The notes beneath the pieces were generated by a model, which did no database searches, was not told the DNA's origin, and saw only the letters and a list, made by a program, of their open reading frames with translations. From the NCBI GenBank assembly GCA_949317995.1, contig OX439051.1, positions 45,821,250 through 45,885,249 of the forward strand: 64,000 nt of DNA, given 5' to 3'. Source of the DNA: Acholoe squamosa (Eukaryota > Annelida > Polychaeta > Phyllodocida > Polynoidae). The position numbers and the translations under genes were made by a program. This document shows positions 1 through 64,000 of the stretch, piece after piece (positions within the stretch are counted from its first letter, which is position 1; each line of letters begins with the position of its first letter).

Positions 1-2020
1 GATATATTAGCATACACCACAAAGTTAAGTCGCCCTGGTATTCTGATGGTGGTTGATTTTGAAAAAGCATTTGATAAGATAAGGTGGGAGTTTATCTTTA
101 AGGCACTTGAAAGGTTTGGATTTGGGGAAAAATACATCTCATGGGTGAGGATATTATATAAAGACATTGTTGCCTGTGTCATAAATAATGGGTACACAAG
201 TGACTGGTTTGAACTTGCATGTGGAACCAGACAGGGATGCTGTCTATCGCCTTTTTTGTTTGTTATTGCTGTAGAACTGTTAGCTCATAATGTACGCATG
301 AATGTAGATATTAAAGGTATAAGACTTGGTACTAGAGAAGTAAAGATATGTCAATATGCTGCTGATACCACTTGTTTTATCGAATCAGCAGCAGCTCTGC
401 ATCACCTGCTAGACTGTTTGAGAAGGTTTAGGAGGTACTCTGGTCTAAAGGTGAATAGATATAAGACACAATATCTTGCACTTGGTGGTATTGACACTAG
501 TCAGACTGGATTGGAGGGTCTTGCAAGGAGCGAAAGATTGATTGTCCTGGGCATCTCTGTAGCACCGAATAGGACAGAAGCCCAAAATTACTCGTGGAAC
601 TTTGAACCCCAGATACAGAAAATCACCAACATAAGTGATGATTGGAGGCACCGCAACATCTCACTCAAAGGTAAAACTATCATCATAAACAGCCTAATGC
701 TACCATGTGTGACGTTCCCGGCCTCAGTCACCACTACACCATCTAGAGCAATAGATGAAGTCAATAGAATTATTGACAAATTCCTATGGGGCTCCAACAG
801 GAACAAGGTAGCCAGGGCACGTGTTCAGGCACAGACTAAACATGGTGGACTTGCAGTAGGCAATTTTAAAATGAAAATCATTGTATCTAACATAAACTGG
901 ATCAAAAGGTTCTATTGGGATACCACCATGGTTCCATGTGATTTTATTAAGTTATTTCTCCATGAAGTGTCTGGCTTGAAACTGTTCATTCATACAAAAT
1001 CAGATATTAACATACCACGAGAAGCAAGCCCATTCTATTATCAGGTTCTCAAGGACTGGCATGAATTCCAAAATAGTAAGAGAAACGGAGGTCCGTAATG
1101 AAGTATTGTGGAAAAATAAGTTTATTACTATCAATAATACACCAATATTTTGGAAGTCGTGGAGGGAGGCTGGTATTGTCAGGGTTGAAGATTTACTGGA
1201 TAATGGAAGTTTTATGTCAGACACTCAAATTTCTCAAAGGTATGGTGTTCAGTGTAACTTTCTTCAGGCTCTACAAATCCGACAAAGTATACCAGGTAGC
1301 TGGAGAGCTAGCATATCCAGTGACGAAATTCAAAGGCCAAATGACTGTATTTGGGTCATTGATAATACCCCAGATGTAGTTAATCTCTTTTCAACATCAA
1401 GCAAGGAATTGTATTGGATAGTTCTATACCGTCACTCACAACAATTGCCAAGGAATGAAATGAAATGGGCAAAAGTCTTTCCTGAGGTCCAATTTACAAA
1501 GGTTCCATGGTATGACATATATATGTGTCCATACCAAGTGAGTAGGGAAACAAAGTTACAATCATTTCAATATAAGGTACTCCATAAAATACTAGCTTGT
1601 AACAAATACTTGTTTGATATACGTGCAAAGGAAAGCCCAGAATGTGTATATTGTGATGGTAAGACTGACACTCTTGATCACTTCCTTGTGAAATGCCCCC
1701 CAGTAGCCTACTTTTGGAAGTCAGTCATACGATGGATAAACACTGTTGCTAAGATTGATACAGGGAATTTAGATGAGCATGAATTGATACTTGGATTATG
1801 TAGAAAAATTCCAAATGGTGATATCATCAACAATGTAATGCTTAGAACCAGGTTTTACATTTATAGGCAGCGTTTGTATCACAAGTGCCATCTTGATCTG
1901 TTGCAATGGATATATGCAGTCTGGAGAACAAGCAAAAGAGGTTTAGGAAATGGGAGGCTATTTTGGACTCAATGTAACCGCTATGCATACACTGAAAGAA
2001 CCCTAGTATCTCACTCATAG
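1..2020 (+). pseudogene. LINE ORF2 reverse transcriptase and C-terminal region, inactivated
   Basis: This copies element RNA into DNA at the target site when intact. Seen: RT motif DFEKAFDKIRWEFI (bases 52-93), the GTRQGCCLSPFLF block (about 220-260), and a C-terminal CCHC-like knuckle (ECVYCDGKTDTLDHFLVKC, about 1640-1695) typical of L1/Tx1-group ORF2. The frame is open from base 1 to 1098, then the homology continues in a second frame (1061-2020), so there is a one-base indel between about 1061 and 1090. The catalytic YADD box reads YAAD: codon 361-363 is GCT where the first catalytic Asp is expected. Frameshift plus lost Asp make this copy dead. The endonuclease domain, if present, lies outside the window. 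Family assignment is by motif recall, not a search. Confidence 0.9.
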
Positions 2021-2275
2021 CATACTTCCTAGATAGGGGAACGGAGCTGCGAAAACTGTATCAATGTAGAGATATATCAGTATCTAGTCTCTATCACTAG
2101 TCATATAGAACACATCTATTGTCATACTCACTATAATAATGCGCTATGTATTGTCCTGTGGTGTCCTGTGGTGTTTATATAACAAAATATCAAAAAATGT
2201 AGCGAAGACCTGTATTTTTTTTTCTTTTTTAAATAAAAAATGAGCGCTGCTCTATATAAAAAAAAAATGTGGATA
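1..2275 (+). mobile_element. Non-LTR retrotransposon (LINE, L1/Tx1-like), 5' end cut by the window edge
   Basis: The open reading frame is already inside the reverse transcriptase domain at base 1, so the element extends left of the window. Coding sequence runs to 2020. A short untranslated tail follows, with T-rich and A-rich stretches near 2210-2275, as expected for the 3' end of a LINE. No target-site duplication could be checked because the 5' end is missing. Confidence 0.85.
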
Positions 2276-2298
2276 GGATACCTCCATTAGAGAAATAG

Positions 2299-2544
2299 CC
2301 AAGGAGGGGTCCGGGGAGACCAAGAAAGGTAACGGATAAGGCTGTGATGCCTACGCCAAAACCATCTGGGTGTGGCATAGTAAAAAAAGTCTCAACGGGA
2401 GAAGGTGGACGGAGGAGGAAAGGGAAATTGGTGGCCAAGAAATCCCTAGAGAAAGCTCTGAAGTCTGCCAGGTTGAATAAGGGAGCCGGGGATGGTGTAG
2501 TGCTCCGCCGCAGTCCACGACTTGCCAGGGCTGCAGTAACCTAA
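2299..2544 (+). pseudogene. Short basic ORF with an AT-hook, probable retroelement remnant
   Basis: Reading from just after a stop at 2296-2298, the frame gives RRGPGRPRK (AT-hook core GRP, about 2302-2330), a Lys/Arg-rich middle, and ends RRSPRLARAAVT before TAA at 2542-2544. No ATG precedes the AT-hook in frame; the first internal ATG is at 2347. Basic tails of this type occur at the C-terminus of retroelement polyproteins and in chromatin proteins. It lies directly after the LINE tail, so the LINE may have inserted just upstream of or into it. I do not recognise a specific family. Confidence 0.4.
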
Positions 2545-2998
2545 CCCGTTACATAACGAGTGTATTGTCCCGTAATCCGTTTTATGTTGTACTTCGTTTA
2601 ATAATCTGCGACAGGTTGCTATTATGAGCGCAGGGTGATGTACCAGTTGGTGTTGAACGAATGATTCGGTGGGTAAGTAGATACTACCTACAAACTGTCC
2701 GGATTGTTATTTGTTTATATGTATCGCATGTGCTATGTGCTTGTGTGACGTCAGAATGGTCATTCGCGTGTGACCTCTCGTAATAATGACGTCAAGAACG
2801 AGAATCCGGCCATCTTAAAAACAGTGGTAGAGTGAGTCGGACGTGTTTACGTCTTGTTTTTTTTCTACCAGTTTTTTATTGCGAGTGGACTGTTTTTATT
2901 GGCGTAGCTTTATTACAATGGACGCTGAGTAGGTGAGTGACGGGCGGGAGTGCTCTATGAGAGCCTAAAACTCACCAGTTTTCTGTCTTCTCAGCTTA
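2545..2998 (+). promoter_or_regulatory. Leader region of the gag-like element, with two CRE palindromes and an intron-like segment
   Basis: Two perfect TGACGTCA palindromes lie at 2746-2753 and 2787-2794, 41 bp apart; this octamer is the classic CREB/ATF site. Further on, GTGAGT at 2933 and TTCTGTCTTCTCAG ending at 2994 look like a 62 bp intron directly before the ATG at 2999. I find no copy here of the LTR seen at 6913-7279, so the 5' LTR is absent or too diverged to see. Promoter role is inferred. Confidence 0.45.
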
Positions 2999-5974
2999 AT
3001 GGCTGAGAAAACCGTGGCGTGGCCAAGCGGTCCGGCGAGTCGGGTCACCTGACTCCCGAAAGTGTCCTCCCGGATGCCGACTTGCAGCAGGGTGCTCAGG
3101 CTTTGTCCCCAGTCACCCAGCGGGAAGAAGAATTGATGGAGTTCGACGATGATCTCGAGAACTTCAACTTGGGGAAGGACAGCACACCGGTTTCACCGTT
3201 GCCGACTTCTCCAAGCAGCGACAGTGCAGGAGGAATCGCCCTCCTGTACTGGATTCATCACCTGAGACGATGGAGGAATCTGGTGGCGTCACTGGTGACC
3301 TAGATACCGGTTCAGGTACGGTATCCGGCAACAGAAACCCAGATGATGGATTTCGTACCCTAGGGCGCCACCGGGTGAGTGAAGAGTATTATCCGGCATT
3401 TGATGGCTGATATCTCTTTGTTCACCCGAACTTGATGAGATTGGACACGGACGAGCGTCACATTCGGATCGACCAGGAGGTCTGATGGAGTATACTGGAG
3501 GTCATACCTGACCATGTATACTCGGAAATCCCTCAGGAATGGCTGATGGATTATGGATGGCTTCAGAGGGGACTCATGGTCCACTATGAATTCCGGAATT
3601 CCTTCATATGCTATGAGAGCCACCGTTATCCAGTCCGGATACTCAGGAGTGTTCTCTAGTAAACATTTCGGAGTACCGGAGGGCTGCAACTGACTTCAAT
3701 TCCTGGACTACTGGTTATTCTGTCCTGGAATCTGACATCGCCAATGCTCTGAAAAACTTTTAAGCCGAAACTGTTCGCTGCCTCATTTGGGAGCAAATCC
3801 AGGAGGAGAGGGCCGCTGCGAAAGCAAGGTATGAGGACAGTGAGAGGAAACGTCTTGATGATGAGGCCGCTGTATCTCCCCCCATTAAGAAGATTGTCGT
3901 GATGGGCAAACGGGAGGACGCCCCTACCAAGAGTCCTTGTGCAGGGACACCGGTACCTAAAACTAAAGTTAAGGAGCCGGAGAACCCTGCCACCACTGAT
4001 GACGAAGACTGGACTAAAACCCAGTCAGAAAGACAGAGAAAGGCAGAGCTCCGGAGGCTTAAAAACCTTCCGGATTCTGCTTTGACCCAGCAGCATAGTA
4101 GGGCTGCTGAACCAGTAGAGACTAAGGAAGTAGAGGAAACAGAATCTATTTCAGAGTCTAATGTTTCTGATGAGTCGGACGACAATATAGTCCCCCCGAC
4201 CCTATCCGAAGCAGACCGATGGGCCAATGCCAAGGGTGGGTTTAAAGATCGTATCCCGACCTGTATGGAGGACTGTGTCACTGGTATTACCAAAAAGGGT
4301 ACTGTTAAGTATGCATGCCCTAAAAGGTATAACAAGGACGGGAACTCTGATGACGAGGATTGGATGCGTCTAACAGACAGCGATCCTATCCCGAACAAAA
4401 TGTACCAAAGCATTTGGCTTTTGTTGAACAACTGTGCCGACACTTATTACAGTCCGGTACAGATAAAGAAACTGCGATGGGCCCTGGATAAATGGTATCC
4501 CAGGACCCGGAAGACATGCCCCTTCTCCATATGTATGGACAAGAGCGACATGGAACAGGAACGTACATGGGATACACAGATATGTTTCCAACGTCACTTG
4601 GTGGAGGAGCACATGCACCACCACCCCGAGTACTTTTGTAATCTGGATGAGGGTAAGAAGAGTACTAAATGTACAAAGCGTGTCAATTTCAAACGCTGGG
4701 GTGACTTATGTCACCATGGAAAGTCAGCACACGCTGATGGACTTAACAAAGCCTGTGACCAAGTCATGGCTTTGCATAAAGAGCTCATGGTAGAGTTCCC
4801 AAAGCTAGACAACGAGTGTTGGGCAAATGTGAAGCTGAGTGATCATACATTCGGCGTCACTGACACCACGCACAGCAAGAAACTCGTGGCGAGGTTTGTC
4901 ATCACTGAAGGGCGATGCAAACTGGATCTCCATGACAAAGAGTGGAACGAGTGTTGTAACTCGGGCAAGAAGCCGGTTCAATCCGGCCGAAGCAGGAAAG
5001 ATGGCCGACAAGAGGAATCTCCAAGGCATCCGGATAGCACCCGTGTTCGAGGGGATCGTTCCAGATCACCCCTCGTCCACCATGACGCCGCTAAATCGCT
5101 AGCTAAACCGACCTTCAAACATCCATCATAGGTGTCAAGAGGTCCGAAACATGATCCCCGCAGGTTAGGCTCATATAAAGCCGCTGCTGAAGCAACACCT
5201 GGAAAACTTGACCCCAGCCAATTTTCTGGATTGGAGGGACATGGTCCCGAGAGCCAAGATTTGACACCTGGTAACAAAGGGAAGTTGCGGAGGAAGCTGT
5301 CCGCAGCGGCAGGCAGTCCTTCTGCTGGTGGCGCAATTCAGCCTCTGACTAGTGACGAGCAGATCCAGCATTACTTAAAGGTCCACCTACCCCCAACTCC
5401 GGATGGTGTACCTTATGTCCATATGGGACCAGATCAATCTGGATATGCTCCTGTAGCTAAACCTGTGGCTAGAGCCGAAGGGACTAACCCCCCCGCTCCA
5501 CAAGCACCCGCGAAAGTGGAGAAGGAACCGCCTGAAGCACCGAAGGACAAAATAGTCATTCTCTGTGGTAGGGCGGAGACCTGGTTCGATAGTGTCGACC
5601 CAGGAAAGGCTGAAGTCCAGAGCACGATCTACCAGGCGTGGGAAGGGCTTCAACGTCAGAGGGCCATTACATTCCATCAAGGAATGATTAATGACACTCT
5701 GATGTGCTTCAGAGAGCTGAACGAAGCTGAAAAGAAACGTGTAGAGAAGATGGTCAAAGATGATGTTAAATATCAGGAAGACCTCCCTGAAAAAGCACAA
5801 AAGAAATCGGATTGTGCCGTCCACGTCCTCAAAAAGAAACTGGACGTGGAAGCAATGAAAAATGTCCAACTTCATAGTAAGTTCATGACAGTTTTCGGTG
5901 TCGATCTTGACGAGTGGGAAGGCACTAAGGAACACGCCCTGCGGTTGCTTAAAGACAAGTACGGGAAAAAGTAA
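2999..5974 (+). pseudogene. Long gag-like protein with two C2H2-type finger motifs, decayed
   Basis: A run of related coding blocks starts at ATG 2999 (MAEKT) and continues through several indels (near 3015, 3235 and 3610-3640) and stops (about 3401, 3484, 3757) into a clean frame 3764-5974, itself broken only by TAG at 5129-5131. Seen: an acidic, Ser-rich N-terminal half, a charged coiled region near 3780-3860, and two finger-like motifs at about 4504-4720 (CPFSIC...RHLVEEH, then YFC...KC...LCHH...AH). A Pro-rich linker follows (about 5380-5540), then a Lys-rich helical C-terminus. No protease, RT, RNase H or integrase motif is visible before the polypurine tract and LTR downstream, so this looks like the only protein of a gag-only LTR element. 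I do not recognise a named family. Confidence 0.55.
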
Positions 5975-6912
5975 CTGAGATTCTATGTAAAATAGGATCC
6001 GGATAGTATATAGGCACTTAGTCCCATATGCCCGGGTTGAATACCGGATGCTCCTGGACAGATGATTCAACCCCGAGTGTGACACCATTATAAGGATTAC
6101 TTAACCAACCCATCCGGATGTGACCTACTGCACCTGCTGGATATGATTTCTTCATTCGGATGTTCAACTGAACTATTCTTTGATATGCTGTAAATAAGTG
6201 AGGAAACATACGGCATAACCGTGGATAATTCCATTATGTTATCCGAACCATTATATCTTTAACAACTCAGGACTTTAGCACGCCGCAGAGGACTAGGGTA
6301 GCTGCCCTATCACCTTACGTATTATATACTATAGTGACAATAACACATCCACCCCATGGTCAGCTAACCACCAGGATTAGACTTACTCTGGACGTTAGGA
6401 TCACCAACACAGGATTCATACTTCATACCTGAACATTTGTTCTAGTAATAGAACCACTATATATTTCACTGTAACTACTCGTGTATGGTTACGGATTTAC
6501 TTCAAGGACTGTGACAAGCCTGATTGTGTTCATCTACTTTATTCATTCATGGATCTGTGATCTGGATGATTTAGTAGCTTATTGTTGTGCTAAATGACTG
6601 AGTCATTATTGCTGATATATTTATAATATGTATGTACGAAAAAAAAACCAAGGGTGTATGATGACTGTAAACTATAAATTACTCATCAGTATCTTCTAGT
6701 TCGGATATATGTCTATAATGTTACTATGATATTGTCTATGATATTACTTAGTACTCATCAATATCTTCTATTCCGGATAAATATTTATAATGTCACTTAA
6801 TACGCATAGAACTATAATGTTATACCTCTATTATTATCGATAGATATTACTATGACCCCATTGTTGATTTCAAATAGTTCATTTATCTCCTAGTTTTATC
6901 TAGTGGGGGTAG
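5975..6912 (+). other. Internal 3' untranslated region of LTR element A, with polypurine tract
   Basis: No ORF of note. From about 6230 onward this stretch is homologous to the reverse complement of 62672-63150, for example the CTTTAGCACGCCGCAGAGG and TAGGGTAGCTGCCCTATCA blocks. It ends in AGTGGGGGTAG, a purine run placed exactly where plus-strand priming would occur before the LTR. Confidence 0.6.
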
Positions 6913-7279
6913 TGTAGAGGTATGTGTATAATATACGTTATGGTCCTTTGGTGCGGTGGGTGAGTCAGCCAGCCGGGCTCCGTCCTCCACTTGTCAAATA
7001 GGTGGCAGCACCTATCCGGGAGGTGAGAGGGTAGCACAGTGTGGCGCCACTGTCTCTACCTGTAAGGGGGACAGGGCTCAGCCGCCGCGTCAGAGTTGGC
7101 CTGGCCGTCTCTAGGCTAACATCTCTAGGAGCTGCTGAAAGTACCCGATATATGCCGGAAGCTTTTCCCGCTACCTCTGGGTAGCCGTAATTTGTGTGAC
7201 GCAATAAACCTGTTCGCATACACCCGAATCACCTTTTTGTTGACTTGTTTGTCATATGCAAAAAGCAGAACCACCACAC
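6913..7279 (+). repeat. LTR of element A (3' LTR)
   Basis: 367 bp, starting TGTAGAGG and ending CACCACA, thus TG...CA as LTRs require. A polypurine tract abuts the start. AATAAA, the usual cleavage signal, lies at 7203-7208. A second copy lies inverted at 62303-62671. The start resembles the minus-strand start of the LTR at 7732-8108, so families A and B are related. Confidence 0.75.
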
Positions 7280-7316
7280 TGGAAACACACCTTTATTTTT
7301 TTGGGGCCAAAGTAGT

Positions 7317-7693
7317 GTAAGGGTTTGTGGCCTTACGGACCTGGGGGGGTTCGGGTCTTACGGTTCGGAAAGAAAGAGTAAGACAGTATTCCAAGTGTAT
7401 GCCAACGGTTAGGTTTATTACTTAATGCACACTCACGGCTGCCGGATGATATCAAAGAGGCAGCTACTATTAAAAGACAGTGGTTTACATAGTGTGGAGG
7501 CCAGAAGGGCCTCTGACGTAGCGGCTGAGCCCTGGGCTTTATATACGGACCCAGGTGTTCGTCGTCAGATGTCCCCACAGACCCGGATCGGTGCTGCCAC
7601 CTATCCGGAACCTGAGGAACGTCCGACGACTCGACTCACCTGCCACGTCAGATGGTACCCAACTCCTATGGTTTAGTAAAGTGTACCTCTACA
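7317..7693 (-). repeat. LTR of element B (3' LTR in element sense)
   Basis: 377 bp and the same length as its partner at 7732-8108, with only a few differences visible (for example CTACTATT against CTAATATT and CCTGCCACG against CCCGCCACG). Such similarity between the two LTRs points to a fairly recent insertion. Confidence 0.8.
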
Positions 7694-7717
7694 CCGGGCT
7701 ATACACCAGAATTAACT

Positions 7718-7730
7718 GGTCACGGCACCA
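7718..7730 (-). other. Primer-binding site of element B (tRNA-His type)
   Basis: The minus strand reads TGGTGCCGTGACC one base after the LTR end. TGG pairs with the tRNA CCA tail and TGCCGTGAC with the acceptor end of metazoan tRNA-His as I recall it. Confidence 0.65.
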
Positions 7731-7731
7731 G

Positions 7732-8108
7732 TGTAAGGGTTTGTGGCCTTACGGACCTGGGGGGTTCGGGTCTTACGGTTCGGAAAGAAAGAGTAAGACA
7801 GTATTCCAAGTGTATGCCAACGGTTAGGTTTATTACTTAATGCACACTCACGGCTGCCGGATGATATCAAAGAGGCAGCTAATATTAAAAGACAGTGGTT
7901 TACATAGTGTGGAGGCCAGAAGGGCCTCTGACGTAGCGGCTGAGCCCTGGGCTTTATATACGGACCCAGGTGTTCGTCGTCAGATGTCCCCACAGACCCG
8001 GATCGGTGCTGCCACCTATCCGGAACCTGAGGAACGTCCGACGACTCGACTCACCCGCCACGTCAGACGGTACCCAACTCCTATGGTTTAGTAAAGTGTA
8101 CCTCTACA
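7732..8108 (-). repeat. LTR of element B (5' LTR in element sense)
   Basis: 377 bp direct repeat of 7317-7693. On the minus strand it begins TGTAGAGGTACAC and holds TATATAAAG (near + position 7955), a candidate TATA box for transcription into the element. Confidence 0.8.
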
Positions 8109-8112
8109 GTAG

Positions 8113-8407
8113 TATTGCCCTATATATGAATTCGAAGCTTGCCATGCCCAAGCCCAATCTCAACATTTGCACTGATATTTCACAGTCAACATCTAGCCTA
8201 TACTTCCAGGCCATGTTGGCCAGCCCACTCTCAGTCCAAATACGGGAGTGCTGAAAATATGCCATAGTTTTTTTCCGAGCATGGCCTCTTTGCTAAAGTT
8301 CCCTATTGAAGAGTAAACTATCCCTTCTCATTAAAGAATTAAAGAGCAAAGGAGAGTCACCTTCGACCAATCGCCCACTCATTCTAACCTATAGAGTGCA
8401 TCAAGTT
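8113..8407. other. Non-coding DNA, nothing recognised
   Basis: No ORF, RNA or repeat structure that I can support. Confidence 0.5.
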
Positions 8408-8618
8408 CAGGAGGGCATTTCTCAAGATGGTACAACTAGACACAACCAGTACGACTTGAAACCCTCAATATCAGAGTGGGTGATCGTAGGGTTTGGTAGG
8501 GAAGTCATACCAGTGCATTAGAAACCACTAGACGCAGGGCTGTAATGACATTTAACTGAGGCATCTCACTACGTCTTGATGGGGGTCTAGTCGTACTACC
8601 TTGAGTAATGCCTTCCTG
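8408..8618. mobile_element. MITE with about 35 bp terminal inverted repeats
   Basis: The left end reads CAGGAGGGCATTTCTCAAGA; the right end, reverse-complemented, reads CAGGAAGGCATTACTCAAGG. The similarity continues through GTACAACTAGAC and GTACGACTAGAC. The same end sequence recurs near 11845, 15930, 19391 and 23752, so this is a dispersed family. Confidence 0.65.
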
Positions 8619-9270
8619 TCCCCTATTTGGTGCAGGGATCTCTATCCAAGTATGTATTAATAGTTTAGCATGAACAGACGGTGGGTTGAGTTCCATGGAA
8701 TTCCCAGGGTAGGCCCCTCACTGTGTGATGCACGTCTACGGGCCGCACCAGCACATCAATTATAAGTCAAGAACTGTAGCACATTCAGGTGTCACTTAGG
8801 CCTAATACTTCACATCTGTCACAGAGGAGGCCATGTTACCTGACATTGACAGGTAGAACATATCAAATTACTTGCTGCGTTGGGCCCCTGACAATAGGAT
8901 CCTAGACCCATACCCAGTGGGTACACCATTTTGATTATCGTTGGTTGAGGTGTAACCCACTGATAAGATATAACATGGTGGGTACCTTGTCCCTGGGTAA
9001 CACCCACTTACAGGGACATCACCAGTGCATGTTGCAAGAACCAGCTCTAGACCCGCTTGCAGCCAGTAGGCTGATGCCGTAGTACTAGCCAACCTACAGG
9101 GGTCATTGACACTTTGCTATCCAGTGGGCGTTGTCATCGCTTGATCTGGTACTGGTGAGATGAGCTATCATCACGATGGGTACTAGTTGCACCCTATGGA
9201 TTTCATTGGCTGAATAACCATCCCACCTGACCGCTATAGACCTGTTATGCAGTTATCAAGTACTCCTCAC
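8619..9270. other. Non-coding DNA with a locally repeated segment
   Basis: No gene. From about 9118 a block (CCAGTGGGCG, then CGCTTGAT and GATGGGTAC) resembles 10160-10290, so these are two diverged copies of one interspersed repeat. Confidence 0.4.
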
Positions 9271-9508
9271 CAACCCAGGAGGGTCTTGCCAAAAGCTGAC
9301 GAGGAAGAACCTCTTCAGTATTCTTGATGCAACACTGATAGAAATGTACATGGCCTAACATGTTTTCACATTATTGCCAAATAATTTACAGCAGAATGCA
9401 TGGAAAACACGTTTTGAGGTGTAGAAAAATTATTTAGCAATATAAAACGTGCACGCTTTATTTTTTGGTTCATGTTTCCCTTTTGGCAAGACCCTCCAGC
9501 TTGGGTTG
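9271..9508. mobile_element. MITE-like inverted repeat
   Basis: The left arm CAACCCAGGAGGGTCTTGCC (9271-9290) is matched by a right arm that reads CAACCCAAGCTGGAGGGTCT when reverse-complemented (9481-9508). The interior is about 190 bp and non-coding. Confidence 0.55.
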
Positions 9509-10571
9509 ATGTACCATAATGACCTGTAAAAGCGCCCGGGCACTCCTTAACTTCAACCAGGCAATACCCCCGGCCCTTATTCAAGACCGGTGCTCATTCA
9601 AGACTTGAATCATATTGCATTTTAAAATTTCAGTACCCCTGTCCCCCCCCGCTTATTCAAGACCGGCGTTTATTCAAAGAACCGGTGCTTATACAGGCCT
9701 ATACGGTAAGTGAGAGGGGATATTATATGACCCAGCCCCCGTCTACCCCTCACTTACTTTACCATAACCACATATGTTCCTACCCTGTGGCGAGCAGAGG
9801 TACATCATACTTTCATGTAACCTCAGCCACATACCAGATCCCTCCATGAATGATTGACCATCACAGAACTAAATGCTCAAAGACTTATGTGATTCAAATA
9901 GTTTAGTAGCAGTGACACCATTATGAATTTACCCTAATACCTCACATTAAGGCGTGGTTTATACAAGAGGATAAGCCTTAACTGTGGCTCATAGAATGTG
10001 CCTAAATTCAGGATGCGCCTCATAGGCCTATAGGAGATGATATAATGCGGATGGTTTTGATAATTAGGATGGTTAAGATATGAACGTGAACGGCAACGCG
10101 TACGTGTAAAGTCATAGGTCACGTGGATGGAATCCCAGCAGTATAGGGCTCAGTATTGAGGTCCAGTGGGTCCGCCATTGCTTGATATGGGACCAGGTGA
10201 GATAAGCACTGATAACAACCAGCATGATGGGTACCAGGTGTTACATAATGTACCCAAAACATTTTGCAGTGAATGGAGGGAATTATCTCAAGTCGACTAT
10301 CTCATTGGTTGATTATGTATCCTGGGTCAGCCCTATACATCTTGTTGACTACAAGTTTCAATGTAGATGGTGTTTAATATAAGAGAATTGAATGCAGGTA
10401 TAGATGGGATAGGCATACCTAACTAACAAATAGATTATACGACTATCTGCTGTGGGTGTAGATTGGTTCTTATAAAATTATATCTTAAGTTAATTTACTT
10501 TTGTTTATACCCCATAGCCCATTCAGCTGGAACCACATACGCCAAGTGCGGATAGCCTTATATAGTAAGAG
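9509..10571. other. Non-coding DNA
   Basis: No gene. The motif TTATTCAAGACCGG recurs at about 9578 and 9652. 10160-10290 is a diverged copy of 9118-9240. Confidence 0.4.
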
Positions 10572-10698
10572 AGTAATGAATGGGCTATCGGGCACCGAGT
10601 TCAGTGTATCGTAGGATATCGTAACTCGTGGCCGTAGTCCACGAGTTACGATATCCTACGATACACTGAACAAGGTGCCCGATAGCCCATTCCTTACT
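10572..10698. repeat. Outer palindrome of composite element, copy 1
   Basis: Arms 10572-10631 and 10639-10698 (60 nt each) pair at about 57 of 60 positions around a 7 nt loop CCGTAGT. The inner part of the left arm reads GTAACTCGTGG and of the right CCACGAGTTAC. Confidence 0.9.
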
Positions 10699-10859
10699 GT
10701 CTTTATTACACGATTAATCAATAAAAAATCAATAAATAATCAATAGAATATCAATAAAAACAAGTTGAAAACAAAAATCCTTCCCCGGGACTCGAAGCCA
10801 GGTACATACACCTCATCGCCTGGTAGCGGACAGCGACAGCGCACACGGCGAAAAAAGAT

Positions 10860-10935
10860 GCGCCCAGACCGGGACGCGATCCATGTACCTCTCACGGCTG
10901 AGCGCGACGTGCTAACCGCTAGACCACCGCGTCCC
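10860..10935 (-). other. tRNA-like unit 1 (copy 1)
   Basis: The minus strand holds GGTGGTCTAGCGGTTAGC, an A-box-like stretch, and GGATCGCGTCCC, a degenerate B box, at normal spacing. Pol III promoter function is inferred. The anticodon arm is not canonical, so I do not call a working tRNA. Confidence 0.6.
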
Positions 10936-11059
10936 CTCCACCCAAGGCGTCTCACTGTTATGGTTAATACTAAATACACCTCATCGCCCGGCAGCAGACA
11001 GCGACAGCGCACACGGCTTTGTATCATATCCAGACGTGGTTCGAACAGAGCGTATCTCG

Positions 11060-11131
11060 TCAGTCCCTGTGGCGCACTGCATAAGGAGTTGGATTTGGGA
11101 TGTGAGACTGCAGGTTCGATCCCTACCCTGG
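11060..11131 (+). other. tRNA-like unit 2 (copy 1)
   Basis: The A-box-like stretch is TGGCGCACTGCATAAGG and the B box GGTTCGATCCC is perfect. It diverges from unit 1, with the 5' ends facing each other about 125 bp apart. Confidence 0.65.
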
Positions 11132-11172
11132 CCTGGAATATTGCATGGGTTTTAACATGTGACATATGACAT

Positions 11173-11243
11173 GTAAGGTGTGCTGATATCCATGGATATC
11201 AGGCACTAGTGCCTGTTATCCATGGATATCAGGCACACCTTAC
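11173..11243. repeat. Inner palindrome of composite element, copy 1
   Basis: A 71 bp near-perfect palindrome centred on AGGCACTAGTGCCT. It contains two smaller palindromes GATATCCATGGATATC and TATCCATGGATA. Confidence 0.9.
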
Positions 11244-11345
11244 AAAAGTCATGATGCATGCATCATGGTGTGCAATATCGACAGGTATCAGCATGGGGAT
11301 ATCCAGAAAAAGCACCCAAAATCCAAGAAATCGTGTAATAACACC

Positions 11346-11938
11346 AAATATCTTAACCACGTTACCTGAATGTGTACTGGAAAGTGTACGTGTAGGCTTT
11401 GACGTTCCCGTACAGGTACACGTTTCTGAATCTTAGCCTCTCTTTTGTGAACTTCCCGTCCTAATTCCCTCTTTTTCTATACTACTCAATTCACACAGTG
11501 GCAATGTTGACATGAGGACAACCCCATGTCTTAAAACATTAGTAATCTCTAGTACATGTGACAGGTCAGGGCTGTAGTAGCTATGTAGTTGCCAAGAGGT
11601 TTAGCAAACCTGACGTACGTCACCCGTAGCTCATTTAACGCAGACGTAGCAGTGCTGTAGGTATCCTGCACGTCTGCGTTATATTGCCGACGTAGTGGTC
11701 GCTAAACCTCCCTAACTATCAGCCAGTAATGTGGTAAGCTATTTAGTCACTAGGGCCAAAATCCTGACCTCAGCTGGTAAAGATTTTGGTCATTTCCAAA
11801 TAGTAGCGCCCTGATCCGGTCATAGAGACAAGCAAAACAAGCTGCAGGAGGGCATTTCAAGACAATTTCTATCCTTCGTAAAATTAATGCCCTTCAGAGT
11901 CGTGGCGGTAAAAAACAGGTGAGTTTCTCGCCATGGCT
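11346..11938. mobile_element. Non-coding DNA holding a 115 bp MITE at 11596-11710
   Basis: At 11596 GAGGTTTAGC is mirrored by GCTAAACCTC ending at 11710. Within it, TAACGCAGACGT (11636-11647) and ACGTCTGCGTTA (11670-11681) form an inner hairpin. The rest shows no gene. A CAGGAGGGCATTTCAAG motif near 11845 matches the MITE ends of 8408-8618. Confidence 0.5.
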
Positions 11939-12108
11939 GCAAGTTCCTGTCTCTCCCTTTGTCTCTGTCTCTCTGTCTGTCTCTCAGTCTCTGTCTCTGT
12001 CTCTCTGTCTCTGTCTCTCTATCTCTGTCTCTCTGTCTGTCTCTCTGTCTGTCTCTCAGTCTCAGTCTCTGTCTCTCTGTCTGTCTCTCTGTCTCTGTCT
12101 CTCCTTTT
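11939..12108. repeat. (CT)n/(CTGT)n pyrimidine microsatellite
   Basis: About 170 bp of imperfect TCTCTGTC units. ORFs here encode only Ser/Leu/Cys/Val repeats and are not genes. Confidence 0.95.
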
Positions 12109-13283
12109 TGGCTGTAGTTAAGAGTTTATTTGCACATGTTAAGCCCCAAATCTAACCAACAATCTATGCCAAATAAAGGGAGCTCCCACCCTACTTTTCA
12201 AACTCAAGGATCCGCCACTGAAAGTTCATGTCTCCATCCCTCTCTTCACTTTCTTTGTCTGGACACTTGGCGTGTACATGTATGTATGTATAATACCCTG
12301 CAGGTGACGTTCCAATTCTTAGGGGTGGTAGTGGGGTCATCCCCTCCTTCATACAAGTGCTGTAAGCAGCGTAACGCGTGGATATGTGAGAATGGAGAAG
12401 TTAACAGCTGACTCATTACAATTGCATTGGTGGTGCAAACCTTAATGAATTGCTCAGGGGGCCATTTTCCTGAGGTGCCTGAGGTACTATGATCGCACCT
12501 GACACTACCACTGCAAATTCAAGTGCTTCTCCTACGGGATATTTTGTTACAATTTGAAGGGCCCAGTCATGGTATGTTAAGAAATTACCCCCTGTATTTA
12601 TTAGGTCCTGTTGACTAGCTATGTATGATAACTATATACGTGAAGTAAAAGTCGTAAATATTTTGTGCTTCATCGTGATGTGGTGTGACATGAAGCTTCT
12701 ATGATTATAAAAGTGTTAACAACAGTTACTTAATTTCATATAAGTAGTTGCAGCACTACTCTAAATACGGTGTTCTTGTATCTGTTGTGTAGCTGCTATT
12801 TCCCGCTGGTATTATCATGGGACAGTGCTTAACTGCTCGAAATGAAGTCTCAGCCCCCCCCCCCACCCCCAACTTTCAACTCAGATTGCACGAGGTGCGC
12901 CTAACACGCAAGTTATCACGGCATTCCAAATTCGCGTTGATACTCAAAATAAAACATCAAAAGAATCGTTTCCACTTAAAGAAAAACATCTGACAAGAAA
13001 GTTTGGAAACTTCTTTTGTGCCAACTTGTCTTTTTTTTTAATCATTTTTTTCTACAATCATCTTTTGAACCTTCAAACCTAGAAAGGAATTGAAAAAAGG
13101 GCTCATTTTCTGTTAACCTCGTGAACTGTCACGTGCCTCAGGTACTGCTGGTCCCCTTGATCTAAGTTGTCATGGTGACCACACAGGTCTTGAATTGCAG
13201 TTTGAGATCATTACAAAATACCCGCCTTTCTCCCGTCCCTGTATGATGGCACAATGGCACGGTTAGGTGTTGTTGGATGAACC
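12109..13283. other. Non-coding DNA, nothing recognised
   Basis: No gene, RNA or structured repeat seen. A C-rich run lies near 12856-12870. Confidence 0.5.
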
Positions 13284-13350
13284 CAGTGGGCACAGAACGT
13301 TGAATCAACATTGACCAGCCACGTCATTTCAACGTTGATTCAACGTTCTG
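13284..13350. repeat. Short palindromic repeat of the CAGTGGGCACAGAACGTTG type
   Basis: It starts CAGTGGGCACAGAACGTTG, and its right end reads CAGAACGTTGAATCAACGTT when reverse-complemented. A related segment lies at 48598-48693. Comparable short palindromic MITEs are common in marine animals. Confidence 0.6.
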
Positions 13351-14502
13351 TTTATTTTCTTCTTTTTTGTTGTTGTTGCTTCATTTCCTTTTCTTTTTAT
13401 TCATTTCAAATTGTGCTGTTAGTACTATGGGGCCGACAGACAATGAGTTTAAGTATTGCCATCGCAGTGATGGCGTAACTTTATTCTCTGAAGATTTATT
13501 TGGTAATGTTGTAAAGATAAAGGCCCTTAGGGAGACTTTGGTAATGCTAATGCAGCATGATACGAGAATACATCTACATGAAATGAAATCTAAAAACCCT
13601 AGATAGAAACAAAAGCATCTTTTTATTCAAATTGCCAATTCCTGTCTAGGTCCTGGGTATCCTATGAGTGTTAAATCCTTATAGGAATAACCCCTAGGAC
13701 CGTGCAGCTATATTGAATCTCTGAGTCTTACCACCGAAATTGTTTCGAGAAAAATAGTAGATAATCAGAGCCATTTGAAATTTATGATATGATACATGGA
13801 GCCCTACTGTCCTACATGTATGACACTTGAGTCACATTATGAGAAGAGGTCTATATCCACAAGCAAAATTAACAGATCTTCCAAAAATGCTCCATATACA
13901 CTGTTAGCCTGCGGCAAGCCTTTTTCAGTAGAGTGCTTCTATTTTTGGAAAACAGTAGTAGTTGCTGTCAGTACAAATCCAATGCCCCGATGTGGGTTGC
14001 CTCATACCCAGTACAGTGGTTTTTATTGCCCATTTACAATTGGGGCTGAGAGTCTAGAGTTTCTTAGGTACTTCTATGGCATCACACACATGTCACAAAA
14101 CAACAACTACTAAGAAGATTTCACACCGGTATAGATTTTGACCTTCACAGAGGGGACAAACACCTAAAGTCCTACTGTCCTACATGTAGGACAGTGCCTA
14201 TCTCTGGATCCACTATAGGTAAAGCTCTGAAATTTCTTGTAGTGCATGAATATAATAATATGGGTTCAATTTTCAGTTTCCAGTACTCTCCAACAGGAAC
14301 TGCCATTTCCATATCAAATATCACAAATTTCAAATGGATAATAAATGCTTCCTGGTGAGGAAATGTACTCACCTATCTATAGACACACTAAAATGAATTA
14401 TATTCAGCATTATTAACTAATAAATATAATCTTGGATGAGAGTAGGTAGTCAGAAATGAGGTAATTCCAGTCATACAATATTAATGGACCATACCTGTAC
14501 CG
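13351..14502. other. Non-coding DNA, nothing recognised
   Basis: The longest frame (13796-14113, 105 codons) has scattered Cys residues but no family pattern and no splice context. I do not call it. Confidence 0.45.
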
Positions 14503-14806
14503 GGAGGGTGTTGCTCGTATGCTAAATAGATCTGGGAGTAGGTGCCCTCTTTTCCAAAGAAGTTACGCTCTGCTTCACAATTCAACTTCTTCTCACAATA
14601 TAAGTCTGAAAGGGCAGCTGCCTTGCTTAAAAATAGTGTGTGCCGCAGTATGACATACCTACTTTTGTCACACCCTCTTTCAGGTGCACCTGTGTTGACC
14701 ACTTCTGTGCAACACAAAAGAAAAGTAATGACTACAAAGAAAGAGAGTGCTGCAGGTGACGCACTTCTTAGACAAAACTGCCTTTTCCCATAGGAGTAAC
14801 ACCCTT
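14503..14806 (+). mobile_element. MITE with TIR GGAGGGTGTTGCTC, copy 1
   Basis: The left end GGAGGGTGTTGCTCGTATG is mirrored by CATAGGAGTAACACCC at the right. The interior matches 48691-49053 in the same orientation (CCCTCTTTT, ACGCTCTGCTTCAC, AGTCTGAAAG). Confidence 0.7.
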
Positions 14807-15919
14807 GAGTCCATTGCACTTTCTTTTTTTCAAATGTGTTTATTGATCGCTCCACTATGCAAAGGAGGTGATAATATTGCGACCAAAGAAATTTAGGCTC
14901 AGTTTCACTTGTTATATTGTGTATATAAAGACATGACAGTCCCACCTGAGTGATAGGACTTGTTACATAAAGATGAAATGATGCACATCGAGATTAGAGA
15001 AAAGATGAAATCTTGAGTTGTTGTTCAATGTATAAACAAGTATACAAATTACTCGGTGTGGTGAGTGTTTTGGTCTCAATGCTCCCATACTCAGTAGTAA
15101 AGTGCAGTCAAATTAACAGCGGTTTGAGGTCCCTTGTATATCCCTTATATATTTTATAGCAAAGTGCTTTACTGTACGTCCAGCTAGGGCTTCATTGTAG
15201 AAACTACACTGCGCTGCATACAATTGTGCACTTTTTATTAACTCACCTAATAAACCTTTATATATGACCCCTCCCCCACATCCAATGACTGTAATTACTG
15301 TACTTTCCTCAGGCTAAGGCCTATATAGATCTGCTCCAACTGCCAAACTGTTTGCATTTCCTATGGATGAGTAAACTTAGATAAGTTTATTTTCACGACA
15401 ATCTTGGTAAAATACACTTAAAGTTGGATTAGGAGTTCACTCTTTACGATATGATTACACAATGTTGATTATTAGTATTGATGTTCAACATTGCCTAAAG
15501 TAGCTGCAGGACTTTCATGAAACTGCTGAGTCACCCACCACTATTGTGTCATTGATATAACAGTAAATAGATTGTATAAAATAATATCCCTTGAATAGTG
15601 ATAGATATTGAGATATCATTTGTGTGTTTTTCATTCATGCTCATCAACTGATAACCCAATTGAGTCGACATGCAAGCTGTCCTCTATGGTGGGTGGTGCT
15701 TTCGTCAAAAACGTGTTCCTATTTTTTTTCTCTCATTTGTAAAATGTTATAGAGTGGACAGTATTCACCCCTTGAACTGGGGGCAGTAGAGCATTTTTAA
15801 AGTGGGGGGGGGGGGGCTACCTAGGTATTGGTTTAAAAGAACCATTTTGTAGAGAGGAAACCTTCTAAATAATATTGATTGTCATCATTGAGAAATTCCC
15901 TCCTGATGAACTGAGTGAA
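14807..15919. other. Non-coding DNA
   Basis: No gene. The stretch TTCATTGTAGAAACTACACT near 15190 recurs at 20020 and 20325, marking a diverged interspersed repeat. A G run lies near 15800. Confidence 0.45.
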
Positions 15920-16150
15920 CTAGGTATCAGATGGACATTTCTCAACACGCTACAACTAGACACAACCTCTGGCTGCTACAGATGGTCTCCAGTTGTACTG
16001 GGCAGTCGTAGCAAGTTGCACATAAAAGTATAGGGTGCTTAATAAAGCATTTCTCAATAATCCTAATAAGCACTATTGAAAAATGCCTTCCCGGTATAGA
16101 TTCAACAGCTCCAGTCGTACCATACTAAGAAATAGCCTCCAGTAGTACTG
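15920..16150. mobile_element. Diverged copy of the CAGGAGGGCATTTCTCAA MITE
   Basis: GACATTTCTCAACACGCTAC and ACTAGACACAACC (about 15932-15968) match the left end of 8408-8618. The inner part forms a hairpin (GCATTTCTCAATA at 16049 against TATTGAAAAATGC at 16074). Confidence 0.5.
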
Positions 16151-16717
16151 TTTCACTAGATTTGGAAGGATACTTGCTCAATTCTCCCTAATGTGCTTCA
16201 AGCAAACAGACAGTGCTAAACCTGAAGGCAGCCAGAGACTTAGTTTTCATAGTTCATAGTTTCTGCCGACTCTCTTGTAGGAGTGATAGAGACCATGTAA
16301 CCCACATTTTACCCCAAACTCCCCAATCCTCACACCTACTTCTAGCCGTCTCTGGACGTGTGAGGGTCGGGGGCCAATGCCTCAGGCTGGCCGCAGCTGC
16401 TACACTTGCTTCAACCAACGCCCATCTGAAGGCTTGAGGAAATGCCGCCACCACCACTACTAGCATCTGCAGTATCATAGGAACCAGGCATAGTTACAGC
16501 AGCAGCAGCAGCAGCAGCTGAGGCAGATAGCTCCAACCCCCCGTGGTATGCACTACTTTCCAGTTGTTGCTAGGCAACCAGAATCCGGGTTGTGAGAACG
16601 GCAGTGAGCAGAGCGGAGCGCCCCTTGGTGGCGGACCCGTGCACCGTGGTGTCGTCAGTTTCTGCTGCTGCTGTCTTTACTGGGGGTGGATGACATGCCA
16701 GCAGCTGCTCACTGCCC
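16151..16717. promoter_or_regulatory. GC-rich segment with an RFX X-box and a CTCF-like site
   Basis: 16566-16578 is GTTGCTAGGCAAC, a perfect palindromic X-box as bound by RFX factors. 16618-16634, read on the minus strand, gives CCACCAAGGGGCGC, one base from a strong CTCF core. A (CAG)n run lies at 16499-16518. No coding exon is recognised here. Function is inference. Confidence 0.35.
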
Positions 16718-16759
16718 TCAGCCTCGGGTCCTCAGTCTAATAAGGCCCTCAGTCATATA
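16718..16759. repeat. Left part of the CCCTCAG minisatellite, split by a transposon
   Basis: Units CTCAGTCTAATAAGGCC and CTCAGTCATATA match the array that resumes at 17948, so the transposon at 16760-17947 sits inside this array. Confidence 0.7.
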
Positions 16760-17947
16760 GGGTAGATTAACCTAAAGACGACCACATGCCTAGAGTCGAC
16801 CACCTGTCACCTTGTTTTTCTCACTTTCACATGTAGTGCATTGGTCTTAAACCCTAATATTATTGAAAAAGAGGTGTTATAGTACCCCATAGAATGATGT
16901 CCTGGAATAGATGAAGTAATTGTCTCTGCATGATAATACACTAAAGTTCCAATGTTTGAATGGTTTTTACCAAGACTAGCTGGTCATTTCATCAGAATTC
17001 TCCAACTTTGGTTCAATAATTGAAGATCACAAGTGCTCACATATACAACATTTTGACTCTAGGCATAGATAAATATCTTTGCTAAATGATAGCGTAAGGA
17101 AAATTGCAGAAATGTTAAATACTTTCTGTATAGGACCTTATTTCCTAGAACATACCAATTTCACCTTGAGATGACCACCATTTCACATTGAGTCAACCAT
17201 TCCTTATACACCTATTTGTGCATTTAATTGAATAGAAACCATTGATTATGTAGGATTACATCACAAGATTCATGGCCAGCATAGTTTGGGATAGAAATCT
17301 TCACTGGATTATGCTCTGATGCATACATTTCAATCTTAACTGTACTGCTACTGTTATTATTATGTAGAGGAACTATTTGGTACTGAGGGTGTGATGATAA
17401 AGTTAAGGAATGGATTATCATAGTCCATATTGAAGGTCTATTAACGTACATTAAAAACAAAGCCTCTAAAATGCAGTGTTGGAAATACCACTTCTATTTT
17501 GATGAGATTTACAATATCCATGGCCATAAAGTTGCCTCCAATTTCCATTCTAATTGAGTCACTATAAAAACATCTTATGATACAACAGTTTTTAATTACA
17601 TCATTTTACTGCATATCTATAAAAGACACTTATTATTTTTTTCAAATGATAGTTTGATGAACATAGCCCCATTAAAATAGTAGTTATCAAGTGGTCATCT
17701 CAAGGTGCAAGGTGGTCATCTCAAGGTGAAACTAGACTAACTGAGATGGTCTTAGAAATGATGAAAAACAATAGATAAACTTTACACATGGATTTGAGAA
17801 AGGTAATTGGTCCAAAAGCCGAAATAATTATCTTTCACTTAGTACCTTGGGGAACCCTAAGGACCTATTAGACTCAAAGATATTAGCTACTACTTTTCCC
17901 TTATTGAAAATCTGCACAGGAACAGTCGTCTTTAGGTTAATCTACAC
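16760..17947 (+). mobile_element. DNA transposon with TA target site, copy 1
   Basis: Ends GGGTAGATTAACCTAAAGAC and its inverse (GTCTTTAGGTTAATCTACAC), flanked by TA on both sides. The interior is about 1.2 kb without a transposase. A second copy, inverted, lies at 33658-35188. The TA duplication fits the Tc1/mariner group or another TA-targeting superfamily. Confidence 0.75.
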
Positions 17948-19390
17948 TAAGGTCCCCACTCTTGTAAGGCCCTCAGTCTTATCAGGTTCTCGGTCTTATA
18001 AGGCCCTCAGTTGTATAAGGTCCTCGATCTTATTAGGCCCTCAGCCATATAAGGTCCTCGGACTTATGAAGTCCTTGGTCTTATAAGGCCCTCAGGCATC
18101 TTATTAGGCCCTCAGCCTTATAAAGTCCTCCGTCTTATAAGGCCCTTAGTCTTATAAAGCCCTCAGTCTTATAAGGTCTGTATAAGGTCCTCTGTATTAT
18201 AAGGTCCTCGGTATTATAAGGTCCTCGGTATTATAAGGTCCTCGGTATTATAAGGTCCTCTGTATTATAAGGTCCTAGGTATTATAAGGTCCTCGGCATT
18301 ATAAGGTCCTCTGTTTTATAAGGTCCTAGGTATTATAAGGTCCTAGGTATTATAAGGTCCTCGGTATTATAAGGCCCTCAGTATTATAAGGACCTCGGTC
18401 TTATAATTCCCTAAGACTAGTGCCCTCATTTTAAAGCCATTTGTATTGGGCCCTCAGCATAAAGCCCCCAGCCTGACGCCCTACGCTTCAAGTCCACAAT
18501 TAAGGCACCACCTTTATTCTTATACACAAAGTGTTCAGACAATCATCACAAGGCTTGCAGCATAAAACCCTGTCCACAATGCCCTCAGCCCAATTCCCAA
18601 CGCCCTTTGCACATCACCATTGATCAGCTTGAAGCCCTGCCCTGAGTATACCGAAACCTCACATAGAACCATTTCAGACCCTTAGTGCAGCTTATAGGAC
18701 CACCCTGAGCTCCTGGTGCCCAGGTTAAGGAATCGCAACCCTTTCAAGCCCCAGGTGTGACTAAGATAATTTTCCCAATGTTAGGATGCAGTTTATACCT
18801 GCATGCGGCTTATACACTGGGTTTTATGTTAATACCATACTCATGCACAAATCCCTCCACATTCATCGTAAGGCTCTCAGCATCAAGCCATTACACTCTT
18901 AAGTGATAGCAGGAAGGCTCTTTAGCTAATGCCCTTAGCCTAAGGCCCTCAGCCTTATGCTATCAGCCTCAAGCACACCACCCTCAGATTTCACCCATAG
19001 TATCAAGCTCTGACTTCTGGAATAAAGCCATCTGCAATCAAGCCCTTAACTAAGGCAGCTGGAAAGCCCTCAGTCCAGAGCTGAAATTTACACTCTTCAG
19101 CCTGAAGCCCTCATGCTAAAATATAAAATCTTCTACACAAAGCACTCTACATTACATTTGAGTTCTCTCCGATGCCCTCAGCCTTGAGCCCTCTTCATGA
19201 GCCCATATATAAAACATAACCTCTCAGTCTATGCCCCTCCATGATGGTGCTCTTAGTCTAGAAATTTAGTGTCAATGATTCATTATTATCATCTTCAGGC
19301 CTAAGTCACTATATTCTATGGTCCAGAACTTAGGGGCCCTAAACTTGAGGCCCAATCTATTCAGTAAGCAGCTTCACGAATAAAACCCTT
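17948..19390. repeat. Minisatellite of TATAAGGTCCTCGG-type units, decaying to the right
   Basis: From 17948 to about 18420 there are some 25 units of 16-18 bp (ATAAGGTCCTCGGTATT and variants). From 18420 to about 19330 the same core (GCCCTCAGCCT) recurs at irregular spacing, as in an old array that is no longer homogenised. ORFs here are repeat artefacts. Confidence 0.85.
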
Positions 19391-19444
19391 CAGGAGGGTA
19401 TTTCAAAATGATAACAATTGCTATCATTTTGAAATGTCCTCCTG
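19391..19444. repeat. Hairpin of the CAGGAGG family
   Basis: CAGGAGGGTATTTCAAAATG (19391) pairs with CATTTTGAAATGTCCTCCTG (19425) around a short AT-rich loop. The following bases (GGTGGCATTTCTTAAC) match the MITE end of 8408-8618. Confidence 0.75.
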
Positions 19445-20176
19445 GTGGCATTTCTTAACATGCTACGGCTAACCGAATCGTACCAGAGGTATCCTACATT
19501 TCTGCCCTAGTAGCTGGATAGGGTAACTGTAGGGCATATCTATTCAAACTTTATTGTATGATTTGCAAAACAATTGCACAACACAGAATAATGCAAATTT
19601 CCTGGGAGAGGGTGCCAGAAGATTTAGAGCTATAGTATGAGTAGTAAGGTGGTACAAAGCATGAACGATGAATACACTTTCTGCAATGTGAGTGTTGGAC
19701 TAGGTTTTGGTATTTATAAGAAACTGCTATATTTAGGAAGTGATGTTAGCACCCTAATAATGTACTTTTAAAAATGTCGTTAAACAAGAAATGCCGTTGT
19801 GACCGCGTAAAAAAACGCCTCCCACTGTTATTTTGTATTGTGAGACCTCATCACATGGGGCAAATGAAATCATCATAGCGCACTCCCGTACCGCTTCGCG
19901 GTACCACCGCTACGCGGCGTGGGAGGCGCTAATAAACGGTAAAATCCTTGTCCCAACATTGTCAAAAATCAATCATTATTTTCACAGAGATTCCTTTTAC
20001 CACAGTATGTACTGTACTGCTTCATTGTAGAAACTAGACTGCTTCACTGCAATGCAATAACGGTAGTCCATTGCTCTGTTTTTCGAGGATCCCTGGCAGA
20101 TTCAACATTTATTTTTTAGAGTGCAACTAGCCCTGTTACCTACATAAAGTTGCAGTGGTAAAAGTACAAGCTGTGA
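19445..20176. other. Non-coding DNA with a GC-rich hairpin cluster at 19878-19929
   Basis: TACCGCTTCGCGGTA (19889-19903) and CCGCTACGCGG (19907-19917) sit between CGCACTCCC and GGGAGGCGC. A further CGCCTCCCAC lies at 19818. The rest shows no gene. Confidence 0.55.
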
Positions 20177-20239
20177 GCACAGGAGTTTAATTCAAAACAG
20201 TGGTAAATTAGCACTGTTTTGAATTAACCTCCTGGGTGC
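20177..20239. repeat. Hairpin with about 25 bp arms
   Basis: GTTTAATTCAAAACAGTG (20185-20202) pairs with CACTGTTTTGAATTAACC (20212-20229), and GGAG/CTCC extend the arms. It shares the AGGAG/CTCCT ends with the hairpin at 19391. Confidence 0.75.
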
Positions 20240-20539
20240 TGTTCTAAACTGTAAAAATGGCATTGAGAGTCCTTGTACATTTCTAAATGTACCAATGTAC
20301 GGCTGCTGCCACCTGGGGCTTCTTGTAAAAACTACACTACACTGGTTCAGTGCTTTTCATTAAATTTTATAGTGGTCCATTGTTCAGTTTTTCGAGGATC
20401 CCTGGTAGAATCAACATTTATTTTCAACAGCACTTGTATTTTTCGGCTAGCACAGGGGGTCGTGATAGCATGGTGTACCATTGATGTCTACTACATGACC
20501 AACTGTGTGTTCCCTCACTGAAGCAGGGTGAGGAGATCT
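20240..20539. repeat. Diverged direct repeat of 20010-20130
   Basis: TTTTTCGAGGATCCCTGG occurs at 20079 and 20388, preceded in both by a GTAGAAACTA-like stretch. A third partial copy lies near 15190. No gene. Confidence 0.55.
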
Positions 20540-21129
20540 GAGACCTGTTTCACAAGGACCATGTACGAGTAAGATTGGTGTAAGAGCAAGATCACTCCTA
20601 TGGTAACCCTAAGACTGATCCTAGGCTTTTTATGCTTAGGGGAAGTGTTTCAAAAGTAAATGGGGAGAGAAACTTACTAGTAAAGGGTCAATGTAAGAGT
20701 GACTTATGACCAACATAAATTAGCTGATTTATGGGGAAGGTTGAGGGTACACATAAATGTGAAAAATCCTATCAACAAGTGAAATCCCACAAGATTTTCT
20801 AATGCATGACGTCAGGTATATATCAAATGGAAATTCCCCCTTTTAAAACCATTTTCTATTATGGAATTATAAAGTAAAGTAATATTCTGCACCTAGGTGA
20901 TCGATCTTACGAGTTCGATATTTGGCCTGTGAGTGACCTTACAACTGATCTTGATTACTGTTCCTATGTCAAATTGACAGCTGTTTCTAAAGGACCAGTC
21001 TTATGTTCCAATATGAGTAACAGCTTGTTCTGAAACACTAGTAGTCATTCCCAAATGACTGATCTTAAGTGGTCATTCATAGAGTGGAAAGATCGATCTT
21101 AAAAAAAGAATGCTTATGAAATAGGTCTC
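20540..21129. mobile_element. Non-autonomous DNA transposon with 17 bp TIRs
   Basis: The left end GAGACCTGTTTCACAAG is mirrored at the right, where the reverse complement reads GAGACCTATTTCATAAG. The interior is rich in GATCTTA/TAAGATC motifs and has no ORF. Confidence 0.6.
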
Positions 21130-24100
21130 TGCAGTTGTCTCCTACCATAGCTTCCTAACCTTGCATTTCTTGCAGGTACACCCAAATCACTATCTCATGC
21201 TATGCTACACACAGAGAAGCAGACTGATTGCTTTGACATGTACTGCACACGTCAGGATCTGTCTCCTACATGACCTGTACAGAGGCACGTCAAGTCAGGT
21301 TGAGGCTCGCACATTTTGTATGTCAACTCCATTTGACATGCCTAGCGAACACATGTCACATATTCCTGGTTCATGCACCTGAGTGCTAGGTAGTACTGTG
21401 TGACAATTATGACAATTAGGTAGGGGATATTATGGTCCCACAGGCCTGCAGCAACAAGGCCTATATCCTTATCTACATAACTTCTCCTTGTCAAGGGACT
21501 TTTATGCAGTCTGTAAGACAAGAACATGGAGGTACATGGCAATGCCATATGTCTGTATGTATTGTAGACATTGAGGCTATGTATTATACATTGGGTGTTA
21601 GCATAAAACCTTTTGGTATTCTTCCTGACCCACAGATAAGTATTCAGGATTTAGGGGTTTTATTTTATTATTAAATAATACATGCAAACTTAACAATGAA
21701 ATGGTTTTCACTACCCTTGAATGAAAATACCAATACATTTTAGTGATCCATCTATACCGAGAACAAAATGACACAGAGCTACAGCAAGTGTCTCAGGTGT
21801 TGGTAGTACCTCTTGGTAGTGGATAATCTTAGTACCAAAATGGCTGTTTGCTCCATCTAGTGGTATATCCTACAAAAATTATGCATGTCAAACCTGACAT
21901 ACTATCACATGTCAACACAACTTTGACATGGTTGTGACCCTTGTCAAATCACAAGTGACATGGCATTTCAAGGTATGTCAAATTGTAGGTAGGCATGCTA
22001 TAGGTGTCATGGTGACATATGTGCACATGTCACAATGACATGTGCTATCCACGTCAAATCTAACTTGACATGGGTATACATGTCATTTTGTCAGATACAG
22101 TTTTTTCAGTGTAGGCAGACCTTCCACTAATATTGCAAATGGTGTAATGCTAGGCTGTTATGAAAAAAAAACCATGCCTTTGGAGGTCATCTACTGTCAC
22201 TCTTTTGTACTAGAAAATAATGGACGCTGAATGATTGTGCAATGATTTTGGTGATCATGAAACTGACAGCTGCGGTCAATTGCAACAGGTATATTCTTTG
22301 CCAGCATAATTATATCGAACCTTGGTAAAACAGTAAAAGGAAAACAATAGTCTGCTATCTACCTTTCAGGCATACTGTATTTATTTCAACTTGGCGAGAC
22401 CGACAATGGCCCTGGTTAATGAGTTCGCTGTGAGGGGTTAAATCTATAGTGGTTGCAATTTTATTAAGGATTAATTGGCACCTACAGGAGAGGGCATAAG
22501 CAGGATGATACTTGCCAAACCCACATACAGGGCTCCATTGTGTGCATGCCTGATACAAGCATTGGTAGCAGGTAAGGGGGGGTGCTCTAATGGCTGTTGT
22601 AAAACCACATCTGAGATTGAGAAAAATGATCATGTGTTAAGAATATTTCAATTGATGGTTTAATGTGTATCTCTGATAGTGAGGATTACGACCTCACAGC
22701 CAGGGGCCTTGCCAGGTTGTTGTAGATTAAGTAACCCATTCATTGCAATTAGTGTTCATATATAATATTAACATTATCCTATATTGGTTTTCAAGAACAC
22801 AGGGCCGGATGGTTGCAAATTCATACATAGCATAGGTTAATCTAACCTTATGAATATAATTAAAGGCCCATAGGGACTAGCAAACACATGTATTTCATTA
22901 ACCTTGGATGTCTGTGGGCAAGGGTAGATATCTCTCTATACATTTACACGTGTGTTGTATAAGCATTACACTGCACAACATCCTTTGACTGGACAGCCTC
23001 AAATTGTAGTAAGAATCACTATGAGGCTGTCAATAATGCTCTTAATTTACCTAGCTGGTGCAAAACAAGACTTTTGAAGTCTGAAGCCTTGTATGCCCAT
23101 ATCTCCACCTCCAACTATCTGTCTCTCACCAACTTCTTCTTGGGACCTTTGGAGGCCATCGCTACCTATGCGATTTTACTGATTTCCCTCCCATATTCCT
23201 TACTGCCATGGTAAGGTCAGTCTGCCTTCCTTTCTGATAGCCAGCTACTTTTTAGTGAACTCTGTTAGCCTCAGCCCTGCTTTCACTATTCCAAGCAAAA
23301 CACACTGTGCACAGTGGCAACAGGTCCACAGAGAAAAAAAAACAGTGGAAGACAAAAAATAGAAGTGGAAAAAATTGTTCTCTCATGAGTGGCTACACTG
23401 GGGTTCTGCTAATTATATATACCCTGTCGTGTCCTTAACACATGAGTAGACAGAAGAGCCCTCAAGAACTCTCAGCAGGTGCATTCACTCTTGAGAGGAG
23501 GAATGTCCCCCCACAGGTGCACTTGCACTCAGGGGAAACCACTATCCTTTCTCAGACTAACATAAGGGGTGGTTTTGGTACTGGAACTGGAATAGTAAAG
23601 GACTGCATAGTACTTGCTATTCCTGACTGGCCTAACACCACTAGAAAATTTAGTGTAGGAAGACTAGGTCTTATGAGATGGTACATGTATGAGATGTGCC
23701 TACGCTAACATCACATAGGTAGTGATGGCAGAGCCTTTTGAATTAACCTCCAGCAGGGCATTTGAAAACGATATCTATAGCTCTCATTTTGAAATGCCCT
23801 GTCAGAACGAATCCTTAACCAGGGACAAGCAGGAGTCCTTGGTCATATATACATAGCGACTAATGGTGATCTAGCCAGATAGCTTGATGCTTCTAAGAGA
23901 AAAAACAAATAGAAATCAAAATTGTTGTTTTTTTCTAGTTGGATCAGAGCTCCGAGTTAAGAATCGAGATTCTTCTTCTTCACTACTTGCATTGTGTTCT
24001 CTGATGGTATACACCTGTTGGTGGGCTGATATGGTAACTTCCTTTTGCCCATGTATATGTAGATGACACTAAGGTACCGGCTATGAGCTGCAATGGCAGT

Positions 24101-24899
24101 AAGGACCTGTTCACAGGGCTTCCTTTCTCTACTAGCCTAAATCCTACTGACTGACATTGATCCAACAATTTTCCTCTTTATATTTCTCAAGTTAGAAATA
24201 TGTCAGCTTAGTATGAGTCAGAATTTAGGCATATTAAATAATACACCCAGCCAGAGGTAGTGAGTATCTGATGACAGACACTGCTCCTGTTGAACCACAG
24301 TCCCTAGTTAATCCCTAGTCTGTCCCCAGTATAGCTGGCCATCTGATGTGGATGCTGCTGCATCTGTCCTTCTCCAGCTGCTCTCTAGTCATGCCCACAG
24401 TGCCAGTCCTCTGGCACCTGCTGAGCACTGCTACTGCCTATAGTCCTTGTTCTCCAGTAGCTTAATATGTAGTATTACTACCAGCCTCTGACCCTTGTCA
24501 TGCTGCATGTATAGCTCTCCAGGAGTATTTAGTAGAGCTCTCCGGCACTGGGTGTTTATTGTGTGGTATGATTATAGCTCTCCAGTCCCAATCCATATTA
24601 TGTAAATAGCCCCCCCCCCATTGATTCATATCGTGTAGACAGTATCTGAGCTGAGTTCAGGGGAATAGATCTACAATCCTGACCCATATTATGCTGGACA
24701 ATCGATAGCTCTCAACCATGTTAGGTACTTTTTATAACAAAGGGGTGTTTCCAACACCCCAGCACTCCTTCATCTTAGATACCAACCCAGACTCCCTTCA
24801 TCCTATGACCCCAGATTCCCTTAATCCTACAACCCCAAACATATCGGATGGAATCTATGACTTTTCTTTCAATTTGAAATAAAATTGATGTTACCATGG
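21130..24899. other. Non-coding DNA with a TGACA-rich cluster and a hairpin
   Basis: No gene recognised. At 21880-22095 TGACA/TGTCA occurs about 18-20 times in 215 bp, with a sparser group at 21230-21370. At 23752-23814 GGGCATTTGAAAACGA pairs with TCATTTTGAAATGCCC, another member of the CAGGAGG hairpin family. Small ORFs at 22355 and 23442 lack family features. Confidence 0.45.

Positions 24900-24969
<70 letters not shown>
24900..24969. repeat. (TA)n microsatellite
   Basis: About 35 TA units, uninterrupted. Confidence 0.97.
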
Positions 24970-24971
<2 letters not shown>

Positions 24972-26934
24972 AAAGCCATTTTGCCCCCCCCCCTCTTTTT
25001 ACAATGCAAAATATGGAATGCTTTCAATAGAAATGGTTCTGTCACAGAAGGTCTATTGCATTCTTGATCAAAAGGTGTTTGCTCAATTTTTCAATAATTT
25101 AGGTCTGTGGAGCCCCCTGGTTACTAGTATTAGAGTCCCCATCAGAGCTATTTTGCCTTGTTGAGCCACTGATATGTGCACACTGTCTTCAAGTTAGTGC
25201 ATCTCCCTTTTAGCGTAGTGGAGTATAGGGTTTTGTGATTGAAAATAATCATACATTTTGATGATTCAAATTAGAACAGGTATCAATCGATTGCAGAGCA
25301 AATTAAAGGCATGCTACATTGGGTCACCATGGTAGCCACAAAGTACCCTGGTGAATTCACTGATGCTGCATCATGTCGCAAAAGTGCATAGCGCAATAAT
25401 TGTATTCGCGCATCATAAGTACACAATGCCTTAATGCACAACTCTACATCTAATCGGTCAATTGTGGCACATATCATAAGAACTGGCTTCACACTTTCAC
25501 TCCTTCCACTGCTACCAGTAGAAAGGAGAAACTGTTGACTCACCAGTTGATTAATTAAGGCATTTCTAGCAAGTGCAGCTATTGATTAAGGTACAGGGCA
25601 TATCAGCTTACCACCCAGAACCACCCATACATAATACAATCCCCTAGGCATGCCTGCAGCTCCCCTGGTGGCACAGAGAGACACTAGGTGTGTGTACCTG
25701 TTAGAACAGACGCCAGTTACGTCACAGTTCTGGTCATCAGCACTCCTAGTGGCCACTACCCTCATTAATCCTGTTGGGAGCGACTCGCCTGACGTAAGAC
25801 GCCGCATAATTAAGCAGCCTGTTAATCTAATTGCCATCAGGGACCATGACACCGGACCTGGTGAACAAGGTATGCACTCATAAGGCTTCTGTTGCACTAT
25901 CTTGATGCTTGATAAGGCTACTTATATAACACTGGACAGATAGCCTGGCTAATCTTATGCAATGATGCTGCTATCAATTCCTGTGCTGCCTGGAGAGGGG
26001 GGGGACTTCATAATTCTTGGACATGCTACAAAGGAACATTTTTGAACAAAATCACATTGAGAAAAGACAGATTTTCACTAAAATCCCTCTAAAAGAGTTA
26101 CTTTCTGAACAAACAAAAAGTCATTTCATACCTTGAATTCCTTGGATTAAATTGGGCCAAACCTGTTCCGGATATGTAATATTTAATAATTATGTAATTC
26201 ACTTAAATCCTTCTAGTCTAGGATTAATTTTTCAGGCAAGACAGTTCCATTTTTCAAGATAAATAGGTGTATTTTTTCACTTCGGGCAACCGACTCAAGG
26301 TATGTGGCCAACTTGAGGTGAATCTACCCTACCTCATGTTGAGATGTTCATGAGAATTGCTGTAACCTGTCAGATGATATTATGCTGGCCCTGTCCTCGG
26401 AATCAGGTGTATTTGGTACAGGTAGCATGGAGTTGGGTACCAGCAGGCATCATTCTATTCAACATCTTCCTACTTTGTTTTAAGTTTGCCAGGGCTCAGA
26501 AATGAATCGTCTTCAAATTAAGCCAGCCATTCCATTAGAGCACAAATTTCCTTTGCTATACACTTCCCTCCTATTTCTTCTATGCATGGATGGTTCACAA
26601 TGTGGAGGGCATGCATGGGGTTGAACCAATTAGAAATGCACTGAAACAGGACTTTTTCTGGATAGAATAGTCCCCTCAACATGCATGGGCCCTTACTGCC
26701 GATGGGTGATTTTAACCCAACCGTGCAATATGATAATAATCTAATCAGTTTATTGAACAAATTTGTGTAGGATTAAGAAAATGGATCTTTGAAAGCACAA
26801 GCACTGAAGTGATTGATTGATTGTCATTGATTGGTTGGTTTATTTCTTTAACGTCCAAAGGTAGGATCCCCACCTTATGGGACTGCCTCATTAGATAAAG
26901 ACATTCAGTATAGGCAGGTATATAAAGCTGCTTG
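24970..26934. other. Non-coding DNA; one unassigned frame at 25283-25543
   Basis: No gene can be supported. The minus frame at 25283-25543 (86 codons, GTG start) has an ordinary amino-acid mix and lies in slightly CpG-richer DNA. I recognise no family and see no good acceptor/donor pair. 26284-26335 (ACTTGAGGTGAATCTACCCT) resembles the ends of the MITE at 39780-39986. The 21 bp at 26551-26571 recur inverted at 27561-27581. Confidence 0.4.
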
Positions 26935-26935
26935 T

Positions 26936-26950
26936 CCAAAATAGCTAGAC

Positions 26951-27018
<68 letters not shown>

Positions 27019-27597
27019 GTCATTCCAAGATTGACTGGACATGTGGTTCCTTGGGCATATAATAGCAAGGGAAATATCTCTACACAACCAATAATATTTT
27101 TATTCCTTACTGGGTGGTCGTAGCTAAGATTTCCATATGGTTTGGGTGGGTCCTGGGGCATAATTTATCTTCTATGTGCATTCAAACATGAATTTTACAT
27201 GATGAGGCGTGAGTGAATTCTTTTTCAAAGACCCTCACAAAAGAGCACAATTTTTCTTATTACATACAATCAAGAGGTACCCTAGGGGGGTAACCTCCAT
27301 AGAAATTTTTTTGATGTACTTCGAGAATTACCCAAGCCAGGTAGATAATAGTGATTTTCAATGCACACCTCTAAACAGAAGTAAATTTCATTACTACATA
27401 CAGTTTCTGTACACTTTTAGGCTGTATGTATGTCTGAAAAAGAATTACGATCACATACCACCTGGTTGGGCTGTATGGGGTGTCTCATCGCAAAGTGAGG
27501 CGTGAGCGAACCGCAGCAGGAAAAACAGCTCAGGAACAGGAAGACGACTTCCTGTTCTCCGGAGGGAAGTGTATAGCAAAGAACAAAATAGCTAGAC

Positions 27598-27661
<64 letters not shown>

Positions 27662-28208
27662 GTCATTCCAAGATTGACTGGACATGTGGTTCCTTGGGCA
27701 TATAATAGCAAGGGAAATATCTCTACACAACCAATAATATTTTTATTCCTTACTGGGTGGTCGTAGCTAAGATTTCCATATGGTTTGGGTGGGTCCTGGG
27801 GCATAATTTATCTTCTATGTGCATTCAAACATGAATTTTACATGATGAGGCGTGAGTGAATTCTTTTTCAAAGACCCTCACAAAAGAGCACAATTTTTCT
27901 TATTACATACAATCAAGAGGTACCCTAGGGGGGTAACCTCCATTGAAATTTTTTTGATGTACTTCGAGAATTACCCAAGCCAGGTAGATAATAGTGATTT
28001 TCAATGCACACCTCTAAACAGAAGTAAATTTCATTACTACATACAGTTTCTGTACACTTTTAGGCTGTATGTATGTCTGAATAAGAATTACGATCACATA
28101 CCACCTGGTTGGGCTGTATGGGGTGTCTCATCGCAAAGTGAGGCGTGAGCGAACCGCAGCAGAAAAAACAGCTCAGGAACAGGAAGACGACTTCCTGTTC
28201 TCCGGCGG
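26936..28208. repeat. Recent 643 bp tandem duplication
   Basis: Two units, each starting AAAATAGCTAGACAGG, then (TA)n, then GGGTCATTCCAAGATTGAC (27017 and 27660). They continue identically to CTTCCTGTTCTCCGG (about 27547-27561 and 28190-28204). I see about four substitutions outside the (TA)n tract. ORFs of 60-138 codons here are frames through TA repeats. Confidence 0.9.
27561..27581. other. Duplication junction filled with an inverted copy of 26551-26571
   Basis: GGAGGGAAGTGTATAGCAAA at the junction is the exact reverse complement of bases 1 kb upstream. The flanks show short identities (GGAAGTG, AAAATAG). Confidence 0.8.
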
Positions 28209-28937
<729 letters not shown>

Positions 28938-30540
28938 CTTATCCATCACAACAGTGATCGCATCTATGGATGACCGAATCTATGAGATGAATGATCAAAT
29001 CTATGAGGGAGAAAATTGCCACTGGGGTGCATCCCCTGCTCGTTTTCAAGGATAGAAAGAGTTGTTTAATTTGCTTGGTCCCGTAGGGAGGGCCATACAA
29101 ACCAAGGCCTTTGATCGCTCAGACGTGCTCCACTGAGGCAAAATCTCAAGATAAAAGACAATAATGTAGGCTTGGGCCATGCATATGGACACTGGTCAGC
29201 TGCCCACATGCTCACCTCATGTCACAGAAAACTTGTTTGTCAGTTTGTTACAAATCCAGTATGCCCACTGTTAGTATAGAAGGCGACTGACTGTCCCTTT
29301 ATGAACTCCTGATGAAGTTATTCTGCTGCTTCATGCCCTCACCATGAAGGTTCCCAGTCCCCCAGCCCCACATTTAATACAGGGAACAGCTAGTATAGTG
29401 CATACCACTGACCGCTAATAACTTTTTACTAAATACCAGAGTATCACGGTATCCTTCGTGCACCTTATAGATAACGTAAATTCACATCATAATATTAGCT
29501 GCTCCAAAATCAAGCCCTGGCTGTGCCTTATAAGCGGGTTTGTGCCTTATGAGCGGGTTTGTAGTATGTATAAGGCAAACTCGTTTTATAAACAAATGTA
29601 GTCACTGTAGAGAGAAATTGGTATTCTGATAAAGAGAAGAACAATAATACCTCGCGTATATAAGGTGTGGCTTATATAGACCTTTCCTGCAATTATAAAA
29701 TCTGCATGAAGTCTCTTATGTAAGTGGTCCTCCTTATATGCAAGGCACTACCCTGCTAGCACAACTCATCCAAATGATGTCTTTTTTACGTAAATAAGAT
29801 GGGTTTTCACGTTAGAATGATGTAAATTGCACGAGTAGTGCTAGCTGGGTATAGGTTGTTGTGAAGCATGTTCAGTCACTAATAACATGGTGCAGCAACA
29901 TGCCATTGGATATGGATGGTTCTCACCTAAGGCCATCCCACGCTGCCGACCACAGGCATAGGCCACCATCCAAGGCTACTGTCCACAAATATCAGAAACA
30001 GCAACAGCAGCTGCAGCAGTAGCTGCAGTATTAGCAATGTTTTATCAGGGCCACAGCATGCAGAGCTGGAACAACAACTATCATATTTGTCCAGCTACCC
30101 ATGGTAATGTAAAATCAGCAGTGTTCAGCACTAGTGAAAACTACTGACAAAAGATGACCATAAACACACATTGGATGATGCTTTGTGAAATTGAAAGGTT
30201 GAATTGACATTCAGAGGATGAAAACATTCAGACTTATTTTGCTTGATACTAATATTTGCTTCTGCAGCAAATAACTTCAAATGGATCTAGGACCCATCTT
30301 TTAAAGTCAAATGATAGCAGTTAGGTGAAGATTGATGACACCAGATGCTGCGCTATGGTCATTTAGTAAGGCTAAATGCAATTGGATTGCTGTAGAAAAG
30401 CTTTGCGTGAAGTTCAATGCCATCGGTGCTGCATGATAGTCACAAATTAGATGCCATTCAATGTGCATGGTATCTATCAGGCTAAGTGCCTTAAGATGAT
30501 GAGGCATTATTTAAAACAATAAATGCCATCATATTTACAT
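28938..30540. mobile_element. Non-coding DNA holding a 101 bp MITE at 29750-29850
   Basis: ACCCTGCTAGCAC at 29750 is mirrored by GTGCTAGCTGGGT ending at 29850. At 29641 ATACCTCGCGTATATAAG matches a dispersed end motif also seen at 43795 and 48275. No gene seen. Confidence 0.5.
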
Positions 30541-30976
30541 GATACCCATGAGGTCCCATAAAGTCTGATGTCATCAGATGCTGCGTGATGGCCATTAAGT
30601 TAAGTCTGATACCATCAGATACTGCATGATGGCCATTACATTTAGTCTGATGCCATCAGATGCTGCGTGATGGCCATTAAGTTTAGTCTGATGCCATCAG
30701 ATGCTGTGTGATGGCCATTAAATTTAGTCTGATGCCATCAGATGCTGCGTGATGACCATTAAATTTAGTCTGATACCATCAGATGCTGCGTGATGACCAT
30801 TAAATTTAGTCTGATACCATCAGATGCTGCGTGATGGCCATTAAATTTAGTCTGATACCATCAGATGCTGCGTGATGACCAGTAGTGAAGTTTGATGACA
30901 TCAGATGCTGCTAAAGGATGAACCTAAATGCCAACCAATGTACAGAATATTAATTAGGTGAAGTATGATGCCATCA
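30541..30976. repeat. Minisatellite, about 40 bp unit, some nine units
   Basis: The core unit contains TCTGATACCATCAGATGCTG and GATGGCCATTAAATTTAG. TGATACCATCA-type segments are self-complementary, so each unit can form a small hairpin. The right end is interrupted by the transposon at 30977. Confidence 0.9.
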
Positions 30977-31961
30977 GGGGGTCATTACACAAAATAGCGT
31001 CAATGCCTATAGCGTCAATATGCATTACACAATCCCACTTGCACTAAATAACATCACCCCTAAAGTGATGCTATTCCATAGCGTCAGAAAATGCATTACA
31101 CAATGGAATGTTCGCAAAAAAGGTCTGCTAAGGTCATTGCGATTAGAGCATTAGCACAAAAGTTTCCCAGATTAGTTTGGAGGTCCTACATTTCCTATAG
31201 GATCACTTTTTGAGGACATATTGACCTTGTGAAGATCAGGGTACTGATGAGACAGGTCAGGTAATTGACTTAGAAGGTCTAAAATTTAATTGGGGAAGTT
31301 GTGAGAGTGAGTGGGAAGTCACAAAATAAAATCAACTTAGGCAAAAAAAATTATATTTGTCAGGGAAAGGACTGGGGAGGTCCAGAATCAAATTAGGGAG
31401 TTCACAAAATTGTCTGGGGAGTCCAAAAATAAAATCATGTTATTTTTTCAAAAAAGAAAAAAAATTGTTTCCCATCCTTGGCCCCTCCTTCACTCAAATT
31501 ATATCAAAGAAATTATTTTAGGACTTTTTCATAATATGATTACAAAACCTAAAAAAGTGATGCTATTGAGGTGCAGTGATGCTATTGGCAAGCCTGTGAG
31601 ACACCTAGTGGAAATCAGTGGAATAATGGTAAAATGACAGTAGAAATCGATAGATAACATGTCAAAGCATATATTTGAAACTTTACAGCATGTAAATCAG
31701 ACTATAAATAAAGATTTTAGACAAAATTCCTCGGGAGATTATCAAACAGGAAGTGACGCTAATAGAACCAGAAGTGACGCTATGGACTAAATAGGTCAAT
31801 TTACGCTGGTACCCTGTGCTATGGTGTCAATTCCATAGCAAATGACGCTATGGAAATGCAACATGTATTGTGTAATGGGCCATAATCATTGACGCTCTCT
31901 TTGACTCTAAGTTAGCGTCAATGCCACCATAGCGTCACCATCTTTTTGTGTAATGACCCCC
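30977..31961. mobile_element. DNA transposon with GGGGGTCATTACACAAAA ends, inserted in a minisatellite
   Basis: Left GGGGGTCATTACACAAAA and right TTTTTGTGTAATGACCCCC are mirror ends. The motif TAGCGTCA recurs inside both ends (30993, 31005, 31079; 31929-31936). Satellite sequence (GATGCCATCA left, AGATGCC right) flanks both sides. About 985 bp, without transposase. Confidence 0.75.
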
Positions 31962-33657
31962 AGATGCCGTATAATATCGATGTGAAGCTAAATGCCAAAA
32001 TAATAATTTGGTGAATTCAGGTGCCAACCAATGGTCTTTAGATAAAGTATGCATTCCGGAGGACTCCTCACAAAATCCTGCAATTAAATGTTGCAAATGC
32101 AGCTAAATAACAGCCTGAATCGGTGGCCAATAATTGATCCCTTTACCACAACGACAGGTCTACCAAATCTCTTTTCTTTTTTTAATATAAGCTGATCATA
32201 CTGTTCAGTCGTGCGTCACTGTCTATGATCACCCAAAATCGTAATGGAGCATCTTATGAAATATCCTCCAGATGTCTTTTATAAACTATTATATGAAACC
32301 TGGTATCAGTAGATGACCAGTGATGACCACTATATTCCACCGGTAGCCATTAGATGGAGCTTGATTTCACATGATGAAATCTATTGGCTGTTTGGTCAAG
32401 CCCAATGCCATCAGATGCCTCTTGAGAATTATTTGTTAAAGCTCATTATAAAAAGAAGTGGTAATGCCATCTAATTTCTCATACCTCATTAGTATGGTGG
32501 GTAAATGGCCCAGGTAAAGGGTTAGAGTCACAATTGCCGATCGTCTATAGGAATGATGAGATATTGGTTAACTGTCACTTCGTTACCATTACTCCCCTTG
32601 GGTTTAACCCTTTAAAGGCAGCTGAAGCATTCATGCACCATGCCCATTTGTCGTCATGAATGCAACCCTGGTGAGTAACTCGAGTAACTCACCAGGACTG
32701 CAATCGTGCATCGTGACGATTCTACGGGCTTCAAAAACCCATAGAAGATCAGCATAATGCGCTAAAGGTTGAGAGCCACACAAAACCTCAAGTTTTGTGT
32801 ACTTTTCCAGAAATTATATATGAATGGACAATGGCGACTTACTCGTAAATGCTGCATTCTTGCATAATTTCATCACGTGATATTGCATCAAAGAACCATG
32901 TAGTATTGACTGAACCGCTGACTACTTCATTGGAGCATCATGATGAGAAAACAACATGACCCTGAAGGCATCTTGCGGCCTTTAGAGGGTTAACAATGTC
33001 AAGAGAGGGTTAACTAACTGATACCTATTTACCAGCACTCCACTACTCCTTAAGGACGCTGACCCATGAAGGGGACTAAATTGATCACTTCGTTATACTA
33101 ACATCACTGGGGCAATCAGCAATAATCTTTATTATCGCTCACGTCGATATAAACACACATTTCCCTGCTATTACACACGGGAGCCGACTCCTGCGCCTTA
33201 CCCAGAGATCAATGCCTTACCCAATACCACCCAGGGCAGCCAAATAGGTTGGACCAAGAATTCAGCCATGGAACAGCTATACTGAATGTTAGCGAGTGGT
33301 CACCACTTCATAGTTTTGTTGGATTTTCGCCGTGGACTTGAAGAGGGGCTTCACTTGCTGTTCTTTGTCTTTCTGCTTTCTTCTCCCCCCCCTCCCTTCT
33401 CTCATAAAACATTATAAGTATACCCCCCCCAGAAATCCCTAGATTTAAATTGAATAGCAACACTGTTTCTTTTTCTTAGAATAAGTGAAATATTTTTGGT
33501 CTACTTCAAAGGAGATCCACTTTATTTTCTGTCCCCAAAGAGGGGTCATTATTCGTTATGCCCCGCTCCCCTCAAAATAAGGTCCACTTATTCTACCTAT
33601 TATTGAAAGATGGCCACTCCCTTTATAACCCTCCAAAAAAAAGATGATAAATACATA
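31962..33657. other. Non-coding DNA with a member of the GCAGTCCTGG hairpin family at 32625-32720
   Basis: CCTGGTGAGTAACTCG and CGAGTAACTCACCAGG (about 32667-32697) form a near-perfect hairpin between two ATGAATGCA/TGCAATCGTGCA arms. The rest shows minisatellite remnants to about 32440 and no gene. Confidence 0.5.
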
Positions 33658-35188
33658 GGGTAGATTAACCTAAAGACGACTGTTCCTGTGCAGGTTTTCA
33701 ATAAGGGAAATGTAGTAGCTAATATCTTTGAGTCTAATAGGTCCTTAGGGTTCCCCAAGGTACTAAGTGAAAGACAATTGTTTGGGCTTTTGGACCAATT
33801 ACCTTTCTCAAATCCATGTGTAAAGTTTATCTATTGTTTTTCATCATTTCTAAGACCATCTCAGTTAGTCTAGTTTCACCTTGAGATGACCACCTTGCAT
33901 CTTGAGCTGACCACTTGATAACTACTATTTTAATGGGGCTATGTTCATCAAACTATCATTTGAAAAAAAAAGAATAAGTGTCTTTTTCTAGATATGCAGT
34001 AAAATGACGTAATTACAACTATTGCATCATAAGAAAATGTATGTTTTTATAGTGACTCAATTAGAATGGAAATTGGAGGTAACTTTATGGTCATAAGAGA
34101 CGTATGTTTTTATAATGACTCAATTAGAATGGAAATTGGAGGCAACTTTATGGCCATGGATATTGTAAATTTCATCAAAATAGAAGTGGTATTTCCAACC
34201 CTGCATTATAGAGCCTTTGTTTTTAATGTACTTTAATAGACCTTCAATATGGACTATAATAATCCATTCCTTAACATTATCATCACACTCTCAGTATCAA
34301 ATAGTTCCTCTACATAGTAATAACAGTACCAGTACAGTTAAGATTGAAATGTATTTATCTCAAGTTGAATACGAGAGCCCCATAGGCTTAACCAAGAAAC
34401 TCTGTATCACACCCCACAGTGTGATAACCCTTCCCCATATCACACTCCCTGGGAAAACATCCAAAACGGTCAAATAACTGATGATAAAACCATTTCTAAT
34501 GCCAAATAAATCGAATTTTGAACATATCTGACTAAATTAACTTGAGATAAATACAAAGGAGCACTTGAATTGGTCAGCACTGAGGGTTATCACACTCGGC
34601 TTCTCCTCGTGTGATAACCCTCAGTGCTGACCAATTCTCGTGCACCTTTGTCTATGTATCAGTAATCCAGTGAAGATTTCTATCCCAAACTATGCTGGCC
34701 ATGAATCTTGTGATGTAAACCTACATAATCAATGGTTTCTATTCAATTAAATGCACAAATAGGTGTATAAGGAGTGGCTGACTCAATGTGAAATGGTGGT
34801 CATCTCAAGGTGAAATTGGTATGTTCTAGGAAACATTTCTGCAATTTTCCTTATGCTATCATTTAGCAAAGATATTTATCTATGCCTAGAGTGAAAATGT
34901 TGTATATGTGAGCACTTGTCATCTTCAAATTATCGAACCATATGTGGAGAATTCTGATGAAATGACCAGCTAGTCATGGTAAAAAACATTCATACATGGG
35001 AACTTAAGTGTATTATCATGCAGTGACAATTACTTCATATATTCCAGGATATCATTCTATGGGGTACTATAACACCTCTATTTCAATAATATTAGGGTTT
35101 AAGACCATGCACTACATGTGAAAGTGAGAAAAACAAGGTGACAGGTGGTCGACTCTAGGTTTGTGGTTGTCTTTAGGTTAATCTACCC
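33658..35188 (-). mobile_element. DNA transposon with TA target site, copy 2 (inverted relative to copy 1)
   Basis: Same ends as 16760-17947 (GGGTAGATTAACCTAAAGAC; right GGTTAATCTACCC), flanked by TA. The interior matches copy 1 in reverse throughout, except for an insertion at about 34353-34655 and a short local duplication near 34030-34150. No transposase. Confidence 0.8.
34353..34655. mobile_element. Hairpin-bearing insertion nested in transposon copy 2
   Basis: Absent from copy 1. ATTTATCTCAAGTT (34353-34366) is mirrored by AACTTGAGATAAAT (34539-34552). Next to it a hairpin spans 34551-34655, with about 45 nt arms and identical inner arms of about 29 bp (GAATTGGTCAGCACTGAGGG on the left) around a loop near 34596-34608. 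Confidence 0.75.
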
Positions 35189-36512
<1,324 letters not shown>

Positions 36513-37304
36513 CTATAATTCACTACCCAGCCTCCCATCATACTCCCACCCATCCACCCCCTCCACACACACACATCATCCCTATACCACTCAGTCTCAA
36601 TACCTCCCCATCAATTATCCCAATCAGGCCCAATACCAATACATACAAAGCAGTCCTAGCAAAACATCACAGGTACCAGCAGTCCTTTCACCTTGCCACT
36701 TTACTGAATGCTACAATCTGTCCTCCCCTGCTAGTCCCAGTCTCGGACCTCCAGCCCGACATCGCTCCACCCTTCAGACTGGACGCAGAAGGTGCCTGGA
36801 CTTGTATGCTGTCCGGCAATGCAGCAGGGCTTTCTATGAGGATAGATTTATCTAAATTGGAATGTGCATGCTATAGTGCACGCTTATATGAGTAAGTTAT
36901 ACACTACAGTATATCCTTGGCAAGTCCCTCCATAGGCATACAATACATTATTCAGCAAATGCAGTATTTATATTTCAGACTCAGATTAACGAGTCAATAT
37001 ACATGTAGATACATGATCAAGGAGATTATCATTTGACCAAGGCGGTGAGTCGGTAACTGGAAGAATCAACTGGAGTACATAACCAGTGTGGTGGCTGTTT
37101 GCTCCCAGGCCATCAAACTGGTTGGACAATAACTGGTCGAGGCTGCCCTGGCCCACACCCAGAGAGCCTACCCTTCGACATTCTACACCTACTTTATCGA
37201 CTTATTTCAATGATCCCTCTAAAAGGGTGCTCTAACAACCTCCCTGTGGGGGATCTATCCTGCTTGGCTGTTTGCTTAGGCCAAAAAGAAAAAAAAGAAA
37301 GCTG
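36513..37304. other. Non-coding DNA, nothing recognised
   Basis: C-rich start near 36540-36580. No gene. Confidence 0.45.
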
Positions 37305-37557
37305 TGTTTCCGGTAACATGATCCAAAAAATTGAGGTAGGTAGGTCGGATTTTTTTTTTTTTTTTTTTTGGTCCAATGTCTCATATAGTCATTCTTTGCT
37401 GGGTTTTCACTTGTGGGTCCTACAAAAGTTCATTTTCTGCATGGGATATTAGAAAACCATTGCGAAATGTGTCCCCACATGTGAAATAACGAAAAAATCT
37501 TCAAATAATTCTGAGGTCGGCCCTATTTAGCCGAGGTCGGTCGGATGACCGGAAACA
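37305..37557 (+). mobile_element. MITE with TGTTTCCGGTAAC ends, copy 1
   Basis: Left TGTTTCCGGTAACATG, right GATGACCGGAAACA. An inner GAGGTAGGTAGGTCGGATTT block and a T run follow the left end. 49885-50107 is the same family in reverse orientation. Confidence 0.7.
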
Positions 37558-38624
37558 AACTTTGGACCTTATTTAGCAGCGCCAATAGGCCTTTGTAGGT
37601 GAGAAATCGATCCTATTACTGCCCAGTAATGGCCGAATATTGACTCGACTCGCGAGCTGAGCACGGAAAAAATATAGGTCCCTATAGTCTTGCATTTAAC
37701 CAGCATAAAATAAACATGTTAAAACCTTTTCTCAAGGATTGCCAATAAAAAAGCCCACCTGAGTAATCTAAAGTTGTCGATGTGAGAACCACTATAACGG
37801 TCAGTTTGACTAGCTTTATTCTGTCCTATATACTTGGATGATCCTAGCTATTCTGTATTTTTCAGTGTTGAGCAGCTCATAGCTGCAGGCCCCTAAAGAT
37901 GAGCTGCTCCTGTGTGTTAGCCAATAACACATGTAATTACCCATTAAGAGGCACATAGTGCATTAAAACATCGTGCCAAACCTATAGGGTATTAGACACT
38001 CAAGACTGTTTGGCATGATGCAACAATGCAGTGCAGGTGATTCGTGCATCAGGGTGACTAGAGAATGTGTGAGCTGCTCAGCTAACACTATTAAGGGTAA
38101 TAAACACTGAGCAATAACCCCAAAAATAACCCTTTATAAAGGGTCATATAGTGTGCAGTGTGGCCTTTGATGGGCTTTGAGGGCATTGGTACATTCATGT
38201 ATCATGAGGACACATCAGCTGAGACTCCACTATGCGATTATCGCAGAGAATCGCAGCCATTCTCATGACAGGGAAATAAGCATAATTAAGTATGTGTGTG
38301 TATGGGGGGGGGGGCAAGGATCTCTAGCATATTTTGCAAGAATTGTTACGATCTGCGATAATTAGGAGATGGTTTAATGCACTCTCGCGGTGATGAGAAC
38401 ACCACGAGAGTGTGTAAAATGTGTGAAGGATAGTAAAGCTCCTTCATTGCTTCTAGTAGTGTCCAATAATGATTGGGTTAGCTTTAGTCTGTGTAACATC
38501 CGGGCCTCATATTAGGCCAGGTCTGACTCTGTGTGACGGAACTACGTCATTATGTTATATGTGCCGTCATCTTGTTCTGACCTCTTTAAGGACGGCATGA
38601 TGCCTCGAGGTTTATAAATGTGCC
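37558..38624. other. Non-coding DNA, nothing recognised
   Basis: No gene. A G run lies near 38305. Confidence 0.45.
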
Positions 38625-39000
38625 TTGCTAGTCATGATGCACCAATTCAGTCCTGGTGTGCCCCCTAGTCATGATGCACCTATTCAGTCCTGGTGTGCAC
38701 GCTAGTCATGATGCACCAATTCAGTCCTGGTGTGCACGCTAGTCATGATGCACCAATTCAGTCCTGGTGTGCACGCTAGTCATGATGCACCAATTCAGTC
38801 CTGGTGTGCACGCTAGTCATGATGCACCAATTCAGTCCTGGTGTGTACGCTAGTCATGATGCACCAATTCAGTCCTGGTGAGCACGCTAGTCATGATGCA
38901 CCAATTCAGTCCTGGTGTGCACGCTAGTCATGTGTACCAATTCAGTCCTGGTGTGCACGCTAGTCATGATGCACCAATTCAGTCCTGGTGTGCCCGCTCG
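38625..39000. repeat. 37 bp minisatellite, about ten units
   Basis: The unit contains TAGTCATGATGCACCAATTC and AGTCCTGGTGTGCACGC. Middle units are nearly identical and edge units vary. Its core resembles the dispersed hairpin family seen at 32630, 47020 and 48430. Confidence 0.95.
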
Positions 39001-39779
39001 CCAACACTGCATTTGAGCATCATATTGGCCATCCAAGAGTGCATCAAGCGTGTAAGGTCTGCATAAAGCATTAACACAGTTTCTGACATTTAAAGGGCCA
39101 TTGACATCATTGGGCAGTTGATGGCGTCACAAACTCTAAACTTATGTTAATGTTACTAATGGCGTTCGTAATGTTGGTGGCCTCAATTGGATTTGGTTAT
39201 CAGCAGAATCCTATACTGGGATACCAGGGTGGAGCTAAGATTTGATTTAAAAAACATTTATGTGTGAATAGCAGGAATCTATACCCATGGATATTAGGAT
39301 GTATCATGAAGACCTGGCGAGTCTAATCGCATTTGGTGCATCATGCCGACCATCCATCACGGTGTCAATCCTGGTAGGATCAGAGTGATGTATGAACGAG
39401 CCCCTGGTGAGTTACTCGCAAGGGCTACATCATGACGACCAATGTACACCATGCATTAATGCATTTGCGGCCCTAAAGTGTTCTAATTTCATATTCAGTT
39501 CGTTTTTTATCGTTGAGATTTTCTCACAAGTAGAATTTCGATGGTTTCATTACGATTTCGCTTTTATGTTAGGATCTTCTCAATACCAGTCATTATTATA
39601 AAACATACCCCTATATGTAGAACAAAATGTATGACATTTCAGAACTGGTAGGTCAATATTGGAGAATGGTGAAATAACATGATATTGAAGATATAAGTGG
39701 AAAGACGTCTGGACAAGACCCCATTTGGCATTACCACTACTCTGAAGGATAGTCAAGCATAAACTCGTGGTAGGTTCTG
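39001..39779. other. Non-coding DNA with members of the hairpin family
   Basis: CCTGGTGAGTTACTCGC near 39404 and GCATCATGCCGACC near 39340 belong to the dispersed family. No gene. Confidence 0.4.
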
Positions 39780-39986
39780 GGGTAGGTTCACATCCAGTCG
39801 GCCATACACCTGGAATGGAGTCCCCTCTAAGGGGCACAACAAAGAGTATGATGTTGAATAAACAGTGCCTATTAGTAGTATATAGTATTGAGCCATTTAG
39901 TTGGCAACGTTCATTTAACATTAGTTTTGTGGGCCCTGAAGACTGGCCGACTCCAGGTATATGGACGACTCGAGGTGAATATACCC
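39780..39986. mobile_element. MITE with GGGTAGGTTCAC ends
   Basis: The left end GGGTAGGTTCACATCCAGTC and the right end (GGGTATATTCACCTCGAGTC on the minus strand) are imperfect inverted repeats that extend through a CATACACCTGG or CATATACCTGG block. A single end of the same kind occurs at 26284-26335. Confidence 0.65.
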
Positions 39987-40099
39987 TATTTCTATACCAT
40001 AATAATTCTAGTAAACAGGTGACCCTGAAAACATTGCAAATCACTTAAACACATTGCTGATCACCATGCTGCAGTACATGACACACAGATAGTAAATAA

Positions 40100-40420
40100 C
40101 CAGGGGTCTGTTTCACAACATTGTATGGTCACTAATTCACTGTACTATCACTAAAATCGTACAATGATCACAGAATCTGGGTAAATCGTAGCATTTACAT
40201 GAAAGTTTATACAGAACTGTACCAAGCACTAGCACAGATTTCTACAGCTGGGATATTTCTACTATAGTTCCGAATAGTCTGAGGCAATTTTCCTTGTTTT
40301 TCAATGATTTATTTGGGTCTCATAGGCAGAATTATGATTATTAACCAATTGTACAATTTCTGATTGTTCAAGAATAAAAAAGAGGGCCAAAACGTTGTCT
40401 GTTTTGAAATAGACCCCTGG
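40100..40420. mobile_element. MITE, hAT-like ends CCAGGGGTCTGTTTCACAAC
   Basis: Right end GTTTTGAAATAGACCCCTGG mirrors the left. Ends starting CAGGGG and followed by GTTTCA are typical of hAT-derived MITEs. The 8 bp duplication expected for hAT is not clear in the flanks. Confidence 0.65.
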
Positions 40421-40964
40421 TATGTATTCTCATGGGATTTATAAATATTCCCAGTGTGTTGGTCTATATGCCAGGGATGATTAGAATGTAGAACCCATGT
40501 AAACATTAATGTTAAATGATAGACATAGTGTGTATACAATTTTGAACATATCTCCAAGACACAAATCCCCAAACGTATACTTGCCTCACATTTGGATCAT
40601 AGTATACATCAATCCGTTCCATATCTACATACGTTACTTAAATATAATGTCCGGGTCTCCAAGCTACATGATTCACACTGTTCAAACGTCATCATTGCTA
40701 TTGCAACCATGTGGAAAATACCAGTAATTGTTTCCAGGTAACTGTTATCTGTGAGGGGGGCTGGCTTTCACTGAAATCTGCAAAGGTTATTTATTGGAAT
40801 TTACATGCCTGGGAATGATACAATAAGCATGTTGCTTTGTGAAATGCACTATGATCCAGCTGCTAAGCAGCCGTTGATTGAAAAAAATATATAAAAAAAA
40901 ATGATTTGGCAATCTTTTTTAAATGCATTAGTGTGGGTAGTGAGGCAGAATATCATTTTTAGTA
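40421..40964. other. Non-coding DNA, nothing recognised
   Basis: No gene. Confidence 0.45.
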
Positions 40965-41045
40965 TTGCTAAGTGAAGTACTTAGTATTGCTAAGTGAAGC
41001 ACTTAGTATTGCTAAGTGAAGTACTTAGTATTGCTAAGTGAAGTA
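40965..41045. repeat. 22 bp tandem repeat of a palindromic unit
   Basis: About four copies of ACTTAGTATTGCTAAGTGAA. ACTTAG and CTAAGT are self-complementary. Confidence 0.9.
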
Positions 41046-42554
41046 CTACTTCACAGCAAAAAGAAATATATTCTAGCGAGATGATATTCAAACGGCTTTT
41101 AAAAAGGGTGATTTTTAGATTCAGGTGCATGATGGGAGTGATGGTTGTCCAAGCTTTTAAGAAATCCGTATATAAGCTTATAACTCCTTATAGTTGAACC
41201 CACAGAAGAACTATACATGGACCCCGCCCCCTCCCTCCTCTCTATGCAATTATTGGACTACATGGTCCTATTATATATGACGTGACATAATCCATGAGAG
41301 CTGCTCCTAATTATTCCTCTAGAGAAATAGTTATGGCATACATAAGCTATTTCCGGTACAGTATTTGGCAAAATGATTCTGGTGAATGCAACTGGATTAT
41401 CCATATTTTATTATTGCACCTTTGTAACTGGTTGTCCTGAAAATGGAATAAACCTTACACTATGTGGTCCTTTAAAGTTTTTTCTTCTTCTTTTCAGGAA
41501 GGAATCCTGTTTGAAAATCTATTTTAATATATTCGAGCTCACTTCAGCATGAACTTGATAATGATTTAATTGCAATATGTGTAGAAAAAGGACAGACAGA
41601 TATATATGTGTAGAAAAGGACAGGCAGATATGTGTAGAAAAGGGACAGACAAATATGTGTAGAAAAAGGACAGGCAGATATGTGTAAAAGAAGGACAGGC
41701 AGATATGTGTAGAAAAAGGACAGTCAGATATGTGTAGAAAAAAGGCAGTTTTACCTATGTAAACTCTACCACAGTGCAAAATGGTACATGTATTACACTC
41801 TAGACATATCGACTGATGAGTATATGTAAATAAGTACTAGGTTCAAATGTATGTATCATTACACTCTATCTAATGAACCATGACATTTTCACACACACCC
41901 AGTAAATGGATACCATAATGCTGCGAATAACACCAAACACCTACCAACAATAATACATGTGGTGATAAACTTAACCTGGACATAATATCTTTCCACTATA
42001 TAAACAGTTCTAATGTTGGAGAATGCTCCTGTTTCATAATAGATGTAGGGTTAAAAAGTAAAAGTACCTGTGCATAGATAATAATTAAGGAGGTTATGTT
42101 TTGGTTGGTGTTCTGGTACTAAAACCATTGTGAATATACCGGCATATCTCATATTTTATAGTAAGCCTTTAATGGGTGTATGATTCATCCAGGTTTGTGG
42201 GGCGTTGTCGTCATGACGCAGTAATGCAATGCCGGCTGATACACTTGCCAGCAATGCATTTATGTATCATGCTGACCCTTTGTATGGTTATCGACCACAT
42301 AGAGGTGGCGCTATCTATTCAACAGGGGTGGAACCAGGACTGCTTGGGAACGGGGGGAGATCTGAGGTTTTCATGTTTTAGGCTCAAATCGTTTATTTGG
42401 CCTTTTTTCTGGCATACTAAATTAGAAATTAGGGTAATATCTACCCTCTGAACACACAAAACATAATTTCTGCCCCCCCCCTTTGCCCCGTTTTTTACTT
42501 TTCCTCCCCCTCTTCTCTTTCTCCCTATTGATGTTTTTGTTTTCTTCTGTATGG
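41046..42554. repeat. Non-coding DNA with a 25 bp tandem repeat at 41575-41750
   Basis: About seven units of GATATGTGTAGAAAAAGGAC plus AGGCA. At 42185-42290 there is a member of the dispersed GCATGATGCA/CCTGG hairpin family. No gene. Confidence 0.7.
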
Positions 42555-42775
42555 TGTAGTGGTCAGCGGAAAATGTCATGGAGAAACCGGGACTCGAACC
42601 CAGGACCCTCCAACTTCGAAGCGGAAGCTCTACCCCTGAGCTACTTCCCCTGGCCTGACATTCTCTACCTTCCAACTACCCTGGATCGGTATGTTATACA
42701 TAGGGGGAGTGACACAATCAAGTGAACAGTCCCTCTGAAGGCTCTGCGCACCCGACGGGGGAACGAACCCCTACA
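42555..42775 (-). repeat. LTR of the TRIM (3' LTR in element sense)
   Basis: 221 bp; differs from its partner by a few substitutions and a small indel near 42751 (CGCACCCGACGGGGG against CGCATGGGGG). Confidence 0.8.
42580..42650 (-). other. tRNA-Ala-like sequence in TRIM LTR, copy 1
   Basis: It folds into the cloverleaf positions. Acceptor GGGGAAG/TTTCTCC (7 pairs including G-U), D stem GCTC/GAGC, T stem CTGGG/CCCGG with loop TTCGAGT, short variable region, discriminator A. A box TAGCTCAGGGG; B box GGTTCGAGTCC perfect. The anticodon arm is weak and position 34-36 would read CGA. Overall it is closest to tRNA-Ala as I recall it. Confidence 0.7.
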
Positions 42776-43014
42776 CTTGTCCCAACCAGCTTTGACCGTA
42801 TCTGCCCAGAACTGGTCCTCCAGTCCAGTCTGAACAGTACCACATGTACCCGTACTGAGTCACACACAACCCGTATAGGCTTCTGTTCCCAGGAACGGCT
42901 GTGTGTGCCACCTGTTTCCAAGTTCCTCAGCACTAGCAGGTCGAAGCACTTGTCTATACCATACCGGCCCAGGTACCTAGCTCTATAAGATCCCCCTTGT
43001 GAGGCGGGACCACT

Positions 43015-43028
43015 CGGTTTCTCCACCA
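43015..43028 (-). other. Primer-binding site of the TRIM
   Basis: The minus strand reads TGGTGGAGAAACCG. It pairs over 14 nt with the 3' end of the tRNA-like sequence in the LTR once CCA is added (CGGTTTCTCCA plus CCA). Confidence 0.7.
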
Positions 43029-43029
43029 C

Positions 43030-43245
43030 TGCAGTGGTCAGCGGAAAATGTCATGGAGAAACCGGGACTCGAACCCAGGACCCTCCAACTTCGAAGCGGA
43101 AGCTCTACCCCTGAGCTATTTCCCCTGGCCTGACATTCTCTACCTTCCAACTACCCTAGATCGGTATGGTATACATAGGGGGAGTGACACAATCAAGTGA
43201 ACAGTCCCTCTGAAGGCTCTGCGCATGGGGGAACGAACACCTACA
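43030..43245 (-). repeat. LTR of the TRIM (5' LTR in element sense)
   Basis: 216 bp direct repeat of 42555-42775; carries the second tRNA-like copy. Confidence 0.8.
43055..43125 (-). other. tRNA-Ala-like sequence in TRIM LTR, copy 2
   Basis: Same as 42580-42650, except that acceptor base 7 is A rather than G (GGGGAAA). This turns a G-U pair into A-U and so keeps the stem. Confidence 0.7.
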
Positions 43246-43376
43246 ATGGTTAGGGGGCTAGGATCCACCAATGATTTAGCATTGCAGCTATGATTTAGTA
43301 GACTTGTCATGACGGAATCTATGCACCATAATGACAAATGGCCATAATGCATTAAAAATCTATGCAGTCTAAATCA

Positions 43377-44725
43377 GGGATAATGCTAGCCATTCGCCAA
43401 ATCGCCAATGGCGAATCCAAGCTCATTTTGGCTAATCCCTGCTCTTCAAAATTCACCAAATTGGTTAATTATGGCTGTGCCCCCTCCCCCAACTTACATG
43501 TGTATACACATGTATTTCTATGGCCTATGCAGAGAAGTAACCACCGGGGTAACCACCCCCGAAATTATAATCATTCTATAATCATATATGATCGTTATTT
43601 TATGACCCCAAAAAGTTGTGATTAGTTCTGCTGGAAACATTAATAGATATGTTTCAGGAGACCTCACAATTGAAAATATTCTGTTGACCTTATCATGCAG
43701 CAGTCCGACGATGTGGCTACTGAGCAGGACAGGAAAGAATCAATTGACTTGCACTATACACCGAGGCCTACTCATGACAGACCCATTACTGTAATACCTT
43801 GTGTACAAGGTGCGTCTTATACGCGAGGATGCACCCCTAGTGTGCATTATAGAAGCAGAATTATTTAGGAGAGATTTTTCTCTAAAATTTCCCCAATAAT
43901 CCATTGACCCTTTATTGTGGTAAAACAAGATAGGGGAGGCTCTAAGATGGCCATAGGTCTTTGAATTTTGAAATTTCGTTGGTTTATAGAACAAAAGTTA
44001 TGATATTCTTAATTTTTACACTCACATCTGGGTGTGCCTTATATGTGAGGTGTGCCTTATATTTTTTTTAAGGTGTGAGAATTTTATTGCCAAGTCACAA
44101 ATTATACATGAGTGATAAAATCTGACAATAAAGGTGATATCCTTAGGTTCACAAGGTTCTCAGTTTTCAACACATAGGTAATGAGATTAATGATTCATGT
44201 AAGATGATGACGGATGAGAAAACAGTAAATATAAGGGTAACAGAAAAAAAAACTATATACAAAAGGTAAGAAAAATGTACAAGAAGAATATGTGAGGTAT
44301 TTCGGTAATTTTATAGCCCTACATGGTGCATGCATCTCCCAATCACAAACTCCAATTAGGCTGGTATTGACCATATCTACATGCACTTTCTTTTCAAGAT
44401 ACTAAGTGGGGGTTATAGTTTAGCTATAAGTATTTTTGCCTGGTCTTTGTTACAGCTACAGGTTACATCGCCCAAACTGACCTGACAAATCATTGTTCAG
44501 TTATTACAAACAGAACACCCCAACACAAATCTTTCTATTCGATTTGGGAAAGCACTGATGCCCCTTTCCTTTGAATAATTTTTGACTGATTTTCCCTGAT
44601 TGTCATTTTTAAAAATAGATGATTTCTTTTACAAGTGTTTGGCTAATCGACACTGAATTTGGCCAATTAAGATTTGAGCAAAATCGCCAAATTGGCTAAT
44701 GGAATACATAGCCTAGCATTATCCC
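43377..44725. mobile_element. DNA transposon with GGGATAATGCTAG ends
   Basis: Left GGGATAATGCTAGCCATTCG, right CTAGCATTATCCC. Subterminal inverted motifs CGCCAAATCGCCAATGGCGA and CGCCAAATTGGCTAATGG occur on both sides. About 1.35 kb, no transposase. A possible nested repeat at 43787-44060 starts ACTGTAATACCTTGTG and holds two GTGTGCCTTATAT motifs near its right end. Confidence 0.6.
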
Positions 44726-44799
44726 AGGACAGTCTTTAAATGGTTAACATGTACCATTTGTATAATATCATGAACCTATAGGGGTGACCATCTGTGCAG

Positions 44800-44892
44800 C
44801 CAACATACGTTTATACACACTACCTGACAGCACTATACATAATTCAACATACGTTTATACACACTACCTGACAGCACTATACATAATTCATT
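44800..44892. repeat. 46 bp direct duplication
   Basis: CAACATACGTTTATACACAC to CACTATACATAATT occurs twice in tandem without visible differences. Confidence 0.95.
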
Positions 44893-45395
44893 GTGGCATA
44901 ACCTCAGAACAATGGTCCCCCATTTATCCAAAATCCAGGATCATCTTATTCCTTGGACCAGGTCTACATGATCCACCAATGGAGTGGGCTTGCTGGTGAG
45001 TAGACTCATTGCGTTGATGCATCATGCTAACCCTTTGGGACTGTATCAATTCTGCGTGGCCGCCACTATGGGTGGATCCAGGGGGGGGGGGGCTGGGGGC
45101 ACGTGCCCCTTTCCTAGACCCCCTGAAAATGGGACTTGGGATGACTCTTAATGTCTCTACATGTGGCACTATAGACCCTGCAGGTTGTGCCATCACGATG
45201 GCCAGTTTACATGGTGTATAAATGCTTAAAGATAAACATTACTCAATTTTCATGATAACATAATGTGGATCAACACAGTAAAGGGTACACCCGTGCACCC
45301 CTTCACGGGCGTACCTTTTACCGTGTTTATCCATATATTTTGATAGACTTTCCCTTAAATAAAAAGATTCTGTCATTATCATAAAAATATGTGTT
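44893..45395. repeat. Non-coding DNA with a hairpin at 45267-45332
   Basis: GGATCAACACAGTAAAGGGT (45267) pairs with ACCTTTTACCGTGTTTATCC (45313) around CACCCGTG...CACGGGCG. A G run lies near 45080 and a hairpin-family fragment near 45000-45045. No gene. Confidence 0.65.
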
Positions 45396-45731
45396 ACTAT
45401 AGGGGAGAGCCACAGGTTTATCTGCTGCATCTGATGACGTCACGATTGACAAAATGCATCAGATTCTGCATTGTTTATACATTAAAGGTGTTGCAAAATG
45501 TGTTATATCTAGACATTAATAAAAGGTTCAGGATTATGATACTACACAGGGACCTTCAGGTACATAAAATTCCGATATTTGTCAAGGAAAATTGCAAAAC
45601 ATGCCTGATAAAAGACCAAAAAGACCATCTAGCTGTATCATTGCAGTGTTACGCAAGCACAAATGGGATGCATTTTGTCAATCATGATGTTATCAGATGT
45701 AACAGATAAACCTGCGGCTCTCCTCTATAGT
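45396..45731. mobile_element. MITE with about 40 bp terminal inverted repeats
   Basis: Left ACTATAGGGGAGAGCCACAG, right end reverse-complemented ACTATAGAGGAGAGCCGCAG. The identity continues through GTTTATCTG and ACATCTGAT-like bases. Interior non-coding. Confidence 0.75.
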
Positions 45732-48597
45732 GGCACATATTTCTATAATTATGATAGAATCTTTTTATTTGATGGAAAGGCCATCGAAATATGTTATTAT
45801 GAATGTTTTTTTTTCTTTAACATGGACCTGATATGGTTAGTATCATTCTGTTTGAATGTCATGTGAAAGGCTATGTGAATGCAAGCGATGATGCATTATA
45901 ATTGAACATCGGTGCAATTGTATTCTCTTTTTGACATATGCTCTGAATGATGATATCATAACAGGATATATTTCCAGTTTTGTTTTAAAGGGGGCCATGA
46001 ATATTTTGATGAAATTCCCATGCCTTGTTACACACATAGATAGATTCAGGTTGCAGCACATATAATAAAATAAAATTACATTAAATGCAACATCTCCCCA
46101 CTTCATCATAGTCTATATAGTTGATCTCATTCCATATGTCACATCTGGAAAAGAAATACCATCATCAGATTCTATCCTCTTACTTTTATGACAGGTGTAT
46201 AAAATAAACAAGGCCAGCTCTCTTGCCATTGTTAAACAAGTGGGATTCTGCATTATATCCATATTCTTTGCCGTAAATCATTTTTATTGCAGGGTCAACC
46301 AAGGATCTCTTGTTGTCATATTTTATTTTTGGATTTAGTCTCTTTTAAGTCTACAGAATGTACTTGGCTTGAATTTCTATGTATGCTTTAACACAGTAAA
46401 TGACTCAAATTACCCCCACTCTCCCTAATCCATCACCTTTTAAAAAGGGCAAATTGACCATACTGCTTTTATACACATTCTGTAACATCTTTACGGCGTT
46501 GCCATGTGCTATTATACCTGAAACATACTGCAAAATGTATACTTCCTTTTCCCAATCAACAGATCAATCATCAATTGTAACAGCCTTATTGATTCCCACC
46601 TCAGTGTTGGTATCCAATTTTAAATATTTACAGAACATACACATTAGTCTGAAAAGTCACCTGACATATTCACCGTCAACTTTCAATGAATAATTCCCTA
46701 TCCATACATTAAATTCAAACACAAAAGGAAGCAGGGCATAAAACAAACAGAGTTGGAATAAATAGCCAGCAGAGTATGGACTCTTGGCCCCTAGCATGGG
46801 GAGAGTGTGTGGAGAGCTAATCAATATGAAATGGCCAAGGAGGATGGCTGCTTCTGTGTCATGTACATGGGGGATCCTTATTATGTGGCTGCTGACAATG
46901 GTTCAGGTAGGAGTGGAGATGTCTCAGTATTGAACATCACCATTAGCTGCTACCATTAGGTTAATCCTTTAACGACCACAGTAACATTTAATATTATTAT
47001 GCCACTTATTGTTTCATGTTGCATGAATGCAGTCCTGGCGAGTAACTCGCCAGTGCTTCATTCATGCATCATGCTGATCCCATGGGCTTGATACACCACT
47101 GAAGGGTTCGTATTATTCACCAATGGATAGTTGGCGAGTTACTCACTAGAACTATAATTATTGGTCCAACATGATGACTAAGGAAACTGAAATTAGAGGC
47201 ACCATGCTGCCCGCGAAGGGCTATAAGGCCACAAATGGTGCTCCGGCAGCCATTAGAGCCACTCATTTACTTAGTCAGATAGAGTGGGGCATTCACTGCA
47301 ATTAATCATGGTCATACAAATAGGGATCAGTTGAATTATTGAACACTATAATTACCTGAGGACCGTTTCAATCATCTGAGCTTCTAACCTGACTCTAAAT
47401 CACCATGGTTAAGGCACAATACTGCAGACAATGCTGATGTTGCAGGTTTAGATTTAGAGTTTAAGGCAGTGGGTATATATCACAGCCATCAGCAAAAATT
47501 AACTTTACTTAACCCTTTATGGGGGGCATAGGGCATCAAAGCTAATAACCATCCATTGCAGTTATGATGTAGGAATGCAGCAGCAAGGCTTCTAAAATGA
47601 CCCTCATTAATCAATTATGCCAATCCTAGTTGTACAAACACCCCCTAAGGGTTGATGTGGCATGCCAATGCAATGCTGTTAAGTAAAGACTCACCCACAC
47701 TGCATCGGTGCATCATGATGAGAAGGGGGTGTGGGTCTAAAGCCATCTACGAGGTCTTAAGAACTATGGGCTTAAGCCTTGCCATTCGGTCATTTGGCCA
47801 TTTTGTTAGATTAGACGCAAATGGCCCTATGCCACGTGCTAAGCAGCCCTGAAGTAGAGGTACAAGTACCATACTTCTTTGATAATGCCTCTCGTGTACT
47901 TGATGCAACACCAAATACTGCATTGCGTATCATTACGACAAATAATTATAAAGAAGCCTAAGGGACCCCCCCCCCCTTTACAGGGTTACAGAATATCCAG
48001 GCCTTCCTCCTGCTAAGTGTGACCTTCTTGAAGCACACACCAGGTGGCTGTATACACCATTGCAAAGGCTGCATATATAAACTTTACAACACTGTAAACC
48101 CTTTTATGCAAGCAGTGGCTCATAGGCCAGTTCAAACCCCTCAGCTCAGTCATGGGATGTTCCTACACTCAGGGTGTGGCTTGTAGGTGGGGTTTGCATA
48201 CTATACAACAGTATCAGAATCCCAATTCTATGGCCCAGGTACGGGTTATAGTTTTCTTCCAACGTTAGTATGGGGCTTATACGCGGGGATTTACAGTAGT
48301 AAAGAGCACCTCACTCTCTATCTGTATACACACACTCTGCATCTGCTCAGTCCTTTCTAACACAACCTACTGAGTATAACCCTTCAACGGCTGCAAAGTC
48401 TTCTAATGCATCATGACCATCTTGTCATCATGATGCATGAATGCATCCTTATTGAGTAGCTCGCCACCACTGCATCCATGCATCATGCCAACCCTCAAGG
48501 GTCGATATCGTCCGAAAGGGTCGGCTTGATGCATTAACGTTGGCCAGTAGACTCGTCAATGAACAATGTAGGTTCATCATAAGGGATAAGGAAATTC
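45732..48597. other. Non-coding DNA with several hairpin-family copies
   Basis: No gene. GCAGTCCTGGCGAGTAACTC (47031) with ATGAATGCA before and TTCATGCATCATGC after is a well-kept member of the dispersed palindromic family. Others lie at about 47130, 47700 and 48405-48500. 48230-48296 ends in GGGGATTTACAGTA, the inverse of the ACTGTAAATCC-type end seen at 43787. Confidence 0.45.
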
Positions 48598-48690
48598 CCA
48601 TTGGGCACAGAGAATTAAGGAAACTTGGGCAAACGTTTGATCAACGTTGATCAATCAGTTATCAACACTTTTTCAATGTTCTGGGCCCAC
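48598..48690. repeat. CAGTGGGC-type palindromic repeat
   Basis: CCATTGGGCACAGAGAA on the left, and CAATGTTCTGGGCCCACTGG on the right, mirror each other, with two TGATCAACG-like motifs between. Related to 13284-13350. The MITE at 48691 abuts it. Confidence 0.55.
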
Positions 48691-49053
48691 TGGAGCGTGT
48701 TGCTCCTATGGTAAAAAGAGCTGTCAGTAGGTACCCTCTTTTCAAAAGAAGTCACGCTCTGCTTCACCACTCAACTTGCACTCACCACATTAGTCTGAAA
48801 GTCACCTGCCTTGTTTAAAACAGGGAGAGCTGCACTATCAGGTACCTACTCATGTCACACACTCTATAGTATATTATACTGACTGACTTTTCCTAACTAG
48901 GTACCTACTCAAATCCCCCTTTTTTAGCACCATACTTGCATGACCACTTGTGAGCAACAAAAGGGACAAGTTATAGCTACATGAAAAGAAAGGACTGGAA
49001 ACAAGGGCATTTTTAGCCAGCTCTTCCTTTTACTATAGGAGCAACACCCTCCA
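48691..49053 (+). mobile_element. MITE with TIR GGAGSGTGTTGCTC, copy 2
   Basis: Left TGGAGCGTGTTGCTCCTATG, right TAGGAGCAACACCCTCCA. Same family and orientation as 14503-14806, about 60 bp longer. It carries an inner duplicated GGTACCTACTCA (48850, 48899). Confidence 0.75.
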
Positions 49054-49202
49054 GGACTGAGCCCAAACCGAGGAAATGTTACAATTGGTTGATACTAGAA
49101 TATATCCCTTGGATTTAGCTAGAGTTGGTGCCATTTATTCTATCAATAGGATTTTAACAACTCTCACTCCATGTGGAGCAAATGAAAAATTTTCTGTCTT
49201 TG

Positions 49203-49541
49203 TTTTTGTGTGCGAATCTCTCTTTCTCTGTGTCTCTTTCTCTGTCTGTATGTCTGTCTGCGTGTCTGTCAGGCTGCTGGGCTGTCTATCTGTCTCTCTT
49301 TGTCTTTCTGTCTGTCTGTCACTGTCTTTCTTTGTTTTTTGTCTGTCTGTCTCTGTCAGCCCGTCTCTGTCTCTGTCTGTATGTCTGTCTCTGTCTCTGT
49401 ATCTCTGTCTGTCTGTCTCTCTCTATTTCTGTCTCTGTATGTCTGTCTGTCTCTCTCTCTCTGTCTCTCTCTCTGTCTCTGTCTGCCTGTCTATCTGTCT
49501 GTCTGTCTGTCTCTCTGTCTGTCTCTGTCTATCTCTGTCTC

Positions 49542-49632
<91 letters not shown>

Positions 49633-49633
49633 G
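49203..49633. repeat. (CT)n/(CTGT)n pyrimidine tract, about 430 bp
   Basis: Imperfect TCTGTCTG and TCTCTCTC units on the plus strand. ORFs of 149-211 codons here encode only Ser/Leu/Cys/Val repeats. Confidence 0.97.
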
Positions 49634-50997
49634 ATTCAGTCTCAAGAGGGTGGGGTTGATGTAGGGTATGGCATGGAAATATCTATCCCAGCAGGTGCTT
49701 TCTATATCTAGCAATTATATTCAAAGTGGATATTGAAATTGACAACAGCTTGTTTGCGTTCAATATCATTTATCTTGCTTGATATGGAATCAGGTAAAAT
49801 CAATATAATTTCATATCAAGGTACATGTATTTCATGGTAGGTATAGAAATGATGACCATTCTGTTAGGCCTAAAGGAAATTGTTTGTTTCAGGTAACCCG
49901 ACCCTACCTAGCAATACAAACCCACCCTACCTTTTCTTATTTAGATAAGTAGATATAATATGTCTCTGCGTGAGTTTTACCCTATTGTCATGTGCAAGTC
50001 ACAGGCATGAATTCCTGCTTATCCCAACGGTGAGGAAAATAAAACATTTTTTTAAAATCCGATCTACAGGTGCCCTACCTATTTTTTTCAGCATGTTACC
50101 TGAAACACACACCATTTAGCCTTTGTATGTATACACCTGTCAGAAAATGACATTAACAACAGCCATGTGCATAATATTCTACCTGGGCTTTAATATTCCA
50201 TGGAGATCAATGGTTTATTTACATAATATCTACATGGACATGAAAACTAGTTTCCATAATAAGTTCCCATTGATTATACATACAGCATGTTTAACCAGCA
50301 AGGTTTGGAGACAGGATTGCAACCTGCTTTAAGTACCCATCAAAATAATTATCATTAACTCAACTGAAAGATATATTATGTGATGATAACATTCAAATAG
50401 ATTACAAACTTGAATGATTATTACCTGATAGGGGGGCTATGTATGTTAGATTCTGTAAATATGCCTGTATATATGTTCGATTCTTTTGCGTTTGTGTTTT
50501 GATAATATACGTGTTCGTGATTCTGGTTTTTCTTCTTCTTTTTTTCTTTTTGCTCTGTTGAATCAATCAGCACAACTAGAAATTAACAAACTAAGGTCAA
50601 TATTGATATTGAGAGGCACTGAACCAATGTTGAAGAGACAATGTTGTATCTATGGAGGCAACATTGCTAATTGCCCATATTATATATAATTATATTATCG
50701 AATACTCTTGTCAATAAGGGAATGTCCTTGTGTAAGTACAACTGATTTACAATGTGAATTTTTTTTCTAAACCCTCTTTAAGGTAAGACAAAAATTATGA
50801 AATAATATGAATAACTTTCAGATACAGAATGTCAGGGAGAGAATCAGCACCATTTCGTTTGAAGGGAGTATTCCACTATCCGAACTTCCAACCAATTAAT
50901 GGTCACCAACTGATTTTTGTCAGCAGATACATAACATAGGCATTACATGAGCTAATGGCAGTTGCTAAAAACAGGAAAAATAGGCAAAGCTACTCAC
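49634..50997. mobile_element. Intron and intergenic DNA with a MITE at 49885-50107
   Basis: 49885 TGTTTCAGGTAAC and 50095-50107 GTTACCTGAAACA are mirror ends. It is the reverse-oriented relative of 37305-37557. From 50997 leftward this is the first intron of the minus-strand gene; no further exon is recognised. Confidence 0.6.
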
Positions 50998-52157
50998 TTG
51001 AACTGGAGATTGTCATTGGAGTTACAGCCAAAGAAGGGCACAGAATACGTAATCATCCACGACTTGGACCACGCACAGTCAAAAAAGGGTCTGGTCCACA
51101 TTCCCTCATGCCGGGTGCTCATAAAGAGGCTGGCCTTGGCCCGGTCACCCGGGGACTTGGCCTTTAGGTCTTTGCAAGACTTCTGGTGGTCCCAGAGAAT
51201 CTTGGAGAAGTTGCGGCTGCGTAGTTTGACAAACCACTCGTAACCCTGAGTGTCGTTGGCAGCGCAACGCCCTCGTGTGGCAGTTGCCATGTCCTTGACA
51301 TGCACCCTGCCTGTTACTTTGTCCTTGTACATGTAAGGACAGAAGTCTCTGCTTTTGTATTGCGCTTTGTCAAAAGCTATGGCACAACCAAAGATTTTTT
51401 CATCGTTTTCGACCATGGCGCGCACTAGTGAATAGTAGAAGTCCTCATTGTAGAGGGTCTTGCTAGCTGAACTGGTGTCCCAGATGCGGAAAAGGTTGTT
51501 GAGCACATTGGCCAGCTTGATGGCACTGTTTTCCTGCTGCATGAACCGCTCATACGAATCATTGAGTAGCTCATAGTCTTTGAGTAAGGGTGTATTGCCC
51601 GAGCAGTTCCTCTGGTTTTGCACCATCTCTATATGCTGCAGGACCGCAGACACAGGGTCCACACGGGCCAAATCCTGCAGAAATTTTGATTGGTCACTGT
51701 GTGCTGTCCTCCCTGATCCAGCGAACGGCGACGAGGATTGGGACGACCCGGAAGAGGAACTAGTATCAAGGTCACGTTTGGTGAGGAGTGCCCCCTGGTA
51801 GCGCCTGGAGGATTCAGGTTTAGTGTAATGGCGAACAGGATGAGCATGTTCGGGGTGTGGAAGAGCATCTTGAGATGCTCCGTGTAGAGATATAGAATGG
51901 AATGGCTCACGACCCCCTCCTATCAAGGTGCCCGCAGATGTTGCTTTCCGGGCTTCACGATCTCTTACCCCAAAGGTCCCTGAATCCACACTAACACCCC
52001 ATTGACCCCGACCAGCTCCACTATCTCCCCTATTGGAGTTTGGACCTTCTCCAGGATGGAAGCTTGTCCTCCAGGAGCCCAGGCCGCTGACAGTGTTAAA
52101 TTGATGTAATGACATCAAATAGAGTAAGGCCCTTAACAACGCAGCACCCAACTCCAT
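50998..52157 (-). CDS. First coding exon of a Cache-domain receptor, GPR158/GPR179 (mGlyR)-like
   Basis: Inferred role: the extracellular ligand-binding part of an orphan class C-type receptor at the plasma membrane. The exon has 386 codons plus two bases from ATG 52155-52157 (context CTAACCATGG, a good Kozak match) to a splice donor (AA then GTGAGT, GT at 50996-50997). Residues 1-25 look like a signal peptide (hydrophobic core LLRALLYLM), followed by a low-complexity Gly/Ser-rich stretch with a Ser run at 133-145. From about 205 to 385 there is a Cache-like fold pattern: YNEDFYYSLVRAMV (235-248), FCPYMYKDK (272-280), YEWFVKLRSRNFSK (306-319), MWTRPFFDC (353-361) and WMITYSVPFF (367-376). Conserved-looking Cys and three N-glycosylation sites (NCS 184, NDS 199, NFS 316) support secretion. 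The remaining exons (seven-helix part) are not in the window. Other Cache proteins are possible. Confidence 0.7.
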
Positions 52158-52260
52158 GGTTAGACTGTGTGGACAGGCCTGTGGCCTTGCTCCCTATATC
52201 TGGGTCTGGTGAGCTGCTCTATATAATGTATTACACAGTGAGCAGTGGCTCTGGAGTACC
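52158..52260 (-). promoter_or_regulatory. Possible TATA-type core promoter close to the receptor ATG
   Basis: The minus strand reads TTATATAG at 52226-52219, about 60 bp before the ATG, with a CAGCTCACCAG stretch at initiator distance. It may instead be 5' UTR if transcription starts in the CpG-rich DNA near 55 kb. Confidence 0.3.
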
Positions 52261-54880
52261 ACCTCTGACTAATGAGCAGTACAGCCTTGTTTCAACAAAC
52301 CAGATGTCCAGCTAAACCGCACCGCCATGAACTACCACTCTGGGTTAGATTCCTATTACATCCTCTCTTGACTTATCATGTCAGTATTTTCCCATGAATT
52401 GGCCATCAGTACAGACCTTATAAAGCCTGTCTTGTATAGACACCACTGTCAGTAATCACAAAAGGCCAATCATTTGAACTCTTGGGTGAGGCCTCTTCTC
52501 GGCAGGTGCCAGTAGAAGATGACGTTGAATGATGGGTTTGTTGAGTAATCAGACGATTGGTTCAGACAAGTATGTAACATTAGGTAATTCAATTATATCT
52601 GGTTTGTCTCCTTTGCATGTTCCATATAGCAGGTACAGAGCACATTAGAGGTTTAGTGTTAACTATCAATATCACATCATCATCAGTAGACTATCATCTT
52701 CATCATCATTATTGGAGTATCATCTAGAGTAGGTTATAGCCTATGGGTGACCTGGAGAGAGTTCAGATTCCTCCTTATACATGAGCAGCTCTAGACTTTC
52801 TATATAAATCATACCTGCTCATCTCCAGGTCCTTATCATCCATACATACTGGGACCTTCTGCTGCTGCTGCTGCTGCTGCTTCTACTGATCACCTCCTAG
52901 CCTTAGCCTCCATTACACCAGACTCTACAACCCTGAGCTGCTCACTACTACCGGCCCCAATGGCCACTGCTGGGCATGAGCTGCTCTTTCAGGTAGCAGC
53001 AGGGAGTGCTCGGACATCGTGATTATTATAATGAAGGTTCTGTTAACTGGGGGAATGGGAGGGTCAAAGCAGGGCTGCTTCTGCTGCTGTTAATGCTTCT
53101 GCTCCTGTTGATGATATTGAGCAACATTGCTTGTGCTGTTGGAGGGTGACTGGTGGTGCTGCTTAAATTGCTACTGTTGCTATTGGTATTGTTGTTGGTT
53201 TTGGCCCTGAACATTAGAATAGGGGGCTGGTTAGGGCGCAGGCTTGAACTGAGAACCTCAAAGCATGAACTACATGACATAGTTGCAGTATGGGGCTGGA
53301 TAGGTGCATGTTGCTGCTGCTCTTGGTGGTGCCTTTGGGAAGTGGGTCTCTGGCAGAACGAGAGGGGACTGCTGTTGCTGCTGCTTCTGCTCCAGCTGCT
53401 AGGTCTACCATTGCTGGGGATGATGTGAAGGTAGACAGCATCAGTAGGCCTACGCTGGAGCATAGCTGGTTTGGAGGGGAGGGGATGGAGAGGGTGGGTG
53501 GGTGGGGGATGGCAGGCTACTGCTGCTGCTGCTAGCTCCAAGCTACTACTAGTAGGGCAGCTCACAGAGCGGCTCACACAGCAATATCAGCCTCCACCAC
53601 CTCCTCCCAAAGCCCATCCCTGACCAAAGCATACTGCTGGCTGTCTGCTAACCCTTAGCAAGTCCCAGTACCAGTCTGTCTCTCTAGTTATCAATCTATG
53701 TAGGGTTCCTCTTTACCCTCTTCTTCTACCATCAGTCTCTCCCCACGGTCAGCATCTTCCCACCATGTAAAATGCTGATGGTACATCAGATCATGGGAGA
53801 CAGGCTATTCCCCAGTCCTGGGGAGACTTCTTCCTCCAATGTGGCTACTACTGCCTCCTCCTCCTGCTGCTGCAGCTGCTGCTGCAAGGCCCTAAACCTC
53901 CTCCTGCTCCAGGGTGATGCTGCCGCTGTATGGATGCTTGCTTAATGCTGCTGCTGCTTTTCCTCCAGCTGCTGGTAGCAGGTCCTAATACTGTGTGTTT
54001 GCTCCCACTCCTGTGCCTACTGCCTGCTGTCTACTACTACTGGCCCCAGCCTCTATTGGCAGCATCAGCAGCAGGAGCAGCATCAGCCTCAGCAGCCTTC
54101 AGTTGCAGGAGGAGCCGATCCTGTATCAGTACCAGGGAAGAAGGACCATAGGTCATCATCAGCATCATCACTGCTTCCTCCCCCTCATGTGTATGGTAGA
54201 ATGTCACACCTTAAGCATAAGACACTCCACCTTAAGTCCCCACTGCCTTCCTCTTCCTCCAGCATACCTCACAGCTACATTAATGTGCTCTTACATGATG
54301 CTGAACAGACAGACAGGGCGGCTATTCTCCATTGTCCTCCTCCATGGTGTAAGGGCTGTTGTTGGTGGGAGGGCTGTTGACTCCTCCAGAGTCAGCCTGC
54401 TGTTCTGGTGTGGGTGGCTAGGGTGGCAGTAATAATAATGATATTCAGTCAGGGTTATAGGCTGGGACCCATCCAGGGGGTGGAGTCCATGTATAACCAG
54501 GGTGTTCCTGGAGTAGTGAATATTCCTCCTGGGTGTTTAAACTAGATGGGGATATGCTGGATGAGGATGGGGATGAGGAGGTGAGGGCCTCCTCCTGGGT
54601 TACTCCTGTTGTATAAAGTCAGGTTCCACTGCCAACAACGACGCCAGAGCGGCAGCCACAGGGCCGTGGAGCAGCCAGCCAGAAGGCTATGGAAGCAGTC
54701 TCAAGGTGGAGCCAGCTCACCTTCCTCAGCTTTCCTCCAGGGCGTTAACACAGACACACCTCCAGTGCTGTACCATTAATGTCTCCATCATTATGCTAGC
54801 ACAGACTATATAAGATATAGGGATATTGGAGGTGATTATGATTCCTCCAGTGTATTACACCTTCCCCCTGAGTCCTATAT
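52261..54880. other. CTG/CTC-rich DNA upstream of the receptor exon
   Basis: Dense plus-strand CTG, TTG and CTCCTCC triplets: a pure (CTG)n run at 52860-52881, then scattered CTGCTG at 53075-54180. The 183-codon minus frame at 53026-53577 and its plus-strand counterparts are what CTG/CAG-rich DNA gives by chance; they lack any domain. The segment is probably 5' flank or a long 5' UTR. Confidence 0.5.
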
Positions 54881-55360
54881 TATCACCTAGCAGTTTCCTA
54901 CCCCTATCCTTTTAGGCTATAGCTTCCCCAGCACCACACGACGACGGAGAATGCTGCAGCAGCCGCGGTAGGCAGCACAGACCTACAGCTAACAGCCATG
55001 GAGCAGCCAGGCAGGCAGGCTTACTGATGTGGGAAGCTGCCTTCTGTAGCGTCCCTCAGCGTCCTTAAGGCTCATTCCATCCATGGAACCTACCTTCTGC
55101 TCTCTATGGAGGTGATTAAGGCGGGGTTTGGACCGTGGAGGAGCCGGTGTTAACCTGTGTTAATACTGGCATATAGCATGTTCTAGCTGACGGTCAATCC
55201 TCCTGTACCGCCCCTCCCTCCGTCCGTGTGCCGCGACGTGCGACGACGACGCCTCCTGCCGCCCCTGCCTGCTGAGGCTTCCTCCTGCTGCTCAGCCTCT
55301 CTACTTCTCCACGGTGGGCCCCGGGCACTGGAACGCCACCTGGCTGGAGCTAAATTCACT
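54881..55360 (-). promoter_or_regulatory. CpG-rich segment, candidate distal promoter of the receptor gene
   Basis: Compared with its surroundings this stretch is rich in CG dinucleotides, for example CGCGACGTGCGACGACGACG (55232-55251). It is the only such island in the window's right half and lies 2.7-3.2 kb upstream of the receptor ATG. Promoter function is inferred. Confidence 0.4.
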
Positions 55361-57465
55361 AATCACTGAAAGTTAGTCCACTTATACCCCAATATGATCA
55401 ATGTAGTTTTTTTAGTATCTTTTTCTTTTTAGTATATATCTCTTCCAATTCGTTGCATGTATTAACCACCCTCCCCCTTGTGGTTTTTACCAAAGAGCCC
55501 GAAAGGTAAATTTGTACTCTTTTTTATTTTTATTTTGTATCAATTTGAATCCATCTATCAATCCCCAAAACGTATATTACATGTGGTAAGTAAGCACTGT
55601 TAAACGGCTGAAATTATCTGATTGCTTGGTAACCACGATTAAATGAAACTGCTCATGGGTAGAAACACATGACTTCTCAGAAATGTATTGCCTATAGATG
55701 TGTTCAGTTATCTTGACCGAAAAAACAACTCTAGTTATCAACCGCTCCAAATCTGCGTGTGCGATAAACTGAATGCTTTTGCTCTATCAGGTAGTTACAC
55801 AATCAGATTTGTAAAACCACGTTTTTATTAGATTTGACTTAAATATAGGTTGCTATGTCCAAATTTCCCACATACATGTTTCCCTTTGATATAATATAAC
55901 ATGATGCGATATATTAATATGTCTAGACATTGTATAGCCATTGTATATATCATGATTAATTGATTATAGATCTCCTTTTGCCCAATCAGGCGATGCACTT
56001 CCAGTAAAGGGCATTTCGCAGAATGTGCTATAACTGCATGCATTTGCACCATCTGGTGAATTGAAGAAGGAACTGACATTCTTTCCACTTGGAGAAAAAA
56101 CGTATTCGTGACGTTTGTATGAGAGGATTTCTAAAACCCGAAAAAGTGGCAATGTTTTTGGACCTTTAAAAATATTAGGAAAGTAGGGGAAGCAATTTCG
56201 TTTTTCCCTCTTCTTGTTAAAGATTTGAAAACTGTTTTAATGCCAAGGTTGCATTGACCATAGTGACAAAGAGACATGATGCATTCATGTCCTGTATGGG
56301 CCTTAAATGCTTGCAACATATTTGGCATACATCTTGATAGAAGCACAGGCCCTTCCGTATGAAGCAATACAATTCTAATTGATAAAGTACGTTAAAGAAC
56401 CATTTAAACCAATCTGCAAAAAACAACAACAACAACACTTTCTTGGCTGAGTGCATGAAATGAAAGAAAATGACAACAATATCCCTTTGGATAACAATAT
56501 AGCAAAGGTTATTAGAGAGGTTAAGATCACAAGTGTACGGCAACATGTACATCTAGAATAAAGGTAAATCGATGTTACAAGTGGCAAGTCTTAACCTCTC
56601 TATTATCGCAGTATTTCCATCTAAAGGTACTCCCAGGTCCGTACCTGGGCTTAGAACCAGAGTTGAGTTGTTCTCGGAGTTGCTCCTTCATAATGCAGAG
56701 AGCTGCTCCTTGTATGCTGTGTATTTTGGCACATTCTGACCCTCTCCCATCTACTCAGGCTCTCTACCCCCAGCCCTATATCGCTCCTGCTACTAGTAGT
56801 CAGGCTGGCCTCAGACCTTTACCTTGGGTTGATATCACACTTATTCATCCATTACGTATGAATTTCTTACCTTATAACCCCAGAATTATTCCAGGAGGAG
56901 ACATTTTGTAAGTGCATATGATCCGCATGGTTTGCCAAGCCGTCGTGGCCATGTTGTCACTCTGCCCGACATACCTCCACCTTTGAACACATTTTTCGGG
57001 TATAATCCAAGCATGTCAAGTCCTATACTTCTAGCACTGCCAAAATTAATATACGATCTCTAGTTGGTGTTCGCCTACAATTTGTCTCCATTTTCTTCGA
57101 AAGAAATGAGAATCCAATGATTTTACATAGCGATCCAACACACACGGCCCGGTACACGGCCATTGCATCTTGTTTACGAAGCGGGGAGGTGGCCGGATGT
57201 AAGACCTAGGTCAGATATGCATCGAACAAGGAATGGCCGGATGGGGCGGGGGCCGACCCATATCGCTATGGAAAATCAAATGATTCTTATCTATTTCGAA
57301 CAAATTGGGGAAATTAGGTATGGCATGTTCATATAGGATATCTAAGGATGTTTCTCTGTTAATAACTCCAGCTGGCACCATTGGATTCTATGCTAACGAG
57401 GTGTGTAAACTTCAGGTATGTCAGAACACTTTTTCAAATCCTCCATGTGCATTGGTTTCGAGCAC
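55361..57465. other. Non-coding DNA, nothing coding recognised
   Basis: A short inverted repeat at 56514-56603 (AGAGAGGTTAAGA against TCTTAACCTCTCT) may be a small MITE. No gene. Confidence 0.45.
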
Positions 57466-57537
57466 CGGTCGGCTTGGTATAGTGGACAGCGAGCTCGTCG
57501 CCTGCCACAGCGGCCGGGGATCGATTCCCCATTGAAC
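57466..57537 (+). other. tRNA-like SINE head (Asp/Gly-type)
   Basis: TTGGTATAGTGGACAGCGAG matches an A-box/D-arm, GGGGATCGATTCCCC a T-arm with B box, and CGCCTGCCACAGCG an anticodon arm. It resembles tRNA-Asp with a changed anticodon. The body after it is short, so this is a SINE head or a degenerate tRNA. Confidence 0.55.
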
Positions 57538-57770
57538 ACTGAACAGTTTTAACAGGAAATTAATGGTGTAGTTGACTTTGTATACTTCGCCAATTTATTA
57601 ACATGTTCAGGTTGAAACCAGCACCTTCTTGAAGACGAACATAAGGTCTCAGAGTGCGGTTAAACCCCATTATACCACGATTTCTGGCTTACACAGTGCT
57701 TTTTGGTGGATATTCCCATACACATATCTGTCGATATTGCACACCCTACAGCCTGTAACATCAATATTGT

Positions 57771-57846
57771 AAGGCGTGCTGTTATCCATCTAAGGCGTGC
57801 TGTTATCCATCTAAGGCGTGCTGTTATCCAGGATAACAGCACGCCT
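57771..57846. repeat. Inner palindrome and 21 bp triplication, copy 2
   Basis: AAGGCGTGCTGTTATCCATC recurs three times with a 21 bp period; the third unit faces GGATAACAGCACGCCT to form a hairpin. Copy 1 has related units arranged as a full palindrome. Confidence 0.85.
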
Positions 57847-57901
57847 CTCATGTCCTCCCATGTCATATGTTACATGTTGAAACCCACGAAATTTTCCAGG
57901 C

Positions 57902-57972
57902 CAGGGTAGGGATCGAACCTGCAGTCTCACATCCCAAATCCAACTCCCTATGCACTGCGCCACAGAGACTGA
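57902..57972 (-). other. tRNA-like unit 2 (copy 2)
   Basis: On the minus strand, TGGCGCAGTGCATAGGG and a perfect B box GGTTCGATCCC; nearly identical to 11060-11131. Confidence 0.65.
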
Positions 57973-58097
57973 CGAGATACGCTCGGTTCGAACCAAGTCT
58001 GGATATGATACAAATCCGTGTGCGCTGTCGCTGTCCGCTGCCGGGCGAGGAGGTGTTTTATACACAAACATAACAGCGAGACGCAGTGAACAGAGAA

Positions 58098-58172
58098 GGC
58101 GCGGTGGTCTAGCGGTTAGCGCTTTGCGCTCAGCCGTGAGAGGTACATGGATCGAGCCCCGGTCTAGGCGCA
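58098..58172 (+). other. tRNA-like unit 1 (copy 2)
   Basis: GCGCGGTGGTCTAGCGGTTA and GGATCGAGCCCC correspond to 10860-10935. Confidence 0.6.
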
Positions 58173-58181
58173 TCTTTTTTC

Positions 58182-58545
58182 GCCGTGTGCACTGCCGCTG
58201 TCCGCTGCCGGGCGACGAGGTGTATTATACACAAACATAACAGAGAGACTCATTCAAAGCAAGCCAAGCAATGAGGAGGTGTATTCTACACAAACATAAC
58301 AGCGAGACGCATATTTTTTTCGCCGTGTGCGCTGTCGCTGTCCGCTGCCGGGTGAGGAGGTGTATTCTACACAAACATAACCGCGAGACGCGTCTTTTTT
58401 CGCCGTGTGCGCTGCGGCTGTCTGCTGCTGGGCGAGGGTGTATTATACACAAACATAACAGCGAGACGCATTGAAATCTTTCACCGTGTGCCGCTGCCAA
58501 GCCTAGCCGAGACCGGGGCTGTCGCTGTCCGCTGCCGGGTGCCGA
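58182..58545. repeat. Tandem repeat of about 80 bp inside composite copy 2
   Basis: TTCGCCGTGTGCGCTG, CTGTCCGCTGCCGGGCGAGG and ACACAAACATAACAGCGAGA recur in order about four times. Copy 1 has fewer units. Confidence 0.85.
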
Positions 58546-58672
58546 GGTGTATGTACCTGTGTACACACAATGGCTGGTATTGAGTCCCGGGGAGGGGGAA
58601 TAATTTTTGTTTTCAACTTGAATTTATTGGTATAATATTGATTATTTATTGGTTTCGTGGTATAAAATAAGT

Positions 58673-58789
58673 AGTCAATGGATAACTCATGACTTGTGTG
58701 TGTAAGCAAAGGCTAATAACACTAGGCCTACGGCCTCGTGTCATTATCCTTCACTAACACACACGGGTCATGAGTTATCCATTGATTAC
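58673..58789. repeat. Outer palindrome of composite element, copy 2
   Basis: Arms of about 56 nt (left from 58673, right to 58789) centred on AGGCCTACGGCCT. TCAATGGATAACTCATGAC and its inverse pair perfectly; the inner part has mismatches. Confidence 0.85.
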
Positions 58790-59512
58790 TTGTTCAATAA
58801 CGGAACAAGGTCATGACCAAAAAAGCACTGTGGAGGCCAGAATCGTGAGATAAACTGGATTACACCTAGTTGACTGGATGTATTTCCCCAGGCTATCAAA
58901 CTAGAATTGATATAGAAACGCTGGCGGAGACTACCATCTACCATGTGCCTTTATCAGCCACCCCACACCTCCCATACTACTGTGACCCATGAGGAACACT
59001 TCTACCAGTATTTTTTATTCAATTATCTATACAAAAGTAATCTTTTTAAAGAGAAGGAGGTGGATTTCTTTTCCTCTTTTCTTTTGTGAAGGAAATAGAT
59101 AGATAAAAGATATGTGGCCATCATGGACCACCATACCCCTTCTCCTCCTGGCATGCAATCAATGAATTACCTTACACTTGCCGTCCTCCCACCCAATCAA
59201 CCTTTTGGACCGAGAATTGGCAGGGGCGACAAAGGCAGCGTTCTCAGGGGGAGAGTGTGTCCACGGTGCATCTCCTACCAGAGGTCTGGTGTCGGAAGTG
59301 TGTGTTGCCTAATGAGTTGTATGGTGGCCAGGTCCTGGACGATTCTCCCATATTTGGCCCAAATCACTTGATTTTCTCTTTTCACAATATTATTTTATGT
59401 CATTACTCTAGTACTAGTACTTATTGTTTCAATGTTATCCTGAGGCGGATTGTGATGTCCTCTCTTGACAGCCCAAAATCTTAATACTCAAAAGTTGGTA
59501 TTATATACTACC

Positions 59513-59516
<4 letters not shown>
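58790..59516. other. Non-coding DNA, nothing recognised
   Basis: The 85-codon frame at 59114-59371 has no family features. No gene. Confidence 0.45.

Positions 59517-59586
<70 letters not shown>
59517..59586. repeat. (TA)n microsatellite
   Basis: About 35 TA units. Confidence 0.97.
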
Positions 59587-59590
<4 letters not shown>

Positions 59591-60665
59591 AATGTGTGCA
59601 GCGGTTGGAACTATTTTTCCTCCAGGGCGTATGAATATATTTGACATCATCATAACAACTCCTCCAGTATATAAGTGGCAGGATATCAAACCAACGGTCA
59701 ATTAGTCTGAAACACTTGTGCAGCACACACCACGCCAGGTGGTACTGGAAGATTTTAAATTAAAAAGTTTATTTGAGTTAATACAGTATATTCCTTACAG
59801 CATGGGTAAGGGATCGAAGAGGAGCTCGAACAGTGTGGACCCCCATGGAGGCAGGTTGGATGACTTGCTTCAACCCTCAGCTACTGGGCATATTGGGGAG
59901 ATACCTGTTGACCAGACAATGGATGGATCTGGAGGACCGTACAGCTTGCCGAGATCAAAGGTTTATTGGAATCACAGGCGTTACAGTAACGACTGAAGAG
60001 TGAGAGAGTGAGTAATAGATGTTTAACGCCATTTCGACAGCTAAGGTCATATTCATGGCGAGAACTACATTACACAATTTCACAGGGGAATGTGTCAGTG
60101 CCCGCTCATATGTGCACCACACACATCCCGAGGGGATAGGAAAGAGGAGAAATAGACCCTTTTAAGTGGGCTAGGGAAGCCCACGACTGAAGAGGAGACG
60201 AAAGCATGTGGCTATGTCGACAAACAGCAGATGACGTCATCGAAGCGCTCAGTTTCTAGGAGACGCGGACACGGTCATCAACGTTTACCTCGAAACCATG
60301 GCAACAGGTACACGCGAAGAACCAGCTACAGCAGGTCAACATGGCGGAGGGGTCGTTCAGCATCTTCATGTTCGGAAATGTTAATTGAAAAATCCAGCAC
60401 AAAGATTTATACTGTATCGGCTCTAAGTATGACAAGTCAGTTAAGGATAGGGCGAACCGACATGGTTTGAAAGCCTTTGCTAAAGTGAATAGCCCAGACA
60501 TTCTGAGATATCTATCATACAATGGCACAGTACAAGCCCAAAGGAATCAAAGTTCTTAACCAAAAAGTTTCAAATCTAAGCAGTCTACCCAAACATGTTA
60601 CGCCTTTAACTCTTCTTCTACCATATTCTACATAAATATAGGGCCATCAAAACCAAATTATTTTC
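59587..60665. other. Non-coding or decayed DNA; unassigned frame at 59718-59996
   Basis: A 92-codon plus frame (internal ATG at 59802, MGKGSKRSSNSVDP) runs to 59996. I do not recognise it. TTTAACGCCATTTCGACAGC (60021) resembles a motif widespread in repeats of marine invertebrates. A TGACGTCA octamer lies at 60232-60239. No gene called. Confidence 0.35.
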
Positions 60666-60863
60666 GATCTTATTTGGATGGGGGCCTCCTGGGGCATTTG
60701 TGTGTAAACGTTAGATCCAGTTGTATTCTATAAGGTCCCTGAGTTTTTTGGCCTTCAGGGACTTTGGGTGGGCATGGATAAAGTCTACGACATGGATGGT
60801 CAGGTCCCTGTGTTTGTCATCTTTACCTCTATTAGAGCAGGAATTCAGGTGACACGCTACCTC
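60666..60863 (-). pseudogene. GIY-YIG endonuclease fragment of the Penelope-like element
   Basis: In the frame overlapping the RT stop, DLTIHVVDFIHAHPKSL and KKLRDLIEYNWI (to TAA 60711-60713) match the C-terminal helices of Penelope endonucleases. After a further shift, RLHTNAPGGPHPNK (60665-60710) matches the usual end. The N-terminal GIY and YIG strands are deleted. Confidence 0.65.
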
Positions 60864-61647
60864 ACTTTTGGAAAATTCCTTTCTGCTTATTTTGCCATAA
60901 TGGTCGGAAAATCTTGTTTTGATGGCATTTTGGTCTTCTATAGGACATTTTTAGTCCCTGACCATGAATTTGACTGGTGCTGCATGATTTACCAAGTAAA
61001 TCCCAGTTTCTTGTGGCTAATTTATGGATTTCATTGAACCCTGGGTTAAATGTGGTGACTAAGTAGTTACCCACATCTGGGTCTAGGGTGTTCTCTGGTT
61101 TTGGCACTAGTAGAGATTTTCTGTCAAGTTGACAGGCTCGATGAAAACTGTCTGCTATAAAGGCCGCTGGGTATCCACGTAGGACAAAATGTTTGCCCTG
61201 TTGGATACAGTGTTTTAGGAATTTCTGGTCATCTGAACATACACATCTTATTCTGAGAAATTGTCCATAGGGGATACCTTGAATGCTGTGTTGTGTGTGT
61301 GCTGACTGGAAATGTAGGTATGAGAAACTGTCTGTGGGTGTGGTGTACAGGTCAGTTTCTAATTTACCCTCAGTGTCTATGGAAACTGTAACATCTAAAA
61401 AATCCACTTTTGTAATGGAAGTTACCACTGTGAATTTTATTGTAGGATGTACCTTGTTTAAATAGAGCGTGAATTCATCTAATTCGGACTGGCTGTGGGG
61501 CCAGATGAAAAAGATGTCGTCTATAAATCTCACCCACATGAGTGGTTGACGTTTATAGGTGTATACCTTGGACTCTTCAAATTGATATACAGCTAAAAGC
61601 TTTGGTCTTCCCAGAAAGAAGTTACCATAGAGCATATCCCCGATCAT
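60862..61647 (-). pseudogene. Penelope-type reverse transcriptase, C-terminal part
   Basis: When intact this copies element RNA. Seen: the catalytic FIDD box in WVRFIDDIFFIWPHS, then HPTIKF, VDFLDVTV, LETDLYTTPTDSFSYLHF and GIPYGQFLRIRCVCS, in the order usual for Penelope-like RTs. After these comes a Cys/Lys-rich connector. The first palm motifs are missing, because the frame starts at a Met (61645-61647) within the LYGNFF-type block; upstream is a 54 bp duplication and then unrelated DNA. The frame ends at 60862 and the endonuclease continues in another frame. The FIDD aspartates are kept. Confidence 0.8.
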
Positions 61648-61724
61648 GAGATTTCACCCATTTTCAAGAAAGAAGTTACCATAGAGCATATCCCCAAAGA
61701 ATCATGAGATTTCACCCATTTTCA
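61614..61724. repeat. 54 bp tandem duplication at the Penelope 5' boundary
   Basis: AAGTTACCATAGAGCATATC and GAGATTTCACCCATTTTCAA occur twice at a 54 bp offset, with a short insertion (AAAGAATC) in the second unit. Confidence 0.9.
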
Positions 61725-61833
61725 AGGAAGTTATAGAGGGTCAAATATCGGCAAAAATCGACGAGTAACTCGCAAAAATGCGCGTCTGGTAAAGCACAGG
61801 AAACTCGCAAAAATGCGTGATTGGTAGAAGAAG

Positions 61834-61953
61834 AGTTAACAGGGCAGAGGGCTGCCACAATGACCCGTGTAGATACAAATATATTTGTAATGTGTGTGGT
61901 GCTTCTGGTCATAATCAGGAAAAGTGCCAAAAGAATAAGAAGGATTAGTGTGT
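61834..61953 (+). pseudogene. Zinc-knuckle fragment of a DIRS/Ngaro-like gag protein
   Basis: The frame gives CHNDPCRYKYICNVCGASGH and then NQEKC, a C-x4-C-x5-C-x2-C-x4-H-x4-C pattern, followed by a basic tail and TAG (61951-61953). Such extended knuckles are known from gag-like proteins of tyrosine-recombinase retroelements. No RT or recombinase is nearby. Confidence 0.45.
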
Positions 61954-62016
61954 TGCTCTTAGGCAGGGTCCTATGTTAGATTCTGAAATTTTGATGCTGA
62001 ATTTAGTATAGTCAGT

Positions 62017-62307
62017 ATGGTAGACTCTCCTAAGCCCCCAGTTTTATCCATTCCAGGTGGCAATAAAAATAATGGTTTCTGTGAAGTTAGCAATTCTTGT
62101 AATAATAACAAGAATTTATTTATTACTCATAGTAACCCAGTACAGGGTGAAAATGATCCATTGTTTAGTGTGGATTGTATTGGTAAGCCTAGCATCAAGG
62201 TTTATGATAGTTGTGTGAATGGCGTATGCAAGTGTGAGCATTTTATTTATGGTAAAAAATCTCAAATATTACCATGCAGATTAGCTAGTTTTCTATTAAT
62301 ATTGTGA
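62017..62307 (+). CDS. Unassigned frame of 96 codons, probably continuation of the gag-like fragment
   Basis: ATG 62017 to TGA near 62305. The protein starts MVDSPKPPVLSIPGG, is Asn-rich in the middle and has a Cys pair (CVNGVCKCEHF). Its last codons run into the LTR at 62303, so the LTR element cut it. No family recognised; likely a remnant. Confidence 0.3.
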   Translation: MVDSPKPPVLSIPGGNKNNGFCEVSNSCNNNKNLFITHSNPVQGENDPLFSVDCIGKPSIKVYDSCVNGVCKCEHFIYGKKSQILPCRLASFLLIL

Positions 62308-62671
62308 TGGTTCTACTTTTCTGCGGATGACAAAGGAGTCAACAAAAAGGTGATTTGGGTGTATGCGAACAGGTTTCTTTCGTTTACACAGGATACGGCT
62401 ACCCGGAGGTAGCTAGAATAGCTCTCGGCATGTACAAGATACTCTCAGTGGTTTCCAGAGATCTTAATCTGGAGGTGGTCAAGCCAACTCTGATGCGGCG
62501 GCTGAGCCCTGTCCCCCTTACAGGTAGAGACAGTGGTGCCACACCGTGCTTCCCTCTCACCTCCCACATAGGTGCTGCCACCTATCCGACAAGTGGAGGG
62601 CGGAGCCCGGCTGGCTGACTCACCCACCGCGCCAAAGGACCATAACGTTATTATGTACATATACCTCTACA
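62303..62671 (-). repeat. LTR of element A, inverted second copy
   Basis: 369 bp. On the minus strand it starts TGTAGAGG and ends CCATCACA. Homologous along its length to 6913-7279; shared blocks include GTGGGTGAGTCAGCCAGCCG and GGTGGCAGCACCTAT. Confidence 0.75.
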
Positions 62672-62906
62672 CTACCCCCACTAGATAAAACTAGGGGGAT
62701 AAATAAACCATTTAAAACCAACAATGGGGTTATATTATAGTTATATCTATCAATAATAATAGAGGTTTAACATTATGGTTGTATGTGTATTAAATGACAA
62801 TATAAACATTCATCCAGAACAAGAAATATTAATGAGTACTAAGTAATATCATGCACAATATCATAGTAACATTATAGACATATATCCGGAATAGAAGTAG
62901 TCCTAG

Positions 62907-62952
<46 letters not shown>

Positions 62953-63150
62953 CGGTTCTATTATTAGAACACTGTCCAGTCATGAAATGTGAATCCTATA
63001 TTGGTGATCCTTGTGGTTAGCTGACCACAGGATGGATGTGCTATGGTATATAATATTTAAGATGATAGGGCAGCTACCCTAATCCTCTGTGGTGTGCTAA
63101 AGTCTTGTATGGTTTAATGATATTGTAATGATATCCGGTTCAGAAGGCAA
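62303..63150 (-). mobile_element. 3' fragment of LTR element A, inverted relative to the left copy
   Basis: Polypurine tract (AGTGGGGGTAG, 62672-62682 on the minus strand) and 3' untranslated interior to about 63150, then homology stops. It contains a private (TA)n run at 62912-62950. No coding part remains. Confidence 0.7.
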
Positions 63151-64000
63151 CAAGTTTTATTCAATATCCTAGAGTACAGGAAGCTAATGGTATTCCAGAT
63201 GGGTATGAGGTCGTTTGGATAGCTCTGATTTACGACTACCAGGTAAGGCTTCGGAGTGAGTAAGTTCTAATGTTATTCCTACAGAATCCGGGAGGATTCT
63301 GTCTCTAGGTGCCGACCCGGCTATTATATAGCCACAGGGGTTGGGTGGCAACCTCTCGTGTTTAACCCGAGCAGCCTGAGGCCAGTGCTGCCACCACCCG
63401 CCAGGCGTGCCAGGTCTTCAACCCGAAAGGCCGCTCCGCTTGGGACCTAGTCAACCCGGACAAATCAAGCACGTCGAGTCACCCCGGCATAAACGCTTGA
63501 TTAAACAAGATGGCGGCAAGTCGCGCGAGAAACCCCAAACCCGGATCAAAGGTCAATGACCCTCGTTTCGGGTAATTGGGTCACGCGGTGCCACAAGCTT
63601 TTAATGCATCCGTAAACAAAATGACCTATTAGGGTACTTATTGTCTTCTCGACTCAATATTATCAGGAGTACACATGGAGAATACGTATAGCATTTTGCT
63701 GATACGTCAGATAAATCCGTCCACTACCCACGGGAACCTCGAGGAGCCGACAACAGAGCAGGTTAGAGCGGTTTCATTTCAAACTGACGGGCATCCCGAA
63801 GCTGCTGTCAACATGGTTGACACCACCTACTGTCATAACGAGTAACATCACAAACATGTAAAAGTGCAGACATACAAAAAAACAGGACTATACATCGTTG
63901 TGTTCAGGATTCAGTACTTATTAGAATCTATGGACGGGCTTATTTAGGTGACACTACTTCTCTGAGCAATCCTAGCACTACGGCGAACGCCCTCCTCATT
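63151..64000. other. CpG-richer DNA at the window end, nothing coding recognised
   Basis: CTATTATATAGCC near 63323 resembles a TATA box in GC-rich surroundings, and GAACCCGG-type bases recur. It could be part of another LTR or a promoter; I cannot decide. Confidence 0.35.

What the first reader, a model, noticed from the sequence alone, without database searches (positions are those of the whole stretch)
42555..43245. A TRIM whose LTRs encode a tRNA-like RNA that matches its own primer-binding site
Seen: a 691 bp element with TG...CA LTRs, ATGG duplication and PBS one base after the LTR. Each LTR holds a 71 nt tRNA-Ala-like sequence with a perfect B box. The PBS (TGGTGGAGAAACCG) is complementary over 14 nt to that tRNA-like 3' end plus CCA, and by my recollection fits it better than ordinary tRNA-Ala, whose end differs at two positions. 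An 11 bp inverted repeat (43015-43025 and 43054-43064, 28 nt apart) would also let the RNA fold back on itself. Known: Cassandra TRIMs carry 5S rRNA in their LTRs, and Tf1 self-primes with an 11 nt segment. Inference: this element supplies its own pol III promoter and perhaps its own primer.
Basis: partly seen in the sequence, partly recalled or inferred. Interest (0 to 1): 0.87.

Follow-up and report, generated by a model that had tools for sequence, protein, structure and literature searches.

The report
Retrotransposon carrying its own tRNA primer
A tiny jumping element in an animal genome carries in its end repeats a small tRNA-like gene whose finished product would fit exactly the spot where copying of the element must be started, and in a sister family both halves of this lock and key have changed together, which suggests that the element brings its own primer instead of borrowing one from the cell.

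Summary
42555-43245 is a 691-bp gene-free LTR element (sense = minus strand) with a 4-bp duplication, a 72-nt tRNA-like gene in each LTR, and a PBS that pairs 14/14 with that tRNA-like 3' end plus CCA. TRIMs with tRNA-like LTRs are published as Helenus (Kojima 2024), but that paper reports no complementarity between tRNA-like sequence and PBS, so the match is new. The host genome (held, unnamed) supports it. The 20 host tRNA-Ala genes read (of 215) fit only 12-13/14. All 62 genomic tRNA-type ends of the fitting kind that I read (of 2386) lie in such LTRs. A sister family with nearly the same backbone has another tRNA cassette, ending CGGTGTCTCCA, and the PBS TGGTGGAGACACCG (37 of 39 copies), as written down before those copies were read. 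The PBS usually begins with TGG, which needs a CCA tail that the LTR does not encode, so a processed tRNA fits better than fold-back. TTTT follows the tRNA within 4-7 nt in most copies. Best reading: a Helenus variant that encodes its own primer tRNA. Limits: the covariation is one site, a host tRNA fits each family at 13/14, there are no RNA data, and an exhaustive host-tRNA query stayed unanswered.

The parts
42555..43245 (-). whole element (TRIM, Helenus-type), 691 bp, gene-free
   Evidence: direct reading; family of many copies in the host genome (3125 candidates, 40 scored)
43246..43249 (.). target site duplication ATGG (flank at the sense 5' side)
   Evidence: 19 of 30 genomic copies have an exact 4-bp duplication, 5 differ at one base, 6 none
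42551..42554 (.). target site duplication ATGG (flank at the sense 3' side)
43030..43245 (-). 5' LTR (216 bp)
42555..42776 (-). 3' LTR (222 bp)
43054..43125 (-). tRNA-like gene in the 5' LTR, Ala-like body, 3' end CGGTTTCTCCA
   Evidence: ARAGORN, Rfam RF00005 51.9 bits, cloverleaf with one non-standard pair in the anticodon stem
42579..42650 (-). tRNA-like gene in the 3' LTR
   Evidence: ARAGORN, Rfam 48.6 bits
43065..43075 (-). B box GGTTCGAGTCC of the 5' LTR tRNA-like gene
   Evidence: direct reading; match to the pol III B-box consensus is recalled
43045..43048 (-). TTTT, minimal pol III terminator 5 nt after the tRNA-like 3' end (5' LTR)
   Evidence: 92 of 98 T-runs of 4 or more in 47 copies lie within 12 nt after the tRNA-like end
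42570..42573 (-). TTTT after the tRNA-like 3' end (3' LTR)
43131..43137 (-). leader AATGTCA, complementary to trailer TGACATT (43047-43053); would extend the acceptor stem
   Evidence: direct reading; leader/trailer forms of copies listed
43015..43028 (-). primer-binding site TGGTGGAGAAACCG, one base after the 5' LTR; 14/14 to tRNA-like 3' end + CCA
42777..42794 (-). purine-rich stretch before the 3' LTR, likely PPT (weak)
   Evidence: direct reading; the same place reads GAAGCTGGTTGGGAGGAG in some other families

Best explanation
The element is a Helenus-type TRIM whose LTR carries a complete small tRNA gene (A box, B box, cloverleaf, TTTT stop). RNA polymerase III makes a short pre-tRNA from it; RNase P, RNase Z and the CCA enzyme trim and tail it; and this LTR-encoded tRNA, not a cellular one, anneals to the element's PBS and primes reverse transcription by a borrowed enzyme. 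Because the plus-strand PBS is copied from the primer tRNA in each cycle, the PBS follows the sequence of the LTR-encoded tRNA. Shown here: anatomy, exact pairing, the sister family in which end and PBS changed together, no matching host tRNA among those read. Inferred: pol III transcription, processing, CCA tailing, priming, the helper enzyme.
For: 14/14 pairing, and the PBS begins with TGG in 26 of 30 window-family copies, 20 of 21 5' LTRs of other families and 39 of 39 family B copies; TGG pairs with a CCA absent from the LTR DNA. PBS bases opposite nt 66 and 67 are A in 30 of 30 copies, whereas host tRNA-Ala AGC (G66) and TGC/CGC (C66, mostly A67) would give AACCCG or ATGCCG; genome-wide only 9 PBSs of the exact form CTACAN-TGGTGGAGAN[not A]CCG exist, 3 of them with the AGC-tRNA sequence. 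Family B: tRNA-like end CGGTGTCTCCA in 36 of 39 copies and PBS TGGTGGAGACACCG in 37 of 39, 14/14 in 34 of 39; this PBS was written down before the copies were fetched. Family B (L121) and A (L045, the closest of four compared) share 122/125 aligned bases of the LTR part before the tRNA and 184/194 of the interior, but 56/70 of the tRNA cassette (29, 37 and 3 gap positions). Ends that fit the PBS lie in LTR sequence in 62 of 62 cases read for the A type (57 with TTTT and LTR end, 5 in altered or damaged LTRs) and 20 of 20 for the B type. LTR pairs of 30 copies differ by 0-7.7%, so the family has been active recently.
Against: No RNA evidence of any kind. The covariation between families is a single site (nt 67 / PBS position 9); by my own estimate chance gives it about 1 in 42 if one PBS change is placed at random. 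tRNA cassette, LTR end and PBS lie within about 110 nt, so one recombination could have moved a cassette and its PBS together. A host tRNA-Ala fits each family at 13/14, with the only mismatch at nt 66: AGC genes for A, and one CGC gene (L117, end CGGCGTCTCCA) for B; they might prime with one mismatch. Single copies disagree: 16 of 30 window-family copies have less than 14/14 (down to 10), L126 has PBS TGGTGGAGAACCCG with a 5' LTR end CGGTCTCTTCA, and L122-L125 and L127-L129 have changed PBSs with A-type ends. Within family A the tRNA end and PBS decay at about the rate of the rest, so single copies show no constraint. Two A-type copies (L178, L179) carry the B-type base at nt 67; the one followed by a PBS (L179) keeps the A-type base there. 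A query that would have listed host tRNA-Ala genes with the family A end did not complete, and only 20 of 215 tRNA-Ala genes were read.
Confidence: 0.66

Rival explanations
1. Host tRNA-Ala is the primer, tolerating one mismatch at nt 66 (AGC for family A, a CGC variant for family B); the LTR tRNA-like sequence is only a pol III promoter that derives from an Ala tRNA, and its exact fit is a by-product of common origin.
For: tRNA-Ala genes are numerous in the host (215 by pattern). AGC genes pair with the A-type PBS at 13/14; one CGC gene read (L117) pairs with the B-type PBS at 13/14. Published Helenus families are assigned cellular tRNA primers (PMC10886601).
Against: The PBS base opposite nt 66 is A, not C, in 30 of 30 copies and only 3 PBSs of the searched form carry the AGC-tRNA sequence. 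The PBS is copied from the primer, so such a primer should have rewritten it. Both families fit their own LTR tRNA at this site too.
Confidence: 0.13
2. Fold-back self-priming as in Tf1: the tRNA-like 3' strand in the 5' LTR pairs in cis with the PBS 28 nt downstream, the RNA is cut there (RNase Z could do it) and primes itself.
For: 11-bp cis pairing plus 6 bp more; z = -5.0 for 43015-43064.
Against: Cis pairing does not need the TGG that opens the usual PBS of each family read; the LTR has other bases after A73 (TGAC, GGAC, AAGA, GAGA). Cutting would remove the 5' end of the genomic RNA that is needed for strand transfer.
Confidence: 0.07
3. An unread cellular tRNA or tRNA-like RNA of this species has the exact end and primes; the LTR tRNA is a captured copy of it and acts only as promoter.
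For: Only a sample of host tRNA genes was read (20 of 215 tRNA-Ala, no other isotypes); the exhaustive query did not complete (seven tries, the last). One contiguous segment from tRNA to PBS could carry both.
Against: All 62 A-type ends (of 2386) and 20 B-type ends (of 21) read lie in LTR sequence; two different unseen tRNAs would be needed, one per family. The 100 tRNA-Ala anticodon arms listed (of 215) fall into three sequence types, each represented among the 20 genes read.
Confidence: 0.1

Closest known systems
Helenus (Kojima 2024, PMC10886601; TRIMs with tRNA-like sequence in the LTR)
   Same: Size under 1 kb, gene-free, tRNA-like sequence with A and B boxes in both LTRs, PBS next to the 5' LTR, 4-bp duplications as in animal Helenus.
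   Different: [quoted passage not shown] here the two fit at 14/14 in two families with different ends. The animal primers named in its text are Lys, His, Leu, Trp, Arg, Ile, Pro, Glu, Ser (its supplements were not seen); this PBS is of Ala type.
Cassandra (plant TRIMs with 5S rRNA in the LTR)
   Same: pol III promoter and terminator inside the LTR of a gene-free TRIM.
   Different: 5S, not tRNA; PBS given as TGGTATCAGAGC (passage in PMC7215508), with nothing there that ties it to the LTR's own RNA.
Tf1 self-priming (recalled)
   Same: Primer would come from the element itself.
   Different: Tf1 uses the 5' end of its own mRNA in cis; here the PBS fits a processed, CCA-tailed tRNA.
Engineered tRNA-like primer for a PBS-impaired MLV vector (Lund 1997; seen only as a title in the reference list of PMC3185771)
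   Same: By its title, a supplied tRNA-like primer can complement an impaired PBS.
   Different: Artificial, supplied in trans; here a natural element would carry such a gene.

Membership tests
Helenus | gene-free LTR element under about 1 kb (TRIM) | tested here: met
   691 bp; no Pfam match for the longest frame lying wholly inside, 110 aa; other families 652-992 bp
Helenus | tRNA-like sequence with A and B box motifs in the LTR | tested here: met
   TAGCTC and GGTTC in both LTRs
Helenus | PBS after the 5' LTR | tested here: met
Helenus | polypurine tract before the 3' LTR | tested here: inconclusive
   GGTTGGGACAAG here, GGTTGGGAGGAG in some other families: purine-rich but interrupted
Helenus | 4-bp target site duplication (animal Helenus) | tested here: met
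   19 of 30 exact, 5 with one difference, 6 none
Helenus | mobilised by Gypsy elements (inferred in the paper for animals) | not tested
   no search for an autonomous partner was made
Helenus | reported trait: tRNA-like sequence not complementary to the PBS | tested here: not met
   14/14 here and in family B; a reported trait, not a defining one
Cassandra | 5S rRNA sequence in the LTR | tested here: not met
   Rfam scan of the window at gathering scores finds only the two tRNAs
Tf1-type self-priming | primer is the 5' part of the element's own RNA in cis | not testable with these tools
   cis pairing is possible but the PBS also includes TGG for CCA

The most novel reading that the evidence does not exclude
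One LTR tRNA gene makes both RNAs of the life cycle through its minimal TTTT stop: when pol III stops there, the RNA folds as a tRNA, is tailed with CCA and becomes the primer; when it reads through, it continues to the TTTT of the 3' LTR and becomes the genomic RNA, in which the PBS pairs in cis with the tRNA 3' strand and so keeps that RNA from being cut as a tRNA. Primer identity is thus heritable in the element, and primer switching happens by swapping the tRNA cassette.
Probability: 0.3. Interest if true: 0.92.

Novelty: new variant of a known kind. Interest (0 to 1): 0.85.

Why it matters
By textbook knowledge LTR retroelements depend on a cellular tRNA (or a piece of their own mRNA, as in Tf1) to start reverse transcription. 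A natural element that encodes a tRNA gene as its own primer would be a further way to solve the priming problem, would explain why an element would keep a tRNA-like gene in its LTR, and would make primer switching directly testable, because related families in one genome differ in the tRNA cassette and in the PBS that goes with it. It also warns that many predicted tRNA genes in such genomes are retrotransposon parts.

Tried and rejected
Chance pairing: rejected. Search of viral contigs with the tRNA end (0 hits) and with the PBS (20 contigs holding a 16-base match, taken as chance and not analysed): nothing. Depletion of TTTT as proof of full-length pol III transcription: AAAA is just as rare (2 AAAA runs, 6 TTTT runs outside the trailers in 47 copies) and shuffles do not reject it, so no such claim. 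Selection on single copies: tRNA end and PBS decay like the rest. MFE folding of the tRNA-like RNA alone does not prefer the cloverleaf (cloverleaf -19.7 and -21.6, MFE -26.2 and -28.1 kcal/mol) and is no better than shuffles; the tRNA call rests on ARAGORN and Rfam. Host identity: of 10 homologues of a GPR158-like frame the only one named by a source is from Capitella, 39% identical, so the host stays 'an animal'. Other deviating PBSs: 8 of the 9 places have an A-type tRNA end in at least one LTR (L126 and L129 only in the 3' LTR) and look like decay; the ninth led to family B. PBS position 8 changed: 11 places, taken as decay, not fetched except L141 and L157. A first regex for an alignment of leaders found nothing. 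Autonomous partner: not searched.

Never answered, so not known: Rfam tRNA search of the genome (asked once), total counts of A-type and B-type PBSs (CTACANTGGTGGAGAAACCG, CTACANTGGTGGAGABACCG), PBSs with another base at position 4 (CTACANTGGTHNNNNNNCCG), host tRNA-Ala genes with the A-type end.

Full report
What is there. On the minus strand, 43245 to 42555 is a complete small LTR element: TG...CA LTRs of 216 and 222 bp, a 4-bp duplication (ATGG on the plus strand), a PBS one base inside the 5' LTR and a weak purine tract before the 3' LTR. The longest frame lying wholly inside (110 aa) has no Pfam match. Each LTR holds a 72-nt sequence that ARAGORN and Rfam call a tRNA, with one non-standard pair in the anticodon stem. 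The body is Ala-like, with G3:U70 and A73; the anticodon reads CGA, so isotype and anticodon disagree, as Kojima reports for many Helenus (PMC10886601; parts 1-5 of 6 read; supplements not seen).

The pairing. The PBS TGGTGGAGAAACCG pairs at 14 of 14 with the tRNA-like 3' end CGGTTTCTCCA plus CCA. The CCA is not in the DNA: after A73 the LTR reads TGACATTTT. TGG begins the PBS in 26 of 30 copies of the family, in 20 of 21 5' LTRs of other families (GG and at most 3 changes were required there) and in 39 of 39 family B copies, while the base between LTR end and TGG varies (G, C or T). So what the PBS fits is a processed, CCA-tailed tRNA.

The family. The host genome is held (1.48 Gb, unnamed, an animal). 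The first search had 3125 candidates and scored 40; 30 copies were read: 19 of 30 with an exact 4-bp duplication, PBS exact in 19 of 30; 5' LTR end against PBS 14/14 in 14 of 30, 13/14 in 11, 10-12/14 in 5. LTR pairs differ by 0 to 7.7%, so it is a young family; tRNA end and PBS decay like other parts, so single copies carry no sign of constraint.

Other families of the same kind. A pattern for tRNA-type 3' ends that fit the PBS, with the window family's next base excluded, has 2386 matches and none in the reversed control. I read 62 distinct ones (loci L051-L100; all from contig C1, where the list began): 57 are followed by TTTT and an LTR end, and the other 5 lie in altered, damaged or rearranged LTRs; 21 are 5' LTRs followed by a PBS of this type, 15 exact and 6 with one or two changes. 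LTR-flanked elements measure 652-992 bp. TTTT follows within 14 nt in 59 of 62, 4 to 7 nt after the tRNA in the copies listed; 92 of 98 T-runs of four or more in 47 copies lie there.

Host tRNAs. A pattern for the tRNA-Ala anticodon arm finds 215 genes (control 0). Twenty were read, all tRNA-Ala by ARAGORN. Ten AGC genes end CGGGTTCTCCA, a 13/14 fit to the A-type PBS (one with a further change, 12/14). Seven TGC and two CGC genes end CGGCATCTCCA and one CGC gene (L117) CGGCGTCTCCA, a 12/14 fit. Against the B-type PBS these give 12/14, 12/14 and, for L117, 13/14. The LTR tRNAs have U66, no host gene read has, and the PBS follows the LTR tRNA there. Because the plus-strand PBS is copied from the primer in each cycle (textbook knowledge, recalled), a family primed by AGC tRNA should carry C opposite nt 66; 30 of 30 copies carry A, and genome-wide only 9 PBSs of the searched form differ there.

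The sister family. One of those 9 led to family B (L121). Its tRNA-like ends CGGTGTCTCCA; from that I wrote down the PBS to be expected, TGGTGGAGACACCG, although L121 itself reads TGGTGGAGACCCCG (sent in the same turn as the search, which lists places but no letters). All 39 other scored copies (3569 candidates, 40 scored) were fetched: end exact in 36 of 39, PBS exactly as expected in 37 of 39, 14/14 in 34 of 39, 13/14 in 5. The query contained both parts, so the copies were chosen for likeness to L121, but the base at which L121 departs was not given by the query. Compared with L045, the closest of four A copies, L121 has 122/125 identical aligned bases in the LTR before the tRNA (29 gap positions, mostly an insertion in B) and 184/194 in the interior (37 gap positions), but 56/70 in the tRNA cassette (for the window copy 120/125, 168/193 and 57/70): the backbone is shared, and tRNA and PBS changed together. 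The usual PBSs of A and B differ at one position, the one opposite nt 67. ARAGORN calls the B cassette tRNA-Ala with TGC anticodon in the 8 loci tested. A search for B-type ends with another next base found 21 places; 20 were read, all LTR sequence or LTR fragments, none a free tRNA gene; five of them are 5' LTRs with the B-type PBS (L172, L176, L182, L185 exact, L184 with one change), and L185 is a further lineage with another LTR and tRNA body. Two A-type copies with the B base at nt 67 (L178, L179) are told as evidence against strict coupling; L179, the one with a PBS, keeps the A-type base there, as decay would give. L126 is another copy whose 5' LTR end and PBS disagree.

How it most likely works. 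The LTR holds a small tRNA gene with its own stop. Pol III makes a pre-tRNA, cellular enzymes finish it with CCA, and it primes the element's reverse transcription by a helper's enzyme; the PBS is rewritten from this primer each time, and a swapped cassette brings its own PBS after it. Shown: anatomy, pairing, joint change, absence of a fitting host tRNA among those read. Inferred: all RNA steps. Whether the genomic RNA is a pol II transcript or a read-through of the same pol III unit is open. TTTT in the LTR would split it much as described for Cassandra, whose transcription starts in the 5S of one LTR and ends in that of the other (as told in PMC10886601).

How sure. The joint change between families is one site; with one PBS change placed at random it would fit by chance about once in 42 (my estimate). 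The departure from the host tRNAs at nt 66 is a second, separate fit of similar weight. One contiguous segment of about 110 nt could carry cassette and PBS together, which would explain their linkage but not why each pair fits. A host tRNA-Ala fits each family at 13/14. The exhaustive host query stayed unanswered (last try).

What is known. TRIMs with tRNA-like LTRs are Helenus; the author asked whether the tRNA-like sequence could be the primer and reports that no complementarity with the PBS could be found (section 3.6). A later mention in a meeting report concerns transcription only (passages of PMC12859917). I saw parts 1-2 of 5 of the bivalve TRIM paper PMC6934838, which could not identify a canonical PBS unambiguously; passages of PMC7215508 on Cassandra and of PMC3185771. 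Eight word searches of the open-access library on TRIMs, Helenus, self-priming and supplied tRNA primers showed no retrotransposon said to encode its own tRNA primer in titles, abstracts listed or the passages read; subscription papers and preprints are not held. I therefore file it as a new variant of Helenus, with a priming mode that would be new if confirmed.

Noticed in passing
L069 1324-1760: Element in which the 5' LTR's tRNA-like 3' end is joined directly to the purine tract and 3' LTR (interior and LTR end missing, junction exactly at the tRNA's last A), and whose 3' LTR carries a different tRNA-like piece with CGGTTTCCCTA: may be an abnormal reverse-transcription product.
   Followed up: partly
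window 43131-43137 and 43047-43053; other families: Leader and trailer of the tRNA-like gene are complementary (AATGTCA/TGACATT); in other families AACGTC mostly goes with GACGTT and AATGTC with GACATT or GACGTT, with a few exceptions, which hints at a kept helix around the pre-tRNA.
   Followed up: partly
host contig C12 about 51.451-51.477 Mb (places): Long tandem array of tRNA-Ala(AGC) genes on one strand, spaced mostly about 290 and 390 bp.
   Followed up: no
host contig C1 about 3.004-3.026 Mb (L059-L061): LTRs of this kind locked in tandem units exactly 7071 bp apart (3004547, 3011618, 3018689).
   Followed up: no
L094, L171, L177: Head-to-head or palindromic joins of LTR pieces of these TRIMs.
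   Followed up: no
window 16757-17949 and 33656-35191: Two long inverted copies, 93-98% complementary in blocks, about 16-18 kb apart.
   Followed up: no
window 50997-52193 (minus): 399-aa open frame with a PDC sensor domain (above its Pfam cut-off) and part of a GPR158/179 extracellular domain (24.7 bits, below its cut-off of 28.1): probably an exon of a GPR158-like receptor.
   Followed up: partly
window 60862-61653 (minus): Open frame with an RFIDDIFFIW motif that looks (recalled) like a Penelope-type reverse transcriptase; no Pfam match.
   Followed up: no
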